Shown here piece after piece: positions 1 through 44,101 of a DNA stretch of 44,101 bases. The position numbers were made by a program, and so were the translations under genes. The stretch spans positions 588-44,688 of the forward strand of contig CACZJZ010000025.1 in the NCBI GenBank assembly GCA_902781655.1. Reading direction: 5' to 3'. This DNA is from an uncultured Lachnospiraceae bacterium (GTDB taxonomy: Bacteria; Bacillota; Clostridia; Lachnospirales; Lachnospiraceae). Within the stretch, counting starts at the first letter, position 1. Every line of letters starts with the position of its first letter. The notes beneath the pieces were generated by a model. It had not been told where the DNA came from. It saw nothing but the letters and a program-made list of their open reading frames with translations, and ran no database searches.

Positions 1-1
1 C

Positions 2-810
2 TATACGACGAGCGAGCTTCCAGCAGGCATCACGGTAAGCCTGAAGGATAATGTGAAAGCGGAAGCGAAGGGAACGAATGCCGGCGAGTACCCGATGGGA
101 CTGACAGAGGGAAGCTTCGATGTTGGCGGAACTGAGAACTACACGAAGGTTACGGTAACGGTCAACGATGGCAAGATGAAGATCGGAAGGCGCGCGGTAA
201 CATTCACTTCCGATTCCGCAACGAAGGAGTATGACGGCACACCGCTGACAGCACCCCATGTCACAATTGGCGGCGATGGATTGGCAGAGGGCGAAAACGC
301 GGAGTTTACGTTCACGGGCAGCCAGACGGAAGTTGGATCGAGCCAGAACAAATTTACGGTTCAGATCAGCCGAAGCAGTGTTGTGGACAGGAGGCCGGCG
401 CCGGTCAGAAGGATGATGCGCCTGATGGCAGTGCTTCTTTCGGTCGATGAGGATTCGGCGGAGCAGGAGAATGAACCGACCGGAGCGCCAGAGGACAACT
501 ACGATATTACTTACGTGTATGGCACGCTCACGGCGGCGGTGGTGGTACAACAACAAACACGACGACAACGGTCTATCAGCCGGTGGTTGAGCCGAAGGTG
601 CTCGGCGCGAGCAGAGTGATCCCGGTGCAGGAAGCGGAGCAGCCTCCGGTGGTTGAACAGAAGGTGCTTGGTGCGACCAGAACCGGTTCGGCGGTACCGA
701 TGACGGGAGATGACAGCAGCATGGGATTCTATGGCTGGATCGCTCTGATCGCGGCAGCCGGAATGATGGGATGGCTTGCAGCAGACAGAAAGCGCCGCAA
801 GAATCACTAA
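2..810 (+). CDS. 3' end of sortase-anchored MBG-repeat surface protein, frameshifted
   Basis: Open at the left edge, so the N-terminus is missing. The first part reads in frame 2 and holds MBG/YDG-type beta repeats (KEYDGTPLTAP, later NYDITYVYGTLT), typical of long clostridial adhesins. Near 530-545, in a run of CGG/GGT triplets, the sense frame moves to frame 1, where a Thr-rich spacer leads to a cell-wall sorting signal: VPMTGD (an LPXTG variant), a hydrophobic stretch GWIALIAAAGMMGWLAA and the basic tail DRKRRKNH. Between about 380 and 450 frame 1 also gives more linker-like residues (GQEAGAGQKDDAPDGSASFG) than the Arg-rich frame 2, so a second compensating indel is possible. Likely role is a sortase substrate on the cell surface; ligand unknown. 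The domain type is clear; whether the frameshift is real or a sequence error cannot be decided here. Confidence 0.65.
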
Positions 811-886
811 GCAGCCGCATGAAGCAGGCAGCCGGGATTACATGGATGAAAAACCGGTGAGAACGGATGCTAGAATGAAAGAACCA

Positions 887-924
887 GCATAGGGCCGGGG
901 TGCGAAAGCACCCCGGCCCTATGC
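887..924. terminator. Bidirectional terminator hairpin
   Basis: A perfect 17-bp stem (887-903 with 908-924) closed by a GAAA tetraloop. It lies between the convergent surface-protein gene and the histidine kinase gene, so it could serve both strands. There is no clean T-run on either side. Confidence 0.7.
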
Positions 925-1012
925 GTTCAGCCCTATGCGCTCGGCCTTATTCGGTTATGGCGTTCAGCTATGGCGCTCGGCTCAATGCGTTCGTCTTTAT
1001 GCGTTTGTCAGC
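917..1012. repeat. Degenerate 13-15-bp direct repeats
   Basis: After the hairpin the sequence repeats variants of TATGCGTTCAGC (TATGCGCTCGGC, TATGGCGTTCAGC, TATGGCGCTCGGC, CAATGCGTTCGTC and so on), about six times, running into the last codons of the histidine kinase. The units are imperfect and no function is evident. Confidence 0.4.
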
Positions 1013-2436
1013 AGCATGATGCGGACCGTGAAGATTTTGTCCTTCGCGGTGATGCTGCAGCGGCCGTTGTAGCGGCGGACGATGGTCCGGACGGATTCGA
1101 TGCCGATGCCGCAGCCCTGCCGTTTGCTGGAGAGGTAGGTGCCGTACTTGTCTGTGCGCGGCTCGATCTCAAAGGTGTTGGCACAGGTGATGAGAAGGGT
1201 GTTGTCGCCCCTGCAGGAGCTGTGGATGGAAATGCGGCGCTCCGTGGAGGCCTGATGGGAGCAGGCCTCGATGGCGTTCTCCGTGAGATTGGCAAAGAGG
1301 ATGGAGAGGTCGCTGGAGGAGATACCGGGGTCCCTCGGCATGTCGATCTGAATATCGGACTGGATGCCATTCTCTTTCATTTTTGGGGCAAAATAGGACA
1401 GCACGGCGTTGACAGCTGCGTTGTCGCAGAAGACGAGCGGCTCGTCGATTCCGGAGCTGCTTCTTGTCTCTGCGATATAGGTGCGGAGCTGGTCCCACTC
1501 TCCGGCATTTGCCATCATTTCTACCGTGGCAAGGAAGTGGCGCATGTCGTGGCGGATGCGGCGGGTGTTCTCAATGCGGTCGCTCAGATACTGCGTCTGG
1601 ACAGCCTGCAGCTGGAGGCGGTAGTTCTGGCTCCGGAGGGCAAGCTTCTCGGCCTGGTCGTGGACCAGGCGGATGATAAGCCGGTAGACGAGCAGGGAGC
1701 CAAAATCGATGGCGGAGATGGTGACGAGGTAGTAGAGGTGCATCAGTTTGCGCACCGCCGGTTCGCTGCCCTGATAGAACATGTACATCCAGACGAGATA
1801 GAAGGTCGCCGGAACGAGGAAGAGATAGCTCCAGAGCGGGCCGTTATCCTCTTCCTCCTGCTCATCCTTCTCCCCGAGGACGGAGGAGAAGCGGTATCCA
1901 TGTTCCGGCAAGGCTTCGCCTGAGAGACCATCGCCGGCATAGCTCTGCTCTGAAGCGGCGCTTTCCGGACGGCTGCCTTTCCGGAAATCCTGGAAGATCG
2001 TCTTCCAGAGAAAAAGGCAGACGAGGATCTCAAAGAAGAGGAGCAGACAGGAATAGGTCCAGTGGTACCGCTTCAGCGCGTCAGATTCGGAGATCAGACC
2101 CTCCACGTATTTTGCCGCCGAGACGGCGAGATTACTGAAGTTGCAGACGACGAGGAGGACAAAGAAGATGCGGCCGAGGGGACCGCGGAGGATGATCCGA
2201 AGGAGCAGGATGAAGAGAAGCGGAGAGATAATGTCCGCGAGGCCGATCCAGGGGAAATAACCGTAGAGCGCATTGAATTCGATGGCGATCTGAACCAGGG
2301 TGAAGGGAATGAGAATCAGAATGGTGCGGCGGGTGCTGTATCGGAATTCGTCACGAAAGGCAGTGTAATACAACACCATGAACGGAGCGATGGCGACGAT
2401 GGAGTAGAGCAGGCATTCCCATTGTGTGAACGGCAT
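997..2436 (-). CDS. AgrC-like sensor histidine kinase (GHKL)
   Basis: Membrane sensor kinase of 479 residues, expected to autophosphorylate and pass phosphate to the LytTR regulator encoded just upstream. About six hydrophobic segments fill residues 1-255, followed by a short coiled coil. The phosphoacceptor is H296 in RIRHDMRH, the HDxxxH pattern of the AgrC/HPK10 class; the ATPase has an N box (NLTENAIEA, about 383-391) and a G box (GCGIGIESV, about 441-449). The start was placed at 2436 because GGAGG lies 8 nt upstream and the membrane segments begin at once; a longer in-frame reading to 2595 adds only a basic, non-membrane stretch. An acidic low-complexity loop (about 152-198) separates two membrane segments, which is unusual. 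No AgrB or AgrD gene is visible, so the signal is unknown. Confidence 0.88.
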   Translation of the reverse strand: MPFTQWECLLYSIVAIAPFMVLYYTAFRDEFRYSTRRTILILIPFTLVQIAIEFNALYGYFPWIGLADIISPLLFILLLRIILRGPLGRIFFVLLVVCNFSNLAVSAAKYVEGLISESDALKRYHWTYSCLLLFFEILVCLFLWKTIFQDFRKGSRPESAASEQSYAGDGLSGEALPEHGYRFSSVLGEKDEQEEEDNGPLWSYLFLVPATFYLVWMYMFYQGSEPAVRKLMHLYYLVTISAIDFGSLLVYRLIIRLVHDQAEKLALRSQNYRLQLQAVQTQYLSDRIENTRRIRHDMRHFLATVEMMANAGEWDQLRTYIAETRSSSGIDEPLVFCDNAAVNAVLSYFAPKMKENGIQSDIQIDMPRDPGISSSDLSILFANLTENAIEACSHQASTERRISIHSSCRGDNTLLITCANTFEIEPRTDKYGTYLSSKRQGCGIGIESVRTIVRRYNGRCSITAKDKIFTVRIMLLTNA

Positions 2437-2598
2437 GGCGGTATCCTCCGGGGACAAAATATGCAGGCGCCGGATGGCGCCGGCGCGCTGCATGGAACGT
2501 TGCAGAACAAAGGGCGCCGCGGAAATGGTGCGGTGCCTGGAGCAGGTGCGCCCTGCAATGCGCCTCACGGCAGAAAGGTGGGGCAAGGTGCGCATCTT

Positions 2599-3312
2599 TC
2601 ACTTTATAAAGACATATTCCGCGTAGGCGTCCTTCACCTCACGCAGGCGCCGGCGGCTGACGGGGACGGTGTCTCCGTTCTGCATCGAGAGCACGCTGTC
2701 CGTGAATCGCCGGATTTTGTCAAAATCTACGATGATACCTCTGGAGCAGGTGGCGAAGCCGGGCCGGCTGCAGAGGAGGTCCTCGATCTCGTTCTGAGAC
2801 ATATAGGTCCTGCGGACTTCCGCGGTGCTGGAGCAGTGGAAGTACACATAATGATTGTGGTAATCAGTGTAGACGATGTCGCTGTACGCGATCCGCATGC
2901 CGTCAGGGAGCGAAAGGAAGCTGCCGGGCGTCTCGAGGTCGGGCGTGAGCGCAAGTTCCTCGAACATCTCATGGAACTGGGCATAGTTATGCGGCTTGAG
3001 GAGGTAATGGGATGCTTTCGCGCGGTAGCTCTCCGCGGCGTAATCATTGCTGGAGGTGATGAAAACGATTTTGACGTGGCGGTCGAGCTTTCGGATCGCG
3101 ATGCCGGTCTCGGTGCCCGTGATCCCTCCCATGCAGATGTCGAGGAAGAGGAGATCGAACATGCCCGCCCTGTAGACGGCGAGCAGGGATTCGCCGCTGT
3201 CAAATTCTGAATATTCGGCGGATTCCATACCGCTCTCCCTGAGGCAGCGGTTCATCTCGCGGCGGACCAGTTTTCTGTCTTCGACAGCGTCATCCACGAT
3301 TCCGATTCGCAT
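2599..3312 (-). CDS. LytTR-family response regulator (AgrA-like)
   Basis: Response regulator of 237 residues. The receiver domain has the acidic pair DD at 7-8, phosphoacceptor D58 in LLFLDICMGG, the conserved TSS at about 95-97 and K107. A LytTR DNA-binding domain follows (about 135-237), ending with VPVSRRRLREVKDAY. The start at 3312 has GGAGGTGA upstream. It is the promoter-proximal gene of the pair; the kinase start lies 162 bp downstream. That gap contains a small GGCGCC-GGAT-GGCGCC hairpin but no convincing gene. LytTR regulators usually bind paired direct repeats spaced about two helical turns, and such a pair lies upstream of this gene, which suggests autoregulation. Confidence 0.9.
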   Translation of the reverse strand: MRIGIVDDAVEDRKLVRREMNRCLRESGMESAEYSEFDSGESLLAVYRAGMFDLLFLDICMGGITGTETGIAIRKLDRHVKIVFITSSNDYAAESYRAKASHYLLKPHNYAQFHEMFEELALTPDLETPGSFLSLPDGMRIAYSDIVYTDYHNHYVYFHCSSTAEVRRTYMSQNEIEDLLCSRPGFATCSRGIIVDFDKIRRFTDSVLSMQNGDTVPVSRRRLREVKDAYAEYVFIK

Positions 3313-3442
3313 GGTGATTTCACCTCCCGGTTAATTATATGCCGCTGGGACCTTATCTGGCGGCGCCGGCGATGCGGGAGCCATGCAGTCTGCAGCTGTT
3401 CCAGCCTGTTCGTAGAGACGGGCGCGGGCTGGGAATAACTCT

Positions 3443-3448
3443 ATTATA
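3443..3448 (-). promoter_or_regulatory. -10 element for the response-regulator operon
   Basis: On the minus strand this is TATAAT, about 130 bp upstream of the regulator start. No good -35 lies 17 bp upstream (TACGGT at 3466-3471), as expected of a promoter that needs an activator. Confidence 0.5.
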
Positions 3449-3490
3449 GTACAAGGAGAGGCCAAACCGTACGGGGAACGTTTCTACATG

Positions 3491-3528
3491 GGATTTGTGA
3501 AAATCGGCAGGAATTTGTGAAAATCCGC
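3491..3528 (-). promoter_or_regulatory. Paired direct repeat, candidate LytTR operator
   Basis: ATTTGTGAAAATC occurs twice (3493-3505 and 3513-3525), exactly 20 bp apart start to start, so both face the same side of the helix. They lie about 45 bp upstream of the TATAAT on the minus strand, the geometry of LytTR-activated promoters. Assigning them to this regulator is inference. Confidence 0.5.
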
Positions 3529-3735
3529 GCTTAGCTGGATGAAACCGCGGTCAGCAGGGCATAGAGCAGCGAGAGCAGAGCAGCGAGAGAAACGAGGACA
3601 GCGGAGGCGGGGACCTGCGCAGATGAGGGGACAGGATGAGGTCGGAAACTGGACGCAGGACGGGCGGATAGAGTATCATAGTAGACAACTATAGTCTTGA
3701 CTGATTTTATCAGGAAAATAAGGAGTGTGAATTTT

Positions 3736-5086
3736 TTGGACGCCGAGATTGGCTTGCAACTGGTAATTCTGATTGTTCTGATTTATCTTTCTTCCTTTTT
3801 CTCTTCCGCGGAGACGGCCATGATGAGTGTGAGCCGCCTGCGGCTGCGGCCGCCTGCGGCTGCGGAGTCTGTCCGACGACGGGAACAGCAGGGCAAGGCT
3901 CGCGTTGGATCTCATAGAGAACAAGCAGCACAAGATGCTGACGGCGATTCTGATCGGAAATAATATCGTGAATCTCTCGGCCTCGGCGATGACGGGCGTC
4001 ATGGCGAACCGCTTTGGCGGGAGCGCCGCGGTGTCGGTGGCTACGGCGATCATCACGCTGCTCATCGTGGTGTTCGGCGAGGTGACGCCGAAGACGATGG
4101 CGACAATTCAGGCGGAGAAGCTGGCGCTGCGGAACGCACCGATTTTGAATGCGCTGATGGTCGTTCTCACCCCGCTCATCGCACTGACGAATGTTTTGTC
4201 CAGAGGAATTTTGTTCCTGCACCGGGTCGACCCGAACGCGAAGGTGAACCAGCCGACCGAGGAGGACATCCGCACGATGGTGGAGGTCAGCCACGAGGAC
4301 GGGCAGATCGAGAACGACGAGAAAGAGATGATCAACAACGTCTTCGACCTCACGGACTCGGAGGCGCGGGACATCATGGTGCCGCGCGTGGACGTGGTGT
4401 GCGCGGACGTGAGTATGAAGTACAGCGAGCTCATCCGGCTGTTCTCGGGCGAGAAGTTCACGCGGCTGCCGGTCTATGAGGACAACCCTGACAACATCAT
4501 CGGCGTGCTGAATATGAAGGATATTCTGCTCTACGATCACGAGAAGCCCTTCAACATCCGCGACTACGTGCGGGAGGCGTATTTCACCCACGAGTTCAAG
4601 AACACATACGAGCTGTTTCTTGAGATGCGAAAGGCGAGCGTCACGATGTCGATCGTGCTCGACGAGTACGGCGTGATGGTCGGTATCATCACGATGGAGG
4701 ATATTCTCGAGGAGATCGTCGGCGAGATCCGCGACGAGTACGATCAGGAGGAGCTCAACGAGATCCGCAAAATCGGTCCGAACGACTACATCTGCGAGGC
4801 ATCCCTGAGCCTCAGTGATTTTGACGACGAGGTCGGCGCGGACCTCGAGAGCGAGGATTATGATTCGCTCGGCGGGTATCTGATCGGGTTGCTCGACCAC
4901 ATCCCGGAGAAGGGCGAGTTCGCGGTGGACCGCGAGGGCAACAAAATCCGCGCGATCGAGGTGGACAATAACCGGATCGTGAAGGTGCGCATCACACTTG
5001 CCTCCAGGAAGAAGGGCGGAGAGCCGGAGCAGGATGACGCGGACGGCGGGGCGAAGGCCGGAAAGAGCGGGGGAGAGGAGCAGTAG
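3736..5086 (+). pseudogene. CNNM/CorC (HlyC-type) transporter gene, frameshifted by 16-bp duplication
   Basis: Membrane protein of the CNNM-CorC family (magnesium/cobalt export or hemolysin-like annotation). The N-terminal part reads in frame 1 from a probable TTG at 3736 (AAGGAG 10 nt upstream): hydrophobic GLQLVILIVLIYLSSFFSSA, then ETAMMSVSRLRLR. The rest reads in frame 2 from about 3866 to 5086: more membrane segments, two CBS domains (about 4260-4760) and the CorC/HlyC C-terminal domain. The switch falls on a perfect 16-bp tandem duplication at 3833-3864. Removing one copy restores RLRLRSLSDDGNSRARLAL, the expected family sequence. As given, only an N-terminally truncated protein from about 3905 could be made. 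It may be a recent mutation, reversible phase variation or an assembly error. Confidence 0.85.
3833..3864 (+). repeat. Perfect 16-bp tandem duplication causing a frameshift
   Basis: GCCGCCTGCGGCTGCG occurs twice, at 3833-3848 and 3849-3864. As 16 is not a multiple of three, the extra copy shifts the reading frame of the CNNM/CorC gene; deleting either copy restores one continuous frame. Confidence 0.9.
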
Positions 5087-5184
5087 AGAAGGCAGCATCA
5101 ACAGGCGCGAAGGGAAGGCGGCGAAAGAGCAGCAGATGGTCTGCATGCACGAGGACGGGGCATGCTGTCAGAAAGAGATTCCGG

Positions 5185-5286
5185 CGACTAATCTAAATTC
5201 GCATTTTGAATTAGCCGGAGAAGGGGAGAGAACGTTGTGAGACACCTCAATTACGACTATAATAAAATAGAATTTTAGATTAGTCG
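5185..5286. repeat. Inverted repeat flanking the DUF4143 ATPase promoter
   Basis: CGACTAATCTAAATTC (5185-5200) is matched in inverted orientation at 5270-5286, with one extra T in the second arm. The second arm lies between the predicted transcription start and the ribosome site of the ATPase gene; the first lies upstream of the -35. A related copy, GAATTAGCCGGAG, is at 5208-5220. It could be an operator pair or the trace of a mobile-element end. Confidence 0.55.
5235..5263 (+). promoter_or_regulatory. Sigma-A promoter of the DUF4143 ATPase gene
   Basis: TTGTGA (5235-5240), a 17-bp spacer and a perfect TATAAT (5258-5263), 33 bp before the start codon. Confidence 0.7.
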
Positions 5287-5296
5287 GAGGGACGCC

Positions 5297-6529
5297 ATGG
5301 CGTATATCGAAAGAGCAATTTCGGATGTCCTGAAAAACAGGGTAAAAAACAGTAAATGTACTTTAGTAGCCGGCGCCAGACAGGTTGGAAAATCTACGCT
5401 GATTGAGCATGAATTTCCTGAATATCACAGAACTACTTTTGACGATCAGCTTACCAGACTTCAGGCAAGGGAAGAACCGAAGCTTTTCTTTCTTAATAAC
5501 CCCTGTCCTCTGATTATCGATGAAGTGCAGAAGGAGGCTTCCGTTCTCGAGGAAATCAAGCAGATTGTTGACAATTCTCAGAAGAGGGGACAGTTTATCC
5601 TGACTGGGTCGGCAAAACTTGAACTGATGAAAGGAGTAAGCGAATCTCTGGCAGGCAGAGTCTCCATCTGTGAACTGAGCGGATTGTCTCTTCGGGAAAT
5701 ATATCAGGTTCCTTTTTACGATCATTTTGTTCCTACAGAGCAGTATATCAGCGAACGTGAGAAAAAATTAAAACCGTATGAAGACATCTGGGAGATCATC
5801 CATAAAGGCTCTTATCCTGAATTGTATGATACGGATCGTGATTGGCAGGACTTTTATTCTTCCTATGTCACCACTTATCTTGAGAGAGATATCCATGAGC
5901 TGATTTCGGCAGACAGCATTACATTTACAAAGTTTCTGACTGCGGTTGCTGCAAGGACAGGAGAGCTGCTGAATTATGCCAATATTGCCTCGGAAATCGG
6001 TGTAAGTGAGCCGACAGTCAAAAGCTGGATTTCAGTACTGGAAAGGACCGGGATTATATATATTCTTCAGCCCTATAGTGCAAGCGCTTTAAACAGGGCA
6101 ATCAAAACACCCAAGATTTATTTCCGGGATACCGGACTTGCCTGTTATCTTACAAAATGGCTGACGGCGGATGCACTGAAAAATTCAGCTGTCGCGGGCA
6201 GCATGTTTGAAACATTTGTTATTTCAGAAATTTTGAAATCGTACTCCAATGAAGGCATGGATTATCAATTTCAGGTCTTTTATTACAGAGGAAAAGACAA
6301 AAGTAAAACCGGCGAAAACGAGATTGATCTGATTATTGAAGAGAATGGCATTTTATATCCGGTAGAAATTAAAATGACCGGCAATCCGAAGGCTTCCATG
6401 GGATCAGCCAATATCATTCTGGATAAAATACCTGAGAAGAAAAGGGGAATGGGCGTAATTCTATGCATGATCGGCCGGAAAACATATCTCAGGGAAAACC
6501 TGGTGGCACTTCCAGTAGAATATATTTAA
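5297..6529 (+). CDS. AAA_14/DUF4143 family ATPase
   Basis: 410-residue protein of the widespread ATPase group with an N-terminal AAA domain and a C-terminal DUF4143 domain; the cellular role of the group is not established. Walker A is GARQVGKST (26-34) and Walker B is LIIDE (72-76), followed by a sensor-like LTGSA. A winged-helix stretch (IASEIGVSEPTVKSWI, about 228-243) follows, and the C-terminus has a PD-(D/E)xK-like pattern (NEIDLII ... YPVEIK), which may be only structural. The start has GGAGG 6 nt upstream and a clear promoter. The DNA is visibly more AT-rich than its neighbours, which suggests separate acquisition. A second member of the family is encoded at 30719-32014. Confidence 0.88.
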   Translation: MAYIERAISDVLKNRVKNSKCTLVAGARQVGKSTLIEHEFPEYHRTTFDDQLTRLQAREEPKLFFLNNPCPLIIDEVQKEASVLEEIKQIVDNSQKRGQFILTGSAKLELMKGVSESLAGRVSICELSGLSLREIYQVPFYDHFVPTEQYISEREKKLKPYEDIWEIIHKGSYPELYDTDRDWQDFYSSYVTTYLERDIHELISADSITFTKFLTAVAARTGELLNYANIASEIGVSEPTVKSWISVLERTGIIYILQPYSASALNRAIKTPKIYFRDTGLACYLTKWLTADALKNSAVAGSMFETFVISEILKSYSNEGMDYQFQVFYYRGKDKSKTGENEIDLIIEENGILYPVEIKMTGNPKASMGSANIILDKIPEKKRGMGVILCMIGRKTYLRENLVALPVEYI

Positions 6530-6560
6530 TCGCCTGCTCCGGCAGCGGTTCCATAACATC

Positions 6561-6720
6561 GTTTGAAAGTGGCGTCGAACCGTCATCTCGTGCTCCGCAC
6601 CCGATAATAAGCGGCCGCCATGAGCCATGATGCAAGCAGCTTGCATCATGATTTCTGGCTCGTCGCTGTTACAAACTGACATAGGTGCCGCATTTGCGGC
6701 TTTCGCTTCAGCGGGGTATA
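6561..6720 (+). repeat. Leader element copy 1 (hairpin-bearing dispersed repeat)
   Basis: This stretch closely resembles 41419-41752. Shared blocks include GTTTGAAAGTGGC, CCGTCATCTCGTGCTCCGCA, TTCTGGCTCGTCGCT and, just before the downstream start codon, CAGCGGGGTATAA. A perfect hairpin (CATGATGCAAG, loop CAG, CTTGCATCATG) lies at its centre with GAGC/GCTC outside it, and a GCCGC/GCGGC hairpin follows. Both copies sit between a stop codon and the start of the next gene. It may be a structured leader RNA or a mobile palindromic element. Confidence 0.7.
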
Positions 6721-6723
6721 AGA

Positions 6724-7197
6724 ATGGTTATCACTTACGGAGGAAAAACACCGAAGATCGGCGACGGCTGTTTCCTTGCAGGGGACGCAGACCTGATCGG
6801 GGATGTGGAGATCGGAAGGGACAGCAGTGTCTGGTTTCACGCGGTGATCCGCGCGGACCAGGGCGCGGTGCGGATCGGAGAGCAGACGAATGTGCAGGAT
6901 GGCTGCATCGTGCACATGGACCCGGGCCGCACGGTGCAGATCGGCAGCCGGGTGACCATCGGGCACGGCGCGATCATCCACGGCTGCACGGTGGAGGACG
7001 ACTGTCTCATCGGCATGGGTGCCACGCTCATGAACGGCTGCCACATCGGCAGGAACTGCATCATCGGCGCGGGCGCGCTGGTGACGCAGGATGTCCGTAT
7101 TCCGGAGGGCAGTCTGGCGCTCGGCGTTCCCGCAAGGGTGGCGGGAGAGCATCCGCGCGAACGCGGCGCGGTACAGGCAGGAAGCACAGGAATATAG
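6724..7197 (+). CDS. Gamma-carbonic anhydrase-like hexapeptide-repeat protein
   Basis: 157-residue left-handed beta-helix protein of the YrdA/PaaY/gamma-carbonic anhydrase group. Hexapeptide repeats run from about residue 10 to 135 (for example IGDGCFLAGDADLIGDVEIG). The three histidines that bind metal in the family are present: H64 (CIVHMD), H81 and H86 (IGHGAIIHG), as is the arginine of VIRADQ, so a metal site is likely. Actual carbonic anhydrase activity is not shown by sequence; many members have unknown substrates. The start at 6724 is set by where homology begins; its only ribosome-site-like sequence is GCGGGG from the leader element directly upstream. Confidence 0.88.
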   Translation: MVITYGGKTPKIGDGCFLAGDADLIGDVEIGRDSSVWFHAVIRADQGAVRIGEQTNVQDGCIVHMDPGRTVQIGSRVTIGHGAIIHGCTVEDDCLIGMGATLMNGCHIGRNCIIGAGALVTQDVRIPEGSLALGVPARVAGEHPRERGAVQAGSTGI

Positions 7198-7352
7198 GTA
7201 AACATGAAATGCGGCGGGAGTGGTGTGAAGATGTCGGTTTGCCGCCGAAACACGGAAAACGGACGCCGACGCGGCGGCACCAGTTCCCGACATGCAGAAT
7301 TCAATGTGGTAGTTTATACGCAGATGCTGCGCTTCGCAGCGGGGAGGTGCGT

Positions 7353-8264
7353 ATGGCAGAGGCAAAGGATGCAAAACGGTACCGGTTTGACGGGGAGAGA
7401 GTGCTTCATCTCGCGGATCTCGACACGGACGGCGGCGTGAGCAGGGAGGACCGGGACCGGATCGAGGCGGAGACGAAGACGCTGCAGGAGAAAATCTGCG
7501 CGATGCAGGACAGGCTCTATGCCGACGGAAGAGAAGGGGTCATTCTCATTTTGCAGGCGATAGATGCGGCCGGCAAGGACAGCACGGTGAAGCACGTGAT
7601 GAGCGGCGTGAACCCGCAGGGCGTCGATGTGTACAGCTTCAAGACGCCGAACACGGAGGAACTCGCGCATGATTTCCTGTGGCGTGTGAACCGGTGCATT
7701 CCGGAACGCGGCAAGATCGCGATCTTCAACCGGTCGTACTACGAGGACGTGCTGGTGGTGAGGCTCCGCGAGCTCAACAAGACATACAAGATGCCGGAGC
7801 GGTGCACGGGGAAGAAGACGTCGGAATTCTTCGACGAGCGGTACGCGGACATCGTGAATTACGAGAAATACCTGTTCCACAATGGCTACCGCGTCGTCAA
7901 AATCTTTCTGAACGTGTCGAAGAAGGAGCAGAAGAAGCGGTTCCTGGAGCGGATCGAGGTGCCGGAGAAGAACTGGAAGTTCAATGCCGGAGATCTCGAC
8001 GACCGCGATGTCTGGGACAAGTATCACGAGATTTACGAGATGGCCATCAACCACACCGCGAGCGCGGTCGCGCCATGGTATGTGCTGCCCGCGGACCGGA
8101 AATGGTACACCAGATACCTCGTGTCACAGATTTTGCTGAAGACGCTGGAGGATATCGATCCGAGGTATCCGAAGCTCGACGAGGCGGCGAGGATGGGTCT
8201 GGCGGACTGCAGGAGGCGGCTGGAAAGCGAAGGAAAGAAGAAAGACGCTGAGCCTGCTAAGTAA
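7353..8264 (+). CDS. PPK2-family polyphosphate kinase
   Basis: 303-residue single-domain PPK2 enzyme, which transfers phosphate between polyphosphate and nucleotides in the cytoplasm. The P-loop-like motif is DAAGKDST (71-78), followed by the family signatures GVDVYSFKTP and FNRSYYEDVLVVR (about 125-137); ERIEVPEKNWKF and the C-terminal WYVLPADRKWYTR are also typical. GGGGAGGTG lies 5 nt upstream of the ATG. The same frame stays open far upstream, but that part is the carbonic anhydrase gene out of frame. The 155 bp between the two genes holds no recognised feature beyond a weak GCCGCC/GGCGGC hairpin. Nucleotide preference (AMP or ADP, GDP) cannot be told from sequence alone. Confidence 0.93.
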   Translation: MAEAKDAKRYRFDGERVLHLADLDTDGGVSREDRDRIEAETKTLQEKICAMQDRLYADGREGVILILQAIDAAGKDSTVKHVMSGVNPQGVDVYSFKTPNTEELAHDFLWRVNRCIPERGKIAIFNRSYYEDVLVVRLRELNKTYKMPERCTGKKTSEFFDERYADIVNYEKYLFHNGYRVVKIFLNVSKKEQKKRFLERIEVPEKNWKFNAGDLDDRDVWDKYHEIYEMAINHTASAVAPWYVLPADRKWYTRYLVSQILLKTLEDIDPRYPKLDEAARMGLADCRRRLESEGKKKDAEPAK

Positions 8265-8369
8265 AAGCAGGAGTCAGCGTAGAAGACCAGGGAAAGGGAG
8301 CAGAGCGATCCGCGGAGAAGAAGTAAAGAGGGGATACTAGGCATAGAAACCAAAAGGGAGGTTTGCAAA

Positions 8370-9494
8370 ATGAGTGAATATTTTGGGAAAGACGTTCCGA
8401 AGCTCGGATTCGGGCTGATGCGGCTTCCGCGTCTGGAGGACGGCCACACGATCGACGTGGAGACGATGAAGAAGATGGTGGATCTGTTCCTCGCCTCTGG
8501 ATTCAAGTACTTTGACACCGCGTATGTGTACGACAACGGGGATTCCGAGCGCGCGGCGAAGGCGGCGCTGGTGGACCGCTATCCGCGCGAGTCGTTCTAT
8601 CTCGTCTCGAAGCTGAACGCGCGGGCGGCGAAGAACGAGGAGGAGGCGAAGAAGGAACTTGACGTCAGCCTCGAGCGGACAGGAGCCGGATATTTTGACA
8701 TCTATCTGCTGCATGCGATCGACGGGAGCAACATCGGCAAGTACGACGAGTACCATCTGTGGGATTATCTGAAGGAGATGAAGGCGGCCGGGAAGATTCA
8801 TCACTACGGCTTTTCGTTTCACGGGACGCCGGAGCTGCTCGACGAGCTGCTTACGAAGCACCCGGACGTCGATCTGGTGCAGCTGCAGCTGAACTATGCG
8901 GACTGGGAGAATCCCTCCGTGCAGTCAAGGCGCTGCTATGAGACGGTGCGGAAGCACGGCAAGGGCATCACGGTCATGGAGCCGGTCAAGGGCGGCACGC
9001 TCGCAAAACCGCCGAAGAAGGTGGAAGCGCTTTTCCGCAGCGTCGACCCGGACGCGTCACCCGCGAGCTGGGCGATCCGCTACATCGCTTCCAAGGACGG
9101 CATCGTGACCGTACTCTCCGGCATGTCGAACCTCGAGCAGATGCAGGACAACACCACCTTCATGAAGGCATTCCGGCCGCTCTCCCGGAAGGAAGAGGAG
9201 ACCATGGCCGAGGCGCAGCGGACACTCGACAGCATCGACCACATCGCCTGCACCGGCTGCCACTACTGCACCGGCGGCTGCCCGAAGAAAATCGACATTC
9301 CCGGCATCTTTGCCGCGATGAACATCGAACTTGTCTACGAGAACCATGACCACGCCGTCGACGAGTACAAATGGACCACCAGCCACGGCGGAAAACCGGC
9401 GGACTGCGTACACTGCCTCCAGTGCGAGAGAGCCTGCCCGCAGCACCTGCCCATCACCAGCCTGCTTCAGAAATGCGCGGCGGCCCTGGAATAA
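8370..9494 (+). CDS. Aldo/keto reductase with C-terminal 4Fe-4S domain
   Basis: 374-residue cytoplasmic oxidoreductase. The N-terminal TIM-barrel has the aldo/keto reductase tetrad D49, Y54, K80 and H114 (FDTAYVYDNG, LVSKLN, IYLLHAID). The C-terminal 90 residues carry two ferredoxin-like cysteine clusters, CTGCHYCTGGCPKKIDIP and CVHCLQCERACPQHLPI, suitable for two 4Fe-4S centres. This arrangement is common in anaerobic Clostridia, where electrons probably pass between the clusters and NAD(P)H; the natural substrate is unknown. GGGAGG precedes the start. It is followed by a block of TTGTCCC-type palindromic repeats. Confidence 0.92.
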   Translation: MSEYFGKDVPKLGFGLMRLPRLEDGHTIDVETMKKMVDLFLASGFKYFDTAYVYDNGDSERAAKAALVDRYPRESFYLVSKLNARAAKNEEEAKKELDVSLERTGAGYFDIYLLHAIDGSNIGKYDEYHLWDYLKEMKAAGKIHHYGFSFHGTPELLDELLTKHPDVDLVQLQLNYADWENPSVQSRRCYETVRKHGKGITVMEPVKGGTLAKPPKKVEALFRSVDPDASPASWAIRYIASKDGIVTVLSGMSNLEQMQDNTTFMKAFRPLSRKEEETMAEAQRTLDSIDHIACTGCHYCTGGCPKKIDIPGIFAAMNIELVYENHDHAVDEYKWTTSHGGKPADCVHCLQCERACPQHLPITSLLQKCAAALE

Positions 9495-9509
9495 AATAAT
9501 CGGAAAGAA

Positions 9510-9543
9510 CTGTCCCTGACGAACCGATTGTGTTTTGGGACAA
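9510..9543. repeat. TTGTCCC/GGGACAA element, diverged copy
   Basis: A 34-bp unit that begins CTGTCCCTGACGAA and ends GTTTTGGGACAA, related to the 33-bp elements at 11435, 36600 and 40511. It starts 16 bp after the aldo/keto reductase stop codon. Confidence 0.55.
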
Positions 9544-9546
9544 AAA

Positions 9547-9615
9547 TTGTCCCTGGGAAGATCAGCCTGTTTGGGATATTTTTTGCCCCAAACAGGCTGA
9601 TTTCGTCAGGGACAA
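9547..9615. repeat. Head-to-head pair of TTGTCCC/GGGACAA elements (long palindrome)
   Basis: Two 33-bp units face each other (9547-9579 and 9583-9615). The inner arms pair perfectly over 15 bp (9561-9575 with 9587-9601), with further pairing at the outer TTGTCCCTG/CAGGGACAA ends. A run of six T lies at the centre. It separates the reductase from the RNase gene and could act as a terminator; the layout matches 36600-36668. Confidence 0.7.
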
Positions 9616-9632
9616 TTTTGCGGGTATCAGTC

Positions 9633-10259
9633 ATGAAGTATTTGCGGAGAAAATCAGGCTGCTTTGGTTCTGGGGTACGGAAGCGGCTTTCGGTATTGCT
9701 GCCGTTTCTGCTGCTGATTGTTCTGACGGCCGGCCTGGTTCTGAATGGATGCGGGCAGGCGGGCGCGGCGGCAGGAGGGGAGACTTCCGATCTGGCAGTA
9801 TCTGTCGGGGCGTCACAGCAGTATTCCGGCGGCAGCCTGACGGCCGCGGAGGCGGCTTCTTCCCCGGGCGATGCGGCAAAATCTGATCTTCCGGAGTTGG
9901 CTGACGACGGGCTTTCTGTCACGGAGGATGGGGAGTACACCTCGCGGGATGAGGTGGCAGCCTATCTTCATGCATTCGGTCATCTGCCCTCCAATTACAT
10001 CACGAAGCGGAAGGCTGAGGCGGCCGGCTGGGACCCGAAGGCCGGCAATCTCTGGGAGGTGGCTCCGGGAAAGAGCATCGGCGGGAGCCGCTTCGGCAAC
10101 TACGAGGGAAGCCTTCCCGAGGCGGATGGCAGGAAATATTTTGAATGTGACATCGACTATGATGGCGGGAGCCGGAACGCGAAGCGCATTGTGTATTCCA
10201 GCGATGGCCTGATTTTCTATACGGACGATCATTACCGGACCTTTGAGAGACTCTATTGA
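9633..10259 (+). CDS. Barnase-like ribonuclease, predicted lipoprotein
   Basis: 208-residue secreted guanyl-specific RNase of the barnase (N1/T1) family. A basic N-terminus, a hydrophobic segment (about 21-36) and lipobox VLNGC (C40) predict a membrane-anchored lipoprotein, whereas classical barnase is released. A spacer of about 60 residues leads to the catalytic domain (about 104-208), with HLPSNYITK, GNLWEVAPGKSIGG and YSSDGLIFYTDDHYRTF. The key residues of barnase are kept: K125 (K27), E171 (E73), R181 (R83), R185 (R87) and H200 (H102), so it should be active. A barstar-like gene follows within about 35 bp. The start at 9633 gives a normal signal peptide but has no strong ribosome site. 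Confidence 0.92.
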   Translation: MKYLRRKSGCFGSGVRKRLSVLLPFLLLIVLTAGLVLNGCGQAGAAAGGETSDLAVSVGASQQYSGGSLTAAEAASSPGDAAKSDLPELADDGLSVTEDGEYTSRDEVAAYLHAFGHLPSNYITKRKAEAAGWDPKAGNLWEVAPGKSIGGSRFGNYEGSLPEADGRKYFECDIDYDGGSRNAKRIVYSSDGLIFYTDDHYRTFERLY

Positions 10260-10293
10260 CGAGCTGCGGATTGCCCGGTGTGCGGTGGCAGAG

Positions 10294-10677
10294 ATGGCGG
10301 AAATGATGAATCTGGAGAAAGAAGCGGAAAAATTTGTGTCAGGCGGGAAGACGTTTTCTCCGCGGTGGACGGCGAAATATAATCCGGTGTGCGATCAGAC
10401 GGAAAGAACCAGGCGGCGGATTCATCTGGAATTCGGGCCGCTCGACACCAAAGAGCAGGTGCAGACCTACCTCCAGGAACAGATGGAATTCCCGGCATAT
10501 TACGGGAAAAACCTCGACGCACTCTATGACTGCCTCACGGAGTATCCGGAAGATGTCGCGGTGCGGCTGACAGACATGTGGCAGGAAAGACCGGTCGACG
10601 AGTACATCCGGCGCGTATTCCGCGTATTTTGCGACGCGGCGGAGGAGAACGGGCATCTTGCCGTGACATGCGGGTGA
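10294..10677 (+). CDS. Barstar-like ribonuclease inhibitor
   Basis: Barstar-family protein, expected to bind and block the RNase encoded just upstream and so protect the cytoplasm. The family part is the last 87 residues: IHLEFGPLDTKEQVQTYL, FPAYYGKNLDALYDCLTEY and VFRVFCDAAEENGHL; the YYGKNLDALYDCL block is diagnostic. About 40 residues precede it and match nothing I recognise. The start is uncertain: ATG 10294, 10303 and 10306 are all possible and none has a good ribosome site, so translation may be coupled to the RNase gene. Confidence 0.85.
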   Translation: MAEMMNLEKEAEKFVSGGKTFSPRWTAKYNPVCDQTERTRRRIHLEFGPLDTKEQVQTYLQEQMEFPAYYGKNLDALYDCLTEYPEDVAVRLTDMWQERPVDEYIRRVFRVFCDAAEENGHLAVTCG

Positions 10678-10732
10678 AGGAAGCAGTGTTCCGCATACGC
10701 GGGGCTTGCCGGCGGGGACGCAGGAGAGATCA

Positions 10733-11422
10733 GTGAAGAAGGTTTGCATCTATCATATCGCGGAGCAGTTTCTGTATGAGTATTATGAGCAGCCGGGTGA
10801 GTATGCGCTGAGTGAGAAGGATGAGGTTTCTCCGCTCCTGAAGAAGGCAGAAGATGAGGAGAAGCGCGGCGGGATTGTGGCGGCCGCACAGTATTATGAG
10901 CAGGCGGAGGAGTGGAATCCGGCGGGCACAGCGGTGCGCTTTCATCTGATTGACTGCTATTTCCGGCTGAACCGGAAGGAGGATGTGCTCGCGGAGACAA
11001 AGGCGGTGTATCCGTACTGCTGCACACGGGCGGAGATGGCGCAGTACTACCGGTGGCTCGGCTGGTATCATCTGGAGAGCTATCATCCGGAACTGGCTGA
11101 GGTGCTGTACCGGTACAGCACATTTTTCGAGGAGAGCAGACAGGCGGAGAGTGAAATCCGCTTTCTGGAGTCGGCGCTGAACGCGAAGATGCCCTCGTAT
11201 TCGGTGGAGGAACTGCAGGCGCGCCTCACCAGGGCGGAAATACCGCTTGCAGCTAGCAACGTGACGATGGCGCTTCTGGTCAGGGCGGAGGAAGAAGCGG
11301 AGCAGAATTACCGCCGGACCGGCGCGGAGGCCTGGCGGCGGCAGGCGCTTGACTGCTGCCACATGGTCCTTGACTGCACCGGCGATGAGGAGATGAAGGA
11401 ACGGATCCGGAGACTCTCCTGA
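10733..11422 (+). CDS. TPR-repeat protein of unknown function
   Basis: 229-residue soluble protein with no signal peptide or membrane segment. The helical pattern of tetratricopeptide repeats is clear (AAQYYEQAEEWNPAGTAVRF, YRWLGWYHLESYHPELAEVL), covering about residues 40-150, with a helical C-terminus. TPR proteins usually bind partner proteins; none can be named. GTG was chosen as start because AGGAGA lies 5 nt upstream; a longer in-frame reading from 10706 lacks one. It follows the barstar gene by 55 bp and may share its transcript. Confidence 0.7.
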   Translation: MKKVCIYHIAEQFLYEYYEQPGEYALSEKDEVSPLLKKAEDEEKRGGIVAAAQYYEQAEEWNPAGTAVRFHLIDCYFRLNRKEDVLAETKAVYPYCCTRAEMAQYYRWLGWYHLESYHPELAEVLYRYSTFFEESRQAESEIRFLESALNAKMPSYSVEELQARLTRAEIPLAASNVTMALLVRAEEEAEQNYRRTGAEAWRRQALDCCHMVLDCTGDEEMKERIRRLS

Positions 11423-11434
11423 GAGGAGCAGCAG

Positions 11435-11471
11435 AATTGTCCCAAACAAGCTAAACTCGTTAGGGACAATT
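11435..11471. repeat. TTGTCCC/GGGACAA element
   Basis: A 37-bp unit with 9-bp terminal inverted repeats (AATTGTCCC ... GGGACAATT) around the core AAACAAGCTAAACTCGTTA. It lies between the TPR gene stop and the sigma factor start. Confidence 0.75.
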
Positions 11472-11528
11472 TCGTTACTTTTCGTGGCAGAAGAGGGTCT
11501 TTCTGGGTAAAGATACAGGAGAGGGGTC

Positions 11529-12101
11529 ATGGAGGACAGCGAGATCATCGAGCTGTATTTCAATCGGGACGAGGCAGCCGTCGCGCAGACCAGTGCAAAA
11601 TACGGGCGGTATTGCGGCGCGATTGCCTTTCGTGTGCTGCACAGCCGGGAGGACTCGGAGGAGTGCGTCAATGATACGTGGTGGAGGGCGTGGAGTTCGA
11701 TCCCACCGGAGCGGCCGCGGATTCTGTCTGCATTTCTGGGTACGATCACGAGAAATCTCGCGCTGCACCGCTATGAGAAGCTGCACGCCGGGAAGCGCGG
11801 CGGCGGGGAGACGGCAGCCGCGCTGGAGGAGCTTGCGGAGGTTCTGGCATCGGGGGATGTCACAGAGGCAGAGGCCATTCTGCAGACGGAGGGATCGGAG
11901 CTGACGGAGCTGCTGAACGGATTTCTGGGCGGGCTTTCTCCGGATGCCCGTGTAATTTTCCTGCAGCGGTACTGGTACATGGAGCCGGTGAAGGAGATCG
12001 CTGCGGGGCTTGGTGTCTCGGAGGGCAAGGTCAAAATGTCTCTTCTCCGCACGCGAAGGAAGCTGGCAGAGTATCTGGCCGGGACGGATTATCATGCTTA
12101 A
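11529..12101 (+). CDS. ECF-type RNA polymerase sigma factor
   Basis: 190-residue sigma-70-family protein. Region 2 spans about 10-85 (EDSEECVNDTWWRAW, LGTITRNLALHRYEK) and region 4 about 120-183 (RVIFLQRYWYMEPVKEIA, then the helix-turn-helix LGVSEGKVKMSLLRTRRKL). Regions 1 and 3 are absent, as in ECF sigma factors. GGAGAGGGG precedes the ATG. The next gene starts 40 bp downstream and encodes a single-pass membrane protein, the usual place for an anti-sigma factor. No target promoters could be identified. Confidence 0.9.
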   Translation: MEDSEIIELYFNRDEAAVAQTSAKYGRYCGAIAFRVLHSREDSEECVNDTWWRAWSSIPPERPRILSAFLGTITRNLALHRYEKLHAGKRGGGETAAALEELAEVLASGDVTEAEAILQTEGSELTELLNGFLGGLSPDARVIFLQRYWYMEPVKEIAAGLGVSEGKVKMSLLRTRRKLAEYLAGTDYHA

Positions 12102-12141
12102 CCTGTCATGGGGCAGGAAATAAACAAACGAGGAAACAGGA

Positions 12142-13806
12142 ATGAGCGCGGAACAGGACATCGAGCAGCAGCTTCGCAGAAAACTTCAGGAGGAAATCAG
12201 CCGGGAACAGGGAGCTGGAGACGGGGAGGAGCAACGGACAGTCCGGCATGTGCAGAATTGTCCGGCCGCCGGTGCCAGGGCGACGGCAGAAGGCAGCGCG
12301 GAGCATGCGGAGGATCAAAACGATCACCTTCAAGCGGAGGACAGCGCGGAGCAGGCGGCGTTTCAGGTGCTGAAGGCGCTCAGTGATGTTGACCCGGAAT
12401 ATATCCATGAGGCAGGGGAGAAACTGGATTTCGGAATGGAGCCGGATTCTATTCACACAGAAGAGACGGGTCAGCCTGCAGAAGAGCAGGAATACGACGA
12501 ACGATTTGCGGAGGGGCAGGAGCCTGATGAATGGCTTGCAGCGAGGTCAAAGTCTGATGGGCGGCCTGCGGACGATCGGAAAGTGGGTTCTCGTTCTGAT
12601 GACCGTCCATCAGCCGAAGGGCAGGAGCCTGTAAGCCGCGGCGGAAAGGATATATACCAGGTGGATGATCTTGATGTGAAGCCTGGCACGCGTCCTGACA
12701 CACCGGATGATTTCACAGAAATTCAGATGGATACGCTCGGGGAGGATGCGCTTCTGCCGGAGTTTGACGAGCTGGAATCGGATGAGGAGGAACCAGCCGG
12801 TGTCCGCCGCACACATGGAGTCCGGCCAGGGTGGCGGGGGTTTTTCCCGGGCCGCGGCAGCGGGCGGCGCGAGCCTGACCGCAATTCGGACGAGTCGTTC
12901 CACCGCCACATCAACGTCTGGGGGACGATGGCAGCAGCTGCGGCCATCTGCCTTGTGGCAGCAGGCCTCTATCAAAATCTGCAGCGCAGTGCGATCCCGG
13001 TCTCTCAGATCCCTGACGTGCAAAATACACGCAGGACCGCGGAGCCGACGCATGAGGAGCTGCAGGAGGCGGCCGCAGCGGAGACGGCAGAAGAGAATTC
13101 AGGGGAGCAGCCTGATACAGGAGCAGGTGCATCGGAGAAATCCGCCGGGGAAACAGAACAGGGGGAGAACCTGGCAGAAAGCGGCGAGACCAAGTCCGAT
13201 GGAACCGAATCGAAACAGGCTGCTTCCAAGGGAGAGGGAACCGTGACGGTAACAGGCAAGGCGGCGGGCAGCAGCGTGCCGGTGGAGGAGCAGGCTGCGA
13301 ATTCCGCAGCGGCTGATGCGGCGGACAGCTCACCGAAAACAGAGGCTGCCATAGGCAATCCATGGAACACCTTTGGTACGCTGGACGAGGCAGAGGCATG
13401 CGCGGATGTGGAGATTACAATCCCGGATCAGATTGACGGGTACGATGTGCTGATCTATCAGGCGATTCAGGGAGAGATTCTGGAGATCATTTATCAGAAT
13501 GCAGACGGAGAGGAGGGACTGCGTATCCGGAAGTCGTCCTACCCTGACGGCAGCGGCATGCCGGACATCAGCGGGGATTACAACTCCTACAGTCAGCATT
13601 CTACGCTCAAATCCATCCAGGTCGGGAGCGGGACGGGCAGCCAGACGGTCAATGTGAAGCTGGCCGGAGATCATGACATAGTTAAGAACACTATCTGGAG
13701 TGCAAAGGCAGGTGCAGCCAGCACGAACTACGCCTATGCCATCGTGTTTGACGGCGCAGAGTTCAGTGCCACGGAAGTCGGGAAGCTGGTTTCGGAGATT
13801 TACTGA
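12142..13806 (+). CDS. Single-pass membrane protein, probable anti-sigma factor
   Basis: 554-residue protein with no named domain recognised. The N-terminal 250 residues are charged and low-complexity but contain VLKALSDVDPEYIHEAGEKL, resembling the short conserved motif of clostridial anti-sigma-like proteins. One membrane helix (WGTMAAAAAICLVAAGLYQ, about 259-277) is followed by a Glu/Ser/Ala-rich outside linker and a compact C-terminal domain (about 400-554, beginning PWNTFGTLDEAEACA). The topology (inside N-terminus, outside C-terminus) and the position 40 bp after the sigma gene suggest that it holds the sigma factor at the membrane and responds to an external signal. That role is inferred from context; the long disordered spacers are unusual. 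Confidence 0.7.
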   Translation: MSAEQDIEQQLRRKLQEEISREQGAGDGEEQRTVRHVQNCPAAGARATAEGSAEHAEDQNDHLQAEDSAEQAAFQVLKALSDVDPEYIHEAGEKLDFGMEPDSIHTEETGQPAEEQEYDERFAEGQEPDEWLAARSKSDGRPADDRKVGSRSDDRPSAEGQEPVSRGGKDIYQVDDLDVKPGTRPDTPDDFTEIQMDTLGEDALLPEFDELESDEEEPAGVRRTHGVRPGWRGFFPGRGSGRREPDRNSDESFHRHINVWGTMAAAAAICLVAAGLYQNLQRSAIPVSQIPDVQNTRRTAEPTHEELQEAAAAETAEENSGEQPDTGAGASEKSAGETEQGENLAESGETKSDGTESKQAASKGEGTVTVTGKAAGSSVPVEEQAANSAAADAADSSPKTEAAIGNPWNTFGTLDEAEACADVEITIPDQIDGYDVLIYQAIQGEILEIIYQNADGEEGLRIRKSSYPDGSGMPDISGDYNSYSQHSTLKSIQVGSGTGSQTVNVKLAGDHDIVKNTIWSAKAGAASTNYAYAIVFDGAEFSATEVGKLVSEIY

Positions 13807-13853
13807 GTGACCGACCGGCGCGGAGTGATTGTTTCTTTGAAGGCGGAAGCGGA

Positions 13854-14807
13854 TCACAGCATCCCGGCATCGGTCTCGATGCGGCTGTCGCGCAGGCCGG
13901 TGGCGGAGCCGTCCTGGCGGGCAATCTCGGCCTCGACATAATTGGTGAAGGCGAGCGCTGCGCCGCGGGGCGGCTCATCCTTCTTCCAGACAAGGACATA
14001 CTCCGCGTATTTTGGCGGATCTGTGATGACCTTGGAGACAATATGGCCGTTTGGCATCGTGCTGTTGCCGACGCTGGTCGCTGGGAATATGGTCACGGCG
14101 CCGCCGGCCTCCGCGAGGGCCACGGCGTCGAGGTAGTTTGAGAGGGAGCCGATGATGGTCGGCTCGGTGTCAGCGTCCGCAAACCAGCGGAGGATGGACT
14201 GCTGGCGGGACGCGCGGGATGGCACAAACAGCGGCACGCCGGCAAGCTCGCGGAGCGGGATGGTGTCGCCCGGCATCTTCGCCAGCCTGTGATCCTTAGG
14301 CATGATGGCGGTCCAGGGTTCGCGGCCAATGGTGATGCCTTCATAGCGCTCATGGTCGTAGGGCCTCGCAATCACGGCGATGTCGATCAGTCCGCGTTCC
14401 AGTTGGGACAGGATCTCGTCGCCGCTGCCGTTTCGCAGCTCATAATGCACCTGGGTGTGCTCTCTGGAAAAATCGGTGATCCACTGTCCGGTGTAATACG
14501 GAGCGTGTCCTTCCACCATGCCGATACCGATCTGGCCGGTCAGCGTGCTGCCGAGCGACTGCAGATCGAGCCGGGTTTTGTCGGAGAGACGCAGGATCTG
14601 GCGCGACCGGCGCAGCAGCAGTTCGCCGGCCTCCGTCAGCGTGAGGCGGCGCTTGCCGCGGATGAAAAGCTGCGTCCCGAGGTCCTCCTCCAGCTGCCGG
14701 ATGCTGTTGCTGAGCGGCGGCTGGCTCATCTGCAGCTTCTCTGCAGCCCTCGTGAAATTCAGTTCTTCCGCAACGGTGACAAAATATTGTAATGTCCGAA
14801 AATCCAT
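13854..14807 (-). CDS. LysR-family transcriptional regulator
   Basis: 317-residue regulator. The N-terminal winged helix-turn-helix is classical (MDFRTLQYFVTVAEELNFTR, AAEKLQMSQPPLSNSIRQLE), followed by the periplasmic-binding-like effector domain (about 92-300). GAGGGGGC lies about 9 nt upstream of the ATG, and a minus-strand TATAAT at 14865-14870 may be its promoter. It converges on the anti-sigma-like gene, with only 47 bp between stop codons. LysR regulators usually control a divergent neighbour; here the divergent side is 600 bp of repeat-rich DNA before the EAL gene, so the target is unknown. Confidence 0.92.
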   Translation of the reverse strand: MDFRTLQYFVTVAEELNFTRAAEKLQMSQPPLSNSIRQLEEDLGTQLFIRGKRRLTLTEAGELLLRRSRQILRLSDKTRLDLQSLGSTLTGQIGIGMVEGHAPYYTGQWITDFSREHTQVHYELRNGSGDEILSQLERGLIDIAVIARPYDHERYEGITIGREPWTAIMPKDHRLAKMPGDTIPLRELAGVPLFVPSRASRQQSILRWFADADTEPTIIGSLSNYLDAVALAEAGGAVTIFPATSVGNSTMPNGHIVSKVITDPPKYAEYVLVWKKDEPPRGAALAFTNYVEAEIARQDGSATGLRDSRIETDAGML

Positions 14808-14880
14808 CTTGTCTGCCCCCTCTGACTCTGATCCGAATCATTCAGTGCGTTCATTCGATTCCTTATTATACGATATTTGT

Positions 14881-15130
14881 ATAGATTATGCTAAGGAAAT
14901 GTAAATAGCAATTTATCAAAGGAATGTAAATAGCGATGTAAACAGACATTCAATCGCAGCGATGTAGATAGCGATTCAATCGTCTCCTGTTGAGGCGAGC
15001 CCGGCATCTCTTCCTCCCGCTTTTGAAAGTGCTCCATAAATGGTTTGAGAAGTGCTTGGTAAAATATGATAGGCGCCTGGTAAAACGGTTGAAAAGTGCC
15101 AGGAGCATCGCTTGAAACGTGCCAGGTAAA
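14881..15130. repeat. Degenerate AT-richer repeats in an intergenic region
   Basis: The gap between the LysR and EAL genes has no convincing gene. It holds imperfect copies of GGAATGTAAATAGCGATGTA (about 14894-14985) and then of TTGAAAAGTGCCAGGTAAAA (about 15040-15135). The copies differ, so they are old. Function unknown. Confidence 0.45.
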
Positions 15131-15195
15131 AAGGCTGGCGGATATGCTGCATCAGAAATCAGGTTGAGCGACGGAAGTATTCATGTTGCAGGGGG

Positions 15196-15262
15196 ATGCA
15201 AAAGAACCAGATTGTCGAGAAATGCAAAAGAACCAGGTTGTCGGGAAATGCAAAAGTACCAC
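15196..15262 (+). repeat. 26-bp tandem repeat, 2.6 copies
   Basis: Units start at 15196, 15222 and 15248, each beginning ATGCAAAAG followed by an ACCA block; the second differs from the first at two bases. Each unit contains an ATG, in frame with the EAL gene for the first. A run of nine G (15345-15353) follows before the predicted start. Confidence 0.8.
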
Positions 15263-15429
15263 TTGACGTAAAGCGGTCATTTGGACTTGAATATGTGACA
15301 GATGGAAGACACGGATTCAGGAGGAAAACGGGAGTTGCCCGTATGGGGGGGGGTGGATCTGTCATTGCCGTCAGGAACCGTTTTGCATTGGTGAAATGCA
15401 TATTTGCGTATACTGGAGACGCAGGTAAT

Positions 15430-18111
15430 ATGAACACGTACGAGTTTTCAGCCGACACCCGGGCTTTTCTGGAAAGTATCCCGATTCCGCTCGCCGTATA
15501 TCAGTATATTGATAATCAGATCAGGCCTCTTGCGGTTTCCAGGGCATATCTCGAGTTATTTGGCTATAGCAGCTGCGAGGAAGCGGTATATGGGCTGGGA
15601 ACGAATCTGTACCGCAATGTGCATCCTGACGACATCGCCAGGATGGAACAGTATTCCTACCGCTTTGCCACGCATCCGGAGGGTGATTACGATATTGTTT
15701 TCCGGAACAAAAGGAAGGATCAGAGTTCATACCGTCTGATTCACGGGACGGGGAAGCACATCACGGTGGATGGCGCGAGTATCGCTTTCATCACTTACAC
15801 CGATGAGACAGCGGACGGAGGCAGCGATCAGATTGTCAAGGCGGTGCTGACGACTCTGTCTGACAAGTATTCCGCATCGGAAAGTGTTGAATTCGACAAA
15901 TACTATGACAGTCTGACAGGGCTGCAGAATACGGAACGGTTCCTCGATTCGTCGATGACAGGTGTTGAGAGGATCTGGGAGAAGGGGCAGATCCCCGTCG
16001 TCATGTACTTTGACCTGTGCGGGCTGAAGCAATATAACAGCAGGTATGGACTCCAGGCCGGGGACAGGCAGATATGCCAGCTTGCGGATCTGATCGGGAC
16101 GTATTTTGGCAGGGAAAGGGCCTCCCGTTTCGAAAGCGACCACTTTGTCGTATATGCGGAAAACGATCAGATTGAGGCAAAGCTGCACGCATTGTTCTCC
16201 CGGATGAAGAAAATGGGGGACGGCAACAATCTGTCCGTGAAGACAGGAATATTCCAATTCGAAAACGACGGCACCAGACTGACCGACGCCTGCACGAGGG
16301 CAAGGCTTGCCTGCGAATCCATTGCGCAGACGGCGGAATCTGCGCTTGTCTGGTTTGACAGCGACATCCTGGAAAAGACTTCTCTCAGATTCCATATCAT
16401 GCGGAATTTTGAGAAAGCGCTGGAGAACGGCTGGATTCAGGTCTATTATCAGCCCATTGTCCGCACCATGACGAAAACGGTGTGCAGCTGCGAAGCCTTG
16501 GCTAGATGGATCGATCCTGAGTATGGCATGATCTCCCCGGGCCAGTTTATCCCGGTTCTGGAGGAAACGGGGCAAATATACAGGCTGGATCTGTATGTGT
16601 TCGAGCAGGTCTGCAGAGACTATGCGGCGGGGCGACAGGACGGATCTCCGGGAAGAGAGGAATCGTGGCAGCCTGCAGGCGGAGATAATGCGGAGGCAGA
16701 GAGGGAAGGCTTCCGGGCAGGGGAGAAACCGCGGCGGCCCGAGAGCGGAGAGAATGTACAGATGACTGGAAGCAGGCACGGCCGGGTTCCGGTATCCGTG
16801 AATCTGTCCCGGAAGGATTTCCTGCATGACGATCTGCCGGATGCCCTCGACAGGATCTCACAGAAGTACGGCGTGCCGAGAGAATACACCTGTCTGGAGA
16901 TCACAGAGAGCGCTTTTGTTGTGAGTGTAGACAAGGTAGAGCCATTCATCCGGCGATTCCATCAGATGGGATACGGGGTGTGGATGGATGATTTCGGTTC
17001 GGGTTTTTCGTCCCTGGGTGTGTTGAAGAGGTACGCATTCGACGGGCTGAAGCTCGACATGTCGTTTCTAAGAGATTTTGACGAAAAGGCGAAGAAGATC
17101 ATCAAGGCCATCGTGGCGATGGCAAAGGAACTGAATATTTCCACTCTGGCAGAAGGCGTGGAGACGGAGGACCAGTATCTTTTCCTGCGGGAGATCGGCT
17201 GCGAAAAGATACAGGGCTTTTATTTCGCGCGGCCGATGCCAATCAGGGAACTGTCCTTATACAGCAGGAGCAGCGGACGCTCCTTTGAACCGATGGGATG
17301 GAGATCCTATTTGACGAAGCTGAGCCGTATCGACTATCTCACGGACAAGCCGCTCTGTGTGGTGGAAGATGACGGTGTCCGGATGACGATTCTCTTCGCC
17401 AATCAGGCCTACCGGGAGATTTTGATCAGGGATCATGTGAGGGATCTGAAGGACTGGGAGCGCAAAATCAACACGCCCGGCGATCCGATCCACATTTTTC
17501 ACAGGCTGTATGCCGATCAGCAGCGGAGAAAGCTGGAGGGTCCGCAGACGACGGCATATCCCTCCGGTGATCATTTTATGCAGCTCACCGGCTCTGTGGA
17601 AGCAGTACAGGACGATCACTACCTTTATTCTGTACACATCCAATATGTGGAACTCCACGTAGAGAATCTCCAGCAGACGAGTTTTGAGACGATGAGTGAT
17701 CTCTACTATCTCTGCCACGATATCGCCATTCTTGATTTGAAAAATGGCACGGTGGAAGGGGTCAAATCCTCGCTGTCCGATCAGCCGATGGGAGTTGGCA
17801 TAATACAGGAAAGCATGCCTTCGGTGATCCATGCATGGACGGAGAGGCTCTGCTACCCGCAGGACCGGGAGCAATTTACAAGGTTCATGGATGTCTCAAC
17901 CCTGCGGTCCCGCATGGAGCACAGTCCGGACGGTACCCTGACAGGCATGTTCCGGAGTATGACCGCAGAGGGTGAGTATCGCTGGTTCTTCCATATCATC
18001 GCACCGATGCAGAGGTCTGATTTTGACAGAGCCCTGCATGTTACATTCAAAACAGGACTGAAAAAGTCCGAGCATTCCGCCTCCGAAATTTTCGAGGGGT
18101 GGACAGTCTGA
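15430..18111 (+). CDS. PAS-GGDEF-EAL cyclic-di-GMP protein
   Basis: 893-residue predicted phosphodiesterase for cyclic-di-GMP. An N-terminal PAS-like domain (about 8-140) is followed by a degenerate GGDEF domain (about 195-310), where GGDEF is replaced by ESDHF, so it should not make cyclic-di-GMP. The EAL domain (about 325-630) keeps CEALARW, NLSRKDF, EITESAF, DDFGSGFSSLG, KLDMSF and AEGVET, so it is probably active. A linker of about 50 residues rich in Gly, Glu and Arg interrupts the EAL domain (about 400-450). The C-terminal 260 residues look PAS-like. The start at 15430 follows a weak AGG site; the frame stays open to 15196 through the 26-bp repeats and a G9 tract. The in-frame stop at 18111 is followed by a GGDEF relic. 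Confidence 0.88.
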   Translation: MNTYEFSADTRAFLESIPIPLAVYQYIDNQIRPLAVSRAYLELFGYSSCEEAVYGLGTNLYRNVHPDDIARMEQYSYRFATHPEGDYDIVFRNKRKDQSSYRLIHGTGKHITVDGASIAFITYTDETADGGSDQIVKAVLTTLSDKYSASESVEFDKYYDSLTGLQNTERFLDSSMTGVERIWEKGQIPVVMYFDLCGLKQYNSRYGLQAGDRQICQLADLIGTYFGRERASRFESDHFVVYAENDQIEAKLHALFSRMKKMGDGNNLSVKTGIFQFENDGTRLTDACTRARLACESIAQTAESALVWFDSDILEKTSLRFHIMRNFEKALENGWIQVYYQPIVRTMTKTVCSCEALARWIDPEYGMISPGQFIPVLEETGQIYRLDLYVFEQVCRDYAAGRQDGSPGREESWQPAGGDNAEAEREGFRAGEKPRRPESGENVQMTGSRHGRVPVSVNLSRKDFLHDDLPDALDRISQKYGVPREYTCLEITESAFVVSVDKVEPFIRRFHQMGYGVWMDDFGSGFSSLGVLKRYAFDGLKLDMSFLRDFDEKAKKIIKAIVAMAKELNISTLAEGVETEDQYLFLREIGCEKIQGFYFARPMPIRELSLYSRSSGRSFEPMGWRSYLTKLSRIDYLTDKPLCVVEDDGVRMTILFANQAYREILIRDHVRDLKDWERKINTPGDPIHIFHRLYADQQRRKLEGPQTTAYPSGDHFMQLTGSVEAVQDDHYLYSVHIQYVELHVENLQQTSFETMSDLYYLCHDIAILDLKNGTVEGVKSSLSDQPMGVGIIQESMPSVIHAWTERLCYPQDREQFTRFMDVSTLRSRMEHSPDGTLTGMFRSMTAEGEYRWFFHIIAPMQRSDFDRALHVTFKTGLKKSEHSASEIFEGWTV

Positions 18112-18135
18112 TCGGAGCATCAGAGCGCCAGGTCT

Positions 18136-18234
18136 GTTTATAAACGGGCGGACGATGCGCTGTTTGAGGCGAAAAGGAATGGAAGGGACCGGATGTATAT
18201 CGTGGATGGTGGGAAGCAGGCTGAATTGAGATAG
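18136..18234 (+). pseudogene. Relic of a C-terminal GGDEF domain
   Basis: Downstream of the EAL gene stop and in the same frame, this encodes VYKRADDALFEAKRNGRDRM and a short tail ending in TAG. That is the conserved final helix and strand of a GGDEF domain (YxxADxALYxAKxxGRN). The rest of the domain is missing, so the upstream gene probably once ended in a second GGDEF domain, lost by internal deletion. Confidence 0.75.
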
Positions 18235-18368
18235 GAGGCAGGAAGCGGCCATGACGGGAAGCGCGTGTCATGGTTTACATAAATTTGACAGAAGCCTCAT
18301 GGGAATTGGAATACAATGGTGCTGATCCACTGATTCAGCCTGCGTGGGCAGAGGAAAGGAATGGAAAA

Positions 18369-19028
18369 ATGCTGACATACCACGAGATCCGGAAGAATCC
18401 GGAGGTGCTGGAGTACTATAAGAAGGGAAACGAAATTCTGGGGAGTCTGGGCTACACAGATCACTCGACGGCGCACGCAGCGATCGTAGCGGAGGGAGCG
18501 GCGAGGATTCTGAAGGAGTTTACGGACTCAGAACACGATATCGAGCTGGTGAAAATCGCCGGGTTTCTGCACGACATCGGCAATGCGCTGAACCGGGAGC
18601 ATCACGCGGAGTACGGAGCGCTCCTGGCCAATGAGATTCTGCGGGGCGAGGATCTCCCGATGGAGGACCGTGTCAAAATCATCGCCGCCATCGCGAATCA
18701 CGATGAGTCGACGGGAAACGCGTTCGATCCGATTTCGGCGGCGCTCATCATCGCGGACAAGACGGATGTGCGCCGGAGCCGGGTGCGGACGAAGGACCCG
18801 TCCGGCTTTGACATTCATGACCGCGTCAATTATGCGGTGACGGGATCGAATCTGCGCTACAACCGGGAGAAGAGGCGGATTGAGCTCAATCTCCAGGTCG
18901 ATGAGACAATCTGCACCATGTATGATTATTTTGACATTTTCCTCCAGCGCATGATTATGTGTCGGCATGCGGCGGAGACGCTCGGCACAACCTTCCGGCT
19001 CTCTGTAAATGGGCAGAAGGCGTTGTGA
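18369..19028 (+). CDS. HD-domain metal-dependent phosphohydrolase
   Basis: 219-residue HD-superfamily protein. Histidines and aspartates in the expected order are TDHSTAHAA, FLHDIGN, HHAEYG and ANHDE (about 35-130), which would form the metal site. The substrate is unknown; related proteins are annotated only as HD-domain proteins. ATG 18369 has AGGAATGG upstream and matches where the family usually begins (LTYHEIRKNPEVLEYYKKGN); the frame is open to 18270 but that part looks unrelated. A CCATGAC/GTCATGG inverted repeat (18249-18273) and a TTGACA (18285-18290) lie upstream. Confidence 0.85.
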   Translation: MLTYHEIRKNPEVLEYYKKGNEILGSLGYTDHSTAHAAIVAEGAARILKEFTDSEHDIELVKIAGFLHDIGNALNREHHAEYGALLANEILRGEDLPMEDRVKIIAAIANHDESTGNAFDPISAALIIADKTDVRRSRVRTKDPSGFDIHDRVNYAVTGSNLRYNREKRRIELNLQVDETICTMYDYFDIFLQRMIMCRHAAETLGTTFRLSVNGQKAL

Positions 19029-19544
19029 ATCTGCCGGCGATTCTGTCTTAACGGGCCTTAACGGGCAGTGAAAATGCGCTCGATCGCAGAACCTGGTCGG
19101 GCAGAGGAACGCTGGAGTGGAGCGCGCAGACAATGGCCGGATTCAGGCGGACAGACAGTGGAAACGCTGGAGCAGGACGGCGGAAAAGAAACATTGACTC
19201 AGAAAGACAAAATGATCATGACGGACAGCGGGAATCAGCATGGACATCACGCCTGCTTCCGCAGCGGATGGCCGGAGATGCGCGCGTTTACGTGTATCTC
19301 CGGTTGTTTTATCAAACGGGAATGGCATATAATGAGACCAATGGTACACCTGATGCGGCGCAGGGAGCGCACATCTGACAGCAGGTTTCGGCGTTTTATT
19401 CGTGACCTGCGATGGACAGGAAAAGAGGACTGCTGGCGAAGACTGTATGAGTCAACCAAACAGACCACATGAACTCTTGCCCAGAGACGGCGCAGGGACG
19501 GTGGACTGTGAAGACGAATCAGGTCGATGCGCGCCATCATAAGC

Positions 19545-19634
19545 CGCCCGATGATGCGAATGGGTTCTGATTCAGAATACAGATATAAGCTGCGGTGGCG
19601 CCAGTATAGGACGCCCGATGATGCGAATGGGTTC
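19545..19634. repeat. 23-bp perfect direct repeat
   Basis: A 23-bp sequence beginning CGCCCGATGATGCGAATGGG occurs at 19545-19567 and again at 19612-19634, 67 bp apart. It lies in the 695-bp gap before the helicase-like gene, where no credible gene was seen; the open frame at 19068-19472 has no ribosome site or recognisable domain. Confidence 0.8.
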
Positions 19635-19636
19635 GA

Positions 19637-19704
19637 TGCGGGTGCCGCATAAGTGCGGGTGCCGCACAAGTGCATGTGCCGCACAAGTGCATGTGCCGCA
19701 CAAG
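19637..19704 (+). repeat. 17-bp tandem repeat, four copies
   Basis: Four adjacent 17-bp units (starts 19637, 19654, 19671, 19688) of the form TGCATGTGCCGCACAAG; the last two are identical and the first two differ at one to three bases. The array ends seven bases before the ribosome site (AGGGAG, 19711-19716) of the helicase-like gene, so copy number could alter its expression. Confidence 0.85.
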
Positions 19705-19723
19705 TGCGGCAGGGAGATTCAAT

Positions 19724-22700
19724 ATGGCCAATTCTGAGGACAGGAAGGATTCCGTAATTATGGATGAGATCGACGAAAAGGAACGGTCAGGGCAGACAGA
19801 GCAATCAGAGCAGACAAAGCAGGCAGAGCAGGGGGATGAATGCGCTGACCAGACCACGGAACAGACGGAGAAGCCTGCCGGGCAGGAAACGCCGGAGGGC
19901 GGTCTCCGCATACAGCTCGATGCCATGCGCGCGATGAGCCTTCCGCTCCTCACGGCGGGATATCCGCTCATCCGTCAGATTGTCCTGGAGAACCAGGGGA
20001 AGGCTGCTGTGACGGGACTAAGACTGCGGGTGGTATCTCCGGAAGGCTTTTTCCAGCCGTGGGAGAGGGATTTGCCTGCAATTCCGGCGGATACGGCACT
20101 GCCGGCGGAGATACCGGCGCTTGTGTTTGACGCGCAGAAAATGGCGGAGTTGACAGAACCGGCAGCCGGATTCATCCGGGCGGAGGTCGTCTCCGGCGGC
20201 GCGGGAGATAAAGGGAACGAAACTATCCGGGCGGAGAGTGCATCCGGCGATGCGAATGTCACAGGGAACGGAGCTGCGCGGGTGGAGAGTGTATCCGGCG
20301 ATACGAATGGCACAGGGACCGGAACTATCCGGTCGAAGTCTGCTTTCGGCGGAACAGGGAATGCAGAAGCAGCAGACGAAAAAGTGCTCTGCGCCGCGGA
20401 GGCGGAGGTGACATATTATCCGTTCCAGTACTGGACTGGCGCGGGAGAATATCCGGAGCTGCTGGCTTCGTTTTTGACGCCGGACCGCCCGGCACTCGCC
20501 GGTATTATTTCCAGGGCAGGAGAGCTGCTTCGGACCTGGACGGGAGACGGGACGATGGACGGGTACCAGAGCGGGGATCAGGACCGCGTCATCCGCCAGG
20601 CCTCCGCGCTGTATGTCGCAGTGCGGGATCATGGAATCCGCTACATTCATTCCGCACCGGGACTCGGAGAAGTGCCGCAGCCGGTTCAGTTTGCCGAAGT
20701 GACACTTCAGGAGCATGCCGGCAGCTGCCTTGATCTTGTGATTTTGTTTGCCTCCCTCCTCGAGGCAATTCACCTTCATCCCTTCATTCTGCAGTCGGAG
20801 GGACATCTGTTCGCCGGCCTGTGGCTGAATGAGACGGCATTCATGCCTTCCGTCACGGTCGGCAGCGAGAAGGCGGCGCGGGAGCTGAACAAGGGCATCG
20901 GTGCGGCTGTGATGTTTGAGACCACGCTGGTGACAAAAGCCGGCACCAATTTTGAGCTGGCGCGCAGAACGGCGGAGATGGAAGCCCGGGATCCGGCGCG
21001 TCCCGTGACGGTTCTGTATGACATCAGCAGCATCCGGGCGGACGGAATCCGGCCACTGCCGCTGCGCTCGGTTTCAGTGGATGAGCAGCCGGAGGAAGAG
21101 GCGGCAGACCGTCAGGCAGCGGAAAGAGATGCCGCGGATGGGCAGCGGGATGAAAAACCGTATGCAGATGACCGCGTTGTCGGGAGCAGAGGTACAGAGA
21201 GAAGAGACGCGGGGGACTGGATTCCGGAGAGCAATGACACAGGAAGCGGCTTGAAAAAGAACGGTGCAGCAGCGAGCCGGGATGCGGAGAACCGGGACAC
21301 AGGGAGCAGCGCCGCAGGGAATAAGGATGAAGACAGCACCGGGAAGAATTCGGAGAGATACTCAGCCGGTGATGATCCTGCGGGAAACTATGATGCAGGG
21401 AACCGGGACCCGGAGGAAACTTCTGCGGGAGAGCATGCTGCTGCGAGGAACGGTGAGAAACGGGAAAAAGGTGGGACGGAGACCGACCTGTCAGCGCCAG
21501 TCTCGGAAACGGCGGTCCCGGAGCGGGCCTACCGCTGGATCCGCCAGCTTCTCGCCCTGCAGGCTGACAACCCGCTGATTGATCAGAAACAGGAAACGAT
21601 CCTGCCGATTCTGATGCCGACAGCGGACGGGCTGCTTGCCCCGCTCGCGGGCGGCAAGGCGTTTGCGCTGTATCCCGGACAGGAGGAATGGCGCACAGGG
21701 CAGGCGGCGGATGCGGATGAAGCCATGTCAGATCCGGGAGCCGGCCGCAGTCAGGTGGTGGCGGAGCTTACGAGCTGCCGCGTGCGCACGTCGCTGGACG
21801 GGGATGAGCTTGCCCGCGCCGCGGCGGAACTGACCGGAGAGCGGGATGCGCAGCTGCGGGAGCACGCGGAGAATCCTCTTTATCTGGTGCTCGGCAGGCT
21901 CCGCTGGTTTGAACCGGACAAGCCCGACAGGCCGCACGAGGCACCGCTGATTCTTGTGCCGGTGGATCTGCAGCGACAGGAGAGCGGCAGGAATGCGGGC
22001 TATGCCCTGCGCCTCCGGAGCCAGAGACTGATGGTCAATGGCGTGCTGCTTACCATGCTGCGGGATACGTTCGGCATGCAGCCGACGGGCGACGACACGT
22101 GGAAGAGCGCGTCAGATTCCGATGCGGTGCGCGCGCTGCTCGACAAAATCCGCACCGCGGTCCTGAATATGAAGCAGTGGAAGGTGACGGACTGCGCATA
22201 TCTGTGCGCACTGCCGTACGCCTCTTATCTCCGTGCCGCGGATCTGGACGCGCATCTTTCCGATCTGCATCGGAACGGCCTGATCGCGGCGCTTGCAGAC
22301 GGCAGGATGCCGTCCGGTGCGGCGGAGGATTTCAGGCGACGCGCCGGACAGGTGCCGGAGGAACGCGTGCTCCTGCCGATGCGCCTTGAAGCCGGGCAGC
22401 GGTACGCGCTCAGAGCGGCCGCCGGCGGGCTGAATTTTGCCGCGCGCGGGACGAAGGAGGAACAGGCGCGGATACTGGCAGCGCTGATCACGGGATCGCT
22501 CGCGGACCGCAGCCGGGTGCTGCTGGTCTCGGAGCGGCAGGAGACGCTGCAGCAGGTGCAGGTGCTGCTGCAGAAGCTGGGACTGGACAGTCTGATCAGA
22601 AGACTGGAACCGGAGGACGGCGACCAGAGCACAGCGAGGGCCGAGGCTGCGGTTTTCGCCGGCGGACTGGAGCCGTATCAGGGATCCGGCGCATATAAAC

Positions 22701-25420
22701 GGAAGAATGAGCAGGCAGCATCCCTTGAGCAGACGCTCATGGAATACACGGCAGCGCTGACGGAGGTCAGATCCTGCGGCCGCTCCGTGCTGCAGATGGT
22801 GGAGAGCGGCGAGTATGAAACGGCGGTCCGGATGCCGGAGCAGGAGCGGATTCTGTTTGACCAGGCGTTCTGCGCGAGCCTGACCGCCGGAGAAGCAGAC
22901 CGGTGCAGCGCACTTGCCGCCTCCCTGACAGAGGCGGCGGAGAAAGCGGGAAACCTGGCGCATCACCCGCTGCGCGCAGTGAAACTGCGCGGAACGGATG
23001 AGACAGAGACGCATGAGATAGGGACGGATGAGCCGGGAAAGCATGAGTCCAGGGCGGATGCGGCAGGAGCGGACGCGGCAGGGACGGATGTGGCTGGCAC
23101 GAATGAATCAGGAGAAGGATGGGCGGCCGCATCCTCGCTGGAGCCTGTCAGGAAGGCGGCGGCAGCCCTGAAGAGGACTGTCGATCCGCTGCAGAGTGCC
23201 GCGGAGGCGCTTTCCGGTGCGGTGGGCAGACCGGCGCCGGCGTCGATGGAGGAGGTCCGGACGCTGGCAGAGCTGGCGGACCTGCTTCTGTTCTGGAAGG
23301 ATCTTCCGCGCACATTCGCCCAGTCGGATCCGATCGAAGGACTGGTGACGGGTGTGCGGGAGCTGTGCGAACGGGTGCGGAAACGCGACGAGCGCCATGC
23401 CGCGCTCTCCGGCAATGCCGACAGCGGCGAGGGCTTCACGGACGGGTTCTTTACGGTGGACGCCGACGCCCTGAAGCTTGCGTGGGAGGAGGCAAACGGG
23501 AAGTTCATTCTGACAAAGACATCAGAGCAGAATCGGATTTTGCGTTCGATTCAGCAGTACTCGAGGGCGAAAATCAGCCGGGAGAGCGTGGAATCCATCC
23601 TTGCGGGGCTGATCGACTATCACCGGGAGGCCGCGGAGGCGGACCGGCTGATGACTGAGTACCGGGACAGACTGACCGGTCTGCTGAAGGGAAAGGAGAC
23701 GGACTGGAAGGCTCTCTCCGAGACGGCGGGCCGCGCGCTTGCGAATGCCCAGACGATGGATGCGGCATTCGGCAAAGAGATGCGCCTGACGTATGCGGCG
23801 GTGCCGGAGGTGACGGAAAAGGCGCAGGTACTGCAGGATGCGTGGAAGGCGGAGCAGGAGGCGCAGCAGGCACTGGAATCACTGCTGCCGCTCGAAAGAG
23901 GGGCGGAAGCACCCGGCCTTGCGGAGCTTGGAACACTCGCCGAAACGCTCGCCGATTCGCCGGAAATGCTGCGTCCATGGGCCGCCTGGCGCGGTGTCCG
24001 CGCAGAGGCGGAGTCGGCCGGCCTCATGCCGGTGATCCGGGCGCTGGAGGCAGGGCGAAAGCCGGAAGAAGTCAGAAAGGCCTACCGGGCCGGCCTTCTC
24101 ACCTCGCTCATCCGGGAGGCCGCGGCGGAGAGCCCTGTGCTGGCGTCCTACGAGCCGTCCTTCTATCAGGAGGAGGTCCGCCAGCTCGGCAAAATCCGGG
24201 ACGACCTGGTCAATCTCTCCAAGGTGGAGCTGTTCGGGAGAATCGCCGGGCAGAGCGGGAAGAGGCCGGAGGAGAGACCGGTGGTGTTCTCCGGGCCGTC
24301 AGCGGCAGTGGCCTGCTTCCCCGGCAGAAAGAATTGTTTTGACCGCGTGCTTCTGGCGGATGCGGATATCATGAGGACGAGGGAGGCGGCAGGGCTTCTG
24401 ACGCGCGGCAGACAGGCGATTCTGACGACGGGAACGGATCCGGAGGATATCGCGGAGGACAGCGTGTACAGGGACGCCCGCCGCGCCGGTGTGACGGAGC
24501 TTATTTTGTCTGATGCAGGCGGAGCGGGTAGCGCCGATGCGGCACTGCCGGACTGGGACAAGGCCGGCGAAGCGTTGGACCGGGTCCGTGAGATCCTGCT
24601 GGACAGAGACAGGACGGAAGCAGCGGAAAAGACAGAGGAAGAGGGAAAGACAGAGGAAGAGGGAAGGACAGAGGAAGAGGGAAGAACAGAGGAAGAAGGA
24701 AGGACAGAGGAAGAGGAAAGGACAGAGACAGAGGAAAAGACAGAGAGAAAGACGGAAGTTGTAGCCGGTGAAACGAATTTTGCAGGCAGGGGGACGCCGG
24801 AGAAACAGAGCCTCGGGGAAAGCGCGTCGGAAGAACATCCTCTTCCCCGCGTTGCGGTGCAGGGCGAGCCCTACCGCGCGGCAAAGCTGCCGGTGCAGCG
24901 GTTTACTACCGCGCAGTTTGTCATGCCGGAGAATGAGCCGATGATTCAGGAGGCCGTGATGGCGGTGCTCGCGGCGGAGGCGCCGATTTCGGAGACGCTT
25001 TTAATTCGGCGGGTGCTCGCTGCGTTCAGTCTGACCCGGATCGTGAGCAAGGAGAGAATCGTGATCAATCATATCCTTGCGGAGCAGCAGGTTCCGTTTA
25101 CGGTGGAGGCGGGGCAGAAGATATACTGGTCCGCCGTGGAGGGACCGGCAGACTACACCGGATTCCGCATCTCCGGCGGCGGGCAGAACCGCCGCGATGT
25201 GGGAGATGTGCCGGAGCGCGAGATGGAGAATGCGGTGCTGGCAGTCCTTCTGTCCGGGCAGGCGGTTGAGGAAGAGGTTCTGCTGAGCCGCGCTGCGGAG
25301 AATCTCGGCTATATGACCATGCGGGACAATGTCCACCGCGCCATTCTGCGCGGCATCGACGCCGCCGCACGGGAGGGATGGATCGAGAGGGACTCGAGAA
25401 ACCGCTGGATGATGCGGTGA
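19724..25420 (+). CDS. Giant DUF4011/DUF3320 helicase-like protein without ATPase motifs
   Basis: 1898 residues; AGGGAG 7 nt upstream of ATG. An acidic Gln/Glu-rich N-terminus is followed by a beta-rich domain (about 75-150), then a transglutaminase-like region with C335 (HAGSCLDLVILFASLLEAI) and H361 (SEGHLFAGLW). Next comes a DUF4011-like block (YRWIRQLLALQADNPLIDQK; EAPLILVPVDLQRQ). Where SF1 helicases of this type have GPPGTGKS, about residue 910 reads RGTKEEQARILAALI, with no GKS/T. At the Walker B position (about 1539) it reads FDRVLLADADIM rather than VxFDEAS. Most of the second helicase half is absent; a Glu/Thr-rich 18-bp repeat precedes a C-terminal DUF3320-like domain (about 1725-1898). 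It probably cannot hydrolyse ATP. Family assignment is from recognised sequence style, not a search. Confidence 0.7.
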   Translation: MANSEDRKDSVIMDEIDEKERSGQTEQSEQTKQAEQGDECADQTTEQTEKPAGQETPEGGLRIQLDAMRAMSLPLLTAGYPLIRQIVLENQGKAAVTGLRLRVVSPEGFFQPWERDLPAIPADTALPAEIPALVFDAQKMAELTEPAAGFIRAEVVSGGAGDKGNETIRAESASGDANVTGNGAARVESVSGDTNGTGTGTIRSKSAFGGTGNAEAADEKVLCAAEAEVTYYPFQYWTGAGEYPELLASFLTPDRPALAGIISRAGELLRTWTGDGTMDGYQSGDQDRVIRQASALYVAVRDHGIRYIHSAPGLGEVPQPVQFAEVTLQEHAGSCLDLVILFASLLEAIHLHPFILQSEGHLFAGLWLNETAFMPSVTVGSEKAARELNKGIGAAVMFETTLVTKAGTNFELARRTAEMEARDPARPVTVLYDISSIRADGIRPLPLRSVSVDEQPEEEAADRQAAERDAADGQRDEKPYADDRVVGSRGTERRDAGDWIPESNDTGSGLKKNGAAASRDAENRDTGSSAAGNKDEDSTGKNSERYSAGDDPAGNYDAGNRDPEETSAGEHAAARNGEKREKGGTETDLSAPVSETAVPERAYRWIRQLLALQADNPLIDQKQETILPILMPTADGLLAPLAGGKAFALYPGQEEWRTGQAADADEAMSDPGAGRSQVVAELTSCRVRTSLDGDELARAAAELTGERDAQLREHAENPLYLVLGRLRWFEPDKPDRPHEAPLILVPVDLQRQESGRNAGYALRLRSQRLMVNGVLLTMLRDTFGMQPTGDDTWKSASDSDAVRALLDKIRTAVLNMKQWKVTDCAYLCALPYASYLRAADLDAHLSDLHRNGLIAALADGRMPSGAAEDFRRRAGQVPEERVLLPMRLEAGQRYALRAAAGGLNFAARGTKEEQARILAALITGSLADRSRVLLVSERQETLQQVQVLLQKLGLDSLIRRLEPEDGDQSTARAEAAVFAGGLEPYQGSGAYKRKNEQAASLEQTLMEYTAALTEVRSCGRSVLQMVESGEYETAVRMPEQERILFDQAFCASLTAGEADRCSALAASLTEAAEKAGNLAHHPLRAVKLRGTDETETHEIGTDEPGKHESRADAAGADAAGTDVAGTNESGEGWAAASSLEPVRKAAAALKRTVDPLQSAAEALSGAVGRPAPASMEEVRTLAELADLLLFWKDLPRTFAQSDPIEGLVTGVRELCERVRKRDERHAALSGNADSGEGFTDGFFTVDADALKLAWEEANGKFILTKTSEQNRILRSIQQYSRAKISRESVESILAGLIDYHREAAEADRLMTEYRDRLTGLLKGKETDWKALSETAGRALANAQTMDAAFGKEMRLTYAAVPEVTEKAQVLQDAWKAEQEAQQALESLLPLERGAEAPGLAELGTLAETLADSPEMLRPWAAWRGVRAEAESAGLMPVIRALEAGRKPEEVRKAYRAGLLTSLIREAAAESPVLASYEPSFYQEEVRQLGKIRDDLVNLSKVELFGRIAGQSGKRPEERPVVFSGPSAAVACFPGRKNCFDRVLLADADIMRTREAAGLLTRGRQAILTTGTDPEDIAEDSVYRDARRAGVTELILSDAGGAGSADAALPDWDKAGEALDRVREILLDRDRTEAAEKTEEEGKTEEEGRTEEEGRTEEEGRTEEEERTETEEKTERKTEVVAGETNFAGRGTPEKQSLGESASEEHPLPRVAVQGEPYRAAKLPVQRFTTAQFVMPENEPMIQEAVMAVLAAEAPISETLLIRRVLAAFSLTRIVSKERIVINHILAEQQVPFTVEAGQKIYWSAVEGPADYTGFRISGGGQNRRDVGDVPEREMENAVLAVLLSGQAVEEEVLLSRAAENLGYMTMRDNVHRAILRGIDAAAREGWIERDSRNRWMMR
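20180..20332 (+). repeat. 51-bp in-frame tandem repeat in the helicase-like gene
   Basis: Three 17-residue units (starts 20180, 20231, 20282) and a partial fourth, of the form AESASGDANVTGNGAAR. They lie between the N-terminal beta domain and the transglutaminase-like region and look like a flexible spacer. Confidence 0.8.
24631..24720 (+). repeat. 18-bp in-frame tandem repeat in the helicase-like gene
   Basis: Five 18-bp units of GACAGAGGAAGAGGGAAG, coding for repeated TEEEGR/K, just before the DUF3320-like domain. Two units are identical, so copy number may vary between strains. Confidence 0.9.
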
Positions 25421-25440
25421 GGATGCGGCGCGTTTCCGGT

Positions 25441-25514
25441 CCGTATGGCGAGGCCATGCCTGCAGCCAACGGGCGTAATACCATATGGTGAAGTCATGCC
25501 TTCAGCCGACGGGC
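25441..25514. repeat. Imperfect 34-bp direct repeat
   Basis: Units at 25441-25474 and 25481-25514 share the pattern CCRTATGGYGARGYCATGCC and end in CAGCCRACGGGC, with about seven differences. They lie in the 287-bp gap between the helicase-like gene and the ECF transporter genes. No known riboswitch motif was recognised in that gap. Confidence 0.6.
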
Positions 25515-25707
25515 ACAAGAACGATGTAATAGGCGGACTCAGAAAATTCAGGAAGGCAGGCGCAGAAAAAGGTGCGCAAGGAGAGCGTAGAAATGATCAC
25601 ATCAATTCTCAATTATTCCTACTTGAAAAATAGGAAATCTTGCTTCCGCTGCGGTACTGTGATAAAGTTGACGTGTTTCTGATTTTGTCTCTTATGAGGA
25701 GGTCAAC

Positions 25708-26262
25708 ATGAAGAAGAAATTCGGTATCAGAGAAGTGGTCGCAATCGGCATCGGGACGGCACTGTTTGTGGTCCTGACTGAGGTTCAGATTCCGCTGGGA
25801 TTTGTTCCGAACACGTCGCTGCAGCCCAGAATGGCTGTCCTGGCGTTCCTGTCCGCGATCTTCGGACCGATCGTCGGCGCGGTGATCGGCATTCTCGGCC
25901 ATGCGCTGGGAGACGCGCTGTTCTATGGCTCGGTGTGGTGGAGCTGGGTCTTCCCGGAAGCAATCGTCGGCGCAGGAATCGGTGCGTTTGCGAAGAAGTT
26001 TGCTGTCCGTGAGGGCGGTTTTGGCGGGAAGAATATCTTCCTGTTCAACGTCGTGCAGGTTGTCGCCAATGCGGTCGCATGGATTCTCGCAGCTCCGGTG
26101 CTGGATATAGTCGTCTATGCGGAGCCTGCGAATAAGGTATTCGTCCAGGGCGCGTTCGCATTCCTCGGCAATATCATCATCGTCGGCATCCTGGGGTCGC
26201 TGCTGCTTGCGGCATATTCCAGAATCGCCGGCCAGTCCTCCAGCCTGAAGAAGGAAGACTGA
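25708..26262 (+). CDS. ECF transporter S component, UPF0397 family
   Basis: 184-residue membrane protein with five or six hydrophobic segments, matching the UPF0397 family of substrate-binding (S) components of energy-coupling-factor vitamin importers. Typical stretches are GIREVVAIGIGTALFVVL, LAFLSAIFGPIVGAVIGILG and GSVWWSWVFPEAIVGAGIG. GAGGAGG lies 7 nt upstream of the ATG. It is followed by a fused double ATPase and an EcfT protein, so the three genes encode one transporter. Automated annotation often links the family to riboflavin or thiamine precursors, but the substrate cannot be set from sequence here. Confidence 0.88.
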   Translation: MKKKFGIREVVAIGIGTALFVVLTEVQIPLGFVPNTSLQPRMAVLAFLSAIFGPIVGAVIGILGHALGDALFYGSVWWSWVFPEAIVGAGIGAFAKKFAVREGGFGGKNIFLFNVVQVVANAVAWILAAPVLDIVVYAEPANKVFVQGAFAFLGNIIIVGILGSLLLAAYSRIAGQSSSLKKED

Positions 26263-26286
26263 CATTTCACAATGTTTCGGCGCTGG

Positions 26287-26332
26287 CGCCGGAGCCGCCG
26301 CGATTTCTGCGGTATGAAGGCTCCGGCGTTTT
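26287..26332 (+). terminator. Hairpin with T-run between S component and ATPase genes
   Basis: A 10-bp stem CGCCGGAGCC (26287-26296) with GGCTCCGGCG (26319-26328), followed by TTTT. Its place inside an apparent transporter operon suggests partial termination, giving more S component than ATPase/EcfT. Confidence 0.6.
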
Positions 26333-26415
26333 CGCTGTTTATAGACAGGTTCCCGGCAGCATGAAAGACTGACAGAGCCTTTGTGTCGGAGCTAGAAGTC
26401 CGGCAAGGAGATCAC

Positions 26416-28221
26416 GTGGACCCCATCATTTCATTCAAGGATTTTTCCTTTCAGTACCGTTCCCAGCAGGAGCCGTCGCTCAGCCATATCAATCTGAACA
26501 TCTATCCCGGCGAGAAGATCCTCATCACCGGACCGTCGGGCTGCGGCAAGTCTACGCTTGCCCACTGCATTAACGCACTCAATCCCTGCTCCTTTTCCGG
26601 CAAAACGAGTGGAAGCCTTCTGGTGGACGGTGTCGTCCCGGAAAAGGAGGGCGTGTTCGGCATGAGCAAGCGGGTCGGCACGGTGCTGCAGGACACCAAC
26701 GGACAGTTTATCGGACTCACGGTGGCGGAGGATCTGGCCTTTGCGCTGGAGAACGACGCCACGCCGCAGGATGAAATGTTCCGCAAGGTGGACCGCGTCG
26801 CGGACATCGTCGACATGAAGCATTTTCTGCGGCATTCTCCGTCCGCCCTGTCCGGCGGGCAGAAGCAGCGCGTCTCCATGGGCGGCGTCCTGGTGGACGA
26901 CGTGAAGATTCTACTGTTCGACGAGCCGCTTGCCAACCTGGACCCGGCGACCGGAAAGAACACCATCGCCCTGATCGACGACATCTGCCGCCGCGAGGAT
27001 GTGACCGTCGTGATCATCGAGCACCGCGTGGAGGATGTTCTGTACCGCGATGTGGATCGGATAGTGGTCGTGGACGACGGCAAAATCGTGGCTGACGACC
27101 ATCCCGACCGGCTGCTGTGCACGGATGTGCTGTCCCGCACCGGCGTCCGGGAGCCGCTTTATGTGACCGCAGTCAAGCATGCGGGCTGCACCATCGATCC
27201 GGCGGATCATCCGCAGCACATCGAAAGCATGAATCTTGCGCCGTATCAGGACAAAATCCGCGCCTGGTTCGCGACCACGACGCTGCCGGTGCGGGAAAAT
27301 CACGCGCCTTATGCGCTGGAGGTGGAAAATCTGTCGTTTGCCTACGACCCGGAGGAACCGGTGCTCCAGAACATCAGCTTCCGGATCCGGAAGGGAGAGA
27401 TGGTGTCCGTGGTCGGCAAGAACGGCGCCGGCAAATCAACCCTGGCCTCTCTGATTCTCGGGTTTTATCAGCCGCAGAGCGGCAAAATCCTTCTGAACGG
27501 GGAGGACATCTCGCCGCTGTCCGTCCGGGAGCGCGGGGAAAGAATCGGTCTGGTAATGCAGTCTCCGGAGCAGATGATCAGCAAACCGATGATCGCGGAG
27601 GAGGTGGGACTCGGGCTCCAGGTCCGCGGCGTTCCCGCGGATGAGATTGAGCGGAGAGTGAATGATACCCTCCGGATCTGCGGCCTGTATCCGATGAGGC
27701 ACTGGCCGGTTTCGGCACTGAGCTTCGGCCAGAAGAAGCGCGTCTCGATCGCCTCCATTCTCGTGCTCAATCCGGAGATCATCATTCTGGATGAACCCAC
27801 GGCGGGACAGGATTTCCGGCATTACACCGAAATCATGGAATTCCTCCGGAAACTGAACCGCGAACTCGGGCTGACCATCATCATGATCACGCACGACATG
27901 CATCTGATGCTGGAGTACACGGACCGGGCGATCGTACTGGCCGACGGTCAGCTCCTGACCGACGACACGCCGGCACGGGTTTTGACAAACGAGTCCGTGT
28001 CGGACCGGGCGTATCTGAAGAAGACCTCGCTGTATGATCTGGCGGTGAAGTGCGGCTTCGACAGACCGGATGAGTTTGTGGACCGGTTCATCGCGTTCGA
28101 GCGGGAACAGAGGGATGCGGGGATCTTGCACGGGAATGGCGCAGAGATCGGCGCTTTCAACGGAGCTGAAGCGCGGCGGGAAAAAGACACTGCAGAAGAA
28201 ACGGCAGGGGGTATAGCATGA
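26416..28221 (+). CDS. ECF transporter fused double ATPase (EcfA-EcfA' type)
   Basis: 601-residue cytoplasmic protein with two ABC ATPase domains in one chain, powering the ECF transporter. Domain 1 (about 1-240): Walker A GPSGCGKST (39-47), signature LSGGQKQRVSMGG, Walker B ILLFDEPLANLD. Domain 2 (about 295-530): Walker A GKNGAGKST, degenerate signature LSFGQKKRVSIAS, Walker B IIILDEPTAGQD. Both sites therefore look competent. GTG was chosen as start because AAGGAG lies 5 nt upstream; an earlier in-frame GTG at 26383 has no such site. Its stop overlaps the next start as ATGA, implying coupled translation with EcfT. Confidence 0.93.
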   Translation: MDPIISFKDFSFQYRSQQEPSLSHINLNIYPGEKILITGPSGCGKSTLAHCINALNPCSFSGKTSGSLLVDGVVPEKEGVFGMSKRVGTVLQDTNGQFIGLTVAEDLAFALENDATPQDEMFRKVDRVADIVDMKHFLRHSPSALSGGQKQRVSMGGVLVDDVKILLFDEPLANLDPATGKNTIALIDDICRREDVTVVIIEHRVEDVLYRDVDRIVVVDDGKIVADDHPDRLLCTDVLSRTGVREPLYVTAVKHAGCTIDPADHPQHIESMNLAPYQDKIRAWFATTTLPVRENHAPYALEVENLSFAYDPEEPVLQNISFRIRKGEMVSVVGKNGAGKSTLASLILGFYQPQSGKILLNGEDISPLSVRERGERIGLVMQSPEQMISKPMIAEEVGLGLQVRGVPADEIERRVNDTLRICGLYPMRHWPVSALSFGQKKRVSIASILVLNPEIIILDEPTAGQDFRHYTEIMEFLRKLNRELGLTIIMITHDMHLMLEYTDRAIVLADGQLLTDDTPARVLTNESVSDRAYLKKTSLYDLAVKCGFDRPDEFVDRFIAFEREQRDAGILHGNGAEIGAFNGAEARREKDTAEETAGGIA

Positions 28222-29045
28222 ACAGACTGCTGAGTTATGAGGAAAAGGACACATGGCTGCATCATCTGTCGGGCATCACCAAGCTGATCTTTTTCATTGT
28301 GTGGTGCTTCACGTCGGCGCTCACCTATGACACGCGGGTGCTCCTCGTGATGATTGCTATCAGCGCCGCGCTCTATGTGATGTCGAAGACGGAGTGGAGA
28401 CAGGTAAGTACCGTGTTCAAGTTTGTTATGTTCTTCATGGTGGTCAACCTGGTGGCGATCTTCCTCTTTTCGCCCTACCAGGGGACGGAGATTTACGGCA
28501 CGAAGACGGTGCTCGCACCGCTGTTTCCGGGACATGCCATCACCCGGGAGGAGCTGTTCTACCTGTTCAATGTGCTGATCAAGTATTTTACGGTCGTGCC
28601 GTCTGTCTTCATCTTCATGGTGACCACGGACCCGAGTGAATTCGCCGCTTCCATGAATCACATCGGTATCCCGTACACAGGAGCCTATTCCGTGTCGCTC
28701 GCGCTCCGCTACATCCCGGATGTGCAGGCGGATTATCACCGCATCCGGAACGCGCAGGAGGCGCGGGGCATTGAGATGAGCTCCAAGGCAAAACTCACGG
28801 ACCGCATCCGGCGCACGTCGAGCATCATCTTTCCGCTGCTGTTCTCGGCCATGGAGCACATCGACGTGGTAAGCAATGCCATGGAGCTGCGCGGATTCGG
28901 CAAGAAGAAAAGGCGCACATGGTACGCCTACCGGAAGATGAAGCGGGCGGACGTGGCTGTTCTGATTCTGACAGCGGTGTTCAGCGCCGCGGCGCTGGTG
29001 ATCACCTTTGCGGACGGAAACCGTTTCTGGAATCCGTGGGTATGA
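28218..29045 (+). CDS. ECF transporter transmembrane protein EcfT
   Basis: 275-residue integral membrane protein of the CbiQ/EcfT family that couples the ATPases to the S component. Hydrophobic segments lie near 20-35, 40-55, 70-90, 115-135 and 240-260. The two Ala/Glu-Arg-Gly coupling motifs are present: NAQEARGIEM (about 178) and AMELRGFGKK (about 222). The gene overlaps the ATPase gene by four bases and ends just before a strong terminator, closing the transporter operon. Confidence 0.92.
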   Translation: MNRLLSYEEKDTWLHHLSGITKLIFFIVWCFTSALTYDTRVLLVMIAISAALYVMSKTEWRQVSTVFKFVMFFMVVNLVAIFLFSPYQGTEIYGTKTVLAPLFPGHAITREELFYLFNVLIKYFTVVPSVFIFMVTTDPSEFAASMNHIGIPYTGAYSVSLALRYIPDVQADYHRIRNAQEARGIEMSSKAKLTDRIRRTSSIIFPLLFSAMEHIDVVSNAMELRGFGKKKRRTWYAYRKMKRADVAVLILTAVFSAAALVITFADGNRFWNPWV

Positions 29046-29048
29046 GAA

Positions 29049-29100
29049 AAACAAACGGCAGCAGGTCTGCGGAGGTGCAGATCTGCTGCCGTTTGTTTTT
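29049..29100 (+). terminator. Intrinsic terminator of the ECF transporter operon
   Basis: 22-bp stem (29049-29070 with 29077-29098, one G-T wobble), loop GGAGGT, and TTTTT at the 3' end. Directly follows the EcfT stop codon. Confidence 0.92.
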
Positions 29101-29185
29101 CCTGGTTTCTGAGAGGAGAGCAGACATCCGTGAAACAAGTGATCGCAGCCGCACAGGACCGCCGCGGCCGCTGATTTAGCCGTCC

Positions 29186-30335
29186 TCAGAATACTTCAAT
29201 CTCCGAGCAGCAGGTGATGTTCTTCCTGTTGCTGCCGCGGTAGGAGGAGCCGAGGATGATCCAGAAGCGGTCCACGACGGCATCGACGCGGATGTACTGG
29301 GATCCGGTAGCTCTTGTTCGCGGCGTCGAGCCGGAGGGTGACGCGCTTCATGCGGTTATAAGCCTGGAAGGTGTCCTCATCCTTCTGATTGCCGTTGTAG
29401 ATCACAATGTAGTGGACATACTGCTTTTTCGTGATGTTGACGTAGATGCGCTTGTCCGAGCCATTGTCGGATTCGCCCTCCGCCCAGGCGGTTGTCGGAT
29501 CGCCGTCCATCAGGTGAAGATCCGTAAAGGTGCTGTGCGGATCAGCGTCCTCGTGATCCACCCTTTTTCCGTCATCTCCGAGGATGGAACTCGCGTTAAA
29601 ATCGGAGACGGGGACCGGTGGGTAAGCGCCGATATCCTCCATCTTTTCTGCGGCCGTGAGGCGCGGATGATGGATGCCGAGCGCCGAAGCCAGCGGTCCG
29701 AGGCCGGTGGAGAAGGAGAAAATAATGAAAATCACGGCGGCGAGGACGGCGATGCGGAAGAGATTCCGCACCCGGTCGAGAAAGCGCCGCAGGTGTTCCG
29801 CGCGCCGCCAGAAGGTATTCATCGGCTGAACGAGGTCGGATTCCATCCGGGAGAGCCAGCTGTCAAAGGACGATAGCCGTTCCTGTGCCGGCAGTCCGGA
29901 CTCGAGTGCCTGATACTGCGCTGAGAGCTCTTTGAATTTTGCCGCGAGACCGAGGGTCCGCACATAGCCGACCGTGCCCCGATCCGCCGCGGCGCCCGGG
30001 ATCTCGCTGATGATTTTGACGGCGCGGTAGAAGAGAATGAGCCAGTCGAGCTCACAGATGAGCCGCAGGCGTTCGTCGAGACCGGCGAAGGCGGGCTCCA
30101 CCTCCTTGCGGAAATAACCGGTGATTTCCTGAGCACTCACCGTTGTGCGCTCGATGTTCTTCTGCTCGAGTGAGATATTGAAGGAGAAGGGGAGGTCCCA
30201 GAGGCCAGCGACGGCCTTCTTCTGCGCCTTCTCAATGGCCGCGCGGGCTGCCTCGGCGGCGCTTGCATCCCGGATCGGTTCGGCGCCGGAGGTGCGGAAC
30301 CAGGTCTGGGCAATCAGATCGTCCAACTGATGCAT
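29186..30335 (-). CDS. Single-pass protein with C-terminal discoidin-type domain, late frameshift
   Basis: Membrane protein of about 383 residues. The first 190 are helical and cytoplasmic, then a membrane helix (LFRIAVLAAVIFIIFSF, about 192-208), then an outside domain resembling the F5/8-discoidin or NADase-type glycan-binding fold (LHLMDGDPTTAWAEGESDNG, IYVNITKKQYVHYIVIYNGN). After residue about 345 the given frame becomes Arg/Pro-rich nonsense ending at 29196. Another frame instead reads YIRVDAVVDRFWIILGSSYR and ends CSEIEVF at 29186, the expected final strands. The switch falls at the GGG of 29299-29301; removing one G restores the frame. The start has CAGGAG 8 nt upstream. Function unknown; surface sugar binding is plausible. 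Confidence 0.7.
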
Positions 30336-30718
30336 AAATACTGCTCCTGCCGCGGACTTCCGCGGCGTTTATGTAAAGGTGGCCTTCCATCATCTGATGC
30401 GAAGCACGAGATGATGGCGGAGCCGCTGTATCAGGCAGGGCAGATGTCATCGGCTCGGCCCGATATTTAGGATTCATCATGCGAATAGGCGCTGCGGCGC
30501 AGCTCGTCATTCCCGCCGCACTGCCGTTTCCGCCCGTTCCGCATCACATCAACTGCGAAATTATATAAGAAATAGCGGAAAAAGGAAAGAGCAGGGCGGG
30601 AGAACCGGCGATGAGTTGTATAGGCAGGGCGGGAGCCTGCGATGAATTGCCGGGCGGGGCCTGCGTAAAATCAGGCAGGCCGGATGGCGGGTAGAGCATA
30701 GCGACGTTCTGCGATCTA
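30336..30718. other. Intergenic region with short repeats, no gene seen
   Basis: 383 bp between the two minus-strand genes. A CCGCGG-ACTT-CCGCGG hairpin (30350-30365) lies in the leader of the discoidin gene. At 30591 and 30624 an imperfect 33-bp direct repeat begins GCAGGGCGGGAG and contains GCGATGARTTG. Open frames here have no ribosome site or recognisable domain. Confidence 0.5.
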
Positions 30719-32014
30719 TCATACGCAGAACGCTGCATAGAGCGGGACAGACAGCAGTCCGTCTGCCAGGCCAAAATTCATCTCAGAGAAGCGGATGGCA
30801 TAAGGCGGCTTATATTTCTCCCGGTAGTTTCTGAGGCTGGTTGATCTGCGATGTCTTCCTGCTTTGATTTCAACAGGGATGATATCGCTGCCGTCATCAA
30901 TGAGCATGTCGATCTCCATACTTTCGGAAGGCTTGAAATAATAAAGTTCCGGGTGACGGATCTGAATCTGCTGATACACATAATTTTCGATGACGCCACC
31001 TTTGTAAATGTTGTGGGAGTCGGGCAGCAGATCCCTGTATCGCAGGCCGCACAGATTCGTAAGCAATCCCACGTCGGAAAGATAGATTTTGAATGAATCT
31101 GGGTTATCATAGCCACGGAGGGGAGGAACCGGGAGTTCCACGTTATCGACCTTGATAATCAGGCCTGACGCGTTCAGCCAGTCGAGCGCTCCCCAGAAGT
31201 CGCGCTTTCCGACTCCCTGTCGGATTTCATTATACTTAAATTTTGGATTATCTTTCGCAAGCTGTCTTGGAACGGAACGGTAGGTCTCCGTGATTTTTAC
31301 ACTCTCTTGCGGAGAAGTCACATATTTTGTCATGTCAGCCAGATAGGCGAGCTGAAGGCTGCTGAGGATTCGGCCGTCAACAGCGAAGACATCCCGATCC
31401 TGCTCGAGATAGCTGCAGATTACTTCCGGCATACCGCCTGTGATCAGGTAGTCATGATAAAGTCGCAGAGCTTTATTATGCACGCCGTCCGGGAGCGGCG
31501 TATGATTTGTAAAGCTGGTCTGTATACCGTCAATCAGAATATCCTCACCGCAGGCAAGCAGAAACTCTTCAAAATCCATGGGATAAAGGTTCTCAATCTG
31601 TACCTTTCCGACGGGAAATGAAGATTGAAAGCGATGGATTTTGACGCCCAGAAGACTTCCGGCACAGATGATTCTGAAATGGCGTTGATCTTCGCAGAAG
31701 TATTTCAGCGCGGTGATAGCCCGCTCCGAGGACTGGATTTCATCCATCACGAGCGGCGTGTCGGGCGCGATTTTTCTGCCAAGCATTTGTTCAAGTCCGC
31801 GAAGGATGGTGTCCGGGTCGAGATTGCCATCGAACAGAGAGCGGATGTCAGCCTGCTCTTCCAGATTGAGGTAAATATAATCCTGGTAGTGATTCTCGCA
31901 AAAGTTCCGGATGGTCCATGTTTTGCCTGTCTGTCGGGCACCGATGACCATCATCGGCTTTCGCGCGCCTGTCTGATCCCATTTTTCCAAGGTGTTTTGA
32001 AATTTCCGGAACAT
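30719..32014 (-). CDS. AAA_14/DUF4143 family ATPase, second copy
   Basis: 431-residue ATPase of the same group as 5297-6529 but only distantly similar. Walker A is GARQTGKT (about 25-32), Walker B PLVMDEIQ (about 88-95), and a sensor-like CAGSLLG follows. The DUF4143 C-terminal domain includes SFKIYLSDVGLLTNL and GGVIENYVYQQI, ending with a nuclease-like pattern (MEIDMLIDD ... IIPVEIKAG). AAAGGAAAA precedes the ATG. The gene is AT-richer than its neighbours and is preceded by an AT-rich repeat array, as if the segment arrived separately. Substrate and role are unknown. Confidence 0.88.
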   Translation of the reverse strand: MFRKFQNTLEKWDQTGARKPMMVIGARQTGKTWTIRNFCENHYQDYIYLNLEEQADIRSLFDGNLDPDTILRGLEQMLGRKIAPDTPLVMDEIQSSERAITALKYFCEDQRHFRIICAGSLLGVKIHRFQSSFPVGKVQIENLYPMDFEEFLLACGEDILIDGIQTSFTNHTPLPDGVHNKALRLYHDYLITGGMPEVICSYLEQDRDVFAVDGRILSSLQLAYLADMTKYVTSPQESVKITETYRSVPRQLAKDNPKFKYNEIRQGVGKRDFWGALDWLNASGLIIKVDNVELPVPPLRGYDNPDSFKIYLSDVGLLTNLCGLRYRDLLPDSHNIYKGGVIENYVYQQIQIRHPELYYFKPSESMEIDMLIDDGSDIIPVEIKAGRHRRSTSLRNYREKYKPPYAIRFSEMNFGLADGLLSVPLYAAFCV

Positions 32015-32090
32015 AATTTTCCTTTCATTCGTGGGCAGGAGGGTAAGCTCTGCGTTCAGCCCTCTACGTTCATTATAGACAACAAATGAG

Positions 32091-32186
32091 AAAAAATGGA
32101 GATGAATCTATTTTTACACACAAAAAAATGGAGATGAATCTATTTATATGCACGAAAAAATGGAGATGCTTCTATTTTGACATGAA
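32091..32186. repeat. 32-bp tandem repeat, three copies
   Basis: Units start at 32091, 32123 and 32155, each opening AAAAAATGGAGATG and continuing with a TCTATTT block. Degenerate GAATCTATTTA copies continue to about 32300. The array is 77 bp upstream of the minus-strand ATPase start. There are no spacers, so it is not a CRISPR; an operator or iteron-like array is possible. Confidence 0.85.
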
Positions 32187-32333
32187 ATTAAGGGAATGAT
32201 GAATTTATTTGATGAATGAATCTATTTAGCTGAATCTATTTATATGCGCCAGATAATAGGAATGAATCCATGAAGGTGAATCTATGAATCTATCTATGCA
32301 GAAAAATTGCAGGTGAAAATATAAAAATATATG

Positions 32334-32362
32334 TTGACTATCTGTTCTATTAGTGATATAAC
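32334..32362 (+). promoter_or_regulatory. Sigma-A promoter of the hsp20 gene
   Basis: TTGACT (32334-32339), a 17-bp spacer and TATAAC (32357-32362). The start codon lies 127 bp downstream, leaving a leader of about 120 nt. No CIRCE element was seen. Confidence 0.75.
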
Positions 32363-32451
32363 AAATAATCGAAGAGGGAAAAAAGGAATCAGGAAGCCGG
32401 GAGCTGGAAATGCGAGAGGCACTGGTTCCGCAGAAATTTTGAAAATATTGT

Positions 32452-32467
32452 CTCCGCGGAAGCGGAG
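32452..32467 (+). promoter_or_regulatory. Hairpin in hsp20 leader near the ribosome site
   Basis: CTCCGC, loop GGAA, GCGGAG, ending 7 nt before the AAGGAG ribosome site. The CTCC strand could pair instead with the ribosome site, so a heat-sensitive RNA switch is possible but unproven. Confidence 0.4.
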
Positions 32468-32488
32468 GGAGAAAAGGAGAGATGACTT

Positions 32489-32938
32489 ATGTTGATGCCT
32501 ATGCTTTGGAATGGTAATGATGATTGGTTTGATAACAGCCTTGCAATGATGGATCAGGCAATGAACAATCTGTGGGGCGGCAATTCTCTGAAGACTGTGG
32601 CGGCGATGAAGACCGACGTGATTGAGGAGGACAAGGATTACAAGCTGGAGGCGGAGCTTCCGGGATTCAAGAAGGAAGACATTCATATCGACATGAAGAA
32701 CGGCGCTCTGACGATTTCCGCGAAACATGACGAGAGTAAGGATGAGAAGAATGCCGAGGGCAAGTACATCCGCCGTGAACGCAGCACCGCTTCCTATGAG
32801 AGAAGCTTCCGGATCGATGAGAATCTGAAGCCGGAGGATATCTCTGCAAAATATGAGAACGGTGTGCTCACGGTAGTGGTTCCGAAGAAGGAAGCACTTC
32901 CGCAGAAGGAAGAACCGAAGCAGATTGAAATTCAGTGA
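32489..32938 (+). CDS. Hsp20/alpha-crystallin small heat-shock protein
   Basis: 149-residue ATP-independent chaperone that binds unfolding proteins. The alpha-crystallin domain covers about 38-140: MKTDVIEEDKDYKLEAELPG, DIHIDMKNGALTISA, and the A-x-x-x-NGVLTV signature as SAKYENGVLTVVVPK. The C-terminal IEIQ supplies an IxI-like anchor used for oligomer assembly. AAGGAG lies 8 nt upstream of ATG 32489. It has its own promoter and a terminator downstream and sits next to a DnaJ-like gene, a small chaperone cluster. Confidence 0.93.
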   Translation: MLMPMLWNGNDDWFDNSLAMMDQAMNNLWGGNSLKTVAAMKTDVIEEDKDYKLEAELPGFKKEDIHIDMKNGALTISAKHDESKDEKNAEGKYIRRERSTASYERSFRIDENLKPEDISAKYENGVLTVVVPKKEALPQKEEPKQIEIQ

Positions 32939-32975
32939 GCAGAGCTGAGCAGCAAGCACAGATCTGCTGAACGCC

Positions 32976-33011
32976 GCTCCGCCTGACCATGTGTCGGGCG
33001 GAGCGTTTCTT
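32976..33011 (+). terminator. Terminator downstream of hsp20
   Basis: 12-bp stem GCTCCGCCTGAC (32976-32987) with GTCGGGCGGAGC (32993-33004), one wobble pair, followed by GTTTCTT. Confidence 0.8.
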
Positions 33012-33121
33012 AATCTGCTCTATTCGAATGGCAACAGCGCAGCACGGGGTGTTGTGATGGACAGAACATCAAAATATTTGGACAGTGAGAACAGAAAAGC
33101 CGCGGAAGGAGGTGACTGGCC

Positions 33122-33985
33122 ATGGCGGAGGGAAAGGACTATTATAAGATTCTGGGCGTGAGCCGGAATGCGTCGGACGCGGAGATCAAGTCGGCGTTCC
33201 GCAAGCTGGCGAAAAAATATCACCCGGATATGAATCAGAACAGCGATGTCGCGAAGAAGAAGTTCGAGGAAATCAACGAGGCATACGAGGTGCTGAGTGA
33301 CAGCACGAAGCGGAAGAATTACGATACCTATGGCAATCCTGACGGCAATCCGTTCGCGAATGCCGCGGGAGCGGAAGGCTTTGGCCAGGGGCCGTTCAGC
33401 GGGTTCCATCATTTCTCCGGCTTCGGCGGAAACGGCGGCCAGTCGAGGACGTATCGTTCTCCGGACGGCACGACGTATTATTACACCAGCACCGGCGGAA
33501 ATGGTGCGGATTTTGGCGGGGGCGGATTTGACGCCTCGGGATTCGGCGATATGTTCGGCGACCTCTTCGGTCATATGGGCGGCGGAGCAAAATCCTACCG
33601 CACCGGTGGGTTCGGCGGCTCAGGCGCGTCAGGGTTTGACGGCGGATTCGGCGGTTCGGGCTTTGGCACAGGCACGTCGTATGCGGACGAGGCGGATGCG
33701 AGAGCAGCGGCGGATGTCAACGCGATTCTGACGGTACCGTACACGACAGCGGCGCTCGGCGGGACCGTGCGGCTGAAGCTGTCGGGCGGCAGCACAATTG
33801 AGCTGAAGATCCCGGCAGGAACGCAGTGCGGTCAGAAGATTCGTCTGAAGGGCAAGGGCAGGCCGATTCCGGGTCAGCCCGGGCAGAACGGCGATATGTA
33901 CGCGGAAGTGAAGATCGAGGTGCCGAAGAACCTGACACCGGATCAGATCCGGGTGCTGACGGAGTTGCATCAGAAGGGATTGTGA
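33122..33985 (+). CDS. DnaJ-like co-chaperone (CbpA type, no zinc finger)
   Basis: 287-residue J-domain protein that should stimulate DnaK. The J domain (about 5-70) contains the catalytic HPD in [10 protein letters not shown] long Gly/Phe-rich region (about 85-195) contains Gly-Gly-Phe/Ser repeats. The zinc-finger CxxCxGxG motifs of true DnaJ are absent and only one C-terminal beta domain is present (about 200-287: [38 protein letters not shown]), ending [17 protein letters not shown]. It is therefore shorter than CbpA. AAGGAGGTG precedes the ATG. Confidence 0.9.
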
Positions 33986-34049
33986 CAGAGCGCGGCGGAC
34001 AGGCTGTGGTGCCGCCAGCGCAGAAAACAGCGGGAATGGAGAAGGCAGC

Positions 34050-35183
34050 ATGGCGGTCAATCAGAAACGGCTGGTGGAAGAATTTGAAAAACTGGTTTCC
34101 ATCGATTCTCTCTCCTTTCAGGAGAGGAAGATGGCAGATTATCTGAAGGAGCGCTGGCAGGAGCTCGGCGTGACGCTGGCGGAGGATGATGCGGCGGCGC
34201 GGATCGGAGGAAATACGGGCAATCTGTTCGGCGTGCTGCCGGCGGAGAGGCTTTGCGCGGAGCGCACAGCGAAGCAGGAGCCGGTCCTCCTTGTTGCGCA
34301 TATGGATACGGTGGCGCCGGGCATCGGCAAACGGGCTATTGTCCATGAGGATGGGACGATCACGAGCGACGGCACGACGGTACTCGGCGCGGACGATGCG
34401 GCGGCCATTGCGGTGATTCTGGAGGCGGTCCGGGAGCTTCAGGAGGAGAAGTGCCCGCACCGGGAGATTCAGCTGCTTTTCCCCGCCGCGGAGGAGGCCT
34501 ATACCGTGGGGGCCAGCGCATTTGATTTTGCCGCGGTGACGGCAAAGCTCGCCTACTGCCTTGACTGCAGCGACGTGATCGGCTCGTATTCTGCGCAGGA
34601 GCCGACGCTGATTTCATTCCGGATCAGGGTGCACGGCAGGGGAGCACACGCGGGATTTGAGCCGCAGAACGGGATCAACGCGGTCGCGGCGGCGGCAGCG
34701 GCGATCGCCCGAATACAGCAGGGCTGGACGGACGATCACACCACGCTGAATTTTGGCAGGATCGACGGAGGAACGGCGACGAACGCGGTGCCGGATCTGG
34801 TGACCGTGGAGGGCGAAATCCGGAGCGCGGTGCATGAGGACGCGCTCGCGCTGTACGACCGTGTGATGGCAGTGTTTGCGGAGAAGGCGGACAGGATCGG
34901 CGCTTCCGCTGAGGGGGACCGGGTGATCCGTCTGCGGGCGTATCGGATTGCGGACGACGACCCGGCGCTTGTGCTCTACAAGGATGTCCTCCGGCGGCGC
35001 GGCATTGCGCCGTACGCGAAGCCGTCCTTCGGCGGCAGCGACAACAACGTGCTCGTGCGGAACGGCATCCACGGCCTGTGCATATATAATGCGATGCATC
35101 AGTGCCACACGACGAAGGAGTACACGACGGTCGGGGAACTGACGGAGCTGACAGAGATTGTGAAGGATCTGTGCAGGGCGTGA
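34050..35183 (+). CDS. M20-family metallopeptidase (PepT-like)
   Basis: 377-residue cytoplasmic zinc peptidase of the M20 family, closest in style to tripeptidase T-like proteins. Metal ligands are recognisable: HMDT (about 90), the bridging Asp in GADDA (about 119), the catalytic and ligand Glu pair in AAEEAYT (about 150), Asp in YCLDCSD, and His in AMHQCHT near the end. The dimerisation/lid domain is about 190-300 (HGRGAHAGFEPQNGINAV). GGAGAAGG precedes the ATG. The peptide substrate is not certain. Confidence 0.9.
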   Translation: MAVNQKRLVEEFEKLVSIDSLSFQERKMADYLKERWQELGVTLAEDDAAARIGGNTGNLFGVLPAERLCAERTAKQEPVLLVAHMDTVAPGIGKRAIVHEDGTITSDGTTVLGADDAAAIAVILEAVRELQEEKCPHREIQLLFPAAEEAYTVGASAFDFAAVTAKLAYCLDCSDVIGSYSAQEPTLISFRIRVHGRGAHAGFEPQNGINAVAAAAAAIARIQQGWTDDHTTLNFGRIDGGTATNAVPDLVTVEGEIRSAVHEDALALYDRVMAVFAEKADRIGASAEGDRVIRLRAYRIADDDPALVLYKDVLRRRGIAPYAKPSFGGSDNNVLVRNGIHGLCIYNAMHQCHTTKEYTTVGELTELTEIVKDLCRA

Positions 35184-35244
35184 AGGTAAATGAAAAATCA
35201 AATCTTCAGCCATGCTGGAGAGATTGAATAAAGTGAGAGCAGCG

Positions 35245-35280
35245 GCGCCCTCCGGTGCATTGCACCGGAGGGCGCTTTCT
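35245..35280 (+). terminator. Terminator downstream of the M20 peptidase gene
   Basis: Perfect 14-bp stem (35245-35258 with 35262-35275), loop ATT, followed by TTTCT. Confidence 0.85.
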
Positions 35281-35382
35281 GCGTATAATGGGATAATTGC
35301 CGGGAGCCGGATTGCCCGCAGTCGATATCGCAAACGATAGCGGATAGGCGCTTTCTGCGTATGATGAGATAATTGCCGGGAG
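35271..35382 (+). repeat. 36-bp direct repeat containing a TATAAT-like box
   Basis: The 36-bp units at 35271-35306 and 35347-35382 differ at two positions; both begin GGCGCTTTCTGCGTAT and end GATAATTGCCGGGAG. The first contains TATAAT, the second TATGAT. They lie upstream of the HisC-like gene, so the duplication could supply two weak promoters. Confidence 0.75.
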
Positions 35383-35490
35383 GGAACAGGATCATGCAGC
35401 CCGGCTGTGTGCTGGCAGGCAGCTTCACCATGTGACTACAGCCTGACCCTGTGTCAGCAGTTTGCCCGTGTGCCGGCAGGAAAGGAACCT

Positions 35491-36597
35491 ATGTCCTGGG
35501 AAGAGAAAGTGAGAAAAGCGGATCCGTATGTGGCCGGAGAGCAGCCGAAGGACCCGACGTTTATCAAGCTCAACACGAACGAGTGCCCTTATCCGCCGGC
35601 GCCGGGCGTCTCGCGGGCGCTGGCTCGTCTCGCCGGGGAGCGGGAGTACGCGCGGAACCGCCTGTATCCGGACATGGATGCGGCGAAGCTGGTGGATGCA
35701 CTCGCAGCAAAATACGGCGTGGAGCCGGAGCAGATTTTCGTCGGTGTAGGCAGCGATGACGTGCTGGCGATGAGTTTCCTCACCTTCTTCACGAACGGCA
35801 GTCCGGTCCTGTTTCCGGACATCACCTATTCGTTTTATGATGTCTGGGCATCCCTGTTCCGGATCCCCTATGTGAAGGTACCGCTGAGCGAGGATTTTGC
35901 CATCGATCCAGAGGATTATCTGCCGTCCGGGCAGCTGTCCTCATTTCTCCCTGCCGGCACGGAGGCGGGAGGCATCATCTTCCCGAATCCCAACGCGCCG
36001 ACCGGGCTTGCGATGCCGGCGGATCAGGTGGAGCGGATCATCGAGGCGAACCGGGACTGCGTCGTCATCGTCGACGAGGCCTACGTGGATTTTGGCGCGG
36101 ATTCTGTTCTGCCTCTGACGCAGAAATACGACAATCTCCTGGTCGTGCAGACTTTTTCAAAGTCGCGCGCCATGGCGGGCGCCCGGATCGGGTTCGCGGT
36201 CGGCAGCCGGAAGCTCATCCAGTACCTCAAGAATGTGAAATTCTCGTTCAACTCCTACACCATGAACATGGAGGCAATCGAGATCGGCACCGCGGCCGTC
36301 GAGGACGACGCCTATTTCCGCAAGATCACGGCGAGAATCATCCGGACGAGGGAGAACTTCAAGCGGGAGCTCCGCGCGATGGGCTTCACCTTCCCGGATT
36401 CCAGGACGAACTTCGTCTTCGCCAAGCCGCCGGCGGACCGCATGAGCGCGCGGGAGATGTTTGGCAGACTCCGCGGGAAACACATCCTCGTCCGGTACTT
36501 TGACAAGCCGCGCATCGACGGATACCTGCGCATCACCATCGGTACCGACGAACAGATGGACGCTGTCGTGCAGGCGATGAAGGAAATACTGGCGTGA
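35491..36597 (+). CDS. HisC-like aminotransferase (histidinol-phosphate type)
   Basis: 368-residue PLP-dependent class I/II aminotransferase of the histidinol-phosphate group. Landmarks are KLNTNECPYPPAPGV near the N-terminus, VGVGSDDVLAM, FPNPNAPTGLA, IVDEAYVDF and the PLP-lysine motif TFSKSRAMAGARIGF. In HisC it converts imidazole-acetol phosphate and glutamate to histidinol phosphate; no other histidine gene is nearby, so another keto-acid substrate is possible. ATG 35491 follows AGGAAAGGAA; the longer in-frame reading from 35407 lacks a site. A perfect palindrome begins two bases after the stop codon. Confidence 0.9.
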   Translation: MSWEEKVRKADPYVAGEQPKDPTFIKLNTNECPYPPAPGVSRALARLAGEREYARNRLYPDMDAAKLVDALAAKYGVEPEQIFVGVGSDDVLAMSFLTFFTNGSPVLFPDITYSFYDVWASLFRIPYVKVPLSEDFAIDPEDYLPSGQLSSFLPAGTEAGGIIFPNPNAPTGLAMPADQVERIIEANRDCVVIVDEAYVDFGADSVLPLTQKYDNLLVVQTFSKSRAMAGARIGFAVGSRKLIQYLKNVKFSFNSYTMNMEAIEIGTAAVEDDAYFRKITARIIRTRENFKRELRAMGFTFPDSRTNFVFAKPPADRMSAREMFGRLRGKHILVRYFDKPRIDGYLRITIGTDEQMDAVVQAMKEILA

Positions 36598-36599
36598 TT

Positions 36600-36668
36600 T
36601 TGTCCCTAAGGAGTTTAGCTTGTTTGGGACAAAAATTGTCCCAAACAAGCTAAACTCCTTAGGGACAA
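36600..36668. repeat. Perfect 33-bp-arm palindrome, two TTGTCCC/GGGACAA elements
   Basis: Arms 36600-36632 and 36636-36668 are exact reverse complements separated by AAA. Each arm is one copy of the dispersed element, ending TTGTCCC and GGGACAA. It starts two bases after the aminotransferase stop and ends 14 bp before the next start codon, so a transcript would fold into a very stable hairpin there. Confidence 0.95.
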
Positions 36669-36682
36669 TTCCTGGAGGGAAT

Positions 36683-37174
36683 ATGCTGAAGCATTATTTG
36701 TATTGTTTCTTTATTGCGATGGTTCCGATTGTGGAGCTGCGCGGCGCGGTGCCGGTGGCGGTGGCGTTTCATGCGGCGGATCCGGCGTTCAATATTCCGC
36801 TTGCATTTGTGCTGATCGCGATCGGGAATATGCTGCCGGTGCCGGTGATCTTTTTCTTCGCGCGGAAGGTGCTTGAGTGGGGCGCGGACAAGCGTGTGAT
36901 CGGGAAGTTTTTCACCTGGTGTCTGGAGAAGGGGCATAAGGGCGGCGAGAAGCTGAAGGCGACGGCAGGGCGCGGTCTGTACTGGGCGCTTCTGGTGTTT
37001 GTCGGGATTCCGCTTCCCGGCACGGGCGCCTGGACGGGGACGCTGGCTGCGTCGTTTCTGGATATGGATTTCAAGAAGAGCGTGGCGGCGGTGATGGGCG
37101 GCGTGGCGCTCGCCGGTGTGATCATGTCGATCATTTCGTTCGGCGTGGCCGGCGGGATTCACGCGCTCGGCTGA
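36683..37174 (+). CDS. Small multidrug export protein (COG2426)
   Basis: 163-residue membrane protein of the small multi-drug export family. It begins YCFFIAMVPIVELRGAVPVA, the family hallmark, followed by hydrophobic segments near 38-58, 100-116 and 136-158, and GIPLPGTGAWTGTLAA. The family name is an automated label; the transported substrate is not established. ATG 36683 has GGAGGG 5 nt upstream, and the upstream in-frame extension is the palindromic repeat, not gene. Confidence 0.88.
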   Translation: MLKHYLYCFFIAMVPIVELRGAVPVAVAFHAADPAFNIPLAFVLIAIGNMLPVPVIFFFARKVLEWGADKRVIGKFFTWCLEKGHKGGEKLKATAGRGLYWALLVFVGIPLPGTGAWTGTLAASFLDMDFKKSVAAVMGGVALAGVIMSIISFGVAGGIHALG

Positions 37175-37268
37175 GGCCGGTTTGTCTCAGGCAAAGTGTG
37201 CAGGCTTCCTGAGGCAAAATCCGCGCGCCCGGCTGAGGGCGTCTTCTTCATGAAGTGCTATTGCAGGC

Positions 37269-37331
37269 GGGACGAATCAGGGGTCTCGCGGGATGGATCA
37301 GGGGTTTCGCGGGACGGATCAGAGCAGCAGG
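37269..37331 (+). repeat. 21-bp tandem repeat, three copies
   Basis: Units at 37269, 37290 and 37311, each opening GGGAYGRATCAG; the first two match nearly throughout and the third diverges near its end, where it supplies the AGGAGGG ribosome site of hslO. Confidence 0.7.
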
Positions 37332-37338
37332 AGGGATT

Positions 37339-38229
37339 GTGGAATACAGAGATTACATGGTGCGCGCGATGGGCGCGCGGAATGCGGCAGGAGAGCCGCA
37401 GGTGAGGGCGTTCGCCGCGACGACGCGGAATCTTGTTGAGGAGGCGAGGCGGATCCATGATCAGAGCGCGACAGCGACAGCGGCGCTGGGACGTCTGCTG
37501 ACGGTCGGCGTGATGATGGGCGATATGATGGAGGAGGACTCGGACCGGCTGACGCTGCAGATTCGCGGCAGCGGCCCGGTCCGCGGGCTGACGGTGACGG
37601 CGGACAATCAGGGGAATGTGAAGGGATACTGTGTGAATCCCGCGGCGGATCTGCCGCCAAAATCGCCGGGACACCTGAATGTCGGCGGGCTGGTAGGACC
37701 CGGGACGCTCACCGTGATCCGGGACATGGGACTGAAGGAGCCGTATGCCGGGACGGTGGACCTGCGGAGCGGCGAGATCGCGGAGGATCTGGCGTGGTAT
37801 TTTGCCTCTTCGGAGCAGGTGCCGTCGGCGGTCGATCTGGGCGTGCTGGTGGACACGGATCTCTCTGTCGCAAGTGCCGGCGGAATTCTTCTGCAGATGA
37901 TGCCTTTCGCGGAGGACGGCATCATCACGCGGCTTGAGCAGAATCTGTCGCATCTGCCTCACATCACGACGCTGCTCGGGGAGGGCGATACGCCGGAGCA
38001 GCTGCTGCAGCAGGCCATGGAAGGGCTGGATGTGGAGATCACAGGCTCAAAACCGGTGCAGTATCACTGCAACTGCAGCCGGGAGCGGGTGGAGAAGGTG
38101 CTGCTCTCGCTGGGACGCAGGGAACTCGAGGGACTGATCGCGGAAGGAAAGGACATCGAGCTGTGCTGCGAATTCTGCGGAAAGAAGTATTCGTTCACGC
38201 CGGAGGAGGCACGGGCGCTGCTGCAATAA
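37339..38229 (+). CDS. hslO: Redox-regulated chaperone Hsp33
   Basis: 296-residue cytoplasmic holdase activated by oxidation. The N-terminal body has VRAFAATTRNLVEEARRIH and GTLTVIRDMGLKEPYAGTV; the C-terminal redox switch has the four zinc cysteines as CNC and CEFC (HCNCSRERVEKVLLSLGRRE, ELCCEFCGKKY), so oxidation should release zinc and unfold the linker. GTG 37339 was chosen because AGGAGGG is directly upstream and the family starts with a similar Asp-Tyr segment (EYRDYMVRA); ATG 37357 is an alternative. Confidence 0.94.
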   Translation: MEYRDYMVRAMGARNAAGEPQVRAFAATTRNLVEEARRIHDQSATATAALGRLLTVGVMMGDMMEEDSDRLTLQIRGSGPVRGLTVTADNQGNVKGYCVNPAADLPPKSPGHLNVGGLVGPGTLTVIRDMGLKEPYAGTVDLRSGEIAEDLAWYFASSEQVPSAVDLGVLVDTDLSVASAGGILLQMMPFAEDGIITRLEQNLSHLPHITTLLGEGDTPEQLLQQAMEGLDVEITGSKPVQYHCNCSRERVEKVLLSLGRRELEGLIAEGKDIELCCEFCGKKYSFTPEEARALLQ

Positions 38230-38356
38230 AAGTCGGCTGCGGCCTGTACTTCTTTCGCAGGAGGCAGACGGCGCGCGGAGAAAAGCTGCGGCGCGGACGC
38301 CGGGAGAATAAAGTGTTAGGTATGCAGGGATACCATCCCTGCGCCGGGGGCAGAGT

Positions 38357-40495
38357 ATGAAGGACGGATTCATCAAGGTGGCGGCCGTCACGCCGAAGAT
38401 CCGGGTGGCGGATGTGAGGTTCAATGCGGAAGCGGTGATGCGGGATTTTGACCGGGCGGCTGCGCGCGGCGCGAGAGTTGTCGTGTTCCCGGAGCTGGTG
38501 CTGACGGGATATACGTGCGCGGATCTGTTCCTGCAGGAGGCGCTGCTGCGCCGGACGGAGGAGGAACTCGCGCGGATCGCGGGGCACACGAGGGGAACGG
38601 ACGCGGTTCTGTTCGTGGGTCTTCCGCTGCGGCGAAACGGCGTGCTCTACAATGTGGCGGCGGCCATTCAGAACGGACGGATTCTGGCGTTCATTCCGAA
38701 GCGGTTTCTGCCGAATTATTCGGAGTTTTACGAGGAGCGGTGGTTCCAGCCGGGCCAGGCGGAGCCGGCGCAGACTTCGTTCCGCGGAGAAAAGGTTCCG
38801 TTCGGAAGCCATATTTTGCTTGATGTGGACGCAGTCGGCGGGCTGAGCATCGGTGCGGAGCTCTGCGAGGATATGTGGATCGCAGCCTCGCCGGACGTGG
38901 AGCTCTCCACGGCGGGCGCGACGATGATCGTCAATCTGTCCGCCTCGGACGAGGTGATCGGCAAGGCGCAGTACAGAAAGCTCCTCGTCTCCTCCATCTC
39001 CGGCAAAACCATATCGGCCTATATTTACGCGGACGCCGGCGAGGGTGAATCCACTACGGACGTGGTCTACGCCGGGCAGAACCTCATCGCCGAGAACGGG
39101 ACGATTCTGGCTGAGGGAGGTCTCTTTGAGGCCGGAATCACGTACGCGGATGTGGACATGCAGCGGATCATCCATGACCGGCAGCGGATCAACACCTGCC
39201 ACGGCGCGGCTCCTGCGTTCGGCGGGGCGTCGGCGTGCACCGGCGCGGATCCGCTGGCGAGGCTCGATCTCACACCGATGCTGTCCTCGGACGGATTCCT
39301 GCATATTCCGGTTCACATGGAACAGACGACGACGGATCTCGAGGACCGTTTCATTGATCCGCATCCCTTTGTGCCGTCCGACCGGACGAAGCGAAGAGCG
39401 CGCTGCGAGGAGATTTTTGCCATTCAGGCGAGAGGACTTGCAAAGCGGTACGAGCATATCGGGACAAAATCTGCGGTCATCGGCATCTCGGGCGGACTCG
39501 ACTCGACGCTGGCGTTGCTCGTCACGGCACGCGCGTTCGACCTGCTTGGCATTGACCGGAGCAACATTCTCGCGGTGACGATGCCGGCGTTCGGGACGAC
39601 AGACCGGACCTACCGGAATGCCTGCGAGATGGCCAAAACGGTCGGGGCGACGCTCCGCGAGATCAACATCCGCGAGGCGGTGAATCTTCATTTCCGCGAC
39701 ATCGGCCATGACCCGGCGGTGCATGACGTCACCTACGAGAACGGACAGGCCAGAGAGCGGACACAGATTTTGATGGATCTTGCAAACCAGACGAACGGGC
39801 TCGTCATCGGCACCGGCGATATGTCCGAGATGGCGCTTGGCTGGTGCACCTACAACGGCGATCACATGTCGATGTATGCCGTCAACATCGGCGTGCCCAA
39901 GACCCTTGTCCGCCATCTCGTGCAGTACTGCGCGGATGAGGCGGGAGAGCAGGCGGTGTACCTCGCCTCGGCGAAGGCCGGCCGCGTGGATACTGCGGCG
40001 CGCGGCACGGACGATTCCTCCGCAGCCGTGACGCAGGAGGAGATCGACCGGCACAGACACCTCCAGGAGATTCTCCTTGACGTCCTTGCGACACCGGTCT
40101 CTCCGGAGCTCCTGCCGCCGACCGGCGACGGACAGATCAGTCAGAAGACAGAGGACCTCGTGGGACCTTACGAGCTTCACGACTTTTTCCTCTATCATCT
40201 CCTCCGCTGGGGACAGGAACCGCGCAAAATCCTGCGCCTCGCGAAGCTTGCCTTCGGCGGCCGCTATGCGGACCTCGCCGCACAGGACGACGACGTCAGC
40301 ACCCGCGTCACTACCTACCGCGAAGACACGATTGAAAAATGGCTGAAGAAGTTCTACTGGCGCTTCTTCTCCCAGCAGTTCAAGCGCAGCTGCATTCCGG
40401 ACGGCCCGAAGGTCGGTTCTGTCGCCCTCTCGCCGCGCGGAGACCTTCGCATGCCATCCGATGCCGCCGTACAGACTTTTATCGAGGAGCTGTGA
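38357..40495 (+). CDS. nadE: Glutamine-dependent NAD synthetase
   Basis: 712-residue enzyme that makes NAD from deamido-NAD, ATP and glutamine. The N-terminal nitrilase-like glutaminase domain has the triad E46 (VVFPELVLTGY), K115 (FIPKRFLPNYSEFY) and C170 (IGAELCEDMW). The C-terminal synthetase domain has the PP-loop SGGLDST (from 378) and GTGDMSEMALGWCTYNGDH. An Ala/Gly-rich segment (about 280-300) lies between the domains. The gene follows hslO by 127 bp with a GGGGGCAG site before the ATG. A 776-residue open frame on the other strand is a shadow of its GC-rich codons. Confidence 0.95.
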   Translation: MKDGFIKVAAVTPKIRVADVRFNAEAVMRDFDRAAARGARVVVFPELVLTGYTCADLFLQEALLRRTEEELARIAGHTRGTDAVLFVGLPLRRNGVLYNVAAAIQNGRILAFIPKRFLPNYSEFYEERWFQPGQAEPAQTSFRGEKVPFGSHILLDVDAVGGLSIGAELCEDMWIAASPDVELSTAGATMIVNLSASDEVIGKAQYRKLLVSSISGKTISAYIYADAGEGESTTDVVYAGQNLIAENGTILAEGGLFEAGITYADVDMQRIIHDRQRINTCHGAAPAFGGASACTGADPLARLDLTPMLSSDGFLHIPVHMEQTTTDLEDRFIDPHPFVPSDRTKRRARCEEIFAIQARGLAKRYEHIGTKSAVIGISGGLDSTLALLVTARAFDLLGIDRSNILAVTMPAFGTTDRTYRNACEMAKTVGATLREINIREAVNLHFRDIGHDPAVHDVTYENGQARERTQILMDLANQTNGLVIGTGDMSEMALGWCTYNGDHMSMYAVNIGVPKTLVRHLVQYCADEAGEQAVYLASAKAGRVDTAARGTDDSSAAVTQEEIDRHRHLQEILLDVLATPVSPELLPPTGDGQISQKTEDLVGPYELHDFFLYHLLRWGQEPRKILRLAKLAFGGRYADLAAQDDDVSTRVTTYREDTIEKWLKKFYWRFFSQQFKRSCIPDGPKVGSVALSPRGDLRMPSDAAVQTFIEEL

Positions 40496-40510
40496 GGGAG
40501 GTCTGACAGA

Positions 40511-40547
40511 AATTGTCCCAAACAAGCTAAACTTCTTAGGGACAATT
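40511..40547. repeat. TTGTCCC/GGGACAA element
   Basis: 37-bp unit with 9-bp terminal inverted repeats (AATTGTCCC ... GGGACAATT). It differs from the 36636-36668 copy by one base in the core. It lies between nadE and the lipoprotein gene. Confidence 0.85.
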
Positions 40548-40569
40548 TCGGGAAAGGAAGTGTGTTTTC

Positions 40570-41424
40570 TTGAAACGCTTTGTTCTGGGATTGGGCGCTG
40601 TGCTGCTGTCGGCAGGATTGGTGACCGGCTGCGGCGCGTCCACGTCGGAGGATGGGGAGGCTGCTACGCGGACTGTGGAGACGGATGCCGGTGAGGCGGA
40701 AGGCTCTGCGGAGGATTCCTCCGCGAAAAAGTCTGATTCCGGCACCGGTACCACAAATGCATCGGATAATACGCTGCAGAGTTTCTATGCGTTCGAGAAG
40801 GATGATGCGGCAGATGGAAGCGGCGCCGGGGCGGGAGAGGGTGGCACGGTGGCTGTGGATTCCTCTGCCGGGAATGGAGCGGGGAGCGGCGCCGGATCGA
40901 AGACGTCGTCCGGCGGTGATGCTTCCGGGTCCGCCTCTTCCGGCGCTGACACGGACGAAAGTGCAGGTGTCAGTGCATCGGGGACGACAGAGAGCGGTGA
41001 AGCAGGAAGTGCGGCGGACGAAGCGGCCGGAGGCATGGCCGCTTCGTCCGCCGCGGGAGTGGACAGCTCCTCCGCGGATGCGGATGATGGAAGCGGCAGT
41101 GCGCTTCCTGGCGCCTCTTCTGCCTGGCAGCCTGGAACATCCGGTGCCTCCGGGAGCGGAGAGAGTCTTTCGAAGCGGGTGATCCTTGTGTATGTGGATC
41201 ACAAGCTTTCGAAGGATGATCTGGATCAGCTTCTTGCAAAATACGATCTCTCGGTGGTGTATGATTATACGAATTTTCATGCGTATGCCTTGTCCACGAA
41301 GCAGGATTATTCCGACAAGGAGATGGACGCGCTCATCGCTGCCCTGAAGAAGGAAAAGGGCATCTCGGATGTGCAGCGGGACTCGGCCGTCACGCTGGAT
41401 CAGAAGGCGGGGGATCATGTTTGA
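40570..41424 (+). CDS. Ser/Gly/Ala-rich lipoprotein with small C-terminal domain
   Basis: 284-residue predicted lipoprotein. The signal peptide MKRFVLGLGAVLLSAGL ends in lipobox LVTGC (C21). About 175 residues of Ser/Gly/Ala/Asp low complexity follow, a flexible stalk. The last 80 residues form a compact domain (RVILVYVDHKLSKDDLDQLL, YTNFHAYALSTKQDYSDKEM, KKEKGISDVQRDS) resembling the propeptide/inhibitor I9 fold of subtilisins, though no protease is attached. It starts with TTG 40570, about 10 nt after GGAAAGGAAG. The stop codon lies within the first bases of the leader element. Function unknown. Confidence 0.7.
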   Translation: MKRFVLGLGAVLLSAGLVTGCGASTSEDGEAATRTVETDAGEAEGSAEDSSAKKSDSGTGTTNASDNTLQSFYAFEKDDAADGSGAGAGEGGTVAVDSSAGNGAGSGAGSKTSSGGDASGSASSGADTDESAGVSASGTTESGEAGSAADEAAGGMAASSAAGVDSSSADADDGSGSALPGASSAWQPGTSGASGSGESLSKRVILVYVDHKLSKDDLDQLLAKYDLSVVYDYTNFHAYALSTKQDYSDKEMDALIAALKKEKGISDVQRDSAVTLDQKAGDHV

Positions 41425-41752
41425 AAGTGGCTTATCGACGCCACCGTCATCTCGTGCTCCGCACTTGATGATGAGCGGTCGCCAGGAGCCATGATATGCA
41501 AGCAAGCTTGCTTCATGGCTTCTGGCTCGTCGCTTTCACAAACTGACATTGGTGCCGCTGGCACCAATGTCCCGATACGAGAGAAAGCCCATTCGGGCAT
41601 TTCTCCTGCGGTTGCCGTAGAAGACGCGGCGTGAGGTATAAGTTTGAAAGTTCTGCTGATGCAGAACTTTCAAACAGCAGCAACGGTGCTGACGCACCGG
41701 CTGCCGCATTCGGCAAAACCGCGTGCGCGGATTTTGCCTCAGCGGGGTATAA
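41419..41752 (+). repeat. Leader element copy 2: chain of seven hairpins before dapF
   Basis: The first 150 bases match 6561-6700, and the last 13 (CAGCGGGGTATAA) match the end of that copy. Hairpins in order: 41487-41520; 41545-41571 (12-bp perfect stem, loop GCT); 41581-41605; 41642-41675 (15-bp perfect stem, loop TGAT); 41684-41699; 41703-41714; 41712-41738. Paired changes in the first hairpin relative to copy 1 keep the stem. It ends two bases before the dapF start. It may be a regulatory leader RNA or a cluster of inserted palindromic units. Confidence 0.75.
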
Positions 41753-41754
41753 CC

Positions 41755-42960
41755 ATGAAACTTCATTTCACCAAAATGCAGGGTGCAGGGAATGATTACA
41801 TTTACATCAATGCGTTCCGGGAGACGGTCCCGGAGGAGGAGCGTCCGGCGCTGATCCGTCGGTTGTCTGATCGCCATTTCGGGATCGGGGGAGACGGCGT
41901 GATTTTTATCGCGCCGGGGCACACGCCGCTTGACTGCGATGCGGAAAACGGGCAGAGAAAGGGAGACCGCTGCCAGTTTGAGATGCAGATGTACAACCTG
42001 GATGGATCGCGCGGCGAGATGTGCGGAAATGGTATTCGCTGTGTCGGAAAATATGTCTATGATCACGACATGATTCCCGGTATTGAACGGAGCCGCGACC
42101 CGGAGAAGCCGGTCACGATTACGGTGGAAAGCGCCGGCGCGGTGAAGATTCTGATTTTGTATCCGCACCATGGCAGAGTGGAGAGGGTGCGCGTGGATAT
42201 GGGCGCGCCGATTCTGGAGCCGGGGCTGATCCCGGTGAAGGGGACGCAGCCGGAGGAAAAAGATCCGCTGGTCGGTTATCTGCTTGCGGTGCTGGGCAAG
42301 ACATATCATGTGACGCCGGTTTCGATGGGAAATCCGCACTGTGTGGTATTCTCCGAGGAGCTGAATCTGCCGGAGGACGACAGGGCGGCTCTCCGGAAGA
42401 ACGACGGAGTTGAGCTGCCGGAAGACGACAGGACGGCCCTCCGGAAGAACGACGGGGCTGAGATGCCGGAGAATGACAGTCCAAATCTGCCGGAGAACGG
42501 CGGATCCAATTTGCCTGAGGACGGCATAGGGACTCTGCCGGAGAATGATGACACCAATCAGAGGGGAACTGCCAGAAGAACCTGCGGCGGAGCGGACGGC
42601 CTTGATCTGGACGGACCGCTCGGCCGGTGGGATATGACCAGAATAGGACCGGCGTTTGAGCGGCATCCGTTTTTCCCGAACCGGACGAACACGGAGTTTG
42701 TCCATGTCATTGACCGCCGGCATGTGGAGATGCGGGTCTACGAGCGGGGAAGCGGAGAGACGCTGGCCTGCGGGACCGGCTGCTGTGCGGTCTGTGTGGC
42801 ATGCGTCCTGAACGGCAGGACGGACCGGACCGTGGAGGTGACGGTTCTGGGAGGCCGTCTTCTCATAGAGTGGGACGAGAAGACAGGGCATGTGTTCATG
42901 ACCGGACCGGCAGCGGAGGTATTCGAAGGAATTGTGGAGACAGACTGTGGAATAAAATAA
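41755..42960 (+). CDS. dapF: Diaminopimelate epimerase with inserted octapeptide repeats
   Basis: 401-residue enzyme that converts LL- to meso-diaminopimelate for lysine and peptidoglycan. Both catalytic cysteines are present: C90 (MCGNGIRC) and C339 (LACGTGCCA), with FTKMQGAGNDYIYI at the start and GNPHCVVF and TNTEFVHVIDR in the second half. Normal DapF has about 275 residues; the excess is mainly about 80 residues after HCVVFSEEL (residues 205-268 are eight octapeptides such as LPEDDRAA), plus short loops at 55-72 and 163-178. The insert lies in a surface loop between conserved blocks, so activity may survive. The start codon follows the hairpin-chain leader, which offers only a GCGGGG-like ribosome site. 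Confidence 0.92.
   Translation: MKLHFTKMQGAGNDYIYINAFRETVPEEERPALIRRLSDRHFGIGGDGVIFIAPGHTPLDCDAENGQRKGDRCQFEMQMYNLDGSRGEMCGNGIRCVGKYVYDHDMIPGIERSRDPEKPVTITVESAGAVKILILYPHHGRVERVRVDMGAPILEPGLIPVKGTQPEEKDPLVGYLLAVLGKTYHVTPVSMGNPHCVVFSEELNLPEDDRAALRKNDGVELPEDDRTALRKNDGAEMPENDSPNLPENGGSNLPEDGIGTLPENDDTNQRGTARRTCGGADGLDLDGPLGRWDMTRIGPAFERHPFFPNRTNTEFVHVIDRRHVEMRVYERGSGETLACGTGCCAVCVACVLNGRTDRTVEVTVLGGRLLIEWDEKTGHVFMTGPAAEVFEGIVETDCGIK
42367..42558 (+). repeat. 24-bp in-frame tandem repeat within dapF, eight units
   Basis: Eight consecutive 24-bp units code for octapeptides: LPEDDRAA, LRKNDGVE, LPEDDRTA, LRKNDGAE, MPENDSPN, LPENGGSN, LPEDGIGT, LPENDDTN. The first four form two near-identical 48-bp pairs, a sign of stepwise duplication. 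All units keep the frame. Confidence 0.95.
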
Positions 42961-43101
42961 GCGGATAGGGCGGAATAAGCTGCAGAGGTCCGGGCTTGAA
43001 CGTGGCACCGATCCGGCATGTTCAAACTGATTTTGACGCTGCGGACATAGGAAAAACGATTCAGCGAAAGTCAGCCCGGACGATTTACCGGCGGCAACAG
43101 A

Positions 43102-43866
43102 ATGATCAGGGCACGAGACAGGGATACTACAGTGACAGACAGCAGACGAATTTATGATTTTTATCTGATCCGGCATGGGGAGACGGATTACAACAAGGGT
43201 CAGCTGGCACAGGGAAACATCGAGGTGCCGCTGAATGAGGCGGGACGGCAGCAGGCCTTTTCGGCTGCTGCGGAACTGCGCAGAATGGGGCTTTCTTTTG
43301 ATCTGGTGCTCTCCAGCCCGCTCGGGCGGGCGGCTGAAACCGGTGAGATCGTGTCAGGCATCCCGCAGAGCGATCCGCGTTTTATTTTGATTCCGGAGCT
43401 GCATGAAATGGCATTTGGAGAGCTGGAGGGGAAGCCGTTTCTTCAAAATCAGACGATGCTGACCTTTAACCAGCATCCGGAGCAGTACATTCCCGCGAAG
43501 GGCGGGGAGACGGTGCCGGAGGTCTTTGCGCGGACGAGGCGGGCGCTGGAGCTGTGTGAGAAGGCGGCGGAGCGGCTCGACAACGAGGGCGTGCTCACCA
43601 GGTCTGACGGGCTTACTCCGCATATTCTGGTCGCCTCGCATGGCATGGCAATCCGCGGGATGTTAGCAAACGTGCGGCACACGGGAATTGAGGATGTCTG
43701 GAAGACCATCGTCGGGAACTGCGATGTCTTTCATCTGCGGTACGAGGCGCCGCGCGGCAGTGCCGCCGACCTTGCGTATTTCCAGGAGATGCCGAAGACC
43801 CTCTCGCACCTGGACCCGTATGATCCGCATGAGAGCATGACGGCGCTGCAGGAGAAGGAAGACTAG
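43102..43866 (+). CDS. Histidine phosphatase family protein
   Basis: 254-residue phosphoglycerate-mutase-like phosphatase. The catalytic RHG is in YLIRHGETDYNKGQLAQG (H25), the second histidine in LVASHGMAIRG, and DLVLSSPLGRAAETGEI and HEMAFGELEGKPF are typical. Substrate unknown. ATG 43102 is accepted, though its ribosome site is weak; GTG 43132 is possible. The 141 bp before it hold only a TTGAAC/GTTCAA inverted repeat (about 42998-43026). Confidence 0.9.
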   Translation: MIRARDRDTTVTDSRRIYDFYLIRHGETDYNKGQLAQGNIEVPLNEAGRQQAFSAAAELRRMGLSFDLVLSSPLGRAAETGEIVSGIPQSDPRFILIPELHEMAFGELEGKPFLQNQTMLTFNQHPEQYIPAKGGETVPEVFARTRRALELCEKAAERLDNEGVLTRSDGLTPHILVASHGMAIRGMLANVRHTGIEDVWKTIVGNCDVFHLRYEAPRGSAADLAYFQEMPKTLSHLDPYDPHESMTALQEKED

Positions 43867-43997
43867 TGATACCAGAACCCATTCGTCATGCATGGCAGTA
43901 TCGACAAGCTGGAGAACGAAGGGGGCAGCTGCCGTGTGCAGACGTAAGAGCCGAAAGGGTCGGGAGAACACGTGCAAAAAGCAGTAAACAACAACGG

Positions 43998-44101
43998 TCA
44001 GTTTTGCTGCTGCTCGCGGATTTTGCGGCGCCAGCATTTGTGGCACATGGCCGTATAGCTGTCATTGCCGCCGAGCATGACCTGGGCACCCTCGGTGATG
44101 A
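43998..44101 (-). CDS. Probable thymidine kinase, C-terminal end (partial)
   Basis: The minus strand at the right edge encodes ITEGAQVMLGGNDSYTAMCH followed by KCWRRKIREQQQN and a TGA stop. The GGNDxYxxxCxxC pattern matches the end of type II thymidine kinases, including the last zinc cysteines. Most of the gene lies outside the window, so the call rests on about 30 residues. The enzyme would phosphorylate thymidine in the salvage pathway. The 131 bp between it and the phosphatase gene hold no other gene. Confidence 0.65.
   Translation of the reverse strand, partial: ITEGAQVMLGGNDSYTAMCHKCWRRKIREQQQN

Follow-up and report, generated by a model that had tools for sequence, protein, structure and literature searches.

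The closest described relatives of the protein examined here are members of NCBIfam family NF058533, "anti-phage protein ProA," named PDC-S37 in PADLOC. An intact ProA protein has, in order, an Ig-like domain, a transglutaminase-like (TG) domain, DUF4011, an SF1 helicase (AAA_11/AAA_12), an MTES_1575 REase, and DUF3320, which is described in a passage of PMC3710099 as a winged HTH (wHTH) domain. The presumed anti-phage role of this family is taken here from its name; a literature search found no mechanism for ProA-type defense proteins and no match to PDC-S37, and none of the papers listed was recognizably about an anti-phage role of ProA. Other points of comparison are the DUF4011 anti-phage protein Hhe (NF042953), published proteins whose single chain unites TG, helicase, and wHTH modules, and proteins with a dead helicase. 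Of these last, RecC and AddB have inactivated helicase domains that, according to a passage of PMC4824097, are proposed to recognize Chi, and Utp25 is a eukaryotic ribosome assembly factor that part of PMC9539457 names a pseudohelicase.

We analyzed a 44,101-nucleotide stretch of DNA from an uncultured Lachnospiraceae bacterium, here called the window, that encodes a large protein related to ProA (Table 1). NF058533 was its best NCBIfam parent (610.7 bits; E 7e-183), at a score below the curated cut-off of 1500 bits; for comparison, the proteins of genomes G057, G085, and G251 scored 1886, 1835, and 1220 bits. The window protein is homologous to ProA in all nondeleted parts and has the same domain order; however, it lacks the P-loop, Walker B, domain 2A, and the REase. 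Its DUF4011 and helicase region are distantly related to those of Hhe (67 bits), far below that family's cut-off of 2000 bits. It has the module combination of the published TG-helicase-wHTH proteins but differs from them in having no HEPN match in Pfam, no REase, and lost motor motifs. As in RecC and AddB, where a passage of PMC4824097 indicates that the SF1 topology is kept after motif loss, a dead SF1 fold appears to have been retained, and by analogy these two proteins are its nearest precedent; the label of pseudohelicase is common to Utp25, which differs in being a eukaryotic ribosome assembly factor.

The best explanation, to which we assign a probability of roughly 0.6, is that loss of motor and nuclease has turned a ProA-type anti-phage protein into the window protein, which has been kept as a pseudo-helicase. 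A sequence-only reading of this DNA had proposed a maintained, inactive helicase scaffold that would be a new kind of protein. The evidence below mostly bears out this reading of maintenance and inactivity, but the protein is a variant of the known ProA family and not a new kind.

Domain organization

Table 1. Features of the ProA-derived gene and its neighbors in the window
Feature	Position	Strand	Remarks
Shine-Dalgarno-like AGGGAG	19711..19716	+	7 bases 5' of the ATG at 19724; read from sequence
ProA-derived pseudo-helicase gene	19724..25420	+	1898 aa, open frame throughout
Ig-like domain with low-complexity repeat insertion	19925..20413	+	
Transglutaminase-like (TG) domain	20414..21049	+	
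TG residues C335, H361, E399	20726-20728, 20804-20806, 20918-20920	+	
DUF4011 domain	21536..22027	+	
Walker A position	22445..22489	+	Reads RGTKEEQARILAALI; ProA has GPPGTGKSQTI
Helical insert within domain 1A, retained	22610..24256	+	
Walker B position	24338..24373	+	Reads FDRVLLADADIM; ProA has FDLVIFDEASQ or similar
Acidic low-complexity linker	24488..24940	+	Occupies the place of ProA helicase domain 2A and MTES_1575 REase
C-terminal region with DUF3320	24941..25414	+	Pfam match 24914-25042
ECF riboflavin transporter S component	25708..26262	+	Downstream neighbor in window, G006, and G028
ECF-type ABC ATPase	26383..28221	+	Neighbor in window, G006, and G028
CbiQ-type T component	28218..29045	+	Neighbor in window, G006, and G028
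AAA_14/DUF4143 ATPase, PADLOC candidate defense PDC-S01	30722-32014	-	About 5 kb downstream of pseudo-helicase gene

The window protein has the Ig-like and TG-like N terminus, DUF4011, and DUF3320 that mark ProA proteins. A Pfam search placed DUF4011 at residues 608-779 (E 3e-24) and DUF3320 at residues 1731-1773 (E 4e-9), in agreement with the earlier assignment to a DUF4011/DUF3320 SF1-helicase framework. The same search, taken up to E 1, found no helicase or nuclease domain; a LAGLIDADG match (E 0.05) was below threshold. The long open frame and good ribosome site that had been noted earlier were both confirmed. The coding pattern in codon-position GC is kept along the whole gene and resembles that of three neighboring genes, with a somewhat lower GC3 over the first 600 codons. 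A 17-bp tandem repeat (4.3 copies; 19637-19709) stops just short of the ribosome site. A second DUF4011 protein was considered as a source of the motor; none was found in the host genome (2.76 Mb, 99.5% complete), whose single DUF4011 protein is the window protein itself.

Loss of the motor and nuclease

The loss of the P-loop, the break in Walker B, and the absence of most of the second helicase half, all claimed from the sequence alone, were each upheld. The P-loop position starts RGTKEEQ at residue 908, and in the alignment to ProA, GPPGTGKSQTI is replaced by ARGTK-EEQARIL. At the Walker B position, which reads FDRVLLADADIM, with ADADIM at residue 1545, IFDEASQ of ProA is aligned with LLADADI. 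Judged from the alignment and the lack of a Pfam match, motifs IV to VI, domain 2A, and the REase are all missing, and an acidic repeat linker takes the place of both domain 2A and the REase; loss of the REase, a component of the parent family, goes beyond what had been read earlier. The window protein thus has neither the motifs of an active SF1 helicase (I, II, and IV to VI) nor the GPPGTGKS Walker A and DEAS Walker B of ProA. A Walker A motif relocated elsewhere in the chain was also sought and rejected, since a full-length pattern scan found neither [AG]xxxxGK[ST] nor GxxGxGK.

It is very improbable that the protein is still an NTPase by way of a noncanonical site. The fold of domain 1A does seem to be kept in a structure model; however, the sole GK[ST] sits in the acidic repeat at residue 1641, no DE box of the searched form was found, and motifs IV to VI are gone. 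The model is of low confidence (pTM 0.40), and its input alignment included intact helicases; in it, the SF1B (Upf1-like) RecA-like 1A fold is recognizable, which suggests that domain 1A may still fold like an Upf1-type RecA domain. Against solved structures, ProA matched six helicase sequences, all distant.

Loss of the P-loop is rare. Among 78 distinct DUF4011 proteins, drawn from the window and all fetched loci (237 sequences, a subset of the matches found) and with G006 merged with the window because the two have the same DUF4011 core, GxxGxGK[ST] was kept in 75, one was too short, and two (the window protein and G251) lacked it. Since GPPGTGKS is exact in 72 of the 75 P-loop-bearing proteins, its loss in the window protein is more than chance. 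DUF4011 was found in 10/62 genomes of the genus and 26/397 of the family, and ProA profile matches over the cut-off occurred in at least 9/392 genomes of the order and at least 10/391 of the class. Viral contigs were searched as well; with the window protein as the query, no relatives were found in IMG/VR.

Close relatives and the timing of loss

Three genomes of the same genus are informative. The G006 protein is nearly identical to the window protein and likewise lacks the P-loop. Its gene is split over two contigs (L025 and L026): the first has insertions of 20 and 13 nucleotides in the repeat linker (residues 165-251) that shift and then restore the frame, giving TGA stops, and the second differs from the window by two in-frame indels of 18 and 9 nucleotides. 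An assembly chimera or misassembled gene, for which the tandem repeats within the gene might speak, can hardly be entertained given this near-identical P-loop-less copy in a separate assembly. In the G028 protein (28-42% identity to the window protein by segment), Walker A is kept as GAPGTGKT, but DDAD stands at the Walker B position, motifs III to VI have degenerated, the REase is matched weakly, under the cut-off (E 2e-4), and Asn replaces the TG Cys; the gene falls into two frames near L019:2605-2784. The frame breaks in the G006 and G028 assemblies may reflect either assembly error or early decay. G085 carries an intact ProA.

In the tree, the window protein and G028 were joined with an SH-aLRT of 99, on long branches (2.45 and 2.28) for which the tool issued a long-branch warning at this join. 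Six TG-less rows (G063, G211, G464, G199, G1037, and G1071) were dropped by length, and G006a was left out, as was L168, an apparent duplicate of G1044. Since motifs II to VI are degenerate in both the window protein and G028, parsimony places the beginning of motor loss before their split, with the frames open long since. G251 (Walker A Ser to Lys, Walker B DDAC, TG Cys to Ala, no DUF3320) and G686 (Walker A, Walker B, and REase kept; TG Cys and His lost) fall outside this branch. A loose "degenerate" label applied to four rows needs three changes on the tree; motor loss proper was seen twice, in the window/G028 branch and in G251. Other ProA-type proteins have likewise lost residues of the TG domain or the ATPase, in various combinations, at L090 (G251), L159 (G686), L095 (G649), L133 to L135, and L138.

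Selection and a shift of constraint

Between the window and G006, 44 substitutions were found over 5510 aligned nucleotides, 28 synonymous and 16 not, giving a dN/dS of about 0.23 (P=1.5e-6; neutral synonymous expectation 28.6%, transition weight of 3 assumed; residues about 1145-1198, the gap between the G006 contigs, skipped). Removal of a cluster of substitutions at about residues 970-1070 left 22/29 synonymous (dN/dS 0.13; P=1.9e-7). Locally, 7/8 substitutions were synonymous in the TG region (P 0.001), as were 15/24 in residues 961-1144 at the start of the insert (P 0.0006); that 24 of the 44 fall in this short segment hints at recombination. The estimate does not extend to residues 601-960 (DUF4011 to P-loop), which have no substitutions, or to residues 1199-1560 and the C terminus, which have two each, and the comparison is noisy, since the neighboring ABC gene has a dN/dS of 0.51. 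As far as substitution counts can tell, these data show purifying selection on the gene in a P-loop-less lineage.

Per-domain identity was compared between window/G028 and five intact pairs (G251/G306 was not counted as intact). Identity in window/G028 was lower than in the intact pairs in the P-loop region (19% versus 78-90%), motifs II/III (32% versus 62-77%), and DUF4011 (28% versus 41-45%), and it was higher in the insert (32% versus 20-23%) and DUF3320 (48% versus 21-29%). The TG domain, at 46%, was hardly above the 38-45% of intact pairs, and the Ig domain stood at 17% versus 12-27%. The rise is explained in part by the closer kinship of the window protein and G028; the telling point is the fall in the motor region alongside the rise in the insert and DUF3320. 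Identity values thus show a movement of constraint in this clade from the ATPase motifs toward the insert and DUF3320, with the TG domain kept.

A ProA gene that was disabled not long ago, and is now just decaying with no stop codon acquired so far, could account for the stepwise loss of motifs, the frame breaks in the assemblies of both relatives, the fast branch in the tree, and the absence of DUF4011 from most genomes of the genus. Such plain decay nevertheless appears unlikely, given the selection between two P-loop-less copies and their in-frame indels, the conservation of DUF3320 and the insert beyond that of intact pairs, the intact codon pattern, and loss that began before the split from G028.

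TG-like domain and helicase-free relatives

The TG-like region keeps C335 and H361, whose positions had been given correctly, and to these we add E399, a position that is invariant among 11 aligned N termini. In the predicted structure, Cys, His, and an acidic residue lie in a TG fold, as in a thiol enzyme, and the model of this domain is PNGase/LapG-like. At E<=0.001, neither the TG nor the helicase-region model had a Foldseek match; the best match of the former was a transglutaminase (factor XIII; E 0.006). Alignment of the TG sequence to solved structures gave no match.

Two relatives have no helicase. G1014 (882 aa) and G1113 (909 aa), encoded at L152:2584-5229 and L153:2519-5245, match ProA at about residues 3-355 and 1692-1903; they begin with DUF4428, contain Ig and a TG with its Cys and His, and finish with DUF3320, whereas Pfam detected neither DUF4011 nor AAA nor REase in them. 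TG and DUF3320 can therefore stand without a motor. Such proteins occur in at least 2/391 genomes of the class; the 909-aa protein matched 6 of 80 genomes of its family, at full length in G1014 and G1113 only, and in G1164 its two ends were matched far apart in a 2435-aa ORF. A ProA-like Ig-TG pair was also noted at L154 to L157, in ORFs that lack a long helicase part; some of these begin, by eye, with a zinc-ribbon-like motif and then a hydrophobic stretch.

The window protein could still be anti-phage as a motor-free TG-wHTH effector like these two, with the wHTH and pseudo-1A sensing DNA or nucleoprotein and the thiol enzyme attacking a cell or phage protein. The retained C335, H361, and E399, the PNGase/LapG-like model, the helicase-free relatives, and the synonymous bias in the TG region favor this possibility, which we nonetheless regard as doubtful: the TG Cys is lost in G028 and, beside intact motor motifs, in G649, G959, G999, G1081, and G1115. 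Its loss in G028 also means that a function shared by the clade need not be catalytic.

Proposed function

Under the preferred reading of a retained pseudo-helicase, the window protein probably now has a different, motor-free job. From its sequence, the retained scaffold most likely joins the TG-like domain to the C-terminal winged helices, a reading that is supported by the existence of ProA relatives without any helicase. The pseudo-helicase would serve as a binding scaffold that needs no ATP: nucleic acid or nucleoprotein would be held by the wHTH (DUF3320) and perhaps by the pseudo-1A, the insert would pass on the bound state, and output would come from the TG-like domain, which would be a cysteine peptidase or transglutaminase in this species and a binding module in orthologues without the Cys. 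More tentatively, a helicase-nuclease defense protein may have become a thiol enzyme or scaffold that responds to DNA independently of ATP, with the dead motor binding DNA and linking a winged-helix reader to a TG-like effector as a relay. If this is true, the protein would be a bacterial-immunity counterpart of RecC and AddB, and the helicase-free ProA relatives would have reached the same core by another route. The locus is a probable bacterial example of a pseudo-helicase that has been retained, and a natural experiment on a ProA-type defense protein, in that evolution has taken away the motor and nuclease separately from the TG and wHTH parts; this suggests an independent function for the latter two.

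Genomic neighborhood

The order of ProA-like gene, ECF S component, ABC ATPase, and CbiQ is common to the window, G006, and G028. The S component was matched in 22/62 genomes of the genus, 21 strongly and the window's own included; among 19 other loci (1.5-kb flanks, window and G006 excluded), a ProA-like gene lay beside it in one (G028). Upstream of the pseudo-helicase gene are GGDEF-EAL and HD proteins. For the TG-wHTH effector considered above, these nearest neighbors (a transporter operon and signaling genes) and a chromosomal place that is the same in three carriers count against a defense role, and the downstream PDC-S01 gene counts in favor. The trigger is the part of which we are least sure: it may still be phage DNA, or the protein may have turned housekeeping regulator, an option that fits the fixed place beside the riboflavin ECF operon in three genomes.

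PADLOC, run on 10 neighboring ORFs, returned one strong candidate, PDC-S01, with a full-length match (E 1e-142); HD and ABC proteins weakly matched models of Cas3 and other ATPases, which was taken as family-level similarity. The gene at 29199-30335 on the minus strand encodes an NADase-translocation F5/8 type C domain (Pfam NADase_transloc, E 1e-8). Some 9 kb upstream, at 9528-10677, a 243-aa ORF with a C-terminal barnase-type ribonuclease domain is directly followed by a barstar gene, forming a toxin-immunity pair.
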